This document shows positions 1 through 64,000 of a DNA stretch of 64,000 bases, one piece after another. Numbering within the stretch: the stretch's first letter is position 1; each line of letters starts with the position of its first letter. The DNA is from Bordetella genomosp. 13. Lineage in GTDB: Bacteria; Pseudomonadota; Gammaproteobacteria; Burkholderiales; Burkholderiaceae_B. Location of the stretch: contig NZ_CP021111.1 in NCBI RefSeq assembly GCF_002119665.1, positions 3,596,001-3,660,000 on the forward strand. The letters are read 5' to 3'. The notes beneath the pieces were generated by a model, which was not told the origin of the DNA, did no database searches, and was given only the letters and a program-made list of their open reading frames with translations. The position numbers were made by a program, and so were the translations under genes.

Positions 1-348
1 TTCCTCGCCGCGCAGCACGAACGTGGTGGGACCGCGATCGGTCTCGACCTGCCACGTCGACGGCGTGGCGTACGTGGACACGGACACGATGCGCCGGATC
101 TCGGGCATGAACTCGCGCCCCGCCAGCTCGGCCTCGATCAGCTCGCGCTGCGCGGGCGGCTGATCGTCGAGTCGCTCGATCCACGCCAGTTCGCGCCCAT
201 CGGCCGCCAGCAGCGACAGCCCCTGCTGCGGCCGCGAGATCGGGAAGGCGCGCACCGGCGCCACGCCTTCGTGGCGCACGCCGTCGGCGCCCACGTAGAC
301 CAGCCGGCCATGGGCGTTGCGCTGCAATTCGAAAGAATCGTTGCTCAT
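1..348 (-). CDS. DUF1854 family protein, cyanophycin-associated (3' end outside window)
   Basis: The minus strand reads MSNDSFELQRNAHGRLVYVG and continues open to the window edge (116 codons visible). The content resembles DUF1854 proteins, a family with no known biochemical activity that is recurrently found beside cyanophycin genes. The visible part is soluble, with no signal peptide or membrane segment. It lies 11 bases downstream of the ABC exporter gene on the same strand, so the two are almost certainly co-transcribed and, by context, work with the synthetases on the other side of the divergent promoter region. The family call is from memory of the sequence pattern; the C-terminus cannot be judged. 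Confidence 0.7.
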   Translation of the reverse strand, partial: MSNDSFELQRNAHGRLVYVGADGVRHEGVAPVRAFPISRPQQGLSLLAADGRELAWIERLDDQPPAQRELIEAELAGREFMPEIRRIVSVSTYATPSTWQVETDRGPTTFVLRGEE

Positions 349-359
349 CGCTGCTCCCT

Positions 360-2636
360 TCACACCATGTCGGAATCGGCATCGCCGGATCCCGAGTCGG
401 CGATTTCCGCCTGACGCATCTGCGCGCGGTACAGGTCGTAGTACGCGCCGCGGCGCGCCATCAGGGTCGCGTGCGTGCCCTCTTCGACCAGGCGGCCGCG
501 GTCCAGCACCACCAGCCTGTCGGCCTTGCGCAGCGTGCTGAGGCGGTGCGCGATGGCGATGGTGGTGCGGCCGCGCACCAGGTTGTCCAGCGCCTTCTGG
601 ATCTCTTTCTCGGTGGTCGTATCCACCGACGAGGTGGCCTCGTCCAGGATGAGAATGCGCGGGTCGATCAGCAAGGCGCGCGCGATCGAGATGCGCTGGC
701 GCTCGCCGCCCGACAGGGCCTGTCCGCGCTCGCCCACCAACGAGTCATAGCCGTGCGGCAGGCGCAGGATGAACTCGTGCGCGTGGGCCGCGCGGGCCGC
801 CGCGACGATCTCTTCGTGCGTCGCGTCGGGCTTGCCGTAGGCGATGTTCTCGGCGATGGTGCCGAAGAAGAGGAACGGCTCTTGCAGCACCAGGCCGATG
901 TGGCGGCGGTAGTCGGAGATGCGCAGCGAGCGGATGTCGACGCCGTCGACCAGCACCGCGCCCTCGGCCACGTCGTAGAAGCGGCAGATCAGGTTGATGA
1001 GCGTGCTCTTGCCCGAGCCGCTGTGGCCCACCAGGCCGATCATCTCGCCCGGCGCGATCGACAGGCTCAGCCCGCGCATCACCGAGCGGTTGCCGTAGCG
1101 GAACCCCACTTCGCGCAGCTCGATGCGTCCGCGCATGTCGGGCAGGCTGACCGGCGACTGCGCCTCGGGCACGCTGGAGACGTGGTCCAGGATGTCGAAG
1201 ATGCGCTTGGCGCCCGCGGCCGCCTTCTGCGTGAACGAGACGATGCGGCTCATCGAATCCAGCCGCGTGTAGAAACGCCCGATGTAGGCCAGGAAGGCGG
1301 CCAGCACGCCTACCGTGACGTCATGCTCGGCCACCAGCCAGATGCCGAACACCCAGATCACCAGCAGGCCGATCTCGGTAAGAAAGGTGACGGAGGGCGA
1401 GAACAGCGACCACACCTTGTTGACGCGATCGTTCACGTCCAGGTTGCGGTGATTGGCTTCGCGAAAGCGCTGCACCTCGCGCTTCTCCTGCGCGAAGGCC
1501 TTGACCACCCGGATGCCCGGAATGGTGTCGGCCAGCACGCTGGTGATTTCCGACCACACGCGGTCGACCTTCTCGAAGCCATGGCGCAGCCGGTCGCGCA
1601 CCAAGTGGATGAGCCACATGATGAAGGGCAGCGGCAGCAGTGTGGCCAGCGCCAGCGTCGGTTCGATCGAGAACAGGATGACCGCCGTCATCACAATCAT
1701 CAGCACGTCGGTGGCGAAGTCCAGCAGGTGCAGCGACAGGAACACGCAGATGCGGTCTGTCTCGCTGCCGATGCGCGACATGAGGTCGCCGGTGCGCTTG
1801 CCGCCGAAGTACTCCAGCGACAGGTGCTGCAGATGCGAATACGTGGCGATGCGCAGGTCGGCGCCGATGCGCTCGCTGACCCAGGCCAGCACATAGGTGC
1901 GCGCCCAGCCCAGGCCCCAGGCCAGCAGCGCCGAGGCGAACAGCCCCAGCAGGTACAGCCGCACCATGCCGTAGTCGATGGGCTGGCCGTTCTGGAACGG
2001 GATCAGCACGTCGTCCATCAGCGGCATGGTGAGGTAAGGCGGCACCAGCGTGGCGGCGGTGGACAGCAGCGTCAGCACGAACCCGGCAAGCAGGCTCAGG
2101 CGATAGGGCCGCGCGAAGCGCCACAGGCGCAGCAGCGCCCAGCTGGACACCGGCTTGGGGGCGTCCTCGGCCGCGCAGGCCGGGCATTCGTCGGCATCGG
2201 CGGGAATGGGCGCCTGGCATTCGGGACAGGTGCGCAGCGGGGCCACGGCCGTATCGGCGCGGCCGGCCGCGCGCGCCGCCGCGCGGGCCTGCTGCAGTTC
2301 GAACTGGGTCAGCACGCGCAGCGCCGCCGGCGAACGGCCCAGCGTGTAGCGCCACGACGCCAGACGGACATGGCCGTCGTCCAGTTCCAGGCAGGCGGCC
2401 CCGGCATGGTCGTGCGTATGCAATGTCAGCCCGGCTTCGTAGCGCCAGGATTGCCAGGACGACTGGCCCGGCGCCAGCGCCAGCACCCTGCGGTCTGTAA
2501 CCACCACCAGGCCGGGCACGTAGCGCAGGCGTTCGTCCAGGTCTGTTTCCAGCCGCGCCAGCACGGTTTCGCCCGTCTCCAGGGCTTCCTCCAGCACGGG
2601 GCCTGCCGGGCTGGTTGGGGGATGCGCAATGCTCAT
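360..2636 (-). CDS. ABC transporter ATP-binding/permease protein, cyanophycin-associated
   Basis: A 758-residue half-transporter with fused membrane and nucleotide-binding domains, of the exporter (MsbA/LmrA-like) type. About 130 N-terminal residues form a soluble domain, followed by a zinc-ribbon-like pair of CPxC motifs (CPEC and CPAC, about residues 137-155), before the six-helix membrane domain (about 175-460). The ATPase domain has Walker A GHSGSGKST, signature LSGGERQR, Walker B ILILDEAT and a switch histidine (AHRLST). The soluble N-terminus plus zinc ribbon is not found in ordinary lipid or drug exporters. Start chosen at the ATG giving MSIAHPPTSPAG. It is followed by the DUF1854 gene and is divergent from cphA, which suggests a role in cyanophycin metabolism; the substrate is unknown. 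Confidence 0.85.
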   Translation of the reverse strand: MSIAHPPTSPAGPVLEEALETGETVLARLETDLDERLRYVPGLVVVTDRRVLALAPGQSSWQSWRYEAGLTLHTHDHAGAACLELDDGHVRLASWRYTLGRSPAALRVLTQFELQQARAAARAAGRADTAVAPLRTCPECQAPIPADADECPACAAEDAPKPVSSWALLRLWRFARPYRLSLLAGFVLTLLSTAATLVPPYLTMPLMDDVLIPFQNGQPIDYGMVRLYLLGLFASALLAWGLGWARTYVLAWVSERIGADLRIATYSHLQHLSLEYFGGKRTGDLMSRIGSETDRICVFLSLHLLDFATDVLMIVMTAVILFSIEPTLALATLLPLPFIMWLIHLVRDRLRHGFEKVDRVWSEITSVLADTIPGIRVVKAFAQEKREVQRFREANHRNLDVNDRVNKVWSLFSPSVTFLTEIGLLVIWVFGIWLVAEHDVTVGVLAAFLAYIGRFYTRLDSMSRIVSFTQKAAAGAKRIFDILDHVSSVPEAQSPVSLPDMRGRIELREVGFRYGNRSVMRGLSLSIAPGEMIGLVGHSGSGKSTLINLICRFYDVAEGAVLVDGVDIRSLRISDYRRHIGLVLQEPFLFFGTIAENIAYGKPDATHEEIVAAARAAHAHEFILRLPHGYDSLVGERGQALSGGERQRISIARALLIDPRILILDEATSSVDTTTEKEIQKALDNLVRGRTTIAIAHRLSTLRKADRLVVLDRGRLVEEGTHATLMARRGAYYDLYRAQMRQAEIADSGSGDADSDMV

Positions 2637-2742
2637 CTATTGCTCCGGCGGGGAGGAGGCCGGGAAAAACCACCTCGGTGCCGCCGTGGGTTAACGTGTC
2701 CCTTCCTTGCAACATCGAGGGGGACGCATACGAGGGCGCGAG

Positions 2743-2771
2743 TTTATACGGGCATAAAGCCGGCGTATAGT
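2743..2771 (+). promoter_or_regulatory. candidate sigma-70 promoter of the cphA genes
   Basis: TTTATA (2743-2748) and TATAGT (2766-2771) are separated by 17 bases and match the -35/-10 consensus at 4 and 5 positions. It lies in the 276-base divergent region and would give a leader of about 135 nucleotides before the first synthetase. Inferred from sequence only. Confidence 0.4.
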
Positions 2772-2912
2772 AGCGACCGATACGACCCATTCCCCTAAGG
2801 AAATTCGTCCAGCGACCCACCGGCACCCCACCGCACGCCACGCCCCCAGACAAGTCACAACAATTCCGGGGATGCGCCTGCCACGCCGGCCAGTGTTCCT
2901 CCCTGATTATCC

Positions 2913-5528
2913 ATGAAGAAACGAGACATTGAATTCCTCGATGTCGTGGCTTTGCGCGGCCCGAACATCTGGACGTATCGCCCCGTACTGGAAGCCTGGG
3001 TCGACATCGGCGAACTGGAAGACTTTCCCTCGAATCTCATTCCCGGGTTCTACGAACGGCTCTCCACGTGGCTGCCGACGCTGATCGAGCACCGCTGCAG
3101 CCCGGGCGTGCGCGGCGGTTTCCTGATGCGGCTGCGCGAAGGCACCTGGCCCGGCCATATCCTCGAGCACGTCACGCTCGAACTGCAGAACCTGGCCGGC
3201 CTGCCCGGCGGATTCGGCAAGGCGCGCGAAACTTCCACCCGCGGCGTCTACAAGGTGGTGGTGCGCGCCTGGCAGGAAGACGTCACGCGAGCCGCCCTGC
3301 AGGAAGGCCGCGACCTGGTCATGGCCGCCATCGAAGACCGTCCTTTCGACGTGGACAGCGCCGTGTCGCGGCTGCGCGGCATGGTCGACTCGCTGTGCCT
3401 CGGGCCCAGCACGGCCTGCATCGTCGATGCCGCCGACGATCGCGACATCCCCTACATCCGCCTGTTCGACGGCAACCTGGTCCAGCTAGGCTATGGCGCT
3501 CGCCAGCGCCGCATCTGGACCGCCGAGACCGACCGCACCAGCGCCATCGCCGAAGGCGTCTCGCGCGACAAGGACCTGACCAAGTCGCTGCTGCAGACCT
3601 GCGGCGTGCCGGTGCCCGAGGGCCGCCTGGTGGAAAGCGTCGAAGACGCCTGGGAAGCCGCGCAGGACATCGGCCTGCCGGTGGTGGTCAAGCCGTATGA
3701 CGGCAACCACGGGCGCGGCGTGTTCACCAACCTGATGACCCGGCAAGAGGTCGAGTCGGCCTATGCCGTGGCCGTCGAGGAAGGCAGCGGGGTGATGGTC
3801 GAGCGCTTCGTCCTGGGCAACGAGCATCGCCTGCTGGTGGTGGGCGGCCGCATGGTGGCCGCGGCCGCCGGCGAGCCCGCCTGGGTCACCGGCGACGGCA
3901 AGTCCACCATCGAAGACCTGATCGACATCCAGATCAACACCGACCCGCGGCGCGGCCGCGCCGAGACCTGCCCGCTGAACCCCGTGCGCCTGGACTCGGC
4001 GGCGCGCCTGGAGATCGCGCGCCAGGGCATGAACGCCCACACCGTGCCCCCGGCCGGCCGCCGCGTGCTCATCCAGCGCAGCGGCAACGTGGCCTTCGAC
4101 GTCACCGAGCGCGTGCATCCCGACACCGCGGCCGCCGTGGTGCTGGCGGCCCGCACCGTGGGCCTGGACATCGCGGGCGTGGATCTGGTGGCCGAAGACA
4201 TCTCGCGCCCGCTGGCCGACCAGCGCGGCGCCATCGTCGAGGTCAATGCGGGCCCGGGCCTGCTCATGCACCTGAAGCCCGCGGACGGCAAGCCGCAGCC
4301 GGTGGGCCGCGCCATCGTCGACCATCTGTTCGGCGAAGACGACGACGGCCGCATCCCCGTGGTGGGCGTCACCGGCACCAACGGCAAGACCGTGGTGTCG
4401 CGCCTCATCGCCCGCCTGCTGCAGCTGTCCGGCCGGCAGACCGGCCTGGCATGCAGCGAAGGGCTCTACATCGACCGCCGCATGCTGCAGTCCGGCGACC
4501 GCGCCGACTGGGCCGCGGGCCGCCGCCTGCTGATGAACCGTACGCTGGAAGCCGCCGTCATCGAGAACGACAGCGGCGTCATCCTGGGCCAGGGCCTGGC
4601 CTATGACCGCTGCCAGGTCGGCGTGGTGACCAACATCGACGAGGGCGACCACCTGGGCGACTTCGACATCGGCGATGCCGACCGGCTGTACGGCGTGTTC
4701 CGCACGCAGGTCGACGTCGTGCTGCCCGGCGGCGCCACCGTGCTGAACGCGCGCGATCCGCGCGTGGTCGAGATGGCCGGTCTGTCCGATGGCGAAGTCG
4801 TGTACTTCGGGCTCGATCCCGCCCTGCCCACGCTGGCTTCGCACCTGGCGCTGGGCAAGCGCGCCGTCACCGTGCGCGACGGCCAGATCGTGCTGGCGCG
4901 CGGCCGCGACGAACAGGCCGTGGCGCAGGTCTCGGCGGTGCCCTTGACCTGCGGCGGCCGCGTCGCCTTCCAGATCGAGAACGTGCTGGCCGCGGTGGCG
5001 GCGGCCTGGGCGCTGGACATTCCGCTGGCCGTGATACGCGTCGGCGTCGAGACCTTCGGCGTGGACCAGAACGACGCGCCGTGGCGCTTCACCGTGTTCG
5101 AGCGCGACGGCGTCACGGTGGTGGTGGACGGCGCGCACAATGCGCCCGCGCTGCGCGCGCTGATCGCGGCCATCGGCCAATTCGGCGGCACGCGGCTTAC
5201 CGCCGTGTACGGCGCCGGCGTCGACCGGCGCGACGACGCCCTGCTCGAACAGGGCAGGCTGCTGGGCCAGGCCTTCGACAGCCTGGTGCTCTACGACGAT
5301 GCCACCACGCCCACCAAGCGAGCGCCCGGCCAGGCCCGCGCGCTGCTGCGCCAGGGCGCCGAACAGGGCGGCCGCGCGCGCGACATTCGCGACGAGCCGG
5401 ACCATGCCACCGCCATCCGCCACACGCTGGCGCAGGCGCAGCCCGGCGATCTGGTGCTGCTGCAATCCGACGAAGCCAACTCCGGGCCCACCACCGAGAC
5501 GGTGCGGCGCTGGATCCAGCACGCCTGA
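2913..5528 (+). CDS. cphA: cyanophycin synthetase, diverged paralogue (CphA'-like)
   Basis: 871 residues with the three-part CphA layout: N-terminal domain, ATP-grasp domain (KPYDGNHGRG near residue 259) and Mur-ligase-like domain (P-loop GTNGKTVVS near residue 488). CphA polymerises aspartate and arginine into cyanophycin in the cytoplasm. Compared with the downstream copy, several family motifs are altered: ETARGGI is replaced by ENDSGVI (about 550), GHNP by AHNA (about 740), TNIGMGD by TNIDEGD, and the GDGH segment after the ATP-grasp core by GRAE. The P-loop and ATP-grasp lysine/glycine motifs remain. Beta-proteobacteria often carry two cphA genes (cphA and cphA'), and this looks like the diverged one. 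Whether it polymerises by itself cannot be told from sequence. It ends 34 bases before the second copy, in one operon. Confidence 0.88.
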   Translation: MKKRDIEFLDVVALRGPNIWTYRPVLEAWVDIGELEDFPSNLIPGFYERLSTWLPTLIEHRCSPGVRGGFLMRLREGTWPGHILEHVTLELQNLAGLPGGFGKARETSTRGVYKVVVRAWQEDVTRAALQEGRDLVMAAIEDRPFDVDSAVSRLRGMVDSLCLGPSTACIVDAADDRDIPYIRLFDGNLVQLGYGARQRRIWTAETDRTSAIAEGVSRDKDLTKSLLQTCGVPVPEGRLVESVEDAWEAAQDIGLPVVVKPYDGNHGRGVFTNLMTRQEVESAYAVAVEEGSGVMVERFVLGNEHRLLVVGGRMVAAAAGEPAWVTGDGKSTIEDLIDIQINTDPRRGRAETCPLNPVRLDSAARLEIARQGMNAHTVPPAGRRVLIQRSGNVAFDVTERVHPDTAAAVVLAARTVGLDIAGVDLVAEDISRPLADQRGAIVEVNAGPGLLMHLKPADGKPQPVGRAIVDHLFGEDDDGRIPVVGVTGTNGKTVVSRLIARLLQLSGRQTGLACSEGLYIDRRMLQSGDRADWAAGRRLLMNRTLEAAVIENDSGVILGQGLAYDRCQVGVVTNIDEGDHLGDFDIGDADRLYGVFRTQVDVVLPGGATVLNARDPRVVEMAGLSDGEVVYFGLDPALPTLASHLALGKRAVTVRDGQIVLARGRDEQAVAQVSAVPLTCGGRVAFQIENVLAAVAAAWALDIPLAVIRVGVETFGVDQNDAPWRFTVFERDGVTVVVDGAHNAPALRALIAAIGQFGGTRLTAVYGAGVDRRDDALLEQGRLLGQAFDSLVLYDDATTPTKRAPGQARALLRQGAEQGGRARDIRDEPDHATAIRHTLAQAQPGDLVLLQSDEANSGPTTETVRRWIQHA

Positions 5529-5562
5529 CTTTTTCGTTCGTTTCCGAGACAGGAAATCCGCC

Positions 5563-8163
5563 ATGGAAGTCTCCCGCATCCGCGCCCTGCGCGGCCCCAA
5601 CCTCTGGAGCCGCAACACGGCCATCGAAGCCATCGTGGCGTGCAGCGATCCCGAATGCTCCATCGATGACATGCCCGAGTTCGAAGCGCGGCTGCGCGCC
5701 CGCTTCCCGCAGATCGGGCTGCTGCGGCCGGAGGGCCATCAGGGCGCGGTGTCGATGGCGCACGTGCTGCAGGCCATCGCCGTCAGCCTGCAGGCCCATG
5801 CGGGCTGCCCCGTCACCTTCGGCCGCACCTCGGCCACGGTCGAGCCTGGCGTGTTCCAGATCGCGGTCGAATACAGCGAGGAAGCGGTAGGCAAGCTGGC
5901 CCTCGAACTGGCCTGCGCGTTGCTGGAGGCCGCGCGCGACGACCAGCCGTTCGACCTGCAGGCCGCGCTGGCGCGGCTGCGCGAACTGGACGAGGACATC
6001 CGACTGGGCCCCAGCACCGGCGCCATCGTGGCCGCCGCCGTGGCGCGCAACATTCCCTATCACCGCCTGACGCAGGGCAGCCTGGTGCAGTTCGGCTGGG
6101 GCAGCCGCCAGCGCCGCATCCAGGCCGCCGAAACGGACAACACCAGCGCCATCGCCGAATCCATCGCGCAGGACAAGGACCTGACCAAGATGCTGCTGGA
6201 CGCGGCCGGCGTGCCCGTGCCCAGCGGCCGGCTGGTCGAGTCGGCCGAAGAGGCCTGGGAAGCCGCGCAGGAGCTGGGCGGCCCGGTCGTGGTCAAGCCG
6301 CGCGACGGCAGCCAGGGGCGCGGCGTGGCGGTCAACATCGACACGCGCGAACGCGTGATGCAGGCCTACGAGGCCGCCAGCGACATCAGCTCCGACGTCA
6401 TCGTCGAACGCTACATACCCGGCCACGACTTCCGCCTGCTGGTGGTGGGCAATCATCTGGTGGCGGCGGCGCGGCGCGATCCGCCGCAGGTCACGGGCGA
6501 CGGCGTGCATTCCATCCGCCAGCTGGTCGAACAGGTCAACGCCGATCCGCTGCGCGGCGATGGCCATGCCACCTCGCTGACGCGCATCCGCTTCGACGAC
6601 ATCGCGCTGGCCACGCTGGCCAAGCAAGGCTATGACGCAGACACCGTGCCGCCGGCCGGCACGCTGGTCGTGCTGCGCAACAACGCCAACCTCAGCACGG
6701 GCGGGTCGGCCACCGACGTCACCGACGAAGTGCATCCCGACCTGGCCGCGCGCGCGGTGACTGCCGCGCGCATGATAGGCCTGGACATCTGCGGCGTGGA
6801 CGTGGTGGCCGAGACCGTGCACCTGCCGCTGGAAGACCAGCATGGCGGCGTGGTGGAAGTGAACGCCGCGCCGGGCCTGCGCATGCACCTGAACCCCTCG
6901 TTCGGCAAGGGACGCCCCGTGGGCGAAGCCATCGTCGGGCAGATGTTCGCCGACGGCGACGACGGCCGCATTCCCGTGGTGGCGGTGGCCGGCACCAACG
7001 GCAAGACCACCACCGTGCGCCTGACCGCGCACCTGCTGGCCTGCGCCGGCAATCGCGTCGGCATGACGAACTCGGACGGCGTGTACGTGCAGTCGCAGCG
7101 CATCGACACCGGCGACTGCAGCGGTCCGCGCAGCGCGCGCCGCATCCTGCTGCATCCCGGCGTGGACGCGGCCGTGTTCGAGACGGCGCGCGGCGGCATC
7201 CTGCGCGAGGGCCTGGCCTTCGACCGCTGCGACGTGGCCATCGTCACCAACATCGGCATGGGCGACCACCTGGGCCTGGGCTACATCGCCACGGTGGAAG
7301 ACCTGGCCGTGGTCAAGCGCGTGATCGTGCAGTACGTGCGCCCGGGCGGCATGGCGGTGCTGAACGCCGCCGACCCCATCGTGGCCGACATGGCCAGCGC
7401 CTGCCCGGGTTCGGTCACGTTCTTCGCCAACGACCCCGACCATCCCATCATTGCCACCCACCGCGCGCAGGGCCAGCGCGTGGTCTATCGCCAGGACGAC
7501 GCCATCGTCGCCCACCAGGGCGACACGCGCGTGCTGCTGCCGCTGTCGGCCATACCGCTCACGCGCGGGGGCGCCATCGCCTTCCAGATCGAGAACGCGA
7601 TGGCGGCCGTGGCCGCCGCCTGGGCGCTGGGATTGCCCTGGGACACCATACGCGCCGGCCTGGCGGGCTTCGTCAACGACGCGGCGACCGCCCCGGGACG
7701 CTTCAACATGTTCGACTACGGCGGCGCCACGCTGATCGCGGACTACGGCCACAATCCCGATGCGATCCTGGCGCTGGTGAAGGCCGTCGACGCCCTGCCC
7801 GCGCGCCGCCGCAGCGTCGTGATCAGCGGCGCGGGCGACAGGCGCGACGAAGACCTGCGCCGCCAGACCGAGATCCTGGGCGACGCCTTCGACGAGGTGG
7901 TGCTGTACGAAGACCAGTGCCAGCGCGGCCGCGCCGATGGCGAAGTGCTAGCGCTGCTGCGCCAGGGCCTGGCCCGCGCGCAGCGAGCCAGCGCCATCGA
8001 AGAGATCCGCGGCGAGTTCCTGGCCATCGATCGGGCGCTGGCCCGTCTCGCGCCCGGCGACCTTTGCCTGATTCTGGTGGACCAGGTGGAAGAGGCGCTG
8101 GCGCACATCGCGCAGCGCGTCAGCGAGCGCAATGCCGCGGTGGCCGTGGCGCCGGCGCGATAA
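5563..8163 (+). CDS. cphA: cyanophycin synthetase (canonical copy)
   Basis: 866 residues. The frame is open further upstream, but the true start is the ATG giving MEVSRIRALRGPNLWSR, which aligns with the N-terminus of the first copy and is preceded by an AGGAA Shine-Dalgarno in the short intergenic gap. ATP-grasp motif KPRDGSQGRG is near residue 244 and Mur-ligase P-loop GTNGKTTTVR near 476. ETARGGILREGLAFDRCD, GMGDHLGL and DYGHNP match active CphA enzymes. It adds aspartate and then arginine to the growing multi-L-arginyl-poly-L-aspartate chain using ATP. It is the second gene of the cphA operon. No cyanophycinase or isoaspartyl dipeptidase gene is present in the window, so degradation is encoded elsewhere. 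Confidence 0.93.
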   Translation: MEVSRIRALRGPNLWSRNTAIEAIVACSDPECSIDDMPEFEARLRARFPQIGLLRPEGHQGAVSMAHVLQAIAVSLQAHAGCPVTFGRTSATVEPGVFQIAVEYSEEAVGKLALELACALLEAARDDQPFDLQAALARLRELDEDIRLGPSTGAIVAAAVARNIPYHRLTQGSLVQFGWGSRQRRIQAAETDNTSAIAESIAQDKDLTKMLLDAAGVPVPSGRLVESAEEAWEAAQELGGPVVVKPRDGSQGRGVAVNIDTRERVMQAYEAASDISSDVIVERYIPGHDFRLLVVGNHLVAAARRDPPQVTGDGVHSIRQLVEQVNADPLRGDGHATSLTRIRFDDIALATLAKQGYDADTVPPAGTLVVLRNNANLSTGGSATDVTDEVHPDLAARAVTAARMIGLDICGVDVVAETVHLPLEDQHGGVVEVNAAPGLRMHLNPSFGKGRPVGEAIVGQMFADGDDGRIPVVAVAGTNGKTTTVRLTAHLLACAGNRVGMTNSDGVYVQSQRIDTGDCSGPRSARRILLHPGVDAAVFETARGGILREGLAFDRCDVAIVTNIGMGDHLGLGYIATVEDLAVVKRVIVQYVRPGGMAVLNAADPIVADMASACPGSVTFFANDPDHPIIATHRAQGQRVVYRQDDAIVAHQGDTRVLLPLSAIPLTRGGAIAFQIENAMAAVAAAWALGLPWDTIRAGLAGFVNDAATAPGRFNMFDYGGATLIADYGHNPDAILALVKAVDALPARRRSVVISGAGDRRDEDLRRQTEILGDAFDEVVLYEDQCQRGRADGEVLALLRQGLARAQRASAIEEIRGEFLAIDRALARLAPGDLCLILVDQVEEALAHIAQRVSERNAAVAVAPAR

Positions 8164-8511
8164 GCCCGACAGCCTCGGTTACGTACTCCCCTCAAAGACG
8201 GTCAAATGGTCACCCAGGTGTAACAGCCCCTGGACGACCCGCTCGCGGCGCCCCATCCGCCGGCCACGCGGTCCGGCGATCGTCGCGATTGCGGCTCCTA
8301 TGCGGGCTGCGCGCGCGCGCACGACCGGCCGCGCCTGCCCCGCAGAATACGGCTTCCGCAGCATTTACATTTGCCCACACCGCCTGTTTGACAGCCCCTG
8401 TGACCCCCTGGTGTAGTGGCTACACAGCAAGCTGATCAGCTTTCGTACTCAATCGCGGCGGCAACCGACGGCCATCGGAAGTCTCCCGCATCTTGGCAAG
8501 GAGAGGACGAC
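8164..8511. other. 348-base intergenic region between cphA and csbD
   Basis: No convincing gene. A TTGACA hexamer (8388-8393) is followed by a perfect 6-3-6 palindrome GTGTAG-TGG-CTACAC (8411-8425), about 90 bases before csbD. This is a plausible promoter/operator for the csbD run, although no good -10 lies at the right spacing. No clear terminator is seen after cphA. Confidence 0.4.
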
Positions 8512-8712
8512 ATGAACAACGACATCGTTGCTGGCAAGTGGAAGCAGCTCAAGGGCAAGGCCAAGGCTGCCTGGGGTGATCTGACCGACGACGAGTTGAC
8601 CCGCACCGAGGGCAACGCGGAACGCCTGGCCGGCCTGATCCAGGAGCGCTACGGCAAGACGCGCGAAGACGCGCAGCGCGAAGTGCGCGAGTTCTTCGAC
8701 CGCAATCCCTGA
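8512..8712 (+). CDS. CsbD family stress-response protein
   Basis: A 66-residue acidic, soluble protein reading [20 protein letters not shown], with the [15 protein letters not shown] pattern of CsbD (YjbJ-like) proteins. These small proteins are abundant under general stress in many bacteria; their molecular role is unknown. A good Shine-Dalgarno (AAGGAGAGG, ending 5 bases before the ATG) fixes the start. It is the first of three small co-directional genes ending at the terminator at 9279-9307, all typical of envelope or osmotic stress. Confidence 0.9.
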
Positions 8713-8745
8713 TAGGGCGCGGCCCCACTCTCGAGGAGAAACACG

Positions 8746-8907
8746 ATGCTCTACTACGCTGTAGTTTTCTTCGTCATCGCCATCATCGCGGCGGTCCTGG
8801 GCTTCGGCGGCATTGCCGCGGGCGCGGCCGGTATCGCCAAGATCCTGTTCTTCGTATTCCTGGTGCTTGCCCTGCTCTCGATCCTGGGCGGCGCCTTCCG
8901 ACGATAA
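8746..8907 (+). CDS. DUF1328 family small membrane protein
   Basis: A 53-residue protein starting [20 protein letters not shown] and ending [11 protein letters not shown]. It has two hydrophobic helices separated by a glycine/alanine-rich turn, the usual make-up of the DUF1328 (YtjA-like) family of inner-membrane proteins of unknown function. An AGGAG precedes the ATG. It sits 33 bases after csbD and 12 bases before the BON gene, so it is the middle gene of a small stress operon. Its position between csbD and a BON gene agrees with the pattern in many proteobacteria. Confidence 0.85.
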
Positions 8908-8919
8908 CGGAGGTTATGC

Positions 8920-9258
8920 ATGATGATGACACGCAAATGGATGGCCGCCGTGCTCGTTGGAGCCGGCACCGCCCTGTCCGCCACCGCCCATGCGGCGGAT
9001 GGCGCGGGCGAGAAACAGTCGGTGGGCGAGTACGTATCGGACGCCACAATCAGCACGAAGGTGCGTGCCGCCTTCGTGGGTGACAAGGCGCTCAGCGCCC
9101 TGGACATCGCCGTGGAAACCAACAACGGCGTCGTTACCCTGACCGGCAGTGTCGCAACCGCCGAGCAGGTTAACCACGCAGCTGACGTGACCCGCGGCGT
9201 CGACGGCGTCAAGCAGGTCAAGAACAACATCAAGGTGGACCCGTCCAAGGCGAAGTAA
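8920..9258 (+). CDS. BON domain-containing periplasmic protein
   Basis: 112 residues: a signal peptide (MMMTRKWMAAVLVGAGTALS, cleavage likely after AHA, about residue 25) followed by one BON domain (about 40-108) with the typical ISTKVRAAF...VVTLTGSV...VDGVKQVKNNI pattern. BON domains bind phospholipid or other envelope components; OsmY-type proteins with them protect the periplasm under osmotic stress. Only one BON domain is present, against two in OsmY. It is the last gene of the csbD run, directly followed by a strong terminator. Confidence 0.88.
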   Translation: MMMTRKWMAAVLVGAGTALSATAHAADGAGEKQSVGEYVSDATISTKVRAAFVGDKALSALDIAVETNNGVVTLTGSVATAEQVNHAADVTRGVDGVKQVKNNIKVDPSKAK

Positions 9259-9278
9259 GCCTGGACCGTCCCCTGCGG

Positions 9279-9307
9279 AACCCGCCAGTTCGCTGGCGGG
9301 TTTTTTT
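9279..9307 (+). terminator. rho-independent terminator of the csbD-DUF1328-BON run
   Basis: Perfect stem CCCGCCAG/CTGGCGGG (9281-9288 and 9293-9300) with a TTCG tetraloop, followed by seven T. It lies between the convergent BON and phzF genes. Confidence 0.95.
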
Positions 9308-9320
9308 CAGTCCATGCCTT

Positions 9321-10235
9321 TCAGCGGCCCGTGCCCTGCATGGCGCTGCGAGCGGCGGTTGCGTCAGGCAACACGATCTCTCCCCGCCCCAGCGCCACCA
9401 CCCGGCCGCCGACACGAATCACGCCCTCTGCCTCCACGTCCAGATAAAGCGTGCACGGGCGCCCCGCCTGCTCGCCCTGGCTGACCGCGATGCGCGCCGG
9501 CATCGGGCGCCGCCCGGCCAGCAGCCACCCGCCGAGGTTGGCGCAAGCCGAACCGGTGGCGGGATCTTCCACCACGCCGCCCGCGTCCTTGGCGAAGAAA
9601 TAACGCGCCAGCACCGCCTGCCGTCCGTCGTCGGCGGTGTCGCCGAACGCAAACACGTATGCGGTGCGCCGCCCCAGGCTGCTGCGAGGCCAGGCGTCGA
9701 GACGAGAGCTGTCGGGCCGCGCGCGGCGCACGGCTTCGAGACTTTTCACCGGAATCAGCAACTGGTCGATGCCGGTGTCGACCCACATGGGCTCGTCGAG
9801 CAGATCGTCGGCGGACAGCCCCATGAGCGCGGCGATATCGCCGGCCGGCGCGGACGGCGGCGTGACGGCAGGCGCGCCGCGGCTGGGCGCGGTGAAGGTC
9901 CACCGATCGCCTTGCGCAACGACAGGCACGACGCCCGCCTTGACCTCCAGCGTCAGCGCATCGCCGGCCATGCCGAGGTCGCGCACCACGTGCGCCGTGC
10001 CCAGCGTGGGATGGCCCGCGAAGCGCATTTCATAGCCGGGCGTGTAGATGCGGACGTGCGCATCGGCCTGCTCGGACGGAAAGATAAAGGTGGTCTCGGA
10101 CAGGTTGAACTGCACTGCCAGGTTCAGCATCAGTGCGTCGTCCATGCCGCGCGCATCCTCGAACACGCACAGCGGATTGCCTCCGAAGGTGCTTTCGGCG
10201 AACACGTTGACCAGGCGGAATGCATACGAGGGCAT
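9321..10235 (-). CDS. PhzF family isomerase/epimerase-like protein
   Basis: 304 residues with the two-lobed PhzF fold signature: N-terminal VNVFAESTFGGNPLCVF, NLSETTFIF (the conserved catalytic-site glutamate), GHPTLGTAHV near residue 75, and C-terminal DPATGSACANLGGWL. PhzF proteins include the phenazine pathway isomerase, but most genomic members have unknown substrates, and no phenazine genes are nearby. The protein is cytoplasmic, with no signal peptide. It is a single gene, convergent with the BON gene and downstream of, but 105 bases away from, the ftr operon. The start is the ATG giving MPSYAFRLVNVFAE. The substrate cannot be inferred. Confidence 0.88.
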   Translation of the reverse strand: MPSYAFRLVNVFAESTFGGNPLCVFEDARGMDDALMLNLAVQFNLSETTFIFPSEQADAHVRIYTPGYEMRFAGHPTLGTAHVVRDLGMAGDALTLEVKAGVVPVVAQGDRWTFTAPSRGAPAVTPPSAPAGDIAALMGLSADDLLDEPMWVDTGIDQLLIPVKSLEAVRRARPDSSRLDAWPRSSLGRRTAYVFAFGDTADDGRQAVLARYFFAKDAGGVVEDPATGSACANLGGWLLAGRRPMPARIAVSQGEQAGRPCTLYLDVEAEGVIRVGGRVVALGRGEIVLPDATAARSAMQGTGR

Positions 10236-10340
10236 GGCGGGACTCCAGACGGGGAATGCCCGACACCTTAGCGCAACTCTGTTCCGGTCCGCATGCGCGG
10301 AACTGTGATGCCGCCGGCCGCGCCGCGCGGCTGCGCGGCG

Positions 10341-11720
10341 CTACCAGAGCGCGAAGAACAGCACCCATGCCCAGCAGAACGGCGCGAGCCCGGCCGCGAA
10401 GACCGCCCACGCCGCGACGCGGCGCGCCGCCCCGCCGGGCCGCAGCGCCAACACGCGCCATGCAAGGCGCAGCGACCACAACACCGCCAGGGCGAGCAGC
10501 GTGAAGCGCACGGGGCCGACCCAGCGCGTGCCCATGCCTTCGTGCTGCAGCAGCGAGATGGTGGTGGCAGACAGGCCCAGGAACACGCCGATGCCTGCCG
10601 ACGGGATCAGGGCCTGCGCCAGCTTGTGCAGGCCTCCAAGGCGCGTGGCCGGCTCGCGCATGGGAACGATGCGATCGACCAGCCACAGCGAGGCGAAGGA
10701 AGCGCCGCCCACCACGGCGGCCGCCCCCGCCGCGAAGGCCAGGATGGCGGCGCCGTCCAGCCAAGAGAAGCTGTCGTTGACTTCGGGATAGTGGGTGAGC
10801 ACGAACCATGGCGCGTTGTCCAGCAGCGGCCACATGATGTCGCGCTCGACCAGCCAGGTGGCGGCCCATTGCTTCAGCGTGACGAACCAGGGGCTGGCGC
10901 TCCACAGGAACGACCCCACCGCGATGCCCATCAGCCCGAAGCAGATCAGCGCGGTCTGCCATGGGTCGCCATCGGCCACGTGCACGATCTCCTGCTCGGG
11001 CGAGCGCGGGGTCAGCGCGATGGCGCCGCGATAGCCGCTGCATCGTCCGCATACATGGCAATCGCCCGAGCCCTTCATGTGCCGCAGCGGCACCAGCGGC
11101 GCGCAGTTCACCGGCTGGATGCGGATGACCGGATGGCGCCATGCTTCTTCATCGACCTTGAAGTGCCAGGGCGCCAGCTTGGCCAGCAGCGTGAACACGC
11201 CGTTCACGGGGCAAAGGTACTTGCACCACACGCGCTTGCTGCGGCCGTAGCGCCAGCCCACCGCCATGGCCGCCAGCGTGGATCCGCCCAGCACCGCCAG
11301 CACGGCGAGCGGATACTGGTAGACGCTGACGAGCTGGCCATACACGGTGGTGATGGCGAACGCGACGAACGGCCAGCCGCCCCAGCGCATCCACTTGGGA
11401 ATCGCATGCCCCTGGCCGCGTTCGCTGGCCCATTCGGTCAGCATGCCTTCGGGACACAGCCAGCCGCACCAGGCCCGCCCCAGTATGGGCATGGACACCA
11501 GCACGAAGGGCCACCACACGCCCCAGAACGCGAACTGCGCAACCACCGTGAGATTGTCGAACACCGAGGCCGCGTTGTCGGGCAGCGGCAGCAGCGCGGG
11601 CACGATGAGCAGGAACGCGTAGATCGCGACGATGCCCCACTGCAGCTTGCGCAGCAGCGGGGCATGGTCACGCAGGAAATCCGCGATGCGGACGGTTGCC
11701 CGTCCGAGTACGGCAGCCAT
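10341..11720 (-). CDS. ftrD: FtrD, membrane 4Fe-4S polyferredoxin of ferrous iron uptake
   Basis: A polytopic membrane protein (about six helices) with NapH/PolyFerredoxin-type cysteine motifs: WCGWLCPEG, WCKYLCPVNG, and a ferredoxin-like CHVCGRCSGYRG. In Bordetella the FtrABCD system takes up iron, and FtrD is proposed to handle electrons for the oxidation/transfer step. It is the last gene of the operon, 49 bases (or 25 with the longer start) after ftrC. The ATG at 11720 (MAAVLGRATVRIAD) is preferred because AAGGATGG precedes it; an in-frame ATG at 11744 adds eight residues (MAGQGWIF) but has no ribosome binding site. The gene order A-B-C-D matches the known system. Confidence 0.88.
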   Translation of the reverse strand: MAAVLGRATVRIADFLRDHAPLLRKLQWGIVAIYAFLLIVPALLPLPDNAASVFDNLTVVAQFAFWGVWWPFVLVSMPILGRAWCGWLCPEGMLTEWASERGQGHAIPKWMRWGGWPFVAFAITTVYGQLVSVYQYPLAVLAVLGGSTLAAMAVGWRYGRSKRVWCKYLCPVNGVFTLLAKLAPWHFKVDEEAWRHPVIRIQPVNCAPLVPLRHMKGSGDCHVCGRCSGYRGAIALTPRSPEQEIVHVADGDPWQTALICFGLMGIAVGSFLWSASPWFVTLKQWAATWLVERDIMWPLLDNAPWFVLTHYPEVNDSFSWLDGAAILAFAAGAAAVVGGASFASLWLVDRIVPMREPATRLGGLHKLAQALIPSAGIGVFLGLSATTISLLQHEGMGTRWVGPVRFTLLALAVLWSLRLAWRVLALRPGGAARRVAAWAVFAAGLAPFCWAWVLFFALW

Positions 11721-11769
11721 GAAGATCCATCCTTGCCCGGCCATGCGGCTGCATGGGCCGGACCCTAAG

Positions 11770-12615
11770 TCATTGCGCGGGCGCGCTCGCCGGCGCCGCG
11801 GCGGCCTGCCGATCGGCGCGGCGCAGCAGCGCCCACACCACCAGCCAATAGGCCAGCCAGCACAGCACCGACGTGAGCGCCGGGTAGGCGCGGTAACCCG
11901 CGAAATCCGCCAGCACCTTGCCCACGCCGCTGCTGTCGTCCAGCAGCCATGAGCTGTCCCACACCGGGTCCACCAGCGGGGGCACCACGCCCAGCGAGAT
12001 CAGGTGGTCCAGCCCGCCCACCAGCAGCGCACCGGCCAATAGCAGCAGCAATACCTCGGTCAGGCGGAAGAAGCGCCGCCAGGTGATGAGCTTGCCGCCG
12101 AGCTGCAGCAGCCAGAAGGTGAATATGGCGATGACGAAGCCAGCCACGCCGGCCAGGGCCAGCATCGCGGGCGATCCGCCCTGTCCCGCCGACACCGTGC
12201 CATACAGGAACACCACGGTTTCGCTGCCTTCGCGGGCCACGGCGATCATCACCAGCACCAGCAGGCCCCACCAGTTGTCCTGGGCCACCGACTGGCGAGC
12301 GCCGCCTTCGAGCTCGCGCTTCAGGGTGCGTCCGTGCCGTTTCATCCAGACCACCATCTGCACCACCAGCACGCATGCCACCAGCGACATGCCCGCCTGG
12401 AACCATTCCTGCCCCTCGTCGCTGAGCCAGGACGAAATGCCCAGCAGCACCAGCGCCAGCATGAAGGCCAGCGCCAGGCCGGCGGCCACGCCGCCCCATA
12501 GATAGCGCAGCCCGCGCGCGCCCTGGGGCGCGGCGCGCAGCCACGAGTAGAGGATGCCCACCACGAGCAGCGCCTCGACGCTTTCGCGCCATACGATGAA
12601 GAGAACCTGTTCCAT
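11770..12615 (-). CDS. ftrC: FtrC, FTR1 family iron permease
   Basis: 281 residues with about seven membrane helices. It carries both iron-binding REXXE motifs of FTR1/EfeU permeases: RESVE (residues 10-14) and REGSE (128-132). It moves iron across the inner membrane after oxidation or delivery by the periplasmic partners. The frame is open upstream, but the ATG giving MEQVLFIVWRESVEALLVVG puts the first REXXE motif at its usual place near the N-terminus. It starts 13 bases after the ftrB stop codon, in the ftrABCD operon. Confidence 0.93.
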   Translation of the reverse strand: MEQVLFIVWRESVEALLVVGILYSWLRAAPQGARGLRYLWGGVAAGLALAFMLALVLLGISSWLSDEGQEWFQAGMSLVACVLVVQMVVWMKRHGRTLKRELEGGARQSVAQDNWWGLLVLVMIAVAREGSETVVFLYGTVSAGQGGSPAMLALAGVAGFVIAIFTFWLLQLGGKLITWRRFFRLTEVLLLLLAGALLVGGLDHLISLGVVPPLVDPVWDSSWLLDDSSGVGKVLADFAGYRAYPALTSVLCWLAYWLVVWALLRRADRQAAAAPASAPAQ

Positions 12616-12628
12616 GTACCTGGGCCCG

Positions 12629-12958
12629 CTACTCGGGCTTGACCACCAGCGTGCCGCGCACCTGCTGGTGAAAATCATCGAAGAAGGGATACTCGCCGGG
12701 ACGCGAGATGGTGATCACCACGAAAGAGTTGACCCCCGGACCCAGCACCTTTTCCTTGCGCAGCGGGATGCTCTCGAACTCGACCGGCTCGTTGCTGGCG
12801 TTGATCAGCTCGATCTTGAAACGGCCGGCGGGCACCTCGAGGCGCTCGGGCTCGAAGGTGCCGTCCGGCTTGAACGTGAGCGTGAAGGTGGGCAGCTCGG
12901 CCGCGCCGGCGGCGCCCGCGGACAGGACCAGCAGCGCGGCGGCCAACGCCTTGCGCAT
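12629..12958 (-). CDS. ftrB: FtrB, periplasmic cupredoxin-like protein
   Basis: 109 residues: signal peptide (MRKALAAALLVLSAGAAGAA, cleavage about residue 20) and one cupredoxin-like beta-barrel domain, with FKPDGTFEPERLEVPAG, SRPGEYPFFDDFH and a C-terminal GTLVV. In the Ftr system the cupredoxin is proposed to be the oxidase/electron partner that readies ferrous iron for the FTR1 permease. Its ATG overlaps the ftrA stop codon by one base (TGATG), indicating translational coupling. Longer upstream-start readings would run through ftrA and are rejected. Confidence 0.9.
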   Translation of the reverse strand: MRKALAAALLVLSAGAAGAAELPTFTLTFKPDGTFEPERLEVPAGRFKIELINASNEPVEFESIPLRKEKVLGPGVNSFVVITISRPGEYPFFDDFHQQVRGTLVVKPE

Positions 12959-13494
12959 CAGTACCCGCCCTTCTTGCCGGTGCCGGCGTAGACGAAGTCG
13001 TACTCCAGGTCGAAGGGCTGGAAGAACGGCGCCACGCCGGTTTCCTTGTCGACATGGCGGCCGAAATGGCCCATTTCGTCTGCGCCAGGCGGCAGGATCG
13101 AATACTTGAGGTGGTACTTGCCCGGTCCTTCGAGCTTGACGTTGTCGCCGTAGTGCGGCCCGTCGTTGGCCACCATGGGCATGAACGTGCCCTTGATGAC
13201 GTTGGCGCTGCCGGCCTTCTGCAATTCGTACTTCACCACCAGATAGGGCACCCACTCGCCTTCGGGGAAGCCGCTTTTGTTGTCGCCGGTGGCATGGATG
13301 TCCGCCTCGAGGTGCACATCGGAATCCTTGGCCGCGCGCATCATGCCCGGGGGATCCATCTCGATGGGCTGCAGGTATACCGCGCCGATCTCCATCCCGC
13401 CGCGTTCGGCCGGCTTGCCGATGGGATACTCCGCCGCGCTGGCGGCAACCGACAGGCCCAGGCCTACGGCCAGGGCCACGGTTTGCTTGATCAT
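12958..13494 (-). CDS. ftrA: FtrA, periplasmic P19-type iron-binding protein
   Basis: 178 residues with a signal peptide (MIKQTVALAVGLGLSVAASA) and a P19/Tp34-type immunoglobulin-like domain. Likely metal-ligand residues lie in the DVHLEADIHA and NDGPHYGDN segments and in the methionine-rich EMDPPGMM stretch. P19 proteins bind copper and iron in the periplasm and feed FTR1 permeases. The start at 13494 is favoured over the upstream in-frame ATG at 13512 because the intervening GAGGAAG is an ideal Shine-Dalgarno for the former. It is the first gene of ftrABCD and has a likely Fur box about 52 bases upstream. Confidence 0.92.
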   Translation of the reverse strand: MIKQTVALAVGLGLSVAASAAEYPIGKPAERGGMEIGAVYLQPIEMDPPGMMRAAKDSDVHLEADIHATGDNKSGFPEGEWVPYLVVKYELQKAGSANVIKGTFMPMVANDGPHYGDNVKLEGPGKYHLKYSILPPGADEMGHFGRHVDKETGVAPFFQPFDLEYDFVYAGTGKKGGY

Positions 13495-13545
13495 CAGGAC
13501 TTCCTCAGTCAACGCGCCCCGGGCTCGCGGCCCGGGAACTTAAAC

Positions 13546-13564
13546 AAGAACAGTTTTCATTACT
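13546..13564 (-). promoter_or_regulatory. candidate Fur box upstream of ftrABCD
   Basis: The minus strand reads AGTAATGAAAACTGTTCTT, matching the 19-base Fur consensus GATAATGATAATCATTATC at 11 positions, in an AT-rich island in GC-rich DNA just upstream of ftrA. Iron control of ftrABCD is established in Bordetella; this particular site is inferred. Confidence 0.5.
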
Positions 13565-13640
13565 GTAGCGCGATGAGCTGACATGGCACTGAATCGTCAC
13601 GCAGCCGTGACTGGGGCGGTGCGGCCCGCCCCGTGCCTGC

Positions 13641-14204
13641 TTACTTGCGATTGCCCGGCGTGCTTCCCGGCGGGAACGGAAAGCTGGAGAACATGGCGCG
13701 GGTCTGGTCCTGCATCTGGTCCTGCATCTGCACGAACAGGTTCTTGCTCTGGTCGATGTAGTTGTTCATCATCTTCTGCAGCATGGGCGTCTGCACGTTC
13801 ATGAACTGCGTCCAGGCCTCGGGCCCGAACTGGCTGCCGTACACGCCCTTGGACTGCTCGGCCATGCGCTGCTGGATCTCCATGAAGGCCTGGATGTTCT
13901 TCTCGAGATACGAGCCCATGATGCCCTGCATGGCGTGGCCGTAGAAGCGGATGATCTGCGACAGCATGGTCGACGAGAACATCGGCATGCCGCCGCTCTC
14001 TTCTTCAAGAATGATCTGCAGCAGGATGCTGCGCGTCAGGTCCTCGCCGCTCTTGGCGTCGACCACCTGGAATTCCTCGCTGGCAAGCACGAGTTGCTTC
14101 ACGTCGGCCAGCGTGATGTAGGTACTGGTCTGCGTGTCGTACAGGCGGCGATTCGGATATTTCTTTATCAGGCGCGGCGTCGCGCCATTCTGTGCTTGCG
14201 TCAT
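13641..14204 (-). CDS. phaR: polyhydroxyalkanoate synthesis repressor PhaR
   Basis: 187 residues. The N-terminal PhaR DNA-binding domain reads RLIKKYPNRRLYDTQTSTYI (about 11-30), followed by two PHB accumulation regulatory domains (LTRSILLQIILEEESGG and FMEIQQRMAEQ) and a glutamine/methionine-rich C-terminus. PhaR represses phasin and its own gene, and is released when it binds nascent PHB granules. The same frame is open much further upstream through phaB, but the ATG giving MTQAQNGATPRLIKKYPN is the family start. It lies 107 bases downstream of phaB on the same strand, third in phaC-phaB-phaR. Confidence 0.95.
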   Translation of the reverse strand: MTQAQNGATPRLIKKYPNRRLYDTQTSTYITLADVKQLVLASEEFQVVDAKSGEDLTRSILLQIILEEESGGMPMFSSTMLSQIIRFYGHAMQGIMGSYLEKNIQAFMEIQQRMAEQSKGVYGSQFGPEAWTQFMNVQTPMLQKMMNNYIDQSKNLFVQMQDQMQDQTRAMFSSFPFPPGSTPGNRK

Positions 14205-14311
14205 GACTGTCCCCGAGATCGGGCGATCTCTTCTAATGGCATTGAATTGCAGTGTACTGCCGCGGCCGTCCTCCTCGACGGCCGCATTCGTCTCGCGGCG
14301 GCGCGGCGCGC

Positions 14312-15049
14312 TCAGCCCATGTGCAGGCCGCCGTTGAGCGAGAAATCGGCGCCCGTGGCGAAGCCCGATTCGTCGGACGCCAGCCATGCCGTCATCGAGG
14401 CGATCTCTTCGGGCGTGCCCAGGCGGCGCACCGGAATGGTGGCGACGATCTTCTCGAGCACGTCGGGCCGGATGGCGCGGACCATGTCGGTGCCGATGTA
14501 GCCCGGCGAGATGGTGTTGACCGTGACGCCCTTGCTGGCGACTTCCTGCGCCAGCGCCATGGTGAAGCCGTGGATGCCGGCCTTGGCCGTGGAATAGTTG
14601 GTCTGTCCGAACTGGCCCTTCTGGCCGTTGACCGAGCTGATGTTGATGATGCGCCCCCACTGCCGGTCGACCATGCCGTCCAGCACCTGCTTGGTCACGT
14701 TGAACAGGCTGTTGAGGTTGGTGTCGATGACCGTTCGCCAATCGTCGACGGACATCTTGCGGAACAGGCCGTCGCGGGTGATGCCGGCGTTGTTGACCAG
14801 CACGTCGACCGGGCCCAGCTCCTCGGTCACGCGCTCGAACGCGGCCTTGGTGGAATCCCAGTCGGACACGTTGCCCACCGAGGCGTGGAAGGTGTAGCCC
14901 TGCGCCGCCTGCTCGTCGATCCACTGCTGATAGTTGCGGCTGGGACCGCAGCCCGCCACGACGCGAAAACCCTCTTTGGCCAGGCGCTGGCAGATCGCCG
15001 TGCCTATGCCGCCCATGCCGCCCGTCACATATGCCAGTTTGCCGCTCAT
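14312..15049 (-). CDS. phaB: acetoacetyl-CoA reductase (NADPH)
   Basis: A 245-residue classical short-chain dehydrogenase: glycine-rich TGGMGGIG (about 10-17), NNAG, and active site S...YSTAKAG with NISSVNGQKGQFGQTNYSTA, the PhaB/PhbB pattern. It reduces acetoacetyl-CoA to (R)-3-hydroxybutyryl-CoA for PHB synthesis. The start MSGKLAYVTG is chosen because AGGAGGAAG precedes that ATG; an in-frame ATG 24 bases upstream lacks a ribosome binding site. It follows phaC by 63 bases in the pha operon. No phaA thiolase gene is in the window. Confidence 0.95.
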   Translation of the reverse strand: MSGKLAYVTGGMGGIGTAICQRLAKEGFRVVAGCGPSRNYQQWIDEQAAQGYTFHASVGNVSDWDSTKAAFERVTEELGPVDVLVNNAGITRDGLFRKMSVDDWRTVIDTNLNSLFNVTKQVLDGMVDRQWGRIINISSVNGQKGQFGQTNYSTAKAGIHGFTMALAQEVASKGVTVNTISPGYIGTDMVRAIRPDVLEKIVATIPVRRLGTPEEIASMTAWLASDESGFATGADFSLNGGLHMG

Positions 15050-15112
15050 GGTTCTTCCTCCTATATGCCGCACGTTTTGTGTCGCTGCCTGGTCCGCCGG
15101 CGCGGCGGACGC

Positions 15113-16738
15113 TCAGACCGCCCTGACTTTCACATACCTGCCCGGCGCCGGCTCGATCGGCCGATAACGGGTGTTGCCCAATTTCGTGCGGGCGCGTACC
15201 TGGGGGCCGCCGTGTCCGGCCAGCCATTGCGCCCAGTCCGTCCACCAGCTGCCGGGATGCTCGGCGGCCGCCGACAGCCAGGCGTTGGGATCGCCAGGCA
15301 GCCCGGTCTCGTCGGCTGCCACCCAATAGCTGCGCTTCCTGCGCGCCGGCGGATTGACCACCCCGGCGATGTGGCCCGAAGCCCCCAGCACGAAGCGCCT
15401 GGGTCCGCGCAGCAGCTGCGTGGAGGCGTAGGCCGAAGTCCAGGGCACGATATGGTCTTCGCGCGAGCCGAACAGGTAGGCCGGCATGTCCAGGCGCGTG
15501 AGGTCGATGGGCACGCCGTTGGCCTGCGCGCGGCCCGGCACCTTGAGGTTGTTCTCGAGATACGTGTTGCGGAAGTACCAGGAAAAGAAAGGCCCTGGCA
15601 AGTTCGTGCTGTCGGCGTTCCAGAACAGCAGGTCGAAGGCGGGCGGCGTCTGACCTTTCAGGTAGTTGCCCACGACGTAGTTCCAGACCAGCTCGTTGGG
15701 CCGCAGGAACGAGAACGTCGTGGCAAGGTCGCGCGCGGGCATCAGCCCGCCCTTGCCCAGCTGCTGGTCGCGCAGCAGCGCATGGCCCTCGTCGACGAAG
15801 ACCTTCAGCACCCCGGTGTCGTGGTAATCGAGCAGCGAGGTCAGCAGCGTGAGCGAGGCGGCCGGCCGCTGGCCGCGCGCATGGGCCTGCGCCAGCGCCG
15901 AGGCGAGCATGGTGCCGCCCACGCAGAAGCCCAGCGCGTTGACCTGGTCCTGGCCGGTGATGTCGGCGGCCACGGCCAGCGCGCGCAGCACGGCTTCGTC
16001 GAGATAGTCGTCCCAGGTCGCCTTGTCGACGCCATCACCGTCGTTGGGCAGGGGATTGCGCCACGACACGATGAACACCGTGTGGCCCTGCTCGACCGCA
16101 TGCCGCACGAATGAGTTGTCGGGCTGCAGGTCGAGGATGTAGTACTTGTTGATGTTGGGCGGCACCACCACCAGCGGACGCGCATACACCGTGCGGGTGG
16201 ATGGGGCGTACTGGATCAGCTGCATCAGCCGGTTCTCGTACACCACCTCGCCGGGCGTGACCGCCACGTTGCGGCCGATTTCGAACTGCGTCTCGTCCGT
16301 CTGGGTGATGCGGCCCTTGCGCAGGTCCTGCACCAGGTTCGCCAGCCCGGCCGTCAACGCGCGGCCGGCGGTCTCGACGATGGACTGCTGCGCGTCGGGA
16401 TTGAACGCCAGGAAGTTGGAAGGCGACAGCGCGTCGACCCACTGCATGATGGAAAAGCGCAGCCGTTCACGCAGCGGCTCGCTTACCTGCGCGGCGTCGA
16501 CCATGCGGCCCATGGCACGCGCCGAGAGCAGGTAGGCATGGGCGATGAGCATGTGTTCGCTGCTGCGGGTCCAGGCGGAACCGGCGAAGCGGCGATCCGA
16601 TGGAGGCGCAAGCGCGCCGCGCTTTGCGTCTTCGCACAAGCGCAGCCAGTCGCGTGAGAAATCGGCATGGATCTCTGCCAAGGCGTCCGGTGCCACGCTC
16701 ACCGGAACGGGCCATGCAGCGGATAGATGAGCGGTCAC
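15113..16738 (-). CDS. phaC: class I polyhydroxyalkanoate synthase PhaC
   Basis: 541 residues. It has the lipase-box-like catalytic motif GFCVGGT with the nucleophile cysteine, and the N-terminal PHA synthase domain followed by an alpha/beta-hydrolase core (FIVSWRNPLPNDGDGVDKAT, FGSREDHIVPW with the catalytic Asp, and SGHIAGVVNPPA with the His). It polymerises (R)-3-hydroxybutyryl-CoA into PHB. The start is a GTG with AAGGTG five bases upstream; an in-frame stop lies just before, so no longer form is possible. It is somewhat short at the N-terminus compared with many class I synthases. It is the first gene of phaC-phaB-phaR. Confidence 0.95.
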   Translation of the reverse strand: MTAHLSAAWPVPVSVAPDALAEIHADFSRDWLRLCEDAKRGALAPPSDRRFAGSAWTRSSEHMLIAHAYLLSARAMGRMVDAAQVSEPLRERLRFSIMQWVDALSPSNFLAFNPDAQQSIVETAGRALTAGLANLVQDLRKGRITQTDETQFEIGRNVAVTPGEVVYENRLMQLIQYAPSTRTVYARPLVVVPPNINKYYILDLQPDNSFVRHAVEQGHTVFIVSWRNPLPNDGDGVDKATWDDYLDEAVLRALAVAADITGQDQVNALGFCVGGTMLASALAQAHARGQRPAASLTLLTSLLDYHDTGVLKVFVDEGHALLRDQQLGKGGLMPARDLATTFSFLRPNELVWNYVVGNYLKGQTPPAFDLLFWNADSTNLPGPFFSWYFRNTYLENNLKVPGRAQANGVPIDLTRLDMPAYLFGSREDHIVPWTSAYASTQLLRGPRRFVLGASGHIAGVVNPPARRKRSYWVAADETGLPGDPNAWLSAAAEHPGSWWTDWAQWLAGHGGPQVRARTKLGNTRYRPIEPAPGRYVKVRAV

Positions 16739-16771
16739 TGCGACACCTTGTTATCGGAACTGCGCGATTCG

Positions 16772-16800
16772 ATGGTGCATTGCGGGCCTGACACTGTCAA
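16772..16800 (-). promoter_or_regulatory. candidate phaC promoter
   Basis: On the minus strand a perfect TTGACA (16800-16795) is followed at 17 bases by CACCAT (16777-16772), a poor -10. It would start transcription about 27 bases before the phaC GTG. The -35 is persuasive; the -10 is not. Confidence 0.35.
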
Positions 16801-16904
16801 TGCGGGTATGTAAGGATAATTTGACCTGGGACATTTCGCGCGTGCGCGGCGTCCATCGTGAGCCCGGAAAAGCGGACCCTGCGCGACGGCACGGCGCCCG
16901 CGGA

Positions 16905-17672
16905 TCACACCCGCGGCTCCAGCCAGGCCAGCAGCGCCATGCGGCCCGTCTCGCGATCGCGACGATACGAGAAGAAGCGCCGCGCATCGGCGTATGTGCA
17001 CAGGCCGCTGAGCTCGGGATGCGCCACGCCGGCACGGCGCAGGCGCAGTGCAGCCAGTCCCGGCAGGTCGGCCATCCACTTGCCCGGCACGCCGTCGCGC
17101 GGCACGAAAAAAGCCGCCGCCTCGGCATCGCGATCGGCGAAGGCCCGCAGCACGTCTTCGCCGACCTCGAAGGCGGACGGGCCGATGCCCGGACCGACCC
17201 AGGCGCGCCATCCCGCGGCCCGCGGCGCCTTGGCCCGCATGGCGTTCAGCGTGTTCTCGAGCACGCCGCCCGCCAGCCCGCGCCAGCCGGCATGCGCCAC
17301 TCCTAATACCGTGCCGGCTTCATCTGCGATCGCCACGGGCAGGCAGTCGGCCGCCATGACGGCCAGCACGCGGCCGGGCCGGACGGTGACGCTGGCATCG
17401 GCAGCGGGTTCGTCGGGCACGGCGGCATCGTCGGCATCGATCACCTGGGCGCTATGCACCTGCCGCAGCCACAGCGGCTCGCCCGGCACGGCGGCGCGCA
17501 CGCGACGGCGGTTCTCGGCAACCGCTTCGGGCCGGTCGCCCGCGCGCAAGCCCAGGTTCAGCGTGTCGTGCGGGGCGACGCCCACGCCGCCGCCGCGGGT
17601 CGTGCAGAAATATTGCACGCCGGGCCAGGCCTGACCCCCGACCACCGGCAGCCCTTGGATCAGGCGTTCCAT
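16905..17672 (-). CDS. pgeF: peptidoglycan editing factor PgeF (YfiH family, laccase domain)
   Basis: 255 residues with the YfiH/CNF1-like fold markers: YFCTTRGGGVG (about 21-31), QVHSAQV, ADCLPV, the zinc-site motif HAGWRGL, and GPGIGPSAFEVG. The family was long annotated as polyphenol oxidase or laccase. In E. coli YfiH is a cytoplasmic amidase that removes mis-incorporated serine-containing muropeptides. The start ATG gives MERLIQGLPVVGG and lies 13 bases inside the end of rluD, a common rluD-pgeF pairing in proteobacteria that implies translational coupling. Confidence 0.92.
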   Translation of the reverse strand: MERLIQGLPVVGGQAWPGVQYFCTTRGGGVGVAPHDTLNLGLRAGDRPEAVAENRRRVRAAVPGEPLWLRQVHSAQVIDADDAAVPDEPAADASVTVRPGRVLAVMAADCLPVAIADEAGTVLGVAHAGWRGLAGGVLENTLNAMRAKAPRAAGWRAWVGPGIGPSAFEVGEDVLRAFADRDAEAAAFFVPRDGVPGKWMADLPGLAALRLRRAGVAHPELSGLCTYADARRFFSYRRDRETGRMALLAWLEPRV

Positions 17673-18622
17673 TGCAACCCATCCTGTACGTCGGTCATGT
17701 CGGCGGGCAGCGCCGACTGGAATTCGACGGCGCCGCCACCGCCCGGATCGTCGAAGCGCAGCGCGCGAGCGTGCAGCATCTGGCGCTGGGCCCCGGCCAG
17801 CGGACGGCCGCCATACAGCGTATCGGCCAGCAGGGGATGCCCGAGGCTGGCCAGGTGCACGCGTATCTGGTGCGTGCGGCCGGTCTCGAGCCTGCAGATG
17901 ACCTGCGTGACGCGCTCGGCCTCGGACGCGGCGCCGAGCCGGTCGACGCGGTAATGCGTGATGGCGGGCTTGGGCGCGACGGGCCTGTCGACACTCATGC
18001 GCACGGGCACGCGCGCGTCGCGCCCGATGGGGCGGTCTACCGTGCCGTCGGCAGCCAGCCAACCGTGGGCCAGCGCCAGGTATTCGCGGCCGACGGTGCG
18101 GGCCTGCAGCTGCCGCACCAGGTGCGTCTGGGCCAGTTCGGTACGCGCCACCACCATCAGTCCCGAGGTGTCCTTGTCCAGTCGATGCACGATGCCTGCG
18201 CGCGCCACGCGGGTCAGCTCGGGGTAGCGATACAGCAGGCCGTTGAGCAGCGTGCCGCTCCAGTTGCCGGCGCCGGGATGCGTGACCAGCCCGGCCGGCT
18301 TGTCGACCACGATCCAGTCCGCGCTGTCGGCCACCACCGCGAAGGCCACGGGTTCGGGCGCGAAGGCCAGGTCTTCCGGAGCCGGCTGTTCCCACACCGC
18401 CAGGCGGTCCCCGGGGCCGACGATCTGCCGAACCTTGGCCGCCGCGCCGTTCACGTGCACGTGTCCGGCCTCGATCCAGCCCTGCAGCCGGCTGCGCGAA
18501 TGCCCGGGTAGCAGCCCGGCCAGCACCTTGTCCAGACGGTCGGCCTGGGTCCGCAACGGCAGCGTGATCACGAAAGGCTCGTCGTCGGAAAGCGGGTCTG
18601 GCGAGACGGCTATATCAGACAT
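17660..18622 (-). CDS. rluD: 23S rRNA pseudouridine synthase RluD
   Basis: 320 residues: N-terminal S4 RNA-binding domain (RLDKVLAGLLPGHSRSRLQG, about 27-46, with GHVHVNG) and RluA-family catalytic domain with HRLDKDTSGLMVVAR, holding the catalytic aspartate. RluD makes pseudouridines 1911, 1915 and 1917 in helix 69 of 23S rRNA. It is divergent from bamD with only 53 bases between starts, and overlaps pgeF downstream. The divergent rluD/bamD arrangement is the usual one in proteobacteria and supports RluD over other RluA-type enzymes. Confidence 0.95.
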   Translation of the reverse strand: MSDIAVSPDPLSDDEPFVITLPLRTQADRLDKVLAGLLPGHSRSRLQGWIEAGHVHVNGAAAKVRQIVGPGDRLAVWEQPAPEDLAFAPEPVAFAVVADSADWIVVDKPAGLVTHPGAGNWSGTLLNGLLYRYPELTRVARAGIVHRLDKDTSGLMVVARTELAQTHLVRQLQARTVGREYLALAHGWLAADGTVDRPIGRDARVPVRMSVDRPVAPKPAITHYRVDRLGAASEAERVTQVICRLETGRTHQIRVHLASLGHPLLADTLYGGRPLAGAQRQMLHARALRFDDPGGGGAVEFQSALPADMTDVQDGLQWNA

Positions 18623-18675
18623 GGAGACAAATCATATAATCGGCCTGCCATGCTACCACTTAGGAAACTGCCCTC

Positions 18676-19524
18676 GTGATTCACCGCAACGCTGCCCCCT
18701 CGTACTCCAGCTTCCGACGCGGGCCGGCCCTGCGTGCGGCGATCGCGCTGTCCGCCGCGCTGCTGGTCGCCGGCTGCGGCGGAACCAACAGCGAGTACGA
18801 TCCCACCGCCGGCTGGAGCGCCGAACAGCTCTACGCCGACGCCAAGGAAGAAGTCCAGTCGGGCAACTGGGACCAGGCGCGCACCCGCCTCACCTCCATC
18901 GAAAGCCGTTATCCGTTCAGCATCCACGCGCAACAGGCGCTGATCGAACTGGCCTACGTCAACTGGAAGGACGGCGAGAACGAACAGGCGCTGTCCGCCA
19001 TCGACCGCTTCCAGCAGCTCTACCCGAATCACCCGGGTACCGACTACATGCTGTACCTGAAGGGGCTGATCAACTTCACGCCGGCCAGCGCCTTCATGAC
19101 CAACATCACCGGCCAGGATCCGGCCGAGCGCGACCCCAAGGGCCTGCGCGCGTCCTACGACGCGTTCGCCGACCTGGTCAAACGCTACCCCGACAGCCGC
19201 TACACGCCCGATGCGCAGCAGCGCATGACCTGGCTGGTCAACGCCATCGCCATGAACGAGGTCTACGTGGCGCGCTACTACTACGAGCGCGGCGCGTACG
19301 TGGCCGCCGTCAATCGCGCGCAGACGGTCATCACCGACTTCGAGGGCGTGCCGGCAGCCGAAGAAGCGCTGTACATCCTGCAGCTGTCCTACGACAAGCT
19401 CGGCATGACCGACCTGAAGGGCGACGCGCAGCGCGTGCTGAAGCAGAACTATCCCAACAGCAAGTTCGAAACCGAGGGCCTGTCCGCCGACAAGAGCTGG
19501 TGGAATCCCTTCTCGTGGCGTTGA
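18676..19524 (+). CDS. bamD: outer membrane protein assembly factor BamD (lipoprotein)
   Basis: 282 residues with a lipoprotein signal peptide (lipobox LVAGC, cysteine about residue 35) and five TPR-like repeats, starting SAEQLYADAKEEVQSGNWDQ. BamD is an essential periplasmic lipoprotein of the BAM complex that inserts beta-barrel proteins. The start codon is GTG; the signal sequence is long because of a charged stretch before the hydrophobic core. It is a single gene, divergent from rluD, with a GC-rich hairpin just after the stop. Confidence 0.95.
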   Translation: MIHRNAAPSYSSFRRGPALRAAIALSAALLVAGCGGTNSEYDPTAGWSAEQLYADAKEEVQSGNWDQARTRLTSIESRYPFSIHAQQALIELAYVNWKDGENEQALSAIDRFQQLYPNHPGTDYMLYLKGLINFTPASAFMTNITGQDPAERDPKGLRASYDAFADLVKRYPDSRYTPDAQQRMTWLVNAIAMNEVYVARYYYERGAYVAAVNRAQTVITDFEGVPAAEEALYILQLSYDKLGMTDLKGDAQRVLKQNYPNSKFETEGLSADKSWWNPFSWR

Positions 19525-19529
19525 TGCGC

Positions 19530-19549
19530 AGGGCCGCCTCGGCGGCCCT
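19530..19549 (+). terminator. possible bamD terminator
   Basis: Stem AGGGCCGCC/GGCGGCCCT with a two-base gap, six bases after the bamD stop. The following T-run is poor (GTTCAC), so termination efficiency is doubtful. Confidence 0.4.
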
Positions 19550-19603
19550 GTTCACATCGCGGGCTGACATCGCAGAACGCCGCCGCGGGCGGCTCCGCCC
19601 GCG

Positions 19604-21757
19604 CTATTCCTTTTCCTGGCTGGCCGCGGCATCCGGATCGGCGATGCCTCGCTCCAGCATGCCTCGCTGGTAGAAGCCCAACGCCTCGTTCAGCTCGCGC
19701 GTGCGCGCGAACGGCGGCAGGCCGCGCCAGAGCCGCTTGCCGTACGGCTTCTCGACCAGCCGCGCGTCGCCCACCATCAGTACGCCCCAGTCGCTCTCGG
19801 TGCGGATGAGCCGTCCCGCGCCCTGCTTGAGCGCGATCGCCGCCTCGGGCAGTTGGTATTGCTCGAAGGGATTGCCGCCGCGTGCCCGACAGGCGCGCAG
19901 CCGCGCCTCGACCACCGGATCGTCCGGCGGCGCAAAAGGCAGCTTGTCGATGGCCACCAGCGTGAGTACATCGCCTGGCAGGTCGATGCCTTCCCAGAAG
20001 CTGGCGCTGCCCACCAGCACAGGATGCTTCAGCGTGACGAAGCGCTCGAGCAGATCGCGCCGCGTGGCCTCGCCCTGGCGCAGGATCGGCCAGTCGTGCC
20101 CCGCGTCGTCGCAGGCGTCCGCCAGGCCCTGCGCCACGCGCTCGACCGCCCGCAGCGTCGTGCACAGCACCAGCGATCCGCCAGGGCTGGCCTCGAGCAG
20201 CGGCATCAGGGTTTCGATGAAGCGGTCGTGGAAGCGCGGCGACTGCGGCTCGGGCATGTCGCGCGGCACGAACAGCAAGCCCTGCGACGCGTAGTCGAAG
20301 GGCGATTCCCATCGGCCGGTCTCGGCATCGTCCAGGCCCAGCTGGCTGGTGAAGTGATTGAAGTCGCCGTGCACCGACAGCGTGGCGGAGGTCAGTATCC
20401 AGGCCTGATCGGGCTTGCGATGTCGCGAGAACGCCTGCGCCACCGACAGCGGCGCGGCGTGCAGGCGCACGTGGTGCTGGCCGTGCTCGACCCAGCGCAC
20501 GGCCGGACCGCTCCATGATGCTTCGGCGGCGGCTTGCTGCAGCACCGCCCGTCCGGCCGCCTGCGCCGCCGCCACGGCCGGGTCGACGGTTTCAGCGGCC
20601 TCCTGTGCCTGAGGACCGTTCACGTCGGAGCCCCAGCCGGGATCGAGCTCGGCCGGCTGTCCCGGGCGTCCCGGCGCGGCCCAGCGCGACAGGCGCGTGA
20701 CCAGTTCGGCGCCGCTGCGTGCGGCCGCCATCAGGTCGGGATGTTTCTCGGCCACGCCCGCCAGGGCACGCGTGGCGGCATCGAGCACCTTGCGCAGTTC
20801 GGCCAGCGCGGCATCGAAGACCTCGGGGTCCGGCATGGCCTCGAACGTGGCCTTGCGGCCGGGCGCCCGCTCGAGCGCGGCACAGGCCAGGCGCAATTCG
20901 CGCGCGGCGGTCTCGACCTGGCGCGAGACCTCGCCCCACGATGCCGCCTCGCGCGCATAGGCCAGGCCGGCGGCCTCCATGGCGCGGCCGAAGTCCAGCA
21001 ACTGGTGCGTGGACACGCTGTTGCCCAGAAAGCGCGTGGCCGTATCGGGCAATTGATGGGCTTCGTCGAAAATCACCGTATCGACTTCGGGCAACAGATC
21101 GGTGACGCCCTCTTCGCGCAGCACCATGTCGGCCATGAACAGCGCGTGGTTCACCACCACCACGTCGGCCTCCTGCGCCTGCCGGCGCGCCTTCACCACG
21201 AAGCAGTCGCGGATGCGCGGGCAGTCCTGCCCCAGGCAGTTTTCACGGGTGGAGGTGACGCGCTGCCAGATGTCGGCATCTTCGGGAACCTGGCCCAGGT
21301 CGGCGCGGTCGCCGGTCTTGGAGATGCCGGCGAATACCTGGATCTGGCGCAGCTGCGAGATTTCGGCGCGCGACTTCAGCGCGCGCTCGTCGCCCTGCAG
21401 CCGGTCGAGGTGATAGTGGCAGACGTAGTTGCCGCGGCCCTTGAGCAGCGCGGCCGTCACGGGCAGCGACAGCGCGGCGCGCACGCGCGGCAGGTCGCGG
21501 GCGAAGAGCTGGTCTTGCAGCGTGCGCGTGCCGGTGGAGACCAGCACCTTGCCGCCCTGCGCGAAGGCCGGGATCAGGTACGCCCACGTCTTGCCGATGC
21601 CGGTGCCCGCCTCGGCCACCAGCGTGCCGCGCCCCGCCATGGTACGTTCGATGGCGCGCGCCAGGTCGACCTGCGCGTCGCGTCGCCGATAGCCCGGCAA
21701 GGCGCGGGCCAGCGGGCCATCGGCGGCAAAAAATTCAGAGATGTCCAGATCCAGCAT
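19604..21757 (-). CDS. yoaA: ATP-dependent DNA helicase of the DinG/YoaA family
   Basis: 717 residues: an XPD-like superfamily 2 helicase with Walker A EAGTGIGKT (about 46-54), DEAH box (VIFDEAHQLPD), helicase C motifs (VSTGTRTLQDQ, SASFWEGIDLPG, QGAGRLIR) and four iron-sulfur cysteines (YVCHYH, then NCLGQDCPRIRDC). The N-terminus MLDLDISEFFAADGPLARAL matches YoaA more than DinG. YoaA helps repair or restart forks after DNA damage. The frame is open 65 codons further upstream, but homology begins at this ATG, so it is taken as the start. Divergent from tex. Confidence 0.88.
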   Translation of the reverse strand: MLDLDISEFFAADGPLARALPGYRRRDAQVDLARAIERTMAGRGTLVAEAGTGIGKTWAYLIPAFAQGGKVLVSTGTRTLQDQLFARDLPRVRAALSLPVTAALLKGRGNYVCHYHLDRLQGDERALKSRAEISQLRQIQVFAGISKTGDRADLGQVPEDADIWQRVTSTRENCLGQDCPRIRDCFVVKARRQAQEADVVVVNHALFMADMVLREEGVTDLLPEVDTVIFDEAHQLPDTATRFLGNSVSTHQLLDFGRAMEAAGLAYAREAASWGEVSRQVETAARELRLACAALERAPGRKATFEAMPDPEVFDAALAELRKVLDAATRALAGVAEKHPDLMAAARSGAELVTRLSRWAAPGRPGQPAELDPGWGSDVNGPQAQEAAETVDPAVAAAQAAGRAVLQQAAAEASWSGPAVRWVEHGQHHVRLHAAPLSVAQAFSRHRKPDQAWILTSATLSVHGDFNHFTSQLGLDDAETGRWESPFDYASQGLLFVPRDMPEPQSPRFHDRFIETLMPLLEASPGGSLVLCTTLRAVERVAQGLADACDDAGHDWPILRQGEATRRDLLERFVTLKHPVLVGSASFWEGIDLPGDVLTLVAIDKLPFAPPDDPVVEARLRACRARGGNPFEQYQLPEAAIALKQGAGRLIRTESDWGVLMVGDARLVEKPYGKRLWRGLPPFARTRELNEALGFYQRGMLERGIADPDAAASQEKE

Positions 21758-22015
21758 GACTTGCACACAGTGTTGGCCTGCATGATACCCGGGCGGCGGT
21801 GGTCCCCGGCCGCACGGCCCGCCCACAGGGCTGTTTTTGGCACGCCGCTGGCCGAGCTGCGCGAGGCGCTGCAGCGCGGGATCGATGCGGCAGGCGCGGC
21901 GAACTCCTAGCGCGAAACCAAAAGACACATATGCGCGCAGGGCCGGCTTCACTGCGGCCGCCGCGGCCGCTTATGGCAAAATCCGCCCCTTGTTTTCCTT
22001 TGCCGCCGTAGCGAG

Positions 22016-24400
22016 ATGTCCGAAACTTCCTCCATCACGAACCCCGCGGCCGGGGTCGACCCTGCCCGCATCGTCGCCCAACTGGCCACCGAGCTGCAGG
22101 TGCGCGCCACGCAAGTCGCCGCGGCGGTCGAACTGCTGGATGGCGGCGCCACCGTGCCCTTCATCGCCCGCTATCGCAAGGAAGCGACCGGCGGCCTGGA
22201 CGACACCGTGCTGCGCGACCTCGAAGTGCGCCTGGGCTATCTGCGCGAACTCGAAACGCGCCGCGGCGCCATTCTCGAATCCATCGCCCAGCAGGGCAAG
22301 CTCACGCCCGACCTGCAGCGCGACATCGCCGCCGCCGACACGAAGCAGCGCCTGGAAGACCTGTACGCCCCCTACAAGCCCAAGCGCCGCACGCGCGCCC
22401 AGATCGCCCGCGAGGCCGGCCTCGAACCCCTGGCGGACGCCATCCTGGGCGATCCCGCCTGCGACCCTGCCGTACTGGCCGCGCAGTATCTGAATCCCGA
22501 GGCCTCCATCAACGACGCCAAGGCGGCGCTGGACGGCGCGCGCGACATCCTGGCCGAACGCTATGCCGAGAATGCCGACCTGCTGGCCGACATGCGCGAG
22601 CACCTGTGGGCCACGGGCGTGCTGTATTCCAAGGTGGCCGACGGCAAGGAAGCCGAGGGCGCCAACTTCCGCGACTGGTTCGATTTCAACGAACCGCTGC
22701 GCACCCTGCCCTCGCACCGCGTCCTGGCGCTGATGCGCGGCCGCCAGCAGGGCGTGCTGGAACTGCGCGTCGGACTCGAGGCCGAACAAGAGGCGCTGAC
22801 GCCCCACCCCTGCGTGGCGCGCGTCGCGAACTTCCTCAAGCTGGGAACGGGACTGTTCGCCTTGGACGCCCCGCCCCGCGCCCGCTGGCTGGGCGAAGTG
22901 TGCCGCTGGACCTGGCGCGTGAAGCTGCTGACCGCATTCGAAAGCGAGCTGTTCGGCCGGCTGCGCGACAGCGCCGAGGCCGAGGCCATCCGCGTGTTCG
23001 CGGCCAACCTGAAAGACCTGCTGCTGGCCGCGCCTGCCGGCCCCAAGGCCGTGCTGGGCCTGGACCCCGGCATCCGCACCGGCTGCAAGATCGCGGTGAT
23101 CGACCGCACCGGCAAGGTCGTGGACACGGCCACCGTCTACCCCTTCGAGCCGCGCCGCGACCGCGAAGGCACCATCGCCACCCTGGCCGCGCTGGCCGCG
23201 CGCCACAAGGTCGAGCTCATCGCCATCGGCAACGGCACGGCCTCGCGCGAAAGCGAGAAGCTGGTGGCCGACATGATGGCGCGCTTCCCCGATCTTGCGC
23301 TCACCCGCGTGGTGGTGTCCGAGGCCGGCGCCTCGGTGTACTCGGCTTCCGAAACCGCGGCGCTCGAGTTTCCCGACCTGGACGTCACGCTGCGCGGCGC
23401 GGTATCCATCGCCCGCCGGCTGCAGGATCCGCTGGCCGAGCTGGTGAAGATCGATCCCAAGGCCATCGGCGTGGGGCAGTACCAGCATGACGTCAACCAG
23501 CGCGAGCTGGCCCGTTCGCTGGACGCCGTGGTCGAAGACTGCGTGAACGCCGTGGGCGTGGACGTGAACACGGCCTCTGCCGCCCTGCTGGCGCGAGTTT
23601 CGGGCCTGAACACGCTGCTGGCCAAGAACATCGTGGCCTGGCGCGACGCCAACGGCGCGTTCCCCACGCGCGACAAGCTGCGAGACGTGCCGCGCTTCGG
23701 CGACAAGGCCTTCGAGCAGGCGGCCGGCTTCCTGCGCATTCCCAATGGCGACAATCCGCTGGATGCGTCGGCGGTGCACCCGGAGGCCTATCCGGTGGTG
23801 CAGCGCATCGTGGCGCGCATCAAGGCCGACGTGAAGCAGATCATCGGCCAGCGCGAGGCCCTGAAGGGCGTGTCGCCGGCGGACTTCACCGACGAGCGCT
23901 TCGGCCTGCCGACAGTGCGCGACATCTTCGCCGAACTGGAAAAGCCCGGCCGCGATCCGCGCCCGGAGTTCAAGACGGCGCAGTTCAAGGAAGGCGTCGA
24001 AACGCTGAACGACCTGTACCCCGGCATGGTGCTCGAGGGCGTGGTCACCAACGTGGCCAACTTCGGCGCGTTCGTCGACATCGGCGTGCACCAGGACGGG
24101 CTGGTGCACATCTCCGCGCTGGCGGAGAAGTTCGTGAAGGATCCACGCGACGTGGTGCGCGTGGGCCAGACCGTGAACGTCAAGGTGCTGGAGGTCGACG
24201 TCGCGCGCAAGCGCGTGGCGCTGACCATGCGGCTGAACGACGCCGCCGAGCCGGCCCGCCGGGGCGGCAACGGCCCTGGCGCGGCGCCGCGCGGCGCCGG
24301 CGGCGAGCGCGGCGGCAGGCGGTCCGGGCAGGACGCCGGGCGGTCGGCAGCGCCCGCGAACAACGCCATGGCCGAGGCCTTCGCCAAACTCAAGCGCTGA
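22016..24400 (+). CDS. tex: Tex family RNA-binding transcription accessory protein
   Basis: 794 residues with the full Tex architecture: N-terminal helical domain (ATVPFIARYRKEATGGLDD), YqgF/RNase-H-like domain (VLGLDPGIRTGCKIAVID, about 345), helix-hairpin-helix motifs (SGLNTLLAKNIV), and a C-terminal S1 domain (YPGMVLEGVVTNVANFGAFV, about 670-740). An arginine/glycine/alanine-rich tail follows. Tex binds nucleic acid and influences expression of toxin and stress genes; it was first described in Bordetella pertussis as a toxin expression factor. Single gene, divergent from the yoaA-like helicase. Confidence 0.96.
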   Translation: MSETSSITNPAAGVDPARIVAQLATELQVRATQVAAAVELLDGGATVPFIARYRKEATGGLDDTVLRDLEVRLGYLRELETRRGAILESIAQQGKLTPDLQRDIAAADTKQRLEDLYAPYKPKRRTRAQIAREAGLEPLADAILGDPACDPAVLAAQYLNPEASINDAKAALDGARDILAERYAENADLLADMREHLWATGVLYSKVADGKEAEGANFRDWFDFNEPLRTLPSHRVLALMRGRQQGVLELRVGLEAEQEALTPHPCVARVANFLKLGTGLFALDAPPRARWLGEVCRWTWRVKLLTAFESELFGRLRDSAEAEAIRVFAANLKDLLLAAPAGPKAVLGLDPGIRTGCKIAVIDRTGKVVDTATVYPFEPRRDREGTIATLAALAARHKVELIAIGNGTASRESEKLVADMMARFPDLALTRVVVSEAGASVYSASETAALEFPDLDVTLRGAVSIARRLQDPLAELVKIDPKAIGVGQYQHDVNQRELARSLDAVVEDCVNAVGVDVNTASAALLARVSGLNTLLAKNIVAWRDANGAFPTRDKLRDVPRFGDKAFEQAAGFLRIPNGDNPLDASAVHPEAYPVVQRIVARIKADVKQIIGQREALKGVSPADFTDERFGLPTVRDIFAELEKPGRDPRPEFKTAQFKEGVETLNDLYPGMVLEGVVTNVANFGAFVDIGVHQDGLVHISALAEKFVKDPRDVVRVGQTVNVKVLEVDVARKRVALTMRLNDAAEPARRGGNGPGAAPRGAGGERGGRRSGQDAGRSAAPANNAMAEAFAKLKR

Positions 24401-24462
24401 AGGCACGGGGACGATGCCCCCGTTTCGTCACGGCGCCCGCGCCCGCGCGCGTGCCGGCTGCC

Positions 24463-26424
24463 TCAGACGGTCGCGCCCGGCCCGCGCATCAAGCGCACGC
24501 CCAACTGCTCCAGTACCCGGCGCGTGGCCGCGTCCGGCACGTCCTCGGCGCACACGTCGATGTCGCGCTGGCTGGCCAGGTCGATCACCGTGGACACCAG
24601 CGCCTGACTGCCGGGACTGGCCGCCAGGCCGCCCACGAAGCTTCCGCCCAGCTTCACATAGGCCAGCGGCAGGCCGTGCAGGCGCGTCAGTGCGTTGAAC
24701 TGCTGCGCCAGGCGGCGCAGTCCCACCCGCGTGCCCATGCGAGCCGCCAGCCGGCACAGGTCCTCGATGCTGGCGTATTGTTCGACCAGGCCATGGGCAT
24801 CGACTTCCACATACAGGCGGCGTGCCAGCGCCGGCGACTCGACCAGCAGGCGCTGCAACTGCACCAGGAAGCCGGACTGCCTGAGCGACGGCAGCGACAG
24901 GCGCACCGACAGCTCGCCGCGGTGCTGCGCCAGCCACTCCAGGCCCAGGCGCACGGCCTGCAGGTCGCAGTCGGCCGACAGGTCCAGCCGCACGGCCACG
25001 GGAATGAACATGCTGGCCGGCATGGGCTCGGCCTCGCCGCTGGCCTGCAGCGTAAGCTGCGCCTCGTGACGCACGACGTGTCCGTCCAGGTCGACGACGG
25101 GCTCGACCGCCAGCGCGTACAGGCTCAGCCGCAGGCCATTCTGGATCACTTCCTTCCAGGCCGATTCGCCCATGGTCAGCGCCGGCGGAACCTCCTCGGG
25201 AGCCAGCTGCAAGCGGTCGTCGCCCGCGTTCTCGGCCTGCATCAGCGCATGATCCAGCCGCGCCAGCACTTCGCCGACCCGCGCGCCATGCGTGTAGTTG
25301 GTCAGCGCCAGCGCCCAGCGGCACAGTTCGCCCTCGCCCACCGGAATCCGCAGGTGCCGCAATTCGGCGCGCAGACGCTCGGCCAGCAGCGTGGCCACCG
25401 GCGTGGTGGAATGCGGGAACAGCAGCGCGAAATCCGATCCGTTCAACCGGCCCAGCACCGCACCGGGATGACGTCGCGCCGCCACCGCGGCATGGATGCG
25501 GTCATAGACCATGCGCAGCCACTGGTCCACCAGCGCACGGTGCATGTGCCGGTTGATGCCGGCCAGGTCGCGCTGCCGGAACACCAGCACGTGCCCCATG
25601 GGATAGCGCCGATGCGCGGCGGCCTCTTCGCCGGACTCGGCCAGCGCGCACTCGAGCTCGTGCAGGAAGGCCTTGCGGCTGGCCGCTCCGGTGACGAGGT
25701 CGCGGTCGAGTTCTGCCTGCATGGACTCGGTGCGTGCCGCCTGCGACTCGGCCTGGGCGCGCAGCTGCTCGCGCGCCTGGTTCACGGCCTGGGCCAGGCC
25801 GGCCAGCTCCGACACGCGGGGCGCCGCGGGCGGGCCCTCCCAGATTCCCTGCCCCAGCGCGCGCACCTCGTCGCCGAGTTCGGGCAGCACGCGAAGGCGC
25901 AGCCACCGCACCAGGAACCAGGCCGAGAGCGCCCACAGCAGGCCGGCCGCCAGCACCAGCGCCGTCATGCGCACGCAGCTGCGCCACAGCGACTCCCACG
26001 CATAAGTATCGTCGGCCACGACGGTCACCGTACCCATCTGCCGCCAGCCGTCGCTGACGGCCTGTGTGGCCGACCGGGCGCGCAGCGGCACCACGTCGCG
26101 GAACCAGGCTGGCACGGCCGGGTGCGCCTGGCCGGCGCGACGCTGCACCACGGGGTTGCCCTGCGCGTCCTGGAAGCTGACTTCCCTGAAGTTTCCGCCG
26201 TCGAACAGCGCGGTGACCAGCAGCGCGCGCACCGCCGGGTCGGCGCTGCCCGGTTGCGACAGCGACAGCGCCAGCGCGACGGCCGCGTCGCGGCTCTGCA
26301 TCTGCAACTGCCCCGAAAGATATTCGCGTGCCGCCGACACGCTGAGCGCCAATACTCCGGCCAGGATGACCGCGACGGCCCCGGAGACGCTCAGCAACAA
26401 CCGTCGCAGGATCGACTTCGACAC
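24463..26424 (-). CDS. lapD: LapD-like cyclic-di-GMP receptor with degenerate GGDEF and EAL domains
   Basis: 653 residues: membrane helix (about 11-32), periplasmic LapD/MoxY domain including the SDGWRQMG tryptophan motif (about 124-131), second helix (about 150-172), HAMP-like linker, GGDEF domain reduced to NGSDF (328-332), and EAL domain reduced to EAQ (454-456) with the metal-binding DDFG replaced by RRLA. Both catalytic domains should be inactive, as in LapD, where the EAL domain senses cyclic-di-GMP and the periplasmic output sequesters protease LapG. The start is a GTG with TAGGAA upstream, 17 bases after lapG; the longer upstream frame runs through lapG and is rejected. Confidence 0.88.
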   Translation of the reverse strand: MSKSILRRLLLSVSGAVAVILAGVLALSVSAAREYLSGQLQMQSRDAAVALALSLSQPGSADPAVRALLVTALFDGGNFREVSFQDAQGNPVVQRRAGQAHPAVPAWFRDVVPLRARSATQAVSDGWRQMGTVTVVADDTYAWESLWRSCVRMTALVLAAGLLWALSAWFLVRWLRLRVLPELGDEVRALGQGIWEGPPAAPRVSELAGLAQAVNQAREQLRAQAESQAARTESMQAELDRDLVTGAASRKAFLHELECALAESGEEAAAHRRYPMGHVLVFRQRDLAGINRHMHRALVDQWLRMVYDRIHAAVAARRHPGAVLGRLNGSDFALLFPHSTTPVATLLAERLRAELRHLRIPVGEGELCRWALALTNYTHGARVGEVLARLDHALMQAENAGDDRLQLAPEEVPPALTMGESAWKEVIQNGLRLSLYALAVEPVVDLDGHVVRHEAQLTLQASGEAEPMPASMFIPVAVRLDLSADCDLQAVRLGLEWLAQHRGELSVRLSLPSLRQSGFLVQLQRLLVESPALARRLYVEVDAHGLVEQYASIEDLCRLAARMGTRVGLRRLAQQFNALTRLHGLPLAYVKLGGSFVGGLAASPGSQALVSTVIDLASQRDIDVCAEDVPDAATRRVLEQLGVRLMRGPGATV

Positions 26425-26441
26425 TTTCCTACTCGCTCCAA

Positions 26442-27107
26442 TCAGGGTTCCAGGCCTTCCTGCCGCATGCGCAGCAGCAGTTCCCGCCACCGGCCCGCGC
26501 GATCGACAGGCGCGGCGCCGCGCTCGTCCAGGTACAGGCCGCCCGTGCTGAAGCTGAATACCGGCGTGAGGTCGGCGCGTTGCACGGCGGGAAGCACCGT
26601 ATCGGCGAGGTTGTCCAGCACCAGCGGCATCGCGCCGGGCGTCGGATAGTAGCCCAGCACGATGTGCGGAATGGGTTCGGCGGCATCTGGCCGCTGCGCC
26701 TGCACGTAGATGAAGCGCAGGCGGTCGATCGGCACGCCCAGCATGGCGAGCGAAAAGTACTTTCCGATGGCGTAGTCGGCGTAGGCGCCGCGCCCGCGGG
26801 ACAGGATCTCCAGCGGCGTGGCCCAGTTCATTGCCCGCCGCGCGGCGGGCGGATCGTCGGGCAGCACGCTGCGGTTCCAGAAGTCGTTGACGCGGTCCAG
26901 CTTGTCGCGCTCGGGCAGCGCGGCGTCGTTGCGCAGCTGCAGCAGCCAGGCGGACACCGCCTGCACGGCCTGGGGGCCGTAGGCGGCTTCGGCGGTCTTG
27001 CGCAGCCGTTCGGGATTCAGTTCCAGGGCGCGAGCATGACCGCTGCAGGCCAGACACAGCAATATGGTCCAGACAGCCCGCATGGCGGGGCGCAGGGATA
27101 TGGACAT
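26442..27107 (-). CDS. lapG: LapG-family periplasmic protease homologue lacking the catalytic cysteine
   Basis: 221 residues with a signal peptide (core VWTILLCLACSGHARA, about 12-27) and the bacterial transglutaminase-like cysteine protease (DUF920/LapG) fold. WATPLEILSRGRG, YAIGKYFSLAMLGVP, the catalytic-type histidine in PHIVLGYYP and the aspartate in PLVLDNL are all present. The nucleophile motif normally GDCEDYA reads GAYADYA: cysteine is tyrosine, and the flanking Asp and Glu, which bind calcium in LapG, are both alanine. It is co-transcribed with lapD. LapG normally cuts LapA-type adhesins from the cell surface; this copy should not. No LapA-like adhesin gene is in the window. Confidence 0.88.
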   Translation of the reverse strand: MSISLRPAMRAVWTILLCLACSGHARALELNPERLRKTAEAAYGPQAVQAVSAWLLQLRNDAALPERDKLDRVNDFWNRSVLPDDPPAARRAMNWATPLEILSRGRGAYADYAIGKYFSLAMLGVPIDRLRFIYVQAQRPDAAEPIPHIVLGYYPTPGAMPLVLDNLADTVLPAVQRADLTPVFSFSTGGLYLDERGAAPVDRAGRWRELLLRMRQEGLEP

Positions 27108-27243
27108 GATGCTCGCTTGAAACGTGATGGAAGCCGTGGAGGTCCGGCGGCCATCCCGGCGCCGGGCGCCTTACGGCGCCGCGGTCAGTCTCCGACGGAG
27201 TCGAAAACTTAACACGGCATGTGTCAGGCGAAACAAAATGTCT

Positions 27244-27283
27244 ACGGGCATTTTCCGGCGTAAATTGGCCGGGAAATGCCCGT
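27244..27283 (-). terminator. hairpin terminator of trpS
   Basis: A 16-base stem with a single mismatched position (27244-27259 with 27268-27283) and an 8-base loop lies 36 bases after the trpS stop. On the minus strand it is followed by a T-rich ATTTTGTTT. It separates trpS from lapGD. Confidence 0.65.
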
Positions 27284-27318
27284 GAAGATGACTGCTGGAG
27301 GAACGCCGTTATCGGTGG

Positions 27319-28668
27319 CTATTGCTGCGCCAGCTCCGCCAGGGCCTCGCGCGCGCGGGCCAGCATGCCGGCCACGTCGGCCGCGTCGGCGCCCGCGGGG
27401 CTGCCCGCCACCACGGCGCCGTCCAGATGAGCCGCGTAGCCCTGGTCGGCCTCTTGCAGCAGGCCGTCGGCGGGCAGGCGCTTCATCGCGGCCCCGGCCT
27501 GCTTGGGATCGGCATAGGCCTGCGAGGTCAACAGCTCCTCGCCGTCGGCCGCCAGCAGGCGGAAGCGGAAGCTGCCGTCCGCGTCGCGGAAGCTGACGAA
27601 GCGCGCGCCCTTGCCGGCCTTGCGGGCCGGCTGGGCCGTCTTGGCGGCCGGCTGCGAGCCGCCCAGGTTGCGCAGGCCCACCGCTTCGCGCAGCACCAGC
27701 AGTGCGGGCGCCGCCATGGCGCGGGCCTTCTGTGCGCCGGCCTGCAGGATTTCCTCGATGCGCTCGGGGCGCGCCATCAGCGCGTCGTAGCGTTCGCGCA
27801 TCGGCGCCAGGATGCCTTCGAGACGGTCGTACAGCGCCGTCTTGGCATCGCCCCAGCCCATGCCGCCCTCGAGTTCTGCCCGAAAGCGCGCGCTTTCCGC
27901 GGGCGTGGCGAAGGCGCGATACAGCGTGTACAGGTGCGAGCCCTCGGCGTCCTTCGGCTCGCCGGGCTGGCGCGAATCGGTCACGATGCGCATCACCGCC
28001 GAGCGCAGCGCCGACGCGCCGCCCTCGAACAGCGGGATCGTGTTGTTGTAGCTCTTGGACATCTTGCGGCCGTCCAGGCCGGGCAGCGTGGCCACCTCTT
28101 CCTCGATGACCACCTCGGGCAGCACGAAGAAGTCGCTGCCATACAGATGGTTGAAACGCTGAGCGATGTCGCGCGCCATTTCCAGGTGCTGGATCTGGTC
28201 GCGGCCGACCGGCACCTTGTGGGCATTGAACAGCACGATGTCGGCGGCCATCAGGATGGGATACGAGAACAGGCCCATGGTGACGCCGTCGTCCGGATCC
28301 ACGCCCTTGGCGGCGTTCTGGTCCACCGACGCCTTGTAGGCGTGCGCGCGGTTCATCAGCCCCTTGGGCGTGACGCAGGTAAGCAGCCAGCACAGCTCGG
28401 TGATCTCGGGAATGTCGGACTGGCGATAGAACGTGACTCGCTCGGGGTCCAGGCCCGAGGCTAGCCACGTCGCGGCCAGTTCGAGCCGCGAGCGCGCCAC
28501 GCGGGCAGGATCGTCGCACTTGATCAGCGCGTGGTAGTCGGCCAGGAAGAAGAACGCGTCCACGCCCGCCTGGGTGCTGGCCTGGATGGCCGGCCGGATG
28601 GCTCCGGCGTAGTTGCCCAGATGGGGAGTGCCGGTGGTGGTGATGCCGGTAAGGACGCGGGTGTTCAT
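27319..28668 (-). CDS. trpS: tryptophan-tRNA ligase with C-terminal DUF1508-like extension
   Basis: 449 residues. Class I synthetase signatures are TPHLGNYAG (HIGH-equivalent, about 14-22) and KMSKS (about 203). It charges tRNA-Trp. The core ends near residue 335; a basic Ala/Lys linker is followed by a small domain (about 352-397) with [20 protein letters not shown], resembling the YegP/DUF1508 repeat, and then an alanine-rich acidic tail. Ordinary TrpS proteins are about 330-400 residues, so the extra domain is a fusion. Start is the ATG giving [13 protein letters not shown]. Single gene with a hairpin terminator after it. Confidence 0.95.
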
Positions 28669-28755
28669 GACTGCGGCGGATGCGAAGGAAAAGCCGCAGT
28701 TTACTCCGGCACGGTATGCGGGCCAGGCGTTGCCGCGGATGTCGCCGTGTCGGCG

Positions 28756-29085
28756 TCAGGCCCAGGCCCAGGCCAGCACCGGCGCAGCCAGCGCGCACGC
28801 GCCGCCGGCGGCCAGCGCCGCGCGGGGCCAGTAGGTAAGGAACCAGATCAGCAGCAGGCCGGCCAGGCTGAGGATGCCGATCCATTCGATCGTGCCGTAG
28901 CTCCAGCCCCATGCCGACGCCGAGGCGACCAGCGACAGGGCCAGTCCCAGGGAACCCAGCAGGCGCAGCACCAGGCGATGCTGGCGCGGCATGGCGCGAT
29001 CGAACACGTCCTCGTAGTGGCGGTCCATGCCCAGGCACAGGGCTGAGAAACCGGCGTATGCCAGGCAGAAGGCGGCAGCGTTCAT
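28756..29085 (-). CDS. DUF3325 family membrane protein
   Basis: 109 residues with three predicted helices (about 1-20, 40-60, 70-105), sequence MNAAAFCLAYAGFSALCLGM. It matches the DUF3325 family, small inner-membrane proteins of unknown function encoded after PepSY membrane proteins in many beta- and gamma-proteobacteria, often near siderophore receptor genes. It is the last gene of the DUF3649-PepSY-DUF3325 run, four bases after the PepSY gene, so it is translationally linked to it. Confidence 0.8.
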   Translation of the reverse strand: MNAAAFCLAYAGFSALCLGMDRHYEDVFDRAMPRQHRLVLRLLGSLGLALSLVASASAWGWSYGTIEWIGILSLAGLLLIWFLTYWPRAALAAGGACALAAPVLAWAWA

Positions 29086-29089
29086 GCGA

Positions 29090-30769
29090 TCACCTCGGTT
29101 CGTAGGCGGCTTGCGCGGCAGCTTCGGCCTGGCCGCGCGGCGACGGATCGACGGCGGGCCGCGCGGCGCGCCGCGAGGCCGCGGGGGCGGAGCCCTGCGC
29201 GCTGCGCGCGGCAGCCGCGCGAGAACGGCCGCAACGCCGCGCCACCCAGGCCAGCAATACGCCGCACGCGAGCACGGTCAGGTCGAAGCCCGCCATGACC
29301 CAGTCGCCCGCCGGCAGGGACACGCCCAGGTGCCGCGACGTCGTCAGCGCGTTCACGACAGGCAGCAGCATCGACAGCGCCGCGCCCAGCCACAGCAGTT
29401 CGCGCCACTTGCCGCGGCCGCGCACGCAGGCATACAGGAAACACAGGCCCCAGGTGATGAAGAAGATGCGGGTTTCCCACAACGCATGTCCGGGCAGGTC
29501 CAACGGCAGCAGGCGGTTCGCCCAGAAGTAGGCGGCGCAAGCGACGAAGAGCCCCGCGATCGAGCCCGCGTTCAGCGAGTCCACCATGCGCAGCGAGAAC
29601 GTGTCCGGCGCGCCCGGCCGCAGCTTCTGGCGCCGTTTGGCGATCCACAGCGCCAGGCCGGTGCCCACCATGGCGGTGCCCGCCATGCTGACCAGGAAGT
29701 ACAGCCAGCGCAGCAGCGGCTCGGCGAACAGACCCAGGTGCAGGCCGATGATGGTGCCGGCGGTGGTGGCCGCGCCGCTCTGCGCGCTGACTTCGCTGAT
29801 CAGGCGGCCGTCCACCCCGCTGTAGGTGCGCGTAGGCGCGAGACGGCCGTACGACACCCGGTCGGACGAAGCGCGGCCGACGCTGATGGTTGCCGCCGCA
29901 TCGCCGGGCCGGTTGACCACCACGCGTCCGATACGGCCGCCTTCCCAGGCCTGTTCGGCCTGCGCCACGATCGGGCCTAGCGGCACAAGTTCGGCCGGCG
30001 TTCCGCTGGCCGGCTTCATGGCGAAGGCGGGAAAGGCGTCATCGAAGAATTGCCGCTCGTTGTCGTAGACGGCGAGGATGCCGGCCGGCATCAGCATGGC
30101 CGCGAACAGCAGCACGCCGCTGAACGTGATCATCAGGTGAAACGGCAGGCCCAGCACCGACAGCGCGTTGTGCCCGTCCATCCAGGCGCGCTGCCCGCCC
30201 TTGCGCGGGCGAAAGGTGAAGAAGTCGGTGAAGATCTTCTTGTGCGTGATCACGCCGCTGATGATGGCCACCAGCATGAACATCCCGGCGATGCTGGCCA
30301 GCCAGCGCCCCCAGGGATTGGCCACCTCGAGCTCGAAGTGGAAGCGGTAGAAGAAGTCGCCACCGCGCGTCTCGCGCATCTCGATGGGCTGTCCCGTCGA
30401 CGGGTCCAGCGTCACGCGCTTGAAGCCGCGCTGGCCGGGCGCCGGCTTGGGGTCCTGATAGCTGATCCTTACCGCCGGCTCGCGTGCGGTGGACGGGGTG
30501 ATGAACCAGCGGGTCGCATCCGGCGCGTGCTCGCGCAGGTAGTGCTCGGCCACTTCGATCGAGCGCGCCATTGGCACGGCCTGCACGGACACCTCGGGCT
30601 GCATCCAGCGCGTGATCTCGGGCCGGAAGAATGCCAGCGTGCCCGTGAGGAACATGGCAAACAGCACCCAGCCGAAGATCAGGCCCGACCAGGTATGCAG
30701 CCAGGACATCGCCTGGCGCAATCCCTCCGCCTGCGGCGGGCGGGCGCTGGCTTGCACAGTGGCGCTCAT
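29090..30769 (-). CDS. PepSY-associated transmembrane protein
   Basis: 559 residues with PepSY-associated TM helices: an N-terminal helix after MSWLHTWSGLIFGWVLFAMF, a large periplasmic loop containing PepSY-like segments (KRVTLDPSTGQPIEMRET), helices near 185-205 and 230-260, then four C-terminal helices. Histidine-bearing helices (LHTWSG, HNALSVLGLPFHLM) are typical of the family, some of which reduce ferric siderophores at the inner membrane. It overlaps the upstream DUF3649 gene by four bases. The start is the ATG giving MSATVQASARPPQ; the longer frame runs into the upstream gene. An iron role is inferred from family and from the Fur box upstream. Confidence 0.85.
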   Translation of the reverse strand: MSATVQASARPPQAEGLRQAMSWLHTWSGLIFGWVLFAMFLTGTLAFFRPEITRWMQPEVSVQAVPMARSIEVAEHYLREHAPDATRWFITPSTAREPAVRISYQDPKPAPGQRGFKRVTLDPSTGQPIEMRETRGGDFFYRFHFELEVANPWGRWLASIAGMFMLVAIISGVITHKKIFTDFFTFRPRKGGQRAWMDGHNALSVLGLPFHLMITFSGVLLFAAMLMPAGILAVYDNERQFFDDAFPAFAMKPASGTPAELVPLGPIVAQAEQAWEGGRIGRVVVNRPGDAAATISVGRASSDRVSYGRLAPTRTYSGVDGRLISEVSAQSGAATTAGTIIGLHLGLFAEPLLRWLYFLVSMAGTAMVGTGLALWIAKRRQKLRPGAPDTFSLRMVDSLNAGSIAGLFVACAAYFWANRLLPLDLPGHALWETRIFFITWGLCFLYACVRGRGKWRELLWLGAALSMLLPVVNALTTSRHLGVSLPAGDWVMAGFDLTVLACGVLLAWVARRCGRSRAAAARSAQGSAPAASRRAARPAVDPSPRGQAEAAAQAAYEPR

Positions 30770-31071
30770 GCCGCCCCCGGCGCGCGCGCCATCCAGTACA
30801 GCCCGCCCAGCACCAGCGCGGGCGCCATCACGCCGCCCCAGGCGCGCCATGCGCTATGGGTGGCGAAGACCCACAGCACCGCGCAGGCATAGGCCACGAA
30901 GGCGCCCATCTGCGCGGCGATCACCGCATCGACGCGCGGCAGGGGCAGCCAGGCGGCCATGAAGGCGGCGGTGGCTGAAGCCAGCGCGTAACCTCCGGCG
31001 ATTGCGGCGATGGAACGGGATGCGACGGCGAATCGGTATCGCAGCAGGCTTGCGGAGGGGTCGGGTTTCAC
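30766..31071 (-). CDS. DUF3649 family membrane protein
   Basis: About 101 residues with two to three helices (SIAAIAGGYALASATAAFMA; MGAFVAYACAVLWVF; VMAPALVLGGLYWMA), matching the DUF3649 family that precedes PepSY proteins in iron-related operons. An in-frame ATG at 31116 (MIIIRGICPP) lies inside the likely Fur box and a TATAAT hexamer, so it is probably promoter DNA; the GTG giving VKPDPSASLLRYRF at 31071 is preferred, without a strong ribosome binding site. First gene of the three-gene run, overlapping the PepSY gene by four bases. Confidence 0.7.
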   Translation of the reverse strand: MKPDPSASLLRYRFAVASRSIAAIAGGYALASATAAFMAAWLPLPRVDAVIAAQMGAFVAYACAVLWVFATHSAWRAWGGVMAPALVLGGLYWMARAPGAA

Positions 31072-31101
31072 GGGCAGCGGGAAGTACGGCGGACAAATCC
31101 C

Positions 31102-31120
31102 ACGAATTATAATCATTCTT
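31102..31120 (-). promoter_or_regulatory. candidate Fur box and -10 element of the DUF3649-PepSY-DUF3325 operon
   Basis: The minus strand reads AAGAATGATTATAATTCGT, 12 of 19 matches to the Fur consensus, and contains TATAAT (31111-31106). It is an AT-rich island directly after the zapE terminator. Binding is inferred. Confidence 0.5.
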
Positions 31121-31126
31121 AATTAC

Positions 31127-31150
31127 AAAAAGGCGGATCGGCCCGCCTTT
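31127..31150 (-). terminator. rho-independent terminator of zapE
   Basis: On the minus strand AAAGGCGG (31150-31143) pairs with CCGCCTTT (31136-31129) around a 6-base loop, followed by a T-run. It lies 36 bases after the zapE stop and ends the odh-zapE transcription unit. Confidence 0.85.
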
Positions 31151-31185
31151 CGTGCCCGCGGCCGCCCCGCGGGCGGCGATTTCCG

Positions 31186-32280
31186 CTACAGCTGCACCGT
31201 CTGCCGGCGCTCGGATTCCAGGTATTCGCGCGATTGCATCTCGAGTATGCGCGACACCGTGCGATGGAATTCGTTGGACAGCGCGCCCTGGGTGTACAGC
31301 TCTTCGGGCGGGCATTCGGCCGACATGATCAGCTTGACCTTGTGGTCGTAGAACACGTCTATCAGCCACGTGAAGCGACGCGCCTCGGAGGCCTGGCGCG
31401 GCCCCATGCGCGGCACGTCCGACAGCACGACCGCATGGAAACGGGTGGCCAGTTCGAGGTAGTCGTTCTGCGAACGCGGGCCGCCGCACAGCGTGGCGAA
31501 ATCGAACCACACCACCGATCCACCCAGCGCATGCGCGCGGATCTCGCGATGCTCGATGTGCAGCACCGGATTGGGCTGGGGCGGCGTGTCCGACAGCTTG
31601 CGGAAGGCCTCTTCCAGGGCCTGGCGCGACTGTTCGTTCAGGGGCGTGTGATAGCACTGCACCTGTTCCAGCGCCCGGCGCCGGTAGTCGATGCCGGCAT
31701 CGACGTTCAGCACGTCCATGCGCTGCTGGATCAGCTGGATGGCGGGAAGGATGCGATCGCGGTGCAGCCCGTCCGGGTACAGCGTGGAGGGCTCGTAGTT
31801 CGAGGTCATGACGAACGACGTGCCGTGCTCGAAGAGCTTGAGCAGAAGCCGATACAGGATCATGGCGTCGGCCACGTCCGACACGTGGAACTCGTCGAAG
31901 CAAATCAGGCGATAGCGCCTGGCCACGCGGCGCGCCACTTCGTCCAGCGGGTCCTGCGTGCCCTTCACCTCTTCGAGCTCGCGGTGCACGCCGCGCATGA
32001 ACTCATGGAAGTGCAGGCGCGTCTTGCGCACCACGGGCACGTTCGCGTAGAACGCGTCCATCAGGAAGCTCTTGCCGCGCCCTACCCCGCCCCACAGGTA
32101 CACGCCGCGCGGCACCTCGGGACGGCTCAGCAGCTTCTTCAGCGCGTTCGAGCGCATGGCCTTGAAGCGGACCCAGTCGTCGTAATAGCGCTGCAGGCGT
32201 TCGACGGCCTTCTGCTGCGCCGGGTCGGGCTTGTAGCCGCGCTCGGACAGGGCTTGTTGGTAGTACTCGAGGACGTTCAT
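31186..32280 (-). CDS. zapE: cell division protein ZapE (AFG1-like ATPase)
   Basis: 364 residues: an AAA-type P-loop ATPase with Walker A GGVGRGKS (about 75-82), Walker B LICFDEFHV and the AFG1/YhcM family pattern TSNYEPSTLYPDGLHRDRILP. ZapE is an inner-membrane-associated ATPase that acts on the Z-ring during constriction under stress in E. coli. The start is the ATG giving MNVLEYYQQALSERG; upstream in-frame codons (MCRGCCLAAYTTK) are not conserved. It follows odhL by 153 bases on the same strand. Confidence 0.93.
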   Translation of the reverse strand: MNVLEYYQQALSERGYKPDPAQQKAVERLQRYYDDWVRFKAMRSNALKKLLSRPEVPRGVYLWGGVGRGKSFLMDAFYANVPVVRKTRLHFHEFMRGVHRELEEVKGTQDPLDEVARRVARRYRLICFDEFHVSDVADAMILYRLLLKLFEHGTSFVMTSNYEPSTLYPDGLHRDRILPAIQLIQQRMDVLNVDAGIDYRRRALEQVQCYHTPLNEQSRQALEEAFRKLSDTPPQPNPVLHIEHREIRAHALGGSVVWFDFATLCGGPRSQNDYLELATRFHAVVLSDVPRMGPRQASEARRFTWLIDVFYDHKVKLIMSAECPPEELYTQGALSNEFHRTVSRILEMQSREYLESERRQTVQL

Positions 32281-32433
32281 CTTGGTTGTGTACGCAGCCA
32301 GGCAGCAACCGCGACACACGAAACTGGTGCGGCCTGATCGGGGACGCGGCGGATCCGGGCTTTGCCGGTCCGCCTGCGTCGCCCCCTTTTAGGGGAAAGC
32401 GCCAGGCGCTTCGGGGGTGGGTACGCCGGCCCT

Positions 32434-33861
<1,428 letters not shown>

Positions 33862-33951
33862 GATGGACTCTTGAAAAAGGGTGGGAGAGGTCCGCGGCCG
33901 CGGCGGGGCGCTGCATGGCGCGCAGCGGCGGGACCTAGTCTGGAGAGACCT

Positions 33952-33991
33952 GGTCCGGGGCGGCCGGCGAAGCGCGGCCCGGCCCCGGACC
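33952..33991 (-). other. GC-rich hairpin between odhB and odhL
   Basis: GGTCCGGGG (33952-33960) and CCCCGGACC (33983-33991) form a perfect 9-base stem with a GC-rich loop that can fold further. It starts just after the odhB stop and has no T-run, so it more likely protects mRNA or tunes odhL expression than terminates transcription. Confidence 0.5.
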
Positions 33992-33999
33992 GATGCGGA

Positions 34000-35247
34000 T
34001 TACAGGTCCAGCAGCAGGCGCTGCGGATCTTCCAGCGCTTCCTTCATGGCGACCAGGCCCAGCACGGCTTCGCGGCCGTCGATGATGCGGTGGTCATACG
34101 ACATGGCCAGGTAGTTGATCGGGCGGATCACGATCTGGCCGTTCTCGACCACGGGGCGCTCCTTGGTGGCGTGGATGCCCAGGATGGCCGATTGCGGCGG
34201 GTTGATGATGGGAGTGGACAGCATCGAGCCGAACACGCCGCCGTTGGAGATGGAGAACGTGCCGCCGGTCATTTCTTCGATGCCCAGCTTGCCTTCGGCC
34301 GCGCGCTTGCCGAAGTCGCCGATGGTCTTCTCGATTTCGGCGATCGACAGCTGGTCGGCGTTGCGCAGGATCGGCACCACCAGGCCGCGCGGGCTGCCCA
34401 CGGCGATGCCGATGTCGAAGTAGCCGTGGTAGATGATGTCCTTGCCGTCCACCGAGGCGTTCAGGACCGGGTACTTCTTCAGGGCGGCCACGGCGGCCTT
34501 CACGAAGAACGACATGAAGCCCAGCTTGACGCCGTGCTCTTTCTCGAACTTCTCTTTGTACTTGTTGCGCAGGTCGATGACGGCCTGCATGTTGACCTCG
34601 TTGAACGTGGTCAGGATGGCGTTCTCTTGCTGCGATTGCAGCAGGCGCTCGGCGATGCGGGCGCGCAGGCGGCTCATGGGCACACGCTGCTCGGGACGGC
34701 CGTCCAGCGACAGGGTCTGCGGAGCGGGAGCGGCAGCCGGCTTGGCGGCGGGAGCGGCGCCGGCGTTCAGCGCATCACCCTTGGTGATGCGGCCGTCGCG
34801 GCCCGAGCCCTGCACGCCGGCGGCGTCCACGCCCTTCTCGGCCAGGATCTTGGCGGCGGCGGGCGAAGCCACGCCGGCGGCCGAGCTGCTGGCCGGGGCC
34901 GGGGCGGCAGCCGGAGCGGCAGCCGGAGCAGCGGCCGGAGCAGCGGCCGGGGCGGCCTTGGGCGCTTCGGCGGCGGGCGCCGCGGCGGGGGCGGCAGCGG
35001 CCTTGGCGGCCGTGTCGATGCGGGCGATGGGCTCGCCCGAGGTGACGGTGCTGCCGTCGCCCTTGACGATTTCGGAAAGCACGCCCGACGCCGGGGCGGG
35101 CACTTCCAGGACGACCTTGTCGGTCTCGATCTCGATCAGGATCTCGTCGGCCTCGACGGCAGCGCCGGGCTGCTTCTTCCAGGTCAGCAGAGTGGCCTCC
35201 GAGACGGACTCGGACAGTTGGGGAACGACGACGTCAGTGATTGCCAT
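34000..35247 (-). CDS. odhB: dihydrolipoyllysine succinyltransferase (E2) of 2-oxoglutarate dehydrogenase
   Basis: 415 residues: N-terminal lipoyl domain with the lipoylated lysine in [12 protein letters not shown] (about 43), an Ala/Pro linker of about 50 residues, a peripheral subunit-binding domain ([22 protein letters not shown]) and the catalytic acyltransferase domain ending [14 protein letters not shown], with the active-site His and Asp. It carries succinyl groups to CoA in the TCA cycle. It follows odhA by 48 bases. Starts at the ATG giving [15 protein letters not shown]. Confidence 0.96.
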
Positions 35248-35295
35248 GGTGATGAATTCCGTTTTTCGATGAATGTTCTGTTCGATGCGCTGCGC

Positions 35296-38166
35296 TTACT
35301 TGGTCAGCATGAAGCCCTTGTAGCGGGCGGCGAAGGCCTGCTCGATGAGCGCCTTCTGCTGTTCCTGGTGCTTGGCCAGGTAGCCCACGGCCGGCGACGC
35401 CGAGGCCGCGCGACCCGCGTAGCCCAGCTTCTGGCCTTCGCTCATGTTCTCGTACAGGTGATGCTGCACGTAGAACCACGGACCCTGGTTCTGCGGCTCG
35501 TCCTGCACCCAGATGACCTCGGTGGCCTTCGGGTACTTGCGCAGTTCGGCCTCGAACGACTTGTGCGCGAACGGATAGAGCTGCTCGACACGGATGATGG
35601 CGACGTTGCCGGCCTCGCGCTCGGTGCGGGCGTTGACCAGGTCGTAATAGACCTTGCCCGAGCAGACCAGCACGCGCTTGACCGACGCGGCCTTGACGTT
35701 ATCGTCGACTTCGCCGATCACCGGACGGAAGCTGCCGCCGGCCAGGTCGGTGAGCGGCGAACCGGCGTCCTTGTTGCGCAGCAGCGACTTCGGCGTGAGG
35801 ATGACCAGCGGCTTGCGGAACGCGCGGATCATCTGGCGGCGCAGCAGGTGGAAGATCTGCGCGGCGTTGGTGGGCTGCACCACCTGGATGTTGTTGTCCG
35901 CGCACAGCTGCAGGAAGCGCTCGATGCGGGCCGACGAGTGCTCGGGACCCTGCCCTTCGTAGCCGTGCGGCAGCATCAGCGTCAGGCCCGACTGGCGGCC
36001 CCACTTGGCTTCGCCGGAGCTGATGAACTGGTCGATCACGACCTGCGCGCCGTTGACGAAGTCACCGAACTGCGCTTCCCAGATGGTGAGCGTGTTGGGC
36101 TCGGCGGCGGAGTAGCCGTATTCGAACGCCAGCACCGCCTCTTCGGACAGCACCGAGTCGATCACGGTGAACGGGGCCTGGCCTTCGGAGACGTTCTGCA
36201 GCGGGATATAGGTGCCGTCGTTCCAGCGCTCGCGGTTCTGGTCGTGCAGCACGGCGTGGCGGTGCGTGAACGTGCCGCGGCCCGAATCCTGGCCGGTGAT
36301 GCGCACCGCATAGCCCGAGGCCACCAGCGTGGCGAAGGCCAGGTGCTCGCCCATGCCCCAATCGAGGTTCAGCTCGCCCTTGGCCATGGCGCGGCGGTCG
36401 TTCAGCAGCTTGTTCACCAGCGGGTGCACGGTGAAGCCTTCGGGCACGGTGGTGATGCGCTCGCCGATGCGCTTGAGCTCGGCCAGCGGCACGGCGGTGT
36501 CGGCCTGGTCGGTCCACTTGGCGCCCAGGAACGGCGACCAGTCGATGGCGTACTTGCTCTTGTAATCGGTGAGGACGGGCTCGATGGTGCGATGGCCGTC
36601 TTCCATGAGCTGGCGATAGTCTTTCACCAGCTGCTCGGCGTCGCCTTCGGCCAGCACGCCCTGCGTGACCAGCTTCTCGGCGTACAGCTTGCGCGTGCCG
36701 CCATGGTGGCCGATGCGCTTGTACATCAGCGGCTGCGTGAGCGACGGGGTGTCCTGCTCGTTGTGGCCCAGCTTGCGGAAGCAGACGATGTCGATCACGA
36801 CGTCGTGGCGGAACTGGATGCGGTAGTCCAGGGCCAGCTTGGTGGCGAACACCACGGCTTCGGGATCGTCGCCGTTGACGTGGAAGACCGGCGCTTCGAT
36901 CATCTTGACCACGTCGGTGCAATACAGCGTCGAGCGCGAATCGCGAGGGTCGGAGGTGGTGAAGCCGATCTGGTTGTTGATGACGATGTGCAGCGTGCCG
37001 CCCGTGCCGTAGCCGCGGGTCTGCGCCAGGTTCAGCGTTTCCATCACCACGCCCTGGCCGGCGAAAGCCGCGTCGCCGTGCACCAGCACCGGCAGCACCT
37101 GGCGGCCTTCGGCGTCGCCGCGGCGTTCCTGGCGGGCGCGGGCGCTGCCCTCGACCACCGGGTTGACGATTTCCAGGTGCGACGGGTTGAACGCCAACGA
37201 CAGGTGCACCGGACCGCCGCGGCCCGAGATGTCGCTGGAGAAACCGTTGTGGTACTTCACGTCGCCGTCGGTCAGGCCTTCGGCGTGCTTGCCTTCGAAC
37301 TCGGCGAACAGGTCGCCGGGCATCTTGCCCATGATGTTGACCAGCAGGTTCAGGCGACCGCGGTGGGCCATGCCGACCACGATCTCCTGCACGCCGTTCT
37401 CGCTGGCGTGGTTGATGGTCTCATCCATCGAGGCGATGAAGCTTTCGCCGCCTTCGAGAGAGAATCGCTTCTGGCCGACGTACTTGGTGTGCAGGAAGCG
37501 CTCGAGGCCTTCGGCTTCGGTCAGCTGCTGCAGGATGTGGCGCTTCTGCTCGGGCGTGAACGTGGGCGCGCCCAGCGTGCTTTCCAGGCGCTCCTGGATC
37601 CAGCGCTTGGCGGCCGGATCGGAGACGTGCATGAACTCGGCGCCGATCGAGCGGCAATACGTGTCGCGCAGGGCCTTCAGGATGTCGCGCAGCGTCATGG
37701 TGCTGGCGGTCGTGAAGTACGTATTGGTGGCCGAGTAGGTCTGGTCCAGGTCGGACTCGGTCAGGCCGTAGAAGGCCGGATCGAGTTCGGGGATCGGCGG
37801 GCGCTCCTGGCGCTTGAGCGGATCGAGGTCAGCCCAGCGCGAGCCCAGCACGCGGTACGCCCCGATGAGGGACTGCACCGACACCTGCTTGCTGGCGATG
37901 GACAGGTCGGGCTCGGCGGCGCGCTGCACGAAGGCATTGGCGCGGGCACGCTCGGCGAACGACTGGATGATGGGGGCGTGGGCCTGGTCGCGGGTGCCGT
38001 CCTGGCCGTCGGTGGCGGGGGAATGCTGCAGCTGGTCGAAGTATTCGCGCCAGTTGTCCGGAACCGAACCGGGATTGTCGAGATACGCTTCGTAGAGCTC
38101 TTCGACGTAAGGGGCATTACCCCCGAATAGATAAGACGTGGAAAGGGATTCTGATTCCGTAGACAT
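35296..38166 (-). CDS. odhA: 2-oxoglutarate dehydrogenase E1 component
   Basis: 956 residues, the usual SucA/OdhA length. The N-terminal E1o segment YVEELYEAYLDNPGSVPDNWREYF binds E2. The thiamine diphosphate domain follows, with GMAHRGRLNLLVN, GDAAFAGQGVVMETLNLA and NNQIGFTT, and then the transketolase C-terminal domain. It decarboxylates 2-oxoglutarate and transfers the succinyl group to the lipoyl arm of OdhB. First gene of odhA-odhB-odhL. A possible -10 (TATACT, 38299-38294 minus strand) lies about 130 bases upstream. Confidence 0.97.
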   Translation of the reverse strand: MSTESESLSTSYLFGGNAPYVEELYEAYLDNPGSVPDNWREYFDQLQHSPATDGQDGTRDQAHAPIIQSFAERARANAFVQRAAEPDLSIASKQVSVQSLIGAYRVLGSRWADLDPLKRQERPPIPELDPAFYGLTESDLDQTYSATNTYFTTASTMTLRDILKALRDTYCRSIGAEFMHVSDPAAKRWIQERLESTLGAPTFTPEQKRHILQQLTEAEGLERFLHTKYVGQKRFSLEGGESFIASMDETINHASENGVQEIVVGMAHRGRLNLLVNIMGKMPGDLFAEFEGKHAEGLTDGDVKYHNGFSSDISGRGGPVHLSLAFNPSHLEIVNPVVEGSARARQERRGDAEGRQVLPVLVHGDAAFAGQGVVMETLNLAQTRGYGTGGTLHIVINNQIGFTTSDPRDSRSTLYCTDVVKMIEAPVFHVNGDDPEAVVFATKLALDYRIQFRHDVVIDIVCFRKLGHNEQDTPSLTQPLMYKRIGHHGGTRKLYAEKLVTQGVLAEGDAEQLVKDYRQLMEDGHRTIEPVLTDYKSKYAIDWSPFLGAKWTDQADTAVPLAELKRIGERITTVPEGFTVHPLVNKLLNDRRAMAKGELNLDWGMGEHLAFATLVASGYAVRITGQDSGRGTFTHRHAVLHDQNRERWNDGTYIPLQNVSEGQAPFTVIDSVLSEEAVLAFEYGYSAAEPNTLTIWEAQFGDFVNGAQVVIDQFISSGEAKWGRQSGLTLMLPHGYEGQGPEHSSARIERFLQLCADNNIQVVQPTNAAQIFHLLRRQMIRAFRKPLVILTPKSLLRNKDAGSPLTDLAGGSFRPVIGEVDDNVKAASVKRVLVCSGKVYYDLVNARTEREAGNVAIIRVEQLYPFAHKSFEAELRKYPKATEVIWVQDEPQNQGPWFYVQHHLYENMSEGQKLGYAGRAASASPAVGYLAKHQEQQKALIEQAFAARYKGFMLTK

Positions 38167-38430
38167 AATGGCGCTTCACCTAGACGAGTGCTTCACTCGG
38201 TACGATGCAGGAAGACCTTCCGCGACACGGGCTTCCCGTTAGGCGGATAGCAGGGGCAGAAGGCGGGTACAAGCCTCGAAAGCCGTATCGGGCAGTATAA
38301 CGCTTTGAGTGTGGGCACGCCTTGCGACAGGCCGATGACCGCCTCGCGCATCGGGCCCGCGTGCATCAACGGCGGCGATGACGCAGGCTACGCGCCGCCA
38401 ACGCCAGCGATCGGCCGCGCCAAAATTTTT

Positions 38431-38901
38431 TTAGGCCAGTGGCAGCGCGGTCTGGTATTTGACCTGTTTCAAGGCGAAGCCCGAACGTATGTTCTTCACG
38501 CCGGGAATACGCGACAGCCGGCTTACCACGAACTGTTCCAGGCCCTGCATGTCGGGAACCACCACTCGCAGCAGATAGTCGGCGTCGCCCGTCATCAGGT
38601 AGCACTCCATGACTTCGGGACAATCCGCCATGGCGCTCTGGAAGCGGTCGAGTTCGGACTCGATCTGCTTTTCCAGGCTGACCTGGATGAATACGTTGAG
38701 GCTGAGGCCGAGCTGCAGCGGATCGGCCAGCGCCACATAGCCGCGGATGACGCCGGCGGCCTCCAGCGCCTTGACGCGCGCCAGGCATGGTGACGGGGAT
38801 AGGTTGACGCGCCGCGCCAGCTCGACGTTGGTAAGGCTTGCGTCGGTCTGCAGCAGGTCGAGGATGCGGCAATCGATGGCGTCCAGCTTCATCTTCGGCA
38901 T
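38431..38901 (-). CDS. Lrp/AsnC family transcriptional regulator
   Basis: 156 residues: N-terminal winged helix-turn-helix ([41 protein letters not shown] region, about 5-50) and C-terminal RAM effector domain (about 70-150) with [19 protein letters not shown]. Lrp-type proteins sense amino acids. It is divergent from the stand-alone E1 gene with 108 bases between starts, so it most likely controls that gene, in the way MdeR or BkdR regulators sit beside 2-oxoacid dehydrogenase genes in pseudomonads. The effector is unknown. Confidence 0.88.
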
Positions 38902-39009
38902 ATCTCGCTCCTGAGGTGGCGCATTACAGCATTTTGCACCGTTTCTGCTGCTTTAGACACGTATTTTCAATCACTCATGCGTCGCGACTGGCGCTAGGAT
39001 GGGCCATCC

Positions 39010-41730
39010 ATGACAAGAGCGAGACAACTCATGCGCGACGCCCCCTTCCACCCCGGCGACCTGCCGCCGGAAGACCACGATCCGGTCGAGACCGCGGAGT
39101 GGCGCGACGCGCTGCAGGCACTGGCGCAGGCCGAAGGCACCGAGCGCGCCGCCTATGTATTGGAAAGCCTGCTGGCGCACGCCGCCCGCCTCGGCTTGCA
39201 TGCGCCAGGCCTGACGCGCACGGCCTACCTGAACACCATCCCGGCCGATGAGGAACCGCCCTTCCCCGGCAACCTGGCGCTCGAGGAGCGGATCGCGTCG
39301 ATCAATCGCTGGAACGCGCTGGCCATGGTGGTGCGGGCCAATCAGGCGCACGGCGAACTGGGAGGGCACATCGCCAGCTACGCCTCGGCGGCGGACCTGT
39401 TCGAAGTGGGCTTCAACCACTTCTTCCGCGCCCGCGGCGCGGGACACGGCGGCGACCTGGTCTACATGCAGCCGCATTCCGCGCCGGGCATCTATGCGCG
39501 CGCCTTCCTGGAAGGCTTCCTGGGCGAGAGCGAGCTGGCGCTGTTCCGGCAGGAGATTGCCGCACAGGCCGGGGGACTGCGCGGCCTGTCCTCGTATCCG
39601 CACCCGTGGCTCATGCCCGACTTCTGGCAGTTTCCCACCGGGTCGATGGGACTGGGCCCGATCAACGCCATCTATCAGGCGCGCTTCATGCGCTACCTCG
39701 AGCATCGCTCGCTGGCCGAGCCGTCCGACCGCAAGGTATGGGGCATCTTCGGCGACGGCGAGATGGACGAGCCCGAATCCATCGCCGCGCTGACGCTGGC
39801 CTCGCGCGAGAAGCTGGACAACCTCATCTTCGTCGTCAACTGCAACCTGCAGCGCCTGGACGGACCGGTGCGCGGCAATGGCCGCATCATCGACGAACTC
39901 GAGACCCTGTACGCCGGCGCGGGCTGGAACGTCATCAAGCTGGTGTGGGGCAGCGACTGGGACGCCCTGTTGCGGCGCGACGCCGGCGGCGCGCTGGCGC
40001 GCGCCTTCGGCCGCACGGTCGACGGCCAGTTCCAGACCTATGCCGCCAACGACGGGGCCTACAACCGCGAACACTTCTTCGGCCGGGACCCGGAACTGGC
40101 GGCCCTGGTGGAAGGCTGGTCCGACGAGGCCATCGACCGGCTGCATCGCGGCGGGCACGACATGACCAAAATCCACGCGGCCTACCATCGCGCCGTGCGG
40201 CATCGCGGCCAACCCACGGTCATCCTGGCCCAGACCAAGAAGGGCTTCGGCATGGGCTCGGCGGGCCAGGGCAAGATGACGACCCATCAGCAGAAAAAGC
40301 TGGACGGCGACGCCCTGCTGGCGTTCCGCGACCGCTTCGCGCTGCCGATCTCGGATGCCGACTGCCTGGCGCTGAAGTTCTATCGTCCCGCCGCCGACAG
40401 CGCCGAGATGCGTCACCTGCAGGCGCGCCGCGCGGCGCTGGGCGGCCACGTGCCGCGCCGCACCGCGCAGGCCCGGTCGCTGGCCGCCCCGCCCGCGGCG
40501 CAGTGGGCACAGTTCGCACTGGCGCCGGGCGGCAAGGAAATGTCATCGACCATGGCGCTGGTGCGCATGCTGACAGCGCTGCTGAAGGACCCCGAAACGG
40601 GACCGCGCATCGTGCCCATCGTGGCCGACGAGGCGCGCACCTTCGGCATGGCCAATCTGTTCCGCCAGATAGGCATCTATTCGGCGCAGGGCCAGCTGTA
40701 CGAGCCCGAGGACATAGGCTCGGTGCTGTACTACCGCGAGGCGCGCGACGGCCAGATCCTGGAAGAAGGCATCACCGAGGCGGGCGCCATCTCGTCCTGG
40801 ACCGCGGCCGGCACCAGCTATTCCGTGAACGGCCTGCCCATGCTGCCGTTCTACATCTATTACTCGATGTTCGGCTTCCAGCGCATCGGCGACCTGATCT
40901 GGGCCGCGGCCGACCAGCGTGCGCGCGGCTTTCTCATCGGCGCCACGTCGGGCCGCACCACACTGGGCGGCGAAGGCCTGCAGCACCAGGACGGCGCCAG
41001 CCACCTGGCCGCCGCCACCGTGCCCAACTGTCGCGCCTACGATCCCGCCTATGCGTACGAAGTGGCCGTGCTGGTCGAGCACGGCATGCGGCGCATGCTG
41101 CAGGAACAGCACGACGAGTTCTACTACCTGACGGTCACCAACGAGAACCTGCCGCAGCCCGACCTGCCCGACGAAGCGGCGCGAGTAGGCATCGTGCGGG
41201 GCATGCATCGCATACATGCGCCGGACGGCGACCCGCAACTGCGGCTGCTGGCCGCCGGTCCGATGGTGGGCGAGGCGATGAAGGCCGCGGCGCGGCTGAA
41301 GCAGGACCATGATGTGGCGGCCGAGGTGTGGAGCGTGACCAGCTATTCCGAACTGGCGCGCGATGCGCGGCGGGCCGAGCGGGCCCGGCTGCTGGCACTG
41401 GACAATGGCGACGAGCCGTCATGGATCGCGCAGTGCCTCGGTGATGCGGCGCTGCCCGTCGTCGCGGCCAGCGACTACGTGCGCGCGGTGCCCGAGCAGA
41501 TACGCAACTGGATATCCGCGCCGTGCCGCATGCTGGGAACAGACGGCTTCGGCCGCAGCGACACGCGCGCGCGACTAAGGGACTTCTTCGAGGTCGGCGC
41601 CGACTGGATGGTGCTGCATGCGCTGGATCTGCTGGCGGATGCGCATCCGCGCCACGCTAGCGCGCGGGACGCGTTGCGCGGCAAGCTGGTGCAGGCGGCG
41701 CCGCGCGACTTGCCGCCCTGGGAGGCGTGA
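39010..41730 (+). CDS. AceE-like homodimeric 2-oxoacid dehydrogenase E1 (MdeB-like)
   Basis: 906 residues of the homodimeric pyruvate dehydrogenase E1 family: substrate region [18 protein letters not shown], thiamine diphosphate motif [14 protein letters not shown]...[11 protein letters not shown] (about 250-285), and transketolase domains with [17 protein letters not shown]. AceE genes normally sit with an E2 and E3; here none is adjacent, and an Lrp-type regulator is divergent, as with mdeB (2-oxobutyrate dehydrogenase E1 of methionine breakdown). It could use 2-oxobutyrate or another 2-oxoacid with a borrowed E2/E3; which one is not decidable here. Its stop codon directly abuts an OPT transporter remnant. 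Confidence 0.85.
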
Positions 41731-41731
41731 C

Positions 41732-41827
41732 AGCGGTGAACACGATCGTGATCAGGGCCCCCAGCACGATGCCGCGCACGGTCAGCTCGGGCAATGTCTG
41801 TTCATCGGGAATGCGCAGATCGGTCAT
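41732..41827 (-). pseudogene. 5' remnant of an OPT family oligopeptide transporter gene
   Basis: On the minus strand an ATG opens a 32-codon segment reading [20 protein letters not shown] and ending in [10 protein letters not shown]. This is the start of OPT/YSL-type peptide transporters, which continue with ASNVYLGLK after FTA. Homology stops at 41732, one base past the end of the E1 gene, so the rest of the transporter (normally 600 or more residues) is missing. It was presumably lost when the E1 gene arrived or by deletion. The call rests on recognition of the N-terminal pattern. Confidence 0.6.
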
Positions 41828-42078
41828 GAGGTGCGTGCTCCGAAGGAATACATCCGATTCTATCTTCGAGGCTCCATAGCCCCTTGTCTGGTTTGGCCGC
41901 ACCCGCGCCGGAGCACCGCAGCGAGCGGGCTCGCGCTGCAGCGCAACAAGCAAGATGGTTCGCTTTCTGTTGAAATACGGCATCTTCATCTCTGTCGCGA
42001 TGCGTGCCGCGCGTCGCCTGCATCGGTTCACTTCCCCGCGCGTCCGCGCTTCGCTATCTGTCACCGCTCCCTGCATCC
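41828..42078. other. intergenic region upstream of maeB
   Basis: About 250 bases holding whatever promoter serves maeB and, formerly, the truncated OPT gene. No clear ribosome binding site precedes the maeB ATG and no strong -35/-10 pair was seen. Confidence 0.4.
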
Positions 42079-44361
<2,283 letters not shown>

Positions 44362-44415
44362 AGGTCGGTTGTAGCGGGCTGCGCGCCCGCTCGCGCGATG
44401 ATCACGCGCGCGTAG

Positions 44416-44456
44416 CGCCCCGGAGCCGGACTTTGGTCTGGTTGCCGGGGCGTTTT
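44416..44456 (+). terminator. rho-independent terminator of maeB
   Basis: CGCCCCGG (44416-44423) pairs with CCGGGGCG (44445-44452), followed by TTTTA. It lies about 55 bases after the stop codon and leads into a 7-base tandem repeat. Confidence 0.6.
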
Positions 44457-44478
44457 ACGTTTTACGTTTTACGGTTTA
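44451..44478. repeat. 7-base tandem repeat (CGTTTTA x3 plus CGGTTTA)
   Basis: Three exact copies of CGTTTTA (44451-44471) and one copy with a single substitution (44472-44478), overlapping the maeB terminator. It is too short to call a functional element; it may be a variable-number repeat. Confidence 0.8.
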
Positions 44479-44514
44479 CGGGACTGGGGGTGTTTCGGGG
44501 GAGGCTTCTGGGTT

Positions 44515-44601
44515 CTTGAGCGCCCGGGCCATGACTGCGGATTCTCGTCCTCGCGCTCGCGCGCTGCGGGCGCGAACCCTCCGCCATGGCCCGGGCTCAA
44601 G
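44515..44601. repeat. hairpin repeat element, copy 1
   Basis: Outer arms 44515-44533 and 44585-44601 (CATGGCCCGGGCTCAAG on the right) are complementary apart from a two-base bulge. Between them lies a 33-base core (44543-44575) that recurs in reverse complement at 44773-44805. GC-rich and non-coding, it resembles REP/BIME-type extragenic palindromes. Confidence 0.75.
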
Positions 44602-44751
44602 ACATCTCGATGCCTGCGGTCCGATCCATGCCGGGTCGACTACTTTTCCGTGCATCCGCATTGCCAGCGCACGCGGCGGCCAGCCCGCCGAATCGGCACA
44701 CAACCGGCGGGCATTGATGGACGGGATGCCCGTTGCACTGCGTTGTCGTGA

Positions 44752-44826
44752 GCCGCGGCCGTGTCGGAGAAGTCGCGCCCGCAGCGCGCGAGCGCGAGGA
44801 CGAGACTTCGCAGGCACGGCCGCGGC
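44752..44826. repeat. hairpin repeat element, copy 2 (inverted relative to copy 1)
   Basis: Perfect 12-base arms GCCGCGGCCGTG (44752-44763) and CACGGCCGCGGC (44815-44826) enclose the core at 44773-44805, an exact reverse complement of the copy 1 core over 33 bases. The arms differ from those of copy 1, so the shared unit is the core. Confidence 0.75.
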
Positions 44827-44868
44827 GCCAGAAGAACGCAAACAACGCTCCCCCCGGCGCATCAATGC

Positions 44869-46029
44869 CTACCACCCGCGAAACCGTTCCCAGCTCGCGA
44901 CCACCAGCGGCGATTCTCCTCGCACCACCTGGTAGGCATCATGTTGCGCCCCGGTGGCGCACGCGTGGTTGGGCAGCACGCGCACGCGCGTGCCCAGCGG
45001 CAGGTCGGGCAGCGCGGCCTGGCTGCCGGGACGCAGCATCAGGATGCCCTGCTCCTGGTTGGTTTCCTTCAGCACCAGGTCGCCCATCGGCCGGCCTTCC
45101 ATGTCGCACACCACCCCGTAGTACTGGTCCACGGGCTGCCTGGCGGTGCCGCGGTCGCGCGACATGGCCATCCAGCCCGCGTCCACCAGGATCCAGCCTT
45201 TCTCGGGCTGGTGGCCGATCACGGTGGTCAGCACGGACAGCGCGATGTCGTCCTGCTCGCACACGCCCAGCCCGGCCATGACCAGGTCGAAGAACACGAA
45301 CACGCCGGCGCGCACCTCGGTGACGCCGTCCAGGTTCTCGGCATACATGGCGGTGGGCGTCGATCCTACGCTGACGATGGGGCATGGCAGGCCGGCGCCG
45401 CGCAGCGCCTCGGCGCAGTCCACGGCCGCGCGGCGCTCCTGTTCCGCCATCGCGCGGATGGCCTCTACGTCGCGTGCGTTGTACGACTCGCCGGCATGCG
45501 TCATCACACCGCGCAGTTCCGCGCCGCCTTCATGCAGCGCGCGGCCGATCGACACCAATAGTTCCGTGTTCGCGGGATTCACGCCGGCGCGGTGCCCGTC
45601 GCAATCGACCTCGATCAGGGCCGGAATCCGGTAATGGGCAGCGCGCGAGCGCTCGGCCACCGCCTGCGCCGCCGCCAGGCTGTCTACCACCACGGTGAGG
45701 TCCGCGCCGCCCGCGCGCAGCGCCAGCACGCGGTCGAGCTTGGACGCAGAGATGCCGACGGCGTACAGGATGTCGCGCACGCCGGCCTGGGCAAACTGTT
45801 CCGCTTCCTGCAGCGTGGACACGGTGGCCGGCCCTTCGGGGGATGCCATCAGGCGCCGCGCCACCTCGATCGACTTGGGCGTCTTCAGGTGAGGCCGCAG
45901 CCCCACGCCCAGCCGCGCCATGCGCGACTTCAGGCGCTCGATGTTGGCCATCATGCGCGGTTCGTCCAGCAGCAGGCACGGCGTGTCCAGTTCGCCGAGG
46001 TGGGCGGCGCGCACAGATTCTCGAGTCAT
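44869..46029 (-). CDS. DSD1-type PLP enzyme (D-serine dehydratase / D-threonine aldolase family)
   Basis: 386 residues: alanine racemase-like TIM barrel with the PLP lysine in RPHLKTPKS (about 45-53), and a C-terminal beta domain with the NHACAT metal motif (His and Cys) followed by HDAYQVVRG. This matches eukaryotic-type zinc D-serine dehydratases and the related D-threonine aldolases, which act on D-amino acids; the exact substrate cannot be chosen from sequence. Three in-frame ATGs are possible; the one at 46029 (MTRESVRAAHLGEL) is preceded by AGGA at proper spacing and gives the usual N-terminus. Divergent from a LysR gene, its probable regulator. Confidence 0.87.
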   Translation of the reverse strand: MTRESVRAAHLGELDTPCLLLDEPRMMANIERLKSRMARLGVGLRPHLKTPKSIEVARRLMASPEGPATVSTLQEAEQFAQAGVRDILYAVGISASKLDRVLALRAGGADLTVVVDSLAAAQAVAERSRAAHYRIPALIEVDCDGHRAGVNPANTELLVSIGRALHEGGAELRGVMTHAGESYNARDVEAIRAMAEQERRAAVDCAEALRGAGLPCPIVSVGSTPTAMYAENLDGVTEVRAGVFVFFDLVMAGLGVCEQDDIALSVLTTVIGHQPEKGWILVDAGWMAMSRDRGTARQPVDQYYGVVCDMEGRPMGDLVLKETNQEQGILMLRPGSQAALPDLPLGTRVRVLPNHACATGAQHDAYQVVRGESPLVVASWERFRGW

Positions 46030-46150
46030 GGAATGTCCTGTCATGCGAGCGGCCACCGCGCTCGCGCATGGACGCGGCAGTGGCTCATTAAAAAACGTGT
46101 GTGCCGCTGACAGTATGCGTTCAGCGTACGCGCCTGGTGTTTAATGAGCA

Positions 46151-46167
46151 CTTAATCTTTTATTAAG
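46151..46167. promoter_or_regulatory. LysR-type operator candidate between the DSD1-like gene and lysR
   Basis: A perfect inverted repeat CTTAAT-CTTTT-ATTAAG inside a 40-base AT-rich island, 14 bases before the LysR start. Its size and position suit autorepression by the LysR protein and activation of the divergent gene. Confidence 0.45.
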
Positions 46168-46180
46168 CTGAACCTTAATC

Positions 46181-47101
46181 TTGCTCAGCAGCGAAGACCT
46201 GCAATTCTTCCTGACGCTGACTGCGTCACCCACCCTGGCCGATGCGGCCCGCAAGCTGGACGTGACGCCGTCCGCGGTCACGCAGCGGCTCAACGGCCTG
46301 GAGAAGCGCCTGGGCATCGGACTGGTGGACCGCTCGGGCCGGCGCATGGCGCTGACCGACGAGGGCGAACTGCTGGCCGAGCGGGCGCGCCGCATCTGCA
46401 GCGACATCAGCGGGCTCGCCGATGCGCTCGCCGCGCGGCGCGGCAAGGTATCCGGCCATCTGCGGGTCGTGGCGCCGCTGGGGTTCGGACAGCACTACGT
46501 GGCGCCGGCCATCGCGCGCTTTCGCCGCGAATGCCCCGCGGTCACGGCCACGTTGATGCTGTCGGACCGTCCCGCAAGCCTCGCCGCCCATACCTGGGAC
46601 GTGATGATCCAGATCGGAGAGCTGCGCGACTCGCGCCTCGTGATGCACCGCCTGGCGCGCAACCGGCGGATTCTATGCGCCTCGCCCGCGTACTTGAAGC
46701 GCCGCGGCGCGCCGCGCCATCCCGACGAACTGCGCGAGCACGATTGCATCGCCCTGCGCGAGAACGACGAGGACGTCACGCTGTGGCGCTTTCGCCATGA
46801 CAACGGCACGTTCACTGCCGTGCGGATCGATCCGGTACTGGCCAGCAACGACGGCGGGGCGGCGCGCCTGTGGGCGCAGGCCGGCATGGGCATCCTGGTG
46901 CGTTCGGAATGGGACGTGGCCGACCTGCTGCGCCAGGGCCGCCTGGTGGAACTGCTGCCCGACTGGCGCCTGCCCGACGCCGACATCGTGGCGTTGGTCG
47001 CATCGCGCAAGGAACGCTCGGCGCGCACCGAACATTTCCTGTGCGCGCTGCGCGAACTGGGCGACAACGCGCCCTGGCTGGCGCGCCAGGCATCCGGCTG
47101 A
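46181..47101 (+). CDS. LysR family transcriptional regulator
   Basis: 306 residues: N-terminal winged helix-turn-helix (DLQFFLTLTASPTLADAARKLDVTPSAVTQRL region, about 6-40) and a LysR substrate-binding domain (about 90-295). The start codon appears to be TTG: an in-frame TGA lies 12 bases upstream and no ATG or GTG is available before the conserved helix-turn-helix. It is divergent from the DSD1-like enzyme gene across an AT-rich palindrome and so most likely controls it in response to a D-amino acid or its product. Confidence 0.88.
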   Translation: MLSSEDLQFFLTLTASPTLADAARKLDVTPSAVTQRLNGLEKRLGIGLVDRSGRRMALTDEGELLAERARRICSDISGLADALAARRGKVSGHLRVVAPLGFGQHYVAPAIARFRRECPAVTATLMLSDRPASLAAHTWDVMIQIGELRDSRLVMHRLARNRRILCASPAYLKRRGAPRHPDELREHDCIALRENDEDVTLWRFRHDNGTFTAVRIDPVLASNDGGAARLWAQAGMGILVRSEWDVADLLRQGRLVELLPDWRLPDADIVALVASRKERSARTEHFLCALRELGDNAPWLARQASG

Positions 47102-47189
47102 TACGCATCAGCGCAGCCCGGTCGTGGTACAACGACGCCGCCCAGCCTACTGACACGGCGCGCCTCTGCGCGCCTCACCGGAGCTTCCG

Positions 47190-47642
47190 ATGCTGCAAGA
47201 CGCCCTGCTCGCCTGGTTCCATTACATGGCCATCTTCGTGGTCGTGGTGCTGCTGTCCGCCGAGGCGGTACTGCTGCGGCCCGACATGCAGCCGCAAACG
47301 GTGCTGCGGCTGGCCCGCTATGACCGCCTGTACGCCATGGCCGCCATCGCCGCGCTGGTCAGCGGCGCGCTGCGCCTTACCCTGGGCGCCAAGGGCGTCG
47401 GCTTCTACATGGCCAATCCCTGGTTCCACGCCAAGATGACGCTGTTCGTCATCATCGGACTCTGTTCGATTCCTCCCACCCTGCGCTTCGCGCGCTGGCG
47501 CAAGCACGCCGCGCGGGATGGCGGCTTCGTGCCCGCGCATGAAGACATCGCAAGGGCCCGCCGCTGGGTGATGATCGAGTCCCACCTCATCATCCTGCTC
47601 CCGCTGTTCGCCGCGCTGATGGCGCGCGGCGTGGGAATGTAA
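47190..47642 (+). CDS. DUF2214 family membrane protein
   Basis: 150 residues with four hydrophobic segments (about 8-28, 48-65, 82-100, 125-145) and the DUF2214 look: LLAWFHYMAIFVVVV, LARYDRLYAMAA, and NPWFHAKMTLFVIIGL. These are inner-membrane proteins of unknown function with conserved histidines that might bind heme or metal. Single gene, 88 bases after the LysR gene and convergent with gltA. Start ATG gives MLQDALLAWFHYM. Confidence 0.8.
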   Translation: MLQDALLAWFHYMAIFVVVVLLSAEAVLLRPDMQPQTVLRLARYDRLYAMAAIAALVSGALRLTLGAKGVGFYMANPWFHAKMTLFVIIGLCSIPPTLRFARWRKHAARDGGFVPAHEDIARARRWVMIESHLIILLPLFAALMARGVGM

Positions 47643-47713
47643 GGTCCGGACAGGCAGCGCACTGATGGGATGCCCATGCGCATTGCCGCCCATGCCCGAC
47701 ATCGCGCGCAAAC

Positions 47714-47741
47714 AAAAACCCCGGCCACAAGACCGGGGTTT
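47714..47741 (-). terminator. rho-independent terminator of gltA
   Basis: Stem AAACCCCGG/CCGGGGTTT (47716-47724, 47733-47741) with an 8-base loop, followed on the minus strand by a T-run. It lies 45 bases past the gltA stop in the convergent gap with the DUF2214 gene. Confidence 0.9.
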
Positions 47742-47785
47742 CCTGGCATGGCAAGCCGGACCACGCAGGTCCGGCGGCGCGATGC

Positions 47786-49096
47786 TCAGCGCTTGGCCAT
47801 TTCGGGCACGTCGCGGGTGACGTGGCCGGTGAACAGCTGGCGCGGACGGCCGATCTTGTAGTCGGGGTCGGACAGCATTTCGTTCCACTGCGCGATCCAG
47901 CCCACCGTGCGGGCCAGCGCGAAGATGGCCGTGAACAGCGAGGTGGGGATGCCGATGGCGCGCTGCACGATGCCCGAGTAGAAGTCGACGTTCGGGTACA
48001 GCTTGCGCTGCACGAAGTAGTCGTCTTCCAGGGCGATGCGCTCGAGCTCCATGGCAAGCTTGAACAGCGGGTCCTGCTCCAGGCCCAGGGCGCCCAGCAC
48101 TTCCTTGCAGGTTTCCTGCATCAGCTTGGCGCGCGGGTCGTAGTTCTTGTATACGCGGTGGCCGAAGCCCATCAGGCGCACGCCCGAGTTCTTGTCCTTG
48201 ACCTTCTCCATGAACTCGCCGACCTTGGCCACGCCGCCGTTGGCCTGCAGCTCTTCGAGCATCTGCAGGCAGGCTTCGTTGGCGCCGCCGTGAGCCGGGC
48301 CCCACAGGCAGGCCACGCCGGCCGAGATGGCGGCGAACGGGTTGGTGCCCGACGAACCGCACAGGCGCACGGTGGACGTGGAGGCGTTCTGCTCGTGGTC
48401 GGCGTGCAGCACGAAGATGCGGTCCAGCGCGCGCTCGACCACTTCGTTGACCTGGTAGTCTTCGCACGGCGTGGCGAACATCATGCGCAGGAAATTGCCG
48501 GTGTACGACAGGTCGTTGCGCGGGTAGATGAACGGCTGGCCTTGCGAGTACTTGTACGCCATCGCCACCAGCGTCGGCATCTTGGCGATCAGGCGGATGG
48601 CCGAGATGTGACGGTGCTCGGGGTTGGTGATGTCGGTGGAGTCGTGATAGAACGCCGACAGCGCGCCCACCAGGCCGGTCAGGACGGCCATGGGGTGGGC
48701 GTCGCGACGGAAGCCGCGCAGGAAGAAGTGCAGCTGCTCATTCACCATCGTGTGATGGGTGACCTGCGAGTCGAAGTCGGTCTTCTGCTCGGCGTTGGGC
48801 AGTTCGCCGTTCAGGATCAGGTAGCAGATGTCCAGGAAGTCGCACTGCACGGCCAGCTGCTCGATGGGATAGCCGCGATACAGCAGTTCGCCCTTGTCGC
48901 CATCGATGTAGGTGATGCCCGATTCGCACGCGGCCGTCGACATGAAGCCGGGGTCGAACGTGAACATGCCAGTCTGACCATACAGCTTGCGGATGTCGAC
49001 CACGTCGGGGCCGACGGTGCCCTTGTAAACAGGGAACTCAACGGAGGGGCTGCCGTCCGAAAAGGACAGGGTAGCTTTTTTGTCAGACAGGTTCAT
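47786..49096 (-). CDS. gltA: citrate synthase (type II, GltA)
   Basis: 436 residues, the length of hexameric NADH-sensitive proteobacterial GltA. Active-site motifs are [13 protein letters not shown] and [14 protein letters not shown], with the N-terminal beta domain ([20 protein letters not shown]) that distinguishes it from PrpC. It condenses oxaloacetate and acetyl-CoA at the entry of the TCA cycle. Last gene of the sdhCDAB-sdhE-gltA transcription unit, 21 bases after sdhE, with its own terminator. Confidence 0.97.
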
Positions 49097-49117
49097 CGCA
49101 ATATCCTCGCGGTTAGA

Positions 49118-49378
49118 TCAGAGCTCACGCATCCGGCCTATGATGGTGCGCAGCTCGGGCGTGTCGTACGCGCCCTCGAGCTCGGTGCGCGCCAGCAGCA
49201 GATCGAGCAGATCGTTGTCTCCCATCTCGAAAAGCTGCGTCAACGCCGTTACGTCTAAGTCGGTAAGCTGGTCCTCGTAGGCATCCAGATACCGGGTAAT
49301 GATGAGGTCGTTCTCGAGCAGGCCACGCCGTGCCCGCCAACGCAGACGCGCCCTTTGCAATTCGGACAGGCCGCTCAT
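49118..49378 (-). CDS. sdhE: succinate dehydrogenase assembly factor SdhE
   Basis: 86 residues of the SdhE/SDH5 (DUF339, YgfY) family: ELQRARLRWRARRGLLENDL with the conserved RGxxE-type motif (about 15-22). SdhE promotes covalent attachment of FAD to SdhA. The start at 49378 (MSGLSELQ) is preferred over an ATG five codons upstream because AGGAGATTCGAA precedes it. It sits between sdhB and gltA, the usual beta-proteobacterial order. Confidence 0.94.
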   Translation of the reverse strand: MSGLSELQRARLRWRARRGLLENDLIITRYLDAYEDQLTDLDVTALTQLFEMGDNDLLDLLLARTELEGAYDTPELRTIIGRMREL

Positions 49379-49411
49379 TTCGAATCTCCTCACCAGGATA
49401 AAACGTCCAGA

Positions 49412-50128
49412 CTAGACCGTCCGGCGAACCATCAGTTCCTTGATCTTGCCAATGGCCTTCGTCGGGTTCAGTCCCTTCGGACAGACGTCGACGCAGTTCA
49501 TGATGGTGTGGCAACGGAACAGGCGGTACGGGTCTTCCAGGTTGTCCAGACGCGAGCCGGTGGCTTCGTCGCGGCTGTCGGCGATGAAGCGGTAGGCCTG
49601 CAGCAGGCCGGCCGGGCCCACGAACTTGTCCGGATTCCACCAGAACGACGGGCACGAGGTGGAGCAGCACGCGCACAGAATGCACTCGTACAGGCCGTCG
49701 AGTTCCTCGCGGGCCTCGGGCGACTGCAGGCGCTCGCGCTCGGGCGGCGGCGTGTCGTTGATGAGGTACGGACGGATCGAGTGGTACTGGTTGAAGAAGT
49801 GCGTCATGTCCACGATCAGGTCGCGGATGACGGGCAGGCCCGGCAGCGGCTTCAGGACGATGGGTTCCTTCAGCTCGCGCAGGTTGGTGGTGCAGGCCAG
49901 GCCGTTCTTGCCGTTGATGTTCATGGCGTCGGAACCGCACACGCCCTCACGGCACGAACGGCGCAGCGCCAGGCTGTCGTCGACGTCGTTCTTGATGCGC
50001 ACCAGCGCATCCAGCAGCATCTTGTCGGTGGGCTGGAGTTCGACCTCCAGCTTCTGCATGTACGGCCGCTCGTCCTTGTCGGGATCGTAGCGGTAGATTT
50101 CGAACTTGACGATACGCTTGTTGCTCAT
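49412..50128 (-). CDS. sdhB: succinate dehydrogenase iron-sulfur subunit
   Basis: 238 residues with ligands for three clusters: [11 protein letters not shown] (2Fe-2S), [16 protein letters not shown] (4Fe-4S) and [17 protein letters not shown] (3Fe-4S and 4Fe-4S). It passes electrons from SdhA to quinone at the membrane. Starts 19 bases after sdhA. The motifs are complete. Confidence 0.97.
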
Positions 50129-50147
50129 GGTTTGCTCGGATCCGGAC

Positions 50148-51926
50148 TTAGAAAGTACGCGCCTTGGGCGGGAAGGACTCGACCGTCAGGGGCTTCATCT
50201 GCACCGGCTTGTAGTCGAGGCGGCTGCCTTCGGAGTACCACAGCGTGTGCTTGAGCCAGTTTTCGTCGTCGCGGGTGGGATGGTCGTCCAGCGCATGGGC
50301 GCCCCGGCTTTCGGTGCGGGCAGCCGCCGACTTGATGGTGGCGCGCGCCACCTCGGTCATGTTGGCCAGCTCCAGCGCCTCGACGCGGGCGGTGTTGAAC
50401 ACCTTGGACTTGTCCTTGAAGTGGATGTTCTTGGCCTGTTCGGCCAGTTCCTCGATCTGCCCCACGCCTTCGTTCAGCAGCTGCAGCGTGCGGAACACGC
50501 CGCAGTGGCGCTGCATCGAGAAGCGGATGGAATTCGCCACGTCCTGCGTCTTCTCGCCCGAGGTGCGAGCCTCGAGGTCGTTGACGCGCGACAGCGAGAA
50601 GTCGAGCGATTCTTTCGGCACCGGCTGGTGCGAATGCTGACGCTCGGGGTGCGAGGCCACGATGTGGTTGCCGGTGGCGCGACCGAACACGATGAGGTCG
50701 AGCAGCGAGTTGGTGCCCAGGCGGTTGGCGCCGTGCACCGACACCGCGGCGCATTCGCCGATGGCGTACAGGCCGTTGATGACCTTGTTCTCGCCGTTGG
50801 CGTGCGACAGCACCTGGCCGTGATAGTTGGTGGGAATGCCGCCCATCTGGTAGTGGATGGTGGGCACGACCGGGATCGGTTCCTTGATGGGATCGACGTT
50901 GCCGAACTTGATGGCGATCTCGCGGATCGAGGGCAGGCGCTTGTTGATCACGTCGGCGCCGAGGTGGTCGAGCTTGAGCACCACGTAGCTGCCGTCGGGA
51001 CCGCAGCCGCGGCCTTCCTTGATTTCCTGGTCCATCGAGCGCGATACGAAGTCACGCGGCGCCAGATCTTTCAGCGTGGGCGCGTAGCGTTCCATGAAAC
51101 GCTCGCCGTCCTTGTTCAGCAGGATGCCGCCCTCGCCGCGCACGCCCTCGGTGATGAGCACGCCGGCGCCGGCCACGCCGGTGGGGTGGAACTGCCAGAA
51201 TTCCATGTCCTGCAGCGGGATGCCGGCGCGCGCCGCCATGCCCAGGCCGTCACCGGTGTTGATGAAGGCGTTGGTGGACGCGGCCCAGATGCGGCCCGCG
51301 CCGCCGGTGGCCAGCACCGTGGTCTTGGCTTCGAGGATGTAGATCTCGCCGGTTTCCATTTCGAGGGCGGTCACGCCCACGACGTCGCCGGCTTCGTTGC
51401 GCAGCAGGTCCAGCGCCATCCATTCTACGAAGAACTGGGTGCGCGCCGAGACGTTGCGCTGGTAGAGCGTGTGCAGCAGCGCGTGGCCGGTGCGGTCGGC
51501 GGCCGCACAGGCGCGCTGCACGGGCTTCTCGCCGAAGTTGGCGGTGTGGCCGCCGAACGGACGCTGGTAGATGGTGCCGTCCGGGTTGCGGTCGAACGGC
51601 ATGCCGAAGTGTTCCATCTCGTACACGGCGCTGGGCGCTTCGCGGCACATGAACTCGATGGCGTCCTGGTCGCCCAGCCAGTCCGACCCCTTGACGGTGT
51701 CGTACATGTGCCAGTACCAGTTGTCCTCGCTCATGTTGCCCAGCGAGGCGCTGACGCCGCCCTGCGCCGCCACGGTGTGCGAGCGGGTGGGGAACACCTT
51801 GGACAGAACGGCCACGGACAGGCCGGCCTGGGCCAGTTGCAGCGAACAGCGCATGCCGGCTCCGCCGGCGCCCACGACCACCACATCAAACTGGCGGCGC
51901 GGCAAAGATTTGGTGACAGCGACCAC
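50148..51926 (-). CDS. sdhA: succinate dehydrogenase flavoprotein subunit
   Basis: 592 residues: FAD-binding [17 protein letters not shown] (about 15-31), the histidine that carries covalent FAD in [10 protein letters not shown], and the catalytic region [13 protein letters not shown]. It oxidises succinate to fumarate and works with SdhB, SdhC and SdhD in the inner membrane. Start ATG gives [16 protein letters not shown], just after sdhD (3 bases). Confidence 0.97.
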
Positions 51927-51929
51927 GGC

Positions 51930-52313
51930 TTAGATTCTCCAGATGACTTGCGCGAAATAGACGACGGAACCAATCAGCCACAGTAGGGTCAGCACCTGCA
52001 TCAGCAGGCGCACGCCGACCGGCTGCACATAGTCCATCCAGATGTCCCGCACGCCGATCCAGGCATGCCAGGCAAGCGCAAAGAAAGCGAGCGAGGCCAG
52101 GATCTGGCCGACCGGCAGCGCGAACACGTGGAACGTGAACAGCGCCTTCCAGTTCTCGAAGGTGAACGACGGCATGGCCAGCGCGCCGATGATCAGCACC
52201 AGGGTGTAAACGGCCAGGATGACCGCGGTGATGCGCTGGGCGAGGAAATCGATGGTGCCGTAGTGGGCGCCGACGACCAGGCGCTTGGGACCGTAATTGT
52301 TGCTGGTGGCCAT
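51930..52313 (-). CDS. sdhD: succinate dehydrogenase membrane anchor SdhD
   Basis: 127 residues with three helices: about 30-50 (RITAVILAVYTLVLIIGALA), 68-95 and 100-122. LAWHAWIGVRDIWMDYVQ holds the family's heme/quinone-site histidine, Asp and Tyr. The frame stays open into sdhC, but the ATG giving MATSNNYGPKRLVVGAHYG two bases after the sdhC stop is the start. Anchors the SdhAB dimer to the inner membrane. Confidence 0.93.
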   Translation of the reverse strand: MATSNNYGPKRLVVGAHYGTIDFLAQRITAVILAVYTLVLIIGALAMPSFTFENWKALFTFHVFALPVGQILASLAFFALAWHAWIGVRDIWMDYVQPVGVRLLMQVLTLLWLIGSVVYFAQVIWRI

Positions 52314-52315
52314 GT

Positions 52316-52729
52316 TTACAGCGCTCCGAACAGTTTGAGGGCGAACACCAGGGTCAGGGCCAGGCTGACGCCGAACACCACACCCGCGCTTTTCTGGGCC
52401 GAGACCTTGTCGACGCCGATGTGCAGGTCGAGCATCAGGTAGCGGATGCCGGCACAGAAGTGATGCAGGTAGCCCCACACCAGCGCCAGCACAATCAGCT
52501 TGACCAGCACGTTGTCCAGGTACTGCGCGATCTGCGCGAAGCTCTCGGGCGAGGTCACGCTGGCCGCGAACAGCGGCACGATGACCAGCGGCAGACAGAG
52601 GAAAAGCAACGCGCCGCTGATGCGGTGCAGGATGGACAGCTTGCCGGCCAGGGGCAGGCGATAGCTGAGGATTTGCGGAACGCTGATGTTGCGAAACTGC
52701 GGACGCGGCTTAGCAGCTGAGTCGGACAT
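52316..52729 (-). CDS. sdhC: succinate dehydrogenase cytochrome b556 subunit SdhC
   Basis: 137 residues with three helices and the SdhC signature RPQFRNISVPQILSYRLPLA...SILHRISGALLF, where serine and arginine line the quinone site. The heme-ligand histidine lies in the second helix (WGYLHHFCAGIRYLMLD). First gene of sdhCDAB-sdhE-gltA. It starts about 125 bases downstream of the end of the GntR gene, which points the same way. Confidence 0.94.
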   Translation of the reverse strand: MSDSAAKPRPQFRNISVPQILSYRLPLAGKLSILHRISGALLFLCLPLVIVPLFAASVTSPESFAQIAQYLDNVLVKLIVLALVWGYLHHFCAGIRYLMLDLHIGVDKVSAQKSAGVVFGVSLALTLVFALKLFGAL

Positions 52730-52853
52730 GACGGCCTCGGTGTTTCGGAGCTAGGGAAATCGTGACGGCGAAGAGCGAATGAGCCCGCAAGCGGGCAAAC
52801 GCGCTATTTTCGCCCAGAGATCGGCTTGGTATCAAATCGTACGAAAAAAAACA

Positions 52854-53648
52854 TCAGTTCAGGCTGTTGCGATAGTGATAGTGATCGGTCAGGTAGACGC
52901 CGCGGCGTACTTCCATCGGCCGATCGCCATAGGTGTAGGAAACGCGATCGACCTGCAGCAGCGGCGTGCCCGCCTCGACCTGCAGCAGTCCCGCGATTTC
53001 GGGGGTGGCCGCGACCGCGCGCAGCTTCTCGTCGGCGCGCACCATGCTGACGCCGAACTCGGATTCGAAAAGACCGTACAGCGGCGCCTTGCTGGCCGAC
53101 AGCAGCTCGAGCGTCAGCCCGCGGAAGCTGGCGCCGGGCAGCCAGATGTCGTCGACCACGGTGGGCGCCTGGTTCATGAAGAGCATGCGGCGGATCGTGA
53201 TGATGGCCTCGCCGGCGCGCACGTCCAGCGCGCGGGCGATCTCGGCGGGGGCGCGCAGGCGGCGGCATTCGAGGATGCGGCTTTCGGCACGGCCGGCTTC
53301 GGTGCCCTCGTCGGGCGCCAGGCGCAGAAAGCGATAGCGCACCCGGGCTTCATGGTGGGTGGCGACGAAAGTGCCCTTGCCCTGGCGGCGCAGCAGCATG
53401 TGCTCGGCGGCCAGTTCGTCCACCGCCTTGCGCACGGTGCCCTGGCTGACCTGGAAGCGCGCAGCCAGGTCGATCTCGCTGGGGATGAGTTCGCCCGGCT
53501 TCCATTCGCCGCGGTCGAGGCTTTGCACCAGCAGGGCCTTGATCTGACGATACAGCGGACTGAATGCAGCCCCCTCGGCCGCCGGTCGGGCGGCGCGAAC
53601 CAGGGTGTCGGGCCGGGAGTCTGCCATAGGTCTACGAGTGGGATTCAT
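52854..53648 (-). CDS. GntR family regulator with UTRA domain (HutC subfamily)
   Basis: About 264 residues: N-terminal winged helix-turn-helix (PLYRQIKALLVQSLDRGEWK, then LIPSEIDLAARFQVSQGTVR) and a C-terminal UTRA effector domain (about 105-255) with RRMLFMNQAP and VDRVSYTYGDRPMEVRRGVY. HutC-type regulators bind small metabolites. It lies between sdhCDAB and the divergent mdh, with a large palindromic array just upstream, so it probably controls itself and the flanking TCA genes. The start could also be the ATG at 53654 or 53627; none has a clear ribosome binding site. Confidence 0.88.
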   Translation of the reverse strand: MNPTRRPMADSRPDTLVRAARPAAEGAAFSPLYRQIKALLVQSLDRGEWKPGELIPSEIDLAARFQVSQGTVRKAVDELAAEHMLLRRQGKGTFVATHHEARVRYRFLRLAPDEGTEAGRAESRILECRRLRAPAEIARALDVRAGEAIITIRRMLFMNQAPTVVDDIWLPGASFRGLTLELLSASKAPLYGLFESEFGVSMVRADEKLRAVAATPEIAGLLQVEAGTPLLQVDRVSYTYGDRPMEVRRGVYLTDHYHYRNSLN

Positions 53649-53723
53649 GTTCATTCGCCAGGGGAACGCCACGGGGCCGAACAAACGGCGCATTGTCGCA
53701 CAGCCGCTTGCCTGCTGTCCAAC

Positions 53724-53751
53724 GTCTTATGTCTTATATAAGATATAAGAT
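53724..53751. promoter_or_regulatory. 28-base palindromic operator array between gntR and mdh
   Basis: Four 7-base half-sites in a row: GTCTTAT, GTCTTAT, ATAAGAT, ATAAGAT. The centre TCTTATATAAGA (53732-53743) is a perfect palindrome and the whole array is symmetric except for its outer ends. It is a strong candidate binding site for two dimers of the adjacent GntR protein. Confidence 0.7.
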
Positions 53752-53754
53752 CGA

Positions 53755-53783
53755 TTGACGCACCCGGCAATCCGATCTAGGAT
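53755..53783 (+). promoter_or_regulatory. candidate mdh promoter
   Basis: TTGACG (53755-53760) and TAGGAT (53778-53783) with 17-base spacing, starting four bases after the palindromic array, so a bound regulator would touch RNA polymerase. Predicted leader is about 95 nucleotides. Confidence 0.55.
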
Positions 53784-53883
53784 TCCGCCGGTTCGGACGG
53801 CCCGCGGGCGGCACGCGCGCGGGGTCCTGGGATTACACTGATCGGTGCGACTTTTTCGCCCTATCCATTACCGGAGAATGTAC

Positions 53884-54873
53884 ATGTCTAAGCCCGCCAT
53901 GCGTGTCGCCGTAACCGGCGCCGCCGGCCAGATTGGTTATGCCCTGCTGTTCCGCATCGCCTCCGGCGAGATGCTTGGCAAGGACCAGCCGGTCATCCTG
54001 CAACTGCTCGAAATCCCCGACGAGAAGGCACAGAAGGCGCTGAAGGGCGTCATCATGGAGCTGGACGACTGCGCCTTCCCGCTGCTGCAGGAAGTCACCG
54101 CGCACAGCGATCCGCGCACGGCCTTCAAGGACGCCGACGTCGCCCTGCTGGTGGGCGCCCGTCCGCGCGGCCCCGGCATGGAGCGCAAGGACCTGCTGAC
54201 CGTCAACGCCCAGATCTTCACCGCCCAGGGCAAGGCCCTGAACGAAGTGGCCAGCCGCAACGTCAAGGTGCTGGTGGTCGGCAACCCGGCCAACACCAAT
54301 GCCTACATCGCCATGAAGTCGGCGCCGGACCTGCCCGCCAAGAACTTCACCGCCATGCTGCGCCTGGACCACAACCGTGCGCTGTCGCAACTGGCCGCCA
54401 AGTCGGGCAAGGCCGTGGGCGACATCGAAAAGCTGATCGTGTGGGGCAACCACTCGCCCACGATGTACCCCGACACCCGCTTCGCCACGGTCGGCGGCGA
54501 AAGCCTCGACAAGCTGATCAACGATCAGCAGTGGAACCGCGAGACGTTCATCCCCACCGTGGGCAAGCGCGGCGCCGCCATCATCGATGCGCGCGGCCTG
54601 TCCTCGGCCGCCTCGGCCGCCAATGCCGCCATCGACCACGTGCGCGACTGGGTGCTGGGCAGCAACGGCAAGTGGGTCACCATGGGCGTGCCCTCGGACG
54701 GCTCGTACGGCATCCCTGAAGGCATCGTCTACGGCGTGCCCGTCACCACCGAGAACGGCGAGTACAAGCGTGTCGAAGGCCTGGAAATCGACGCCTTCTC
54801 GCGCGAGCGCCTCGACTTCACGCTGAAGGAGCTGCTCGAAGAGCGCGACGGCGTGAAAGACCTGCTGAAGTAA
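53884..54873 (+). CDS. mdh: malate dehydrogenase (NAD)
   Basis: 329 residues of the LDH/MDH family: nucleotide-binding [14 protein letters not shown] (about 8-21), substrate arginines in [24 protein letters not shown], and the catalytic histidine in [12 protein letters not shown]. It interconverts malate and oxaloacetate. The start giving [12 protein letters not shown] follows CGGAGAATGTAC, a good ribosome binding site; 13 upstream in-frame codons are not conserved. Divergent from gntR, upstream of prpB with 223 bases and GC-rich hairpins between. Confidence 0.97.
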
Positions 54874-55096
54874 GCAGGCGCGGCGGGCATGGCGGCGTCG
54901 GCCGCTGCCCGCCAACCTCCGCCGCCATGCGGCGGCAATAAACCTGCCCCTTCGGCACCCGGCAAGTGCGGTGGCATCGGCCACGACAGGCCGGCTCAGG
55001 AGGCAGCTTTATTGCCGGCACCGGAGCGTTCTTCCGCGTGCCCACGACACCCGGGCGCGCCTACTCGGCGTGCGGCCCAACAGCGGAGACCCCAGC
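54874..55096. other. mdh-prpB intergenic region with GC-rich hairpins
   Basis: GCGGGCA (54883-54889) pairs with TGCCCGC (54906-54912), and a second GCCGCC-type stem follows near 54920-54935. Neither has a T-run. No TTCGCAAA-type site (found upstream of prpC) was seen here, so whether prpB has its own regulated promoter is open. Confidence 0.4.
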
Positions 55097-55990
55097 ATGT
55101 CCAGACCCGAATCCCCCGGCGCCCTGTTTCGCCGCGCGCTTGCCGAAGAAAGCCCCCTGCAGGTCATCGGCGCCATCAACGCCAACCATGCGCTGCTGGC
55201 CAAGCGCGCCGGCTACCGCGCCATCTATCTTTCCGGCGGCGGTGTGGCGGCAGGTTCGCTGGGCCTGCCCGACCTGGGCATCAACACGCTGGACGACGTG
55301 CTGACCGACGTGCGCCGCATCACCGACGTCTGCGACCTGCCGCTGCTGGTGGACATCGACACCGGCTTCGGCCCCTCGGCCTTCAATATCGCCCGCACGG
55401 TGAAAAGCCTGATCAAGTTCGGCGCGGCCGCGTGCCACATCGAAGACCAGGTCGGCGCCAAGCGCTGCGGCCACCGGCCCGGCAAGGAAATCGTCTCCAC
55501 CGAAGAGATGGCCGACCGCGTGAAGGCCGCCGCCGACGCGCGCACCGATTCCGACTTCTTCCTGATCGCCCGCACCGACGCCATCGCCTCGCACGGCGTG
55601 GACGCCGCCATCGAACGCGCCCTGGCCTGCGTCGAGGCCGGCGCCGATGCGATCTTCGCCGAGGCGGCCTACGACCTGCCCACCTACGAGCGCTTCGTCA
55701 AAGAGGTCAAGGTGCCCGTGCTGGCCAACATCACCGAGTTCGGCAAGACGCCGCTGTTCTCGGTGGAAGAACTGGGCAGCGTGGGCGTGGGCATCGTGCT
55801 GTACCCCCTGTCCGCCTTCCGCGCCATGAACAAGGCGGCCGAGGCTGTATATACGGCCATCCGCCGCGACGGCCACCAGAAGAACGTGGTCGACCTGATG
55901 CAGACCCGCGATGAACTGTACGATCGCATCGGCTATCACGAGTTCGAGTCGCGGCTCGACGCGCTGTTCCAGCAGGGCAAGGCCAAGTAA
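55097..55990 (+). CDS. prpB: 2-methylisocitrate lyase
   Basis: 297 residues of the isocitrate lyase/PEP mutase superfamily with the catalytic [10 protein letters not shown] motif (about 121-130), [16 protein letters not shown] near the N-terminus and HIEDQVGAK. It splits 2-methylisocitrate into pyruvate and succinate, the last step of the methylcitrate cycle. The start giving [15 protein letters not shown] follows GGAG; 42 upstream in-frame codons are not conserved. It is separated from prpC by the minus-strand regulator gene, so prpB is not in one operon with prpC-acnD-prpF-prpD. Confidence 0.95.
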
Positions 55991-56105
55991 GACCTGCGCG
56001 CGCCGGCCGGCATCGGGCCCCGACGGGGCTACCGCTCGTGCGCGGCCGTCCGCGTGCTGCATCCGTGCGCTCCGCCCCGGCGCAAGCGCCCTCCCTCCAA
56101 TGGCT

Positions 56106-57602
56106 TCACCACGCTGGCCCGCCCGGCATGGTGAACGCATCCTGATCCTCCATCGGATACGGCACGAAGCCCGCGACGTCCTCGCTGGCGCCCAGGCCGC
56201 GGCCGATATACGGAAACGCGCGCTGCGGACACGCCGGCCGCTCGCACACGCGGCAGCCCATGCCGATGGGCGTGGGCACGGCGGGATCGGCCAAGTCCAG
56301 CCCTTTGGCATATACCAGCCGGTGCGCATGCTCGACGTCGCACCCCAACGCGACGGCGAAGTGCTTGCCCGGCTGCCCGAATCCGCCCTGCTGCCGCGAC
56401 ACCGTTCGCGCGATCCACAGATAGACCCTGCCGTCCGGCATGCGCGCCAGCTGCCGCAGGATGCGGCCGGGATGCGAGAAAGCCTCGTACACGTTCCATA
56501 GCGGGCAGGTGCCGCCCACGCGCGAGAAATGGAAGTGCGCGGCCGACTGCCGCTTCGATACATTGCCCGCGCGGTCGACCCGGATGAAGAAGAACGGCAC
56601 GCCCCGATCCTGCGGACGCTGCATGGTGCTCAGGCGATGGCAGACGGTCTCGAAGCTCACCCCGAACCGCTGTCCCAGCAGCTCGATGTCGTATCGCAGG
56701 GCTTCCGCGGCGTCGCGGAACTGCGCGTAGGGCAGGATCAGCGCCGCGGCAAAGTGGTTGGCCAGGCCGATGCGCACCAGCCTGCGCACCGCCTCCGCGG
56801 AGAAGCGCGGCGCATCGGCCATGCGGTCCAGCGTGGGCCGCAGCTCGAGCAGGGCCAACTGCGCCGCGATCTGGAAGGCCCGCTGCCCCGGTTCCAGATG
56901 GGCCGACAGGCTCAGCGTCCTGCTTGCCGCGTCATGGCGGCGCTGCCACGGCGCGCCCTCGGGCGCCGGGATGATGGTCACCCCATGCCGCTCGCTCAGG
57001 CGCTGCGCCAGCCGGGCGGGCAACTCGGACGGGCCCGCGCCGGCCAGCCCCCACGACAGATGGCACTGCTCGGCGCGCATGTCCAGTTCGGCGAAATGGT
57101 TGTGATGCGTGAAGAAGAAATCGCGCGCCTCTTCGTAGGGCTGCGCCGGCAGCGCGATGCCGCCGCGCGGCGCCCTGCCGTCCTGTTCCGGATACGCGAC
57201 CTCGGCAGCCGCTTCCAGGCGCTCGAGCGCCTCGCGGTGGCGCCGATGCAGCTGGATCAAGGCGCGACCCACCGCGGGCATGCTCGAGGCGATCTCCTCG
57301 ATCTCGGCCTGCGAGATGCGCGCCTCGTCCCGGCCGCCCACCGGAGAGGCCGGCATGGTATCGGCTACCTCGCGCAGCGCGGCCACCATGCGGGCCTGCT
57401 CGTCCTCGGAAAACGAGCGCGCGTCCACCCCCAGCGTCTCGCTGAGCAGCAGCAGCACACGCATGGTCAGCGGCCGCTGGTTCTGCTCGAGCTGGTTCAG
57501 GTAACTGGCCGACAGGCCCAGCAGGCGCGCCAGCGCCGCCTGCGTGAGGCCGCGTTCTTCCCGCAGGCGACGCAGCCTGACGCCCATGTAGATCTTGCGC
57601 AT
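56106..57602 (-). CDS. short-chain fatty acyl-CoA regulator (XRE/PrpR-RamB type)
   Basis: About 498 residues: an XRE helix-turn-helix ([20 protein letters not shown] then [19 protein letters not shown]), an IrrE-like central domain with a degenerate metallopeptidase segment, and a C-terminal domain with [16 protein letters not shown]. Its cysteines match the iron-sulfur ligands of Mycobacterium PrpR. This family senses short-chain acyl-CoAs and controls propionate and glyoxylate genes, and differs from the sigma-54-type PrpR of enterics. The ATG at 57602 is preferred; one at 57644 would start four bases from the operator repeats. Divergent from prpC. Confidence 0.88.
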
Positions 57603-57648
57603 CGACCGGATCCGCCGTGCTTGAAGGAAAGTGGGAAGCGCCATGTTA

Positions 57649-57665
57649 TTCGCAAAATTCGCAAA
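57649..57665. promoter_or_regulatory. tandem TTCGCAAA operator candidate between scfR-type regulator and prpC
   Basis: Two direct copies of TTCGCAAA (57649-57656 and 57658-57665), one base apart, followed by CGCGAAA. RamB/PrpR proteins of actinobacteria recognise TTTGCAAA-like sites, so this is a good candidate for autoregulation and for activation of prpC. Confidence 0.55.
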
Positions 57666-57704
57666 CGCGAAACGGCCCGTTCACGAACCTTCACCGTGCC
57701 GGAG

Positions 57705-57733
57705 ATGACACTGCCGGCAGCGTTGCGTAGACT
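57705..57733 (+). promoter_or_regulatory. candidate prpC promoter
   Basis: ATGACA (57705-57710) and TAGACT (57728-57733), 17 bases apart, about 40 bases downstream of the operator repeats. Predicted leader about 67 nucleotides. Confidence 0.5.
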
Positions 57734-57806
57734 GCGAAGGCGCATCCGCGCCACGCTTGCGCGCGCGGGCGCTCGAGCCACGACCACGGACAAGGAGACT
57801 GCATTC

Positions 57807-59054
57807 ATGAGCACGGCCCCCAAGAAACAAGCGGCGAAGCAAGCCGCCAAACCCCAGGCCGCCGAGCCCGTCAACGGGGCGGCTCTGGCTGCCGCGCCGG
57901 CCGCAGCAGAAGCCGCGCCCGGGTTCAAGCCCAAGAAGTCCGTTGCGCTGTCCGGCGTCGTGGCCGGCAACACCGCGCTGTGTACGGTCGGCCGCACCGG
58001 CAACGACCTGCACTATCGCGGCTATGACATCCTCGACTTCGCCGGCACGGCCGAGTTCGAAGAAATCGCCCACCTGCTGGTGCACGGCAAGCTGCCCAAC
58101 CGCGCCGAGCTGAAGGCCTACAAGGAAAAACTGCGCGCGCTGCGCGGCCTGCCGGCCCAGTTGCAGAACGCGCTGGAAACGCTGCCCGCCGCCAGCCACC
58201 CCATGGACGTGATGCGCACGGCCGTGTCGGTGCTGGGCTGCGTGCTGCCCGAGAAGGACGATCACAACCTGCCCGGCGCGCGCGACATTGCCGACCGGCT
58301 GATGGCCAATCTGGGTTCGGCCCTGCTGTACTGGTACCACTACAGCCACAACGGCCGCATCATCGACGTGCAGACCGACGACGACAGCATCGGCGGCCAT
58401 TTCCTGCACCTGCTGCACGGCAAGGCGCCGTCCGACGACTGGGTGCGCGCCATGCACACCTCGCTGATCCTGTACGCCGAGCACGAGTTCAACGCTTCCA
58501 CCTTCACCGCGCGCGTCATCGCCGGCACGGGATCGGACATGTACTCGGCCATCTCGGGCGGCATCGGCGCGCTGCGCGGTCCCAAGCACGGCGGCGCGAA
58601 CGAAGTCGCCTTCGAAGTGCAAAGCCGCTACCAGACGCCGGACGAGGCCGAGGCGGACATCCGGCGCCGCGTCGAGAACAAGGAAGTGATCATCGGCTTC
58701 GGCCACCCGGTCTACACGATCTCCGACCCGCGCAACAAGGTCATCAAGGACGTGGCGCGCAAGTTGTCGAAGCAGTCCGGCAGCACCAAGCTGTACGACA
58801 TCGCCGAGCGCCTGGAAACGGTGATGTGGGACATCAAGAAGATGTTCCCGAACCTGGACTGGTTCTCGGCCGTCAGCTATCACATGATGGGCGTACCCAC
58901 CGCGATGTTCACGCCCCTGTTCGTCATCGCCCGCACGGCCGGCTGGTCCGCGCACATCATCGAGCAGCGCGTCGACAACAAGATCATCCGTCCCACCGCC
59001 AACTACGTGGGCCCGGAAGACCAGAAATTCGTGCCCCTGGCCAAGCGCCCGTAA
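57807..59054 (+). CDS. prpC: 2-methylcitrate synthase with Ala/Lys-rich N-terminal extension
   Basis: 415 residues. Citrate synthase fold with [15 protein letters not shown] and [16 protein letters not shown] and no N-terminal GltA-type beta domain, as in PrpC. It condenses propionyl-CoA with oxaloacetate. The first 45 or so residues ([20 protein letters not shown] and an alanine run) are low-complexity and absent from typical PrpC of about 375-390 residues; the catalytic domain begins near [17 protein letters not shown]. The start is well supported by AAGGAGA. First gene of prpC-acnD-prpF-prpD. Confidence 0.95.
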
Positions 59055-59130
59055 GCGGATGCCAGCAAGCGGCGCCCATGACCCGATCGGTCGGCGGGCG
59101 CCGCCCTCGAGCCCCGGAAACACCATTGCC

Positions 59131-61725
59131 ATGAATACGAACTACCGCAAGCCCCTGCCCGGCACCTCGCTGGACTATTTCGACGCGCGCCAGGCGGTCG
59201 AAGACATCCAGGCCGGCGCCTGGGCCACCCTGCCCTACACCTCTCGCGTGCTGGCCGAGAACCTGGTGCGCCGCTGCGATCCGGCCACGCTGACCGACTC
59301 GCTGCGCCAGCTGATCGAACGCCGCCGCGACCTGGATTTTCCGTGGTATCCGGCACGCGTGGTCTGCCACGACATCCTGGGGCAGACGGCGCTGGTCGAC
59401 CTGGCCGGCCTGCGCGATGCCATTGCCGATGCCGGCGGCGACCCGGCGCAGATCAATCCGGTCGTGCCCACCCAGCTCATCGTCGATCACTCGCTGGCCG
59501 TCGAGTATCCGGGCTTCGACAAGGACGCTTTCGAGAAGAACCGCGCGGTGGAAGACCGCCGCAACGAAGACCGCTTCCATTTCATCGACTGGACCAAGCA
59601 GGCGTTTCGCAACGTCGACGTGATCCCGCCGGGCAACGGCATCATGCACCAGATCAACCTCGAGAAGATGTCTCCGGTGGTGCAGGTGCGCGACGGCGTG
59701 GCGTTTCCGGACACCTGCGTGGGCACCGACAGCCACACCCCGCACGTGGACGCGCTGGGCGTGATCGCCATCGGCGTGGGCGGCCTCGAGGCCGAGAACG
59801 TCATGCTGGGGCGCGCGTCGTGGATGCGGCTGCCGGACATCGTCGGCGTCGAGCTCACCGGCCGTCCGCAACCGGGCATCACCTGCACCGACATCGTGCT
59901 GGCGCTTACCGAATTCCTGCGCCGCGAGAAGGTGGTGGGCGCCTACATCGAGTTCCTGGGCGCCGGCGCCAGCGCGCTCACCATCGGCGACCGCGCCACG
60001 ATTTCCAACATGACGCCGGAATTCGGCGCCACCGCGGCCATGTTCTACATCGATGGCCAGACCATCGACTACCTGCGGCTTACGGGTCGCGACGAGGACC
60101 AGGTGCGGCTGGTGGAGACCTATGCGCGGCAGGCCGGGCTGTGGGCCGACGACCTGGTTCGCGCCGAGTACGAGCGCATGCTGAGCTTCGACCTGTCGTC
60201 GGTCGTGCGCAACATGGCCGGTCCGTCGAACCCGCACAAGCGCGTGGCCACCACCGAGCTGGCCGCCCGCGGCATCGCCGCGCCGTGGGAAGAGACGCCG
60301 GGCCAGATGCCCGACGGCGCCGTCATCATCGCCGCCATCACCAGCTGCACCAACACCAGCAACCCGCGCAACGTCATCGCGGCCGGCCTGCTGGCGCGCA
60401 ACGCGAACCGGGCCGGACTGGTGCGCAAGCCCTGGGTGAAGACCTCGCTGGCCCCGGGATCCAAGGCGGTGCAGCTGTACCTGGAAGAATCGGGACTGCT
60501 TGCCGACCTGGAAAAGCTGGGCTTCGGCATCGTGGCGTTCGCGTGCACCACCTGCAACGGCATGAGCGGCGCGCTCGATCCGAAGATCCAGCAGGAGATC
60601 ATCGACCGCAATCTATACGCCACGGCGGTACTGTCGGGCAACCGCAATTTCGACGGACGCATCCATCCCTACGCCAAACAGGCCTTCCTGGCGTCGCCCC
60701 CGCTGGTCATTGCGTACGCCATCGCGGGCACGGTGCGCGTGGACATCGAGCGCGACGCGCTGGGCGTCGATGCGAATGGCAAGCCCGTCACGCTGAAGGA
60801 CATCTGGCCCAGCGACGAAGAAATCGACGCAGTCGTGGCCGCCAGCGTGAAGCCCGAGCAGTTCCGCAAGGTCTACGAGCCCATGTTCCGCTTCGCCGTC
60901 GAACAGGAAACGAAGGTCAGCCCCTTGTACGACTGGCGTCCGCAGAGCACCTATATCCGCCGTCCGCCGTATTGGGAAGGCGCGCTGGCCGGCGAACGCA
61001 CGCTCAGGGGCATGCGGCCGCTGGCGGTGCTGGGCGACAACATCACCACCGACCACCTGTCGCCGTCCAACGCGATCATGGCCGACAGCGCCGCCGGCGA
61101 ATACCTGGCGAAGATGGGCCTGCCCGAAGAAGACTTCAACTCGTACGCCACCCATCGCGGCGATCACCTGACGGCGCAGCGAGCCACCTTCGCCAACCCC
61201 AAGCTGATCAACGAGATGGCCGTGGTCGACGGACAGGTCAGGCAGGGGTCGCTGGCCCGGCTCGAGCCCGAGGGCAAGGTCATGCGCATGTGGGAAGCCA
61301 TCGAGACCTACATGGAACGCAAGCAGCCCCTGATCATCATCGCGGGCGCCGACTACGGCCAGGGCTCGTCGCGCGACTGGGCGGCCAAGGGTGTGCGGCT
61401 GGCCGGCGTCGAGGCCATCGTCGCCGAGGGCTTCGAGCGCATCCACCGCACGAACCTGATCGGCATGGGGGTCCTGCCGCTGGAGTTCCAGCCCGGCGCC
61501 GACCGCAAGACGCTGGGCATCGACGGCACCGAGACCTTCGACGTCATCGGCGAACGCGTGCCGCGCGCCACGCTGACGCTGGTCATCCATCGACGTGCAG
61601 GCGCACCGGTGCACGTGCCGGTCACCTGTCGCCTGGATACCGCCGAGGAAGTCTCGATCTACGAAGCCGGCGGCGTGCTGCAGCGCTTCGCGCAGGACTT
61701 CCTCGAATCCACGCAGGCGGCCTGA
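59131..61725 (+). CDS. acnD: Fe/S-dependent 2-methylisocitrate dehydratase AcnD
   Basis: 864 residues of the aconitase superfamily. Cluster cysteines lie in SCTNTSNP and [10 protein letters not shown]; substrate-site arginine and serine motifs include [11 protein letters not shown] and [15 protein letters not shown]. AcnD dehydrates 2-methylcitrate to the trans form of 2-methylaconitate, which PrpF then isomerises. The start giving [18 protein letters not shown] is conserved; the preceding 24 in-frame codons are not. Follows prpC by 76 bases. Co-occurrence with prpF directly downstream distinguishes AcnD from AcnA. Confidence 0.95.
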
Positions 61726-61781
61726 CTTTTCTCATGGCGGCGCCGGGCGGCGCCGCCGCAGTGCGCAAGGAATCTACGATC

Positions 61782-62972
61782 ATGGCTTCCCTTCCCCAAA
61801 TCCGTGTTCCCGCCACCTACATGCGCGGCGGCACCAGCAAGGGTGTGTTCTTCCGTCTGCAAGACCTCCCGCCCGCGGCGCAGGTCCCCGGCCCCGCGCG
61901 CGATGCGCTGCTGCTGCGCGTGATAGGCAGCCCCGACCCCTATGGCAAGCAGATCGACGGCATGGGCGGCGCCACGTCCAGCACCAGCAAGACCGTCATC
62001 CTGGACCGCAGCCAGCGGCCCGATCACGACGTCGATTACCTGTTCGGACAGGTGTCCATCGACAGCCCCTTCGTGGACTGGAGCGGCAACTGCGGCAACC
62101 TCAGCGCCGCGGTCGGCGCCTTCGCCATTACGAACGGGCTGGTCGACCCGGCGCGCATTCCGCGCAACGGCACGGCCGTGGTCCGCATCTGGCAGGCCAA
62201 CATCGGCAAGACCATCCTGGGGCACATCCCCATCGTCGACGGCCAGGTTCAAGAAACCGGAGACTTCGAACTGGACGGCGTCACCTTCCCGGCCGCCGAA
62301 GTGCAGCTGGAGTTCCTGGATCCAGCCGACGAGGGCGAGGGAGAAGGCGGCGCCATGTTCCCCACCGGCAACATGGTGGACACGCTCGAGGTGCCGGGCA
62401 TCGGCACGCTGCAGGCCACGCTGATCAACGCCGGCATTCCCACCATCTTCGTCAACGCCGAGGCCATCGGCTATACCGGCAGCGAACTGCAGGACGCGAT
62501 CAACAGCGACGTGAAGGCGCTGGCCATGTTCGAGACGCTGCGCGCGCACGGCGCGCTGCGCATGGGCCTGGTCTCGGAGCTCGCCGAGGCGGCCACGCGG
62601 CAGCACACGCCCAAGATCGCCTTCGTCGCCCCGCCCGCCGGCTACACCGCCTCCAGCGGCAAGCAGGTAGAGGCCGGCGACATCGACCTGCGCGTGCGCG
62701 CGCTGTCCATGGGCAAGCTGCACCACGCAATGATGGGCACGGCCGCGGTGGCCATCGGCACAGCCGCGGCGATACCGGGCACGCTGGTCAACCTTGCCGC
62801 CGGCGGCGGCGAACGCGAGTCGGTGCGCTTCGGCCATCCGTCGGGCACGCTGCGCGTGGGCGCGCAGGCCCGCCTGGAGAACGGCCAATGGAAGGTCACC
62901 AAGGCCATCATGAGCCGCAGCGCCCGCGTCCTGATGGAAGGCTACGTCCGGGTCCCCGCCGACACCCTCTGA
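61782..62972 (+). CDS. prpF: 2-methylaconitate cis-trans isomerase PrpF
   Basis: 396 residues of the PrpF/diaminopimelate epimerase-like fold: [17 protein letters not shown] (about 7-23), [32 protein letters not shown] and [10 protein letters not shown]. It converts the AcnD product to cis-2-methylaconitate, allowing the iron-sulfur route to replace PrpD. The start giving [13 protein letters not shown] is chosen by homology and by AAGGAAT upstream. The same frame is open through acnD, but that is a GC artefact. Confidence 0.95.
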
Positions 62973-62983
62973 GGAGCGCGACC

Positions 62984-64000
62984 ATGAGCCACGCCAACGC
63001 GCCTTCCGCCCAGCGCCCGCCCTGGGACGCGGTACTGACCGACATCGCGGACTACGTCCTCGACTATCAGGTGCAAAGCCCGCTGGCTTACGAGACGGCC
63101 CGCAATTGCCTGATCGACACGCTGGGCTGCGGGCTCGAAGCGCTGGAATACCCGGCCTGCCGCAAGCTGCTGGGACCCATCGTGCCCGGCACGGTAGTAC
63201 CCCATGGCGCCAAGGTCCCGGGCACGCAGTTCCAGCTCGATCCGGTGCAGGCCGCCTTCAACATCGGCGCGATGATCCGCTGGCTCGATTTCAACGACAC
63301 GTGGCTTGCCGCCGAATGGGGCCATCCGTCCGACAATCTGGGCGGCATCCTGGCCACGGCGGACTGGCTCTCGCGCAACGCGGTGGCCTCGGGCCGCGCG
63401 CCGCTGACCATGCGCGACGTGCTGACCGCCATGATCAAGGCGCACGAGATCCAGGGCTGCATCGCGCTGGAGAATTCCTTCAACAAGGTCGGCCTGGACC
63501 ACGTGGTGCTGGTCAAGGTGGCGTCGACCGCCGTGGTGGCGCTGATGCTGGGCCTGTCGCGCGAAGAGGTCATCAATGCCGTGTCGCTCGCCTGGGTCGA
63601 CGGCCAGAGCCTGCGCACCTATCGGCACGCGCCCAACACCGGCAGCCGCAAGAGCTGGGCTGCCGGCGACGCCACCAGCCGCGCGGTGCGCCTGGCGCTG
63701 ATCGCCCGCACGGGCGAGATGGGCTACCCATCGGTCCTGACCGCCAAGACCTGGGGCTTCTACGACGTGCTGTTCAAGAGACAACCGTTCAGTTTCCAGC
63801 GGCCCTACGGCAGCTATGTGATGGAAAACGTGCTGTTCAAGATCTCGTTCCCCGCCGAGTTCCATGCGCAGACCGCGGTGGAATGCGCCATGCAGATCCA
63901 CGGCATGCTGGCCGCCGCCGGCCGGCGCGCGGACGATATCGAGCGCATCACCATTCGGACCCACGAGGCCTGCATCCGCATCATCGACAAGAAAGGACCG
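62984..64000 (+). CDS. prpD: 2-methylcitrate dehydratase PrpD (C-terminus outside window)
   Basis: 339 residues visible of the usual 480 or so. MmgE/PrpD family with [51 protein letters not shown], and [18 protein letters not shown]. PrpD dehydrates 2-methylcitrate without an iron-sulfur cluster. It starts 11 bases after prpF with GAGGAGCG upstream, in the prpC operon. Together with acnD-prpF the cell has two enzymes for the same step, an arrangement also reported in Burkholderia. Confidence 0.95.

Follow-up and report, generated by a model that had tools for sequence, protein, structure and literature searches.

The 64,000-nucleotide stretch of DNA analysed here (the window) encodes a LapG homologue, referred to as pLapG, which lacks the catalytic cysteine and the acidic residues on either side of it and which is very probably catalytically dead and yet maintained for some function. 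That it is a pseudoprotease still serving a purpose had been proposed in the initial annotation, and the proposal is supported by six dead sequences, purifying selection in the four tested, lapD linkage in the four loci read and the inactivity of DvhG mutants (PMC13090378). The LapG-LapD system serves as a model for c-di-GMP action across the inner membrane; the pairs in the cited work all act through adhesin cutting. A conserved dead LapG with its own receptor, kept where the adhesin cluster is gone, points to outputs of the Lap system besides cleavage. The titles and abstract beginnings listed from the open-licence literature yielded no report of inactive LapG paralogues.

The LapG homologue of the window

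pLapG is a protein of 221 residues encoded on the minus strand (26442..27107) by an open reading frame with an ATG start and zero internal stops. In alignments to the solved LapG structures of Pseudomonas fluorescens (4u65_E, E 2.3e-36) and L. pneumophila (4fgo, E 7.7e-27), the motif GDCEDYA/GDCEDFA is replaced by GAYADYA (26769..26789, minus strand; codons GGC GCC TAC GCC GAC TAC GCC), corresponding to Asp134Ala, Cys135Tyr and Glu136Ala in P. fluorescens numbering. The triad histidine (His148 of pLapG, 26664..26666) and aspartate (Asp165, 26613..26615), both on the minus strand, are retained in the alignment. Both the altered motif and the remaining His and Asp had been read in this way in the initial annotation. 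Of the Cys-His-Asp triad that defines a LapG protease it is therefore the nucleophile that is missing, being Tyr here and Tyr, Ser or His across the clade described below. The calcium-binding acids adjoining the nucleophile are also gone, with alanine at D134 and E136, which are taken, in part from the DvhG mutants, to be calcium-site acids. A further conserved acid near the active site, Asp119, is replaced by Met; D119 is a putative calcium ligand, judged by its conservation.

The only two cysteines of pLapG, C18 and C21, both lie in an N-terminal region that resembles a signal peptide (judged by eye), which leaves the mature protein free of cysteine. The AlphaFold model (pLDDT 87.7, pTM 0.82) has the LapG fold, its six top PDB matches all being LapG chains (TM by target 0.85–0.87). 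Family profiles score below their cut-offs, with 17 bits against 27 for Pfam Peptidase_C93 and 160.9 against 320 for the NCBIfam LapG model NF045674; the latter cut-off is useless for discriminating dead from intact proteins, since the cysteine-bearing Bordetella LapGs P0030 (220.6) and P0108 (197.8) fall below it too.

A clade of LapG homologues without the catalytic cysteine

Among the 120 relatives of pLapG listed as the best of 1977, which include the window's own cluster (P0003), GA[Y/S/H]ADYA is found in five (P0003–P0007) and DCED[F/Y] is kept in the other 115. Besides P0003, the five comprise P0004 (84% identity), P0005 from Bordetella genomosp. 13 (77%), P0006 from B. ansorpii (73%) and P0007 (72%), and the copy from genome G002 is a sixth dead LapG. 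In a tree of 122 rows these six sequences, all from Bordetella-like bacteria, form one clade (support 100/100) with a long stem (0.68) followed by shorter branches. The nearest sequences are P0008 and P0009, both with DCED (support 100/96), whereas the intact LapGs of genomes G001 and G003 are placed elsewhere, which rules out that pLapG was recently copied from an intact lapG of the strain.

D134A and E136A are identical in all six, and all six have open frames, with Y, S, Y, Y, H and Y at the nucleophile position. The question whether GAYADYA is conserved in homologues thus has a divided answer: Ala-x-Ala is present in 6/6 members and the middle residue varies between Y, S and H. The outcome named in the initial annotation as refuting, with intact cysteines in close strains and a broken frame in this copy, is not what is found, as six open frames share the loss. 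Sequencing error, already considered unlikely, is ruled out together with random drift, because the changes occur in six sequences and the altered columns cluster around the active site. A relocated cysteine is ruled out as well, the mature protein of every dead LapG being free of cysteine. A lipoprotein reading of the pLapG N-terminus (by eye) is not favoured because P0004 has no cysteine.

Residues lost and retained

The 115 cysteine-bearing LapGs from the best 120 listed define 68 reference columns conserved in at least 95% of them, 52 of which are unchanged in all six dead LapGs. Nine of the 16 changed columns fall within the stretch from 111 to 140 in P. fluorescens numbering, around the calcium loop and the nucleophile; D111, W115, D119, Y120, D134, C135, E136, A169 and N209 are among those changed. 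D119 is lost in all six, and D111, which has been named as bringing in a second calcium (PMC4359373), is aligned to a gap in four of the six and kept in the window and P0004. The triad His and Asp are present in 6/6 dead and 115/115 cysteine-bearing LapGs.

Sites spanning the LapD interface of LapG include A169, Y176, V205 and Y206 (PMC4359373). Among these putative LapD-facing positions the dead LapGs have V205 and F206 in 6/6 and Y176 in 5/6, and Ala169, which sits beside the triad histidine, is Pro in all six, so docking on LapD could be altered.

The paired receptor

Directly after pLapG lies pLapD (24463..26424, minus strand; 653 residues), whose GTG start at 26424 is 17 bp downstream; the intact reading frame and lapD linkage that had been claimed are confirmed, the linkage in all four loci read. 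By Pfam and alignment pLapD has the LapD architecture, a LapD_MoxY_N periplasmic domain with degenerate GGDEF and EAL domains, all over the Pfam cut-offs. On the NCBIfam LapD model NF045673 it scores 318.5 bits against a cut-off of 1020, the intact-cluster Bordetella LapDs being outside this scoring. Its GWRQ (26038..26049, minus strand) aligns with the GWxQ loop of P. fluorescens LapD, to which LapG docks, and the G, W and Q are present in 10/10 LapDs compared. W125, D72 and Y76 of LapD are located at the LapG docking site (PMC4359373); pLapD retains D72, G124, W125 and Q127, with Phe for Tyr at position 76, as in two of the four intact-cluster LapDs.

The cytoplasmic module of pLapD has long stretches in common with intact-cluster LapDs. 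Arg450 of the P. fluorescens LapD EAL domain, at the centre of the c-di-GMP site (PMC3032553), aligns with Leu in four pLapDs and in four intact-cluster Bordetella LapDs, and the LapD of Bordetella bronchiseptica belongs to a working system (PMC4933386; review PMC12805831). c-di-GMP binding by pLapD is thus only predicted, given Leu at the Arg450 equivalent, although the intact-cluster proteins share it. pLapD shares only about 50% identity with intact LapD, so the dead pair looks dedicated. Close to where the second membrane helix begins, 4/4 pLapDs have a cysteine (LWxSC) and 4/4 intact-cluster LapDs a serine.

The trpS–tex slot

The pair is located between trpS upstream (27319..28668, minus strand; NCBIfam tryptophan--tRNA ligase) and a tex-like gene downstream (22016..24400, plus strand; named by eye, NCBIfam recognising only an S1 RNA-binding stretch), and these neighbours mark a conserved slot. 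The order trpS-pLapG-pLapD-tex is found in 4/4 loci read (the window, G001, G002 and G003), so that in each of them trpS and the tex-like gene, not adhesin or type 1 secretion genes, adjoin the pair. The nine genomes were hand-picked from the 15 of the genus search, and six of their number are pair-less relatives (G004, G005, G008, G010, G012 and G015). In four of these six (G005, G008, G010 and G012) the slot is empty, with trpS directly beside tex; in G004 a tex-dinG block is inverted and trpS adjoins the dinG-like gene (tex and dinG named by eye). The G015 slot (L096:4839-8656) is filled with other genes, including aceE (TIGR00759) and a MarR-like regulator (by eye), and therefore takes insertions in other lineages too.

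The intact Lap system and its absence from one genome

Any LapG is found in five of the 15 genus-search genomes, with two copies each in G001 and G003 and one each in G002, G010 and G012, and LapD copy number tracks the LapG count. LapA-type retention modules are present in four of the five LapG-bearing genomes (G001, G003, G010 and G012). Besides the dead pair, G001 and G003 hold a separate, intact brtA-lapG-lapD cluster, which in G003 consists of a TolC-like gene, a type 1 secretion ATPase (TIGR03375), a membrane-fusion protein, another gene, a giant adhesin, lapG and lapD (genes called with a simple GC-frame script; names other than TIGR03375 given by eye). The giant adhesin of G003 falls in two called open reading frames, which may be real or an assembly fault. 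Retention-module matches at L069, L070, L071 and L072 lie in open frames of 8755, 4217, 11163 and 13071 residues, these very large adhesins varying in length between relatives.

G002 has one LapG and one LapD, which are the dead pair, intact. Searches that were positive in G001 and G003 found no second LapG, no second LapD and no LapA retention module in G002, although a very divergent adhesin would escape them. The alignment of the two genomes jumps in G003 from 669563 to 703145 with only 55 bases between in G002 (474272 to 474328), so that G002 is without exactly the 33.6-kb lapE-B-C-brtA-lapG-lapD block of G003; identity flanking the gap is 93-94%, and the absence lies inside one G002 contig and is therefore not a contig-end artefact. 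The top LapB matches are at 100% in G003, 94% in G001 and at best 31% in G002, these being the only rows used from an unspecific search with about 150 matches per genome. Retention of the dead pair therefore needs no BrtA, intact LapG or second LapD.

Selection on the dead pair

Pairwise dN/dS (NG86, which ignores transition bias) is 0.137–0.259 for dead LapG (window, G001, G002 and G003) compared with 0.129–0.260 for intact LapG (G001, G003, G010 and G012), with six pairs in each set; four of the six dead LapGs are covered, P0004 and P0007 being available as protein sequences only. The corresponding values are 0.150–0.294 for pLapD and 0.186–0.334 for intact-cluster LapD. Since the split of G002 and G003, nonsynonymous changes account for 4 of 14 changes in pLapG on the G002 branch (P 0.0011) and 5 of 16 on the G003 branch (P 0.0011), and for 16 of 66 (P 5.8e-15) and 27 of 72 (P 4.5e-9), respectively, in pLapD. 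All four counts are below the neutral nonsynonymous share of about 0.71, which weights transitions twofold and leaves codon bias outside the model, 2 and 4 ambiguous sites having been dropped. The cluster loss in G002 may be recent, in which case part of the observed constraint on the dead pair may predate it.

Comparison with known LapG and LapD systems

The pair resembles LapG-LapD of P. fluorescens (BTLCP / Peptidase_C93; NF045674 and NF045673) in its fold (4u65_E, TM 0.86 by target), the adjacency of lapG and lapD, the triad His and Asp and the GWxQ loop of LapD. It differs in that pLapG is without the catalytic Cys, D119, D134 and E136 and has A169P, and in being located beside trpS and a tex-like gene rather than adhesin and transporter genes. 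The LapD-LapG-BrtA system of B. bronchiseptica belongs to the same genus or close kin, and the residues of its LapG for protease activity, LapD binding and calcium are reported to be conserved (PMC4933386). In G001 and G003, as in that species, the intact lapG has a giant adhesin and lapD for neighbours, whereas the window pair maps to trpS-tex instead of brtA and includes a dead LapG.

DvhG, the LapG homologue of the DvhG/DvhD pair of Desulfovibrio vulgaris, needs the triad and calcium acids for cutting, which is abolished by D316A/E318A or C317A (PMC13090378). DvhG itself is active and has a transmembrane segment; its changes are laboratory mutants, in contrast to the comparable changes of the window, which are natural and conserved. 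HvyA of Caulobacter is likewise a periplasmic regulator of the BTLCP family, but it needs Cys-His-Asp (D241N is tolerated, C192S/A are non-functional) and governs the capsule (PMC4241560).

Recurrence of cysteine loss in LapG

Matches to P0001 occur in 80 of the 250 genomes sampled from the family and reach 74% identity or above only in G001–G003, the next being at 55%; active sites were read in nine further matches and in the intact copies of G001, G003, G010 and G012. A scan of 68 loci gave 70 LapG matches, 67 with the cysteine and three without, one from the Bordetella clade (L001) and two being second copies in Nitrosomonadales MAGs (L015:7112-7780, plus strand, GATAEDYA; L044:5724-6608, plus strand, GASSEDYA). 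Both second copies directly follow a glucose-6-phosphate isomerase gene (identified by NCBIfam in L015 and by likeness in L044), each is followed by its own lapD, and an intact lapG is adjoining (L015) or one gene further (L044).

A search with the L015 copy gave 6402 matches; among the best 120, 34 lack the cysteine, counting the query cluster P0123 and a fragment (P0234), and the other 86 keep Cys, D134, E136, His and Asp; coming from the top of a query-biased list, the proportion is not a prevalence. A tree of 86 rows was built from 33 cysteine-less matches (without P0234), the six Bordetella-type sequences and 47 sampled intact ones, with the five active-site columns removed. Each dead class forms a clade, and three origins are most parsimonious, two of them forced by strongly supported branches. 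Cysteine-less LapG homologues thus appear to have arisen separately in Nitrosomonadales and relatives and in the Bordetella clade. Among 399 genomes of the order searched with the His-type dead LapG P0174, 85 gave a match, and no cysteine-less LapG is found among the 30 best new loci, all of which have DCED, 29 of them with an adjoining LapD sequence.

Two genomes that carry the Nitrosomonadales dead pair (G640 and G656) also have lone LapG-like genes upstream of surE (L180:6481-7230, minus strand; L181:5749-6456, plus strand), with GSHADHA/GSHTDHA and the triad His lost as well (SYMVL); no lapD is present within the 11-13 kb read around them.

Models for the function of pLapG

The reading we lean towards is that pLapG, without cutting, serves its own LapD receptor as a periplasmic partner, independently of adhesin cleavage. 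This rests on the loss of the nucleophile and calcium-site acids with retention of the fold, the conservation of pairing and slot, purifying selection and the survival of the pair in G002. It also rests on the LapD docking residues kept on both sides (the exceptions being A169P in LapG and, in LapD, Phe in place of Y76) and on the dead LapGs that adjoin their own LapD in L015 and L044. As the dead LapG and its receptor are kept even where the adhesin is gone, pLapG probably signals by binding, not cutting. pLapG would be exported to the periplasm and would dock on pLapD via the GWxQ loop once the cytoplasmic GGDEF-EAL module takes up c-di-GMP. The output may be binding itself, with pLapG holding a periplasmic client, and without its calcium site pLapG should be calcium-insensitive. 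Signalling might also run in the other direction, pLapG being a periplasmic input that completes pLapD activation, in the manner of LapG with LapD of P. fluorescens. There LapG binding is a second, activating input, one called likely vestigial; together with c-di-GMP it drives LapD into a dimer-of-dimers, and external proteins have been proposed as regulators of such receptors (PMC5231407).

In the initial annotation pLapG was instead thought to act on adhesin release, either by competing with intact LapG for LapD or by holding the adhesin uncut; shielding of the BrtA cleavage site would have this effect. The genomes G001 and G003, where the dead pair coexists with an intact brtA-lapG-lapD cluster, are consistent with such a decoy or brake, as are the dead pairs near an intact lapG in L015 and L044, and the GWxQ loop of both kinds of LapD makes cross-binding possible. 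Such a role, however, needs an intact LapG, its LapD or the adhesin, and G002 keeps the dead pair where none of these is found, so that it is unsupported as a general role and cannot be the whole story; the low identity of pLapD to intact LapD also speaks for a dedicated pair. We regard this account as unlikely. A purely chaperone-like role, in which pLapG ensures the folding or proper oligomeric state of pLapD and there is no client, would suit the pairing in all four loci read and the promotion of LapD dimer-of-dimers by LapG (PMC5231407). We consider it rather improbable, as the further cysteine-less LapG-like protein of G640 and G656 has no LapD in the stretch read, an objection limited by the fact that this protein resembles another class most closely and is without the His too.

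It is very unlikely that the pair is merely what is left of a lapG-lapD duplication, now functionless and in decay. The loss of catalytic and calcium-site residues and the drift of the nucleophile position (Y, S, H) would be expected of decay, but all six frames are open, dN/dS is as low as in intact LapG, the nonsynonymous share is low on both youngest branches, Ala-x-Ala is identical in six sequences and the slot is kept. Least probable of all is a changed chemistry, with pLapG remaining enzymatically active through a different nucleophile or a metal. The triad His and Asp of all six members and the Ser or His at the nucleophile position of two of them would allow it, but that position is unconserved (Y, S, Y, Y, H, Y) in proteins whose mature form has no cysteine to offer, and closely matching substitutions inactivate DvhG (PMC13090378), as C192S/A do HvyA (PMC4241560).

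More tentatively, and a little short of what we would call probable, the non-cutting partner could belong to a recurrent non-proteolytic branch of the Lap system. After duplication, lapG-lapD pairs would time and again lose catalytic activity and turn into independent binding switches of the periplasm, in the Bordetella clade released from dependence on any adhesin. The dead LapG would then be a binding protein under regulation or would supply a c-di-GMP receptor with periplasmic input. In these natural pairs LapG binding is separated from proteolysis and, it seems, from calcium control, so that the role of the LapG-binding input (PMC5231407) becomes testable. A match to lapG-lapD alone is insufficient to call a genome adhesin-releasing.

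Other LapG-like sequences

Four sequences (P0141, P0142, P0143 and P0145) have Ala for Cys (GGDAEDYA) and keep D111, D134, E136 and D137, with Lys at D119, which suggests a different route to inactivity. At L184:2035-2544 a LapG-like sequence with RGDSVDLA (Cys to Ser, Glu to Val) lies beside a lapD sequence; its best match among the proteins compared is P0113 (45%), and it is perhaps another separate case of cysteine loss.
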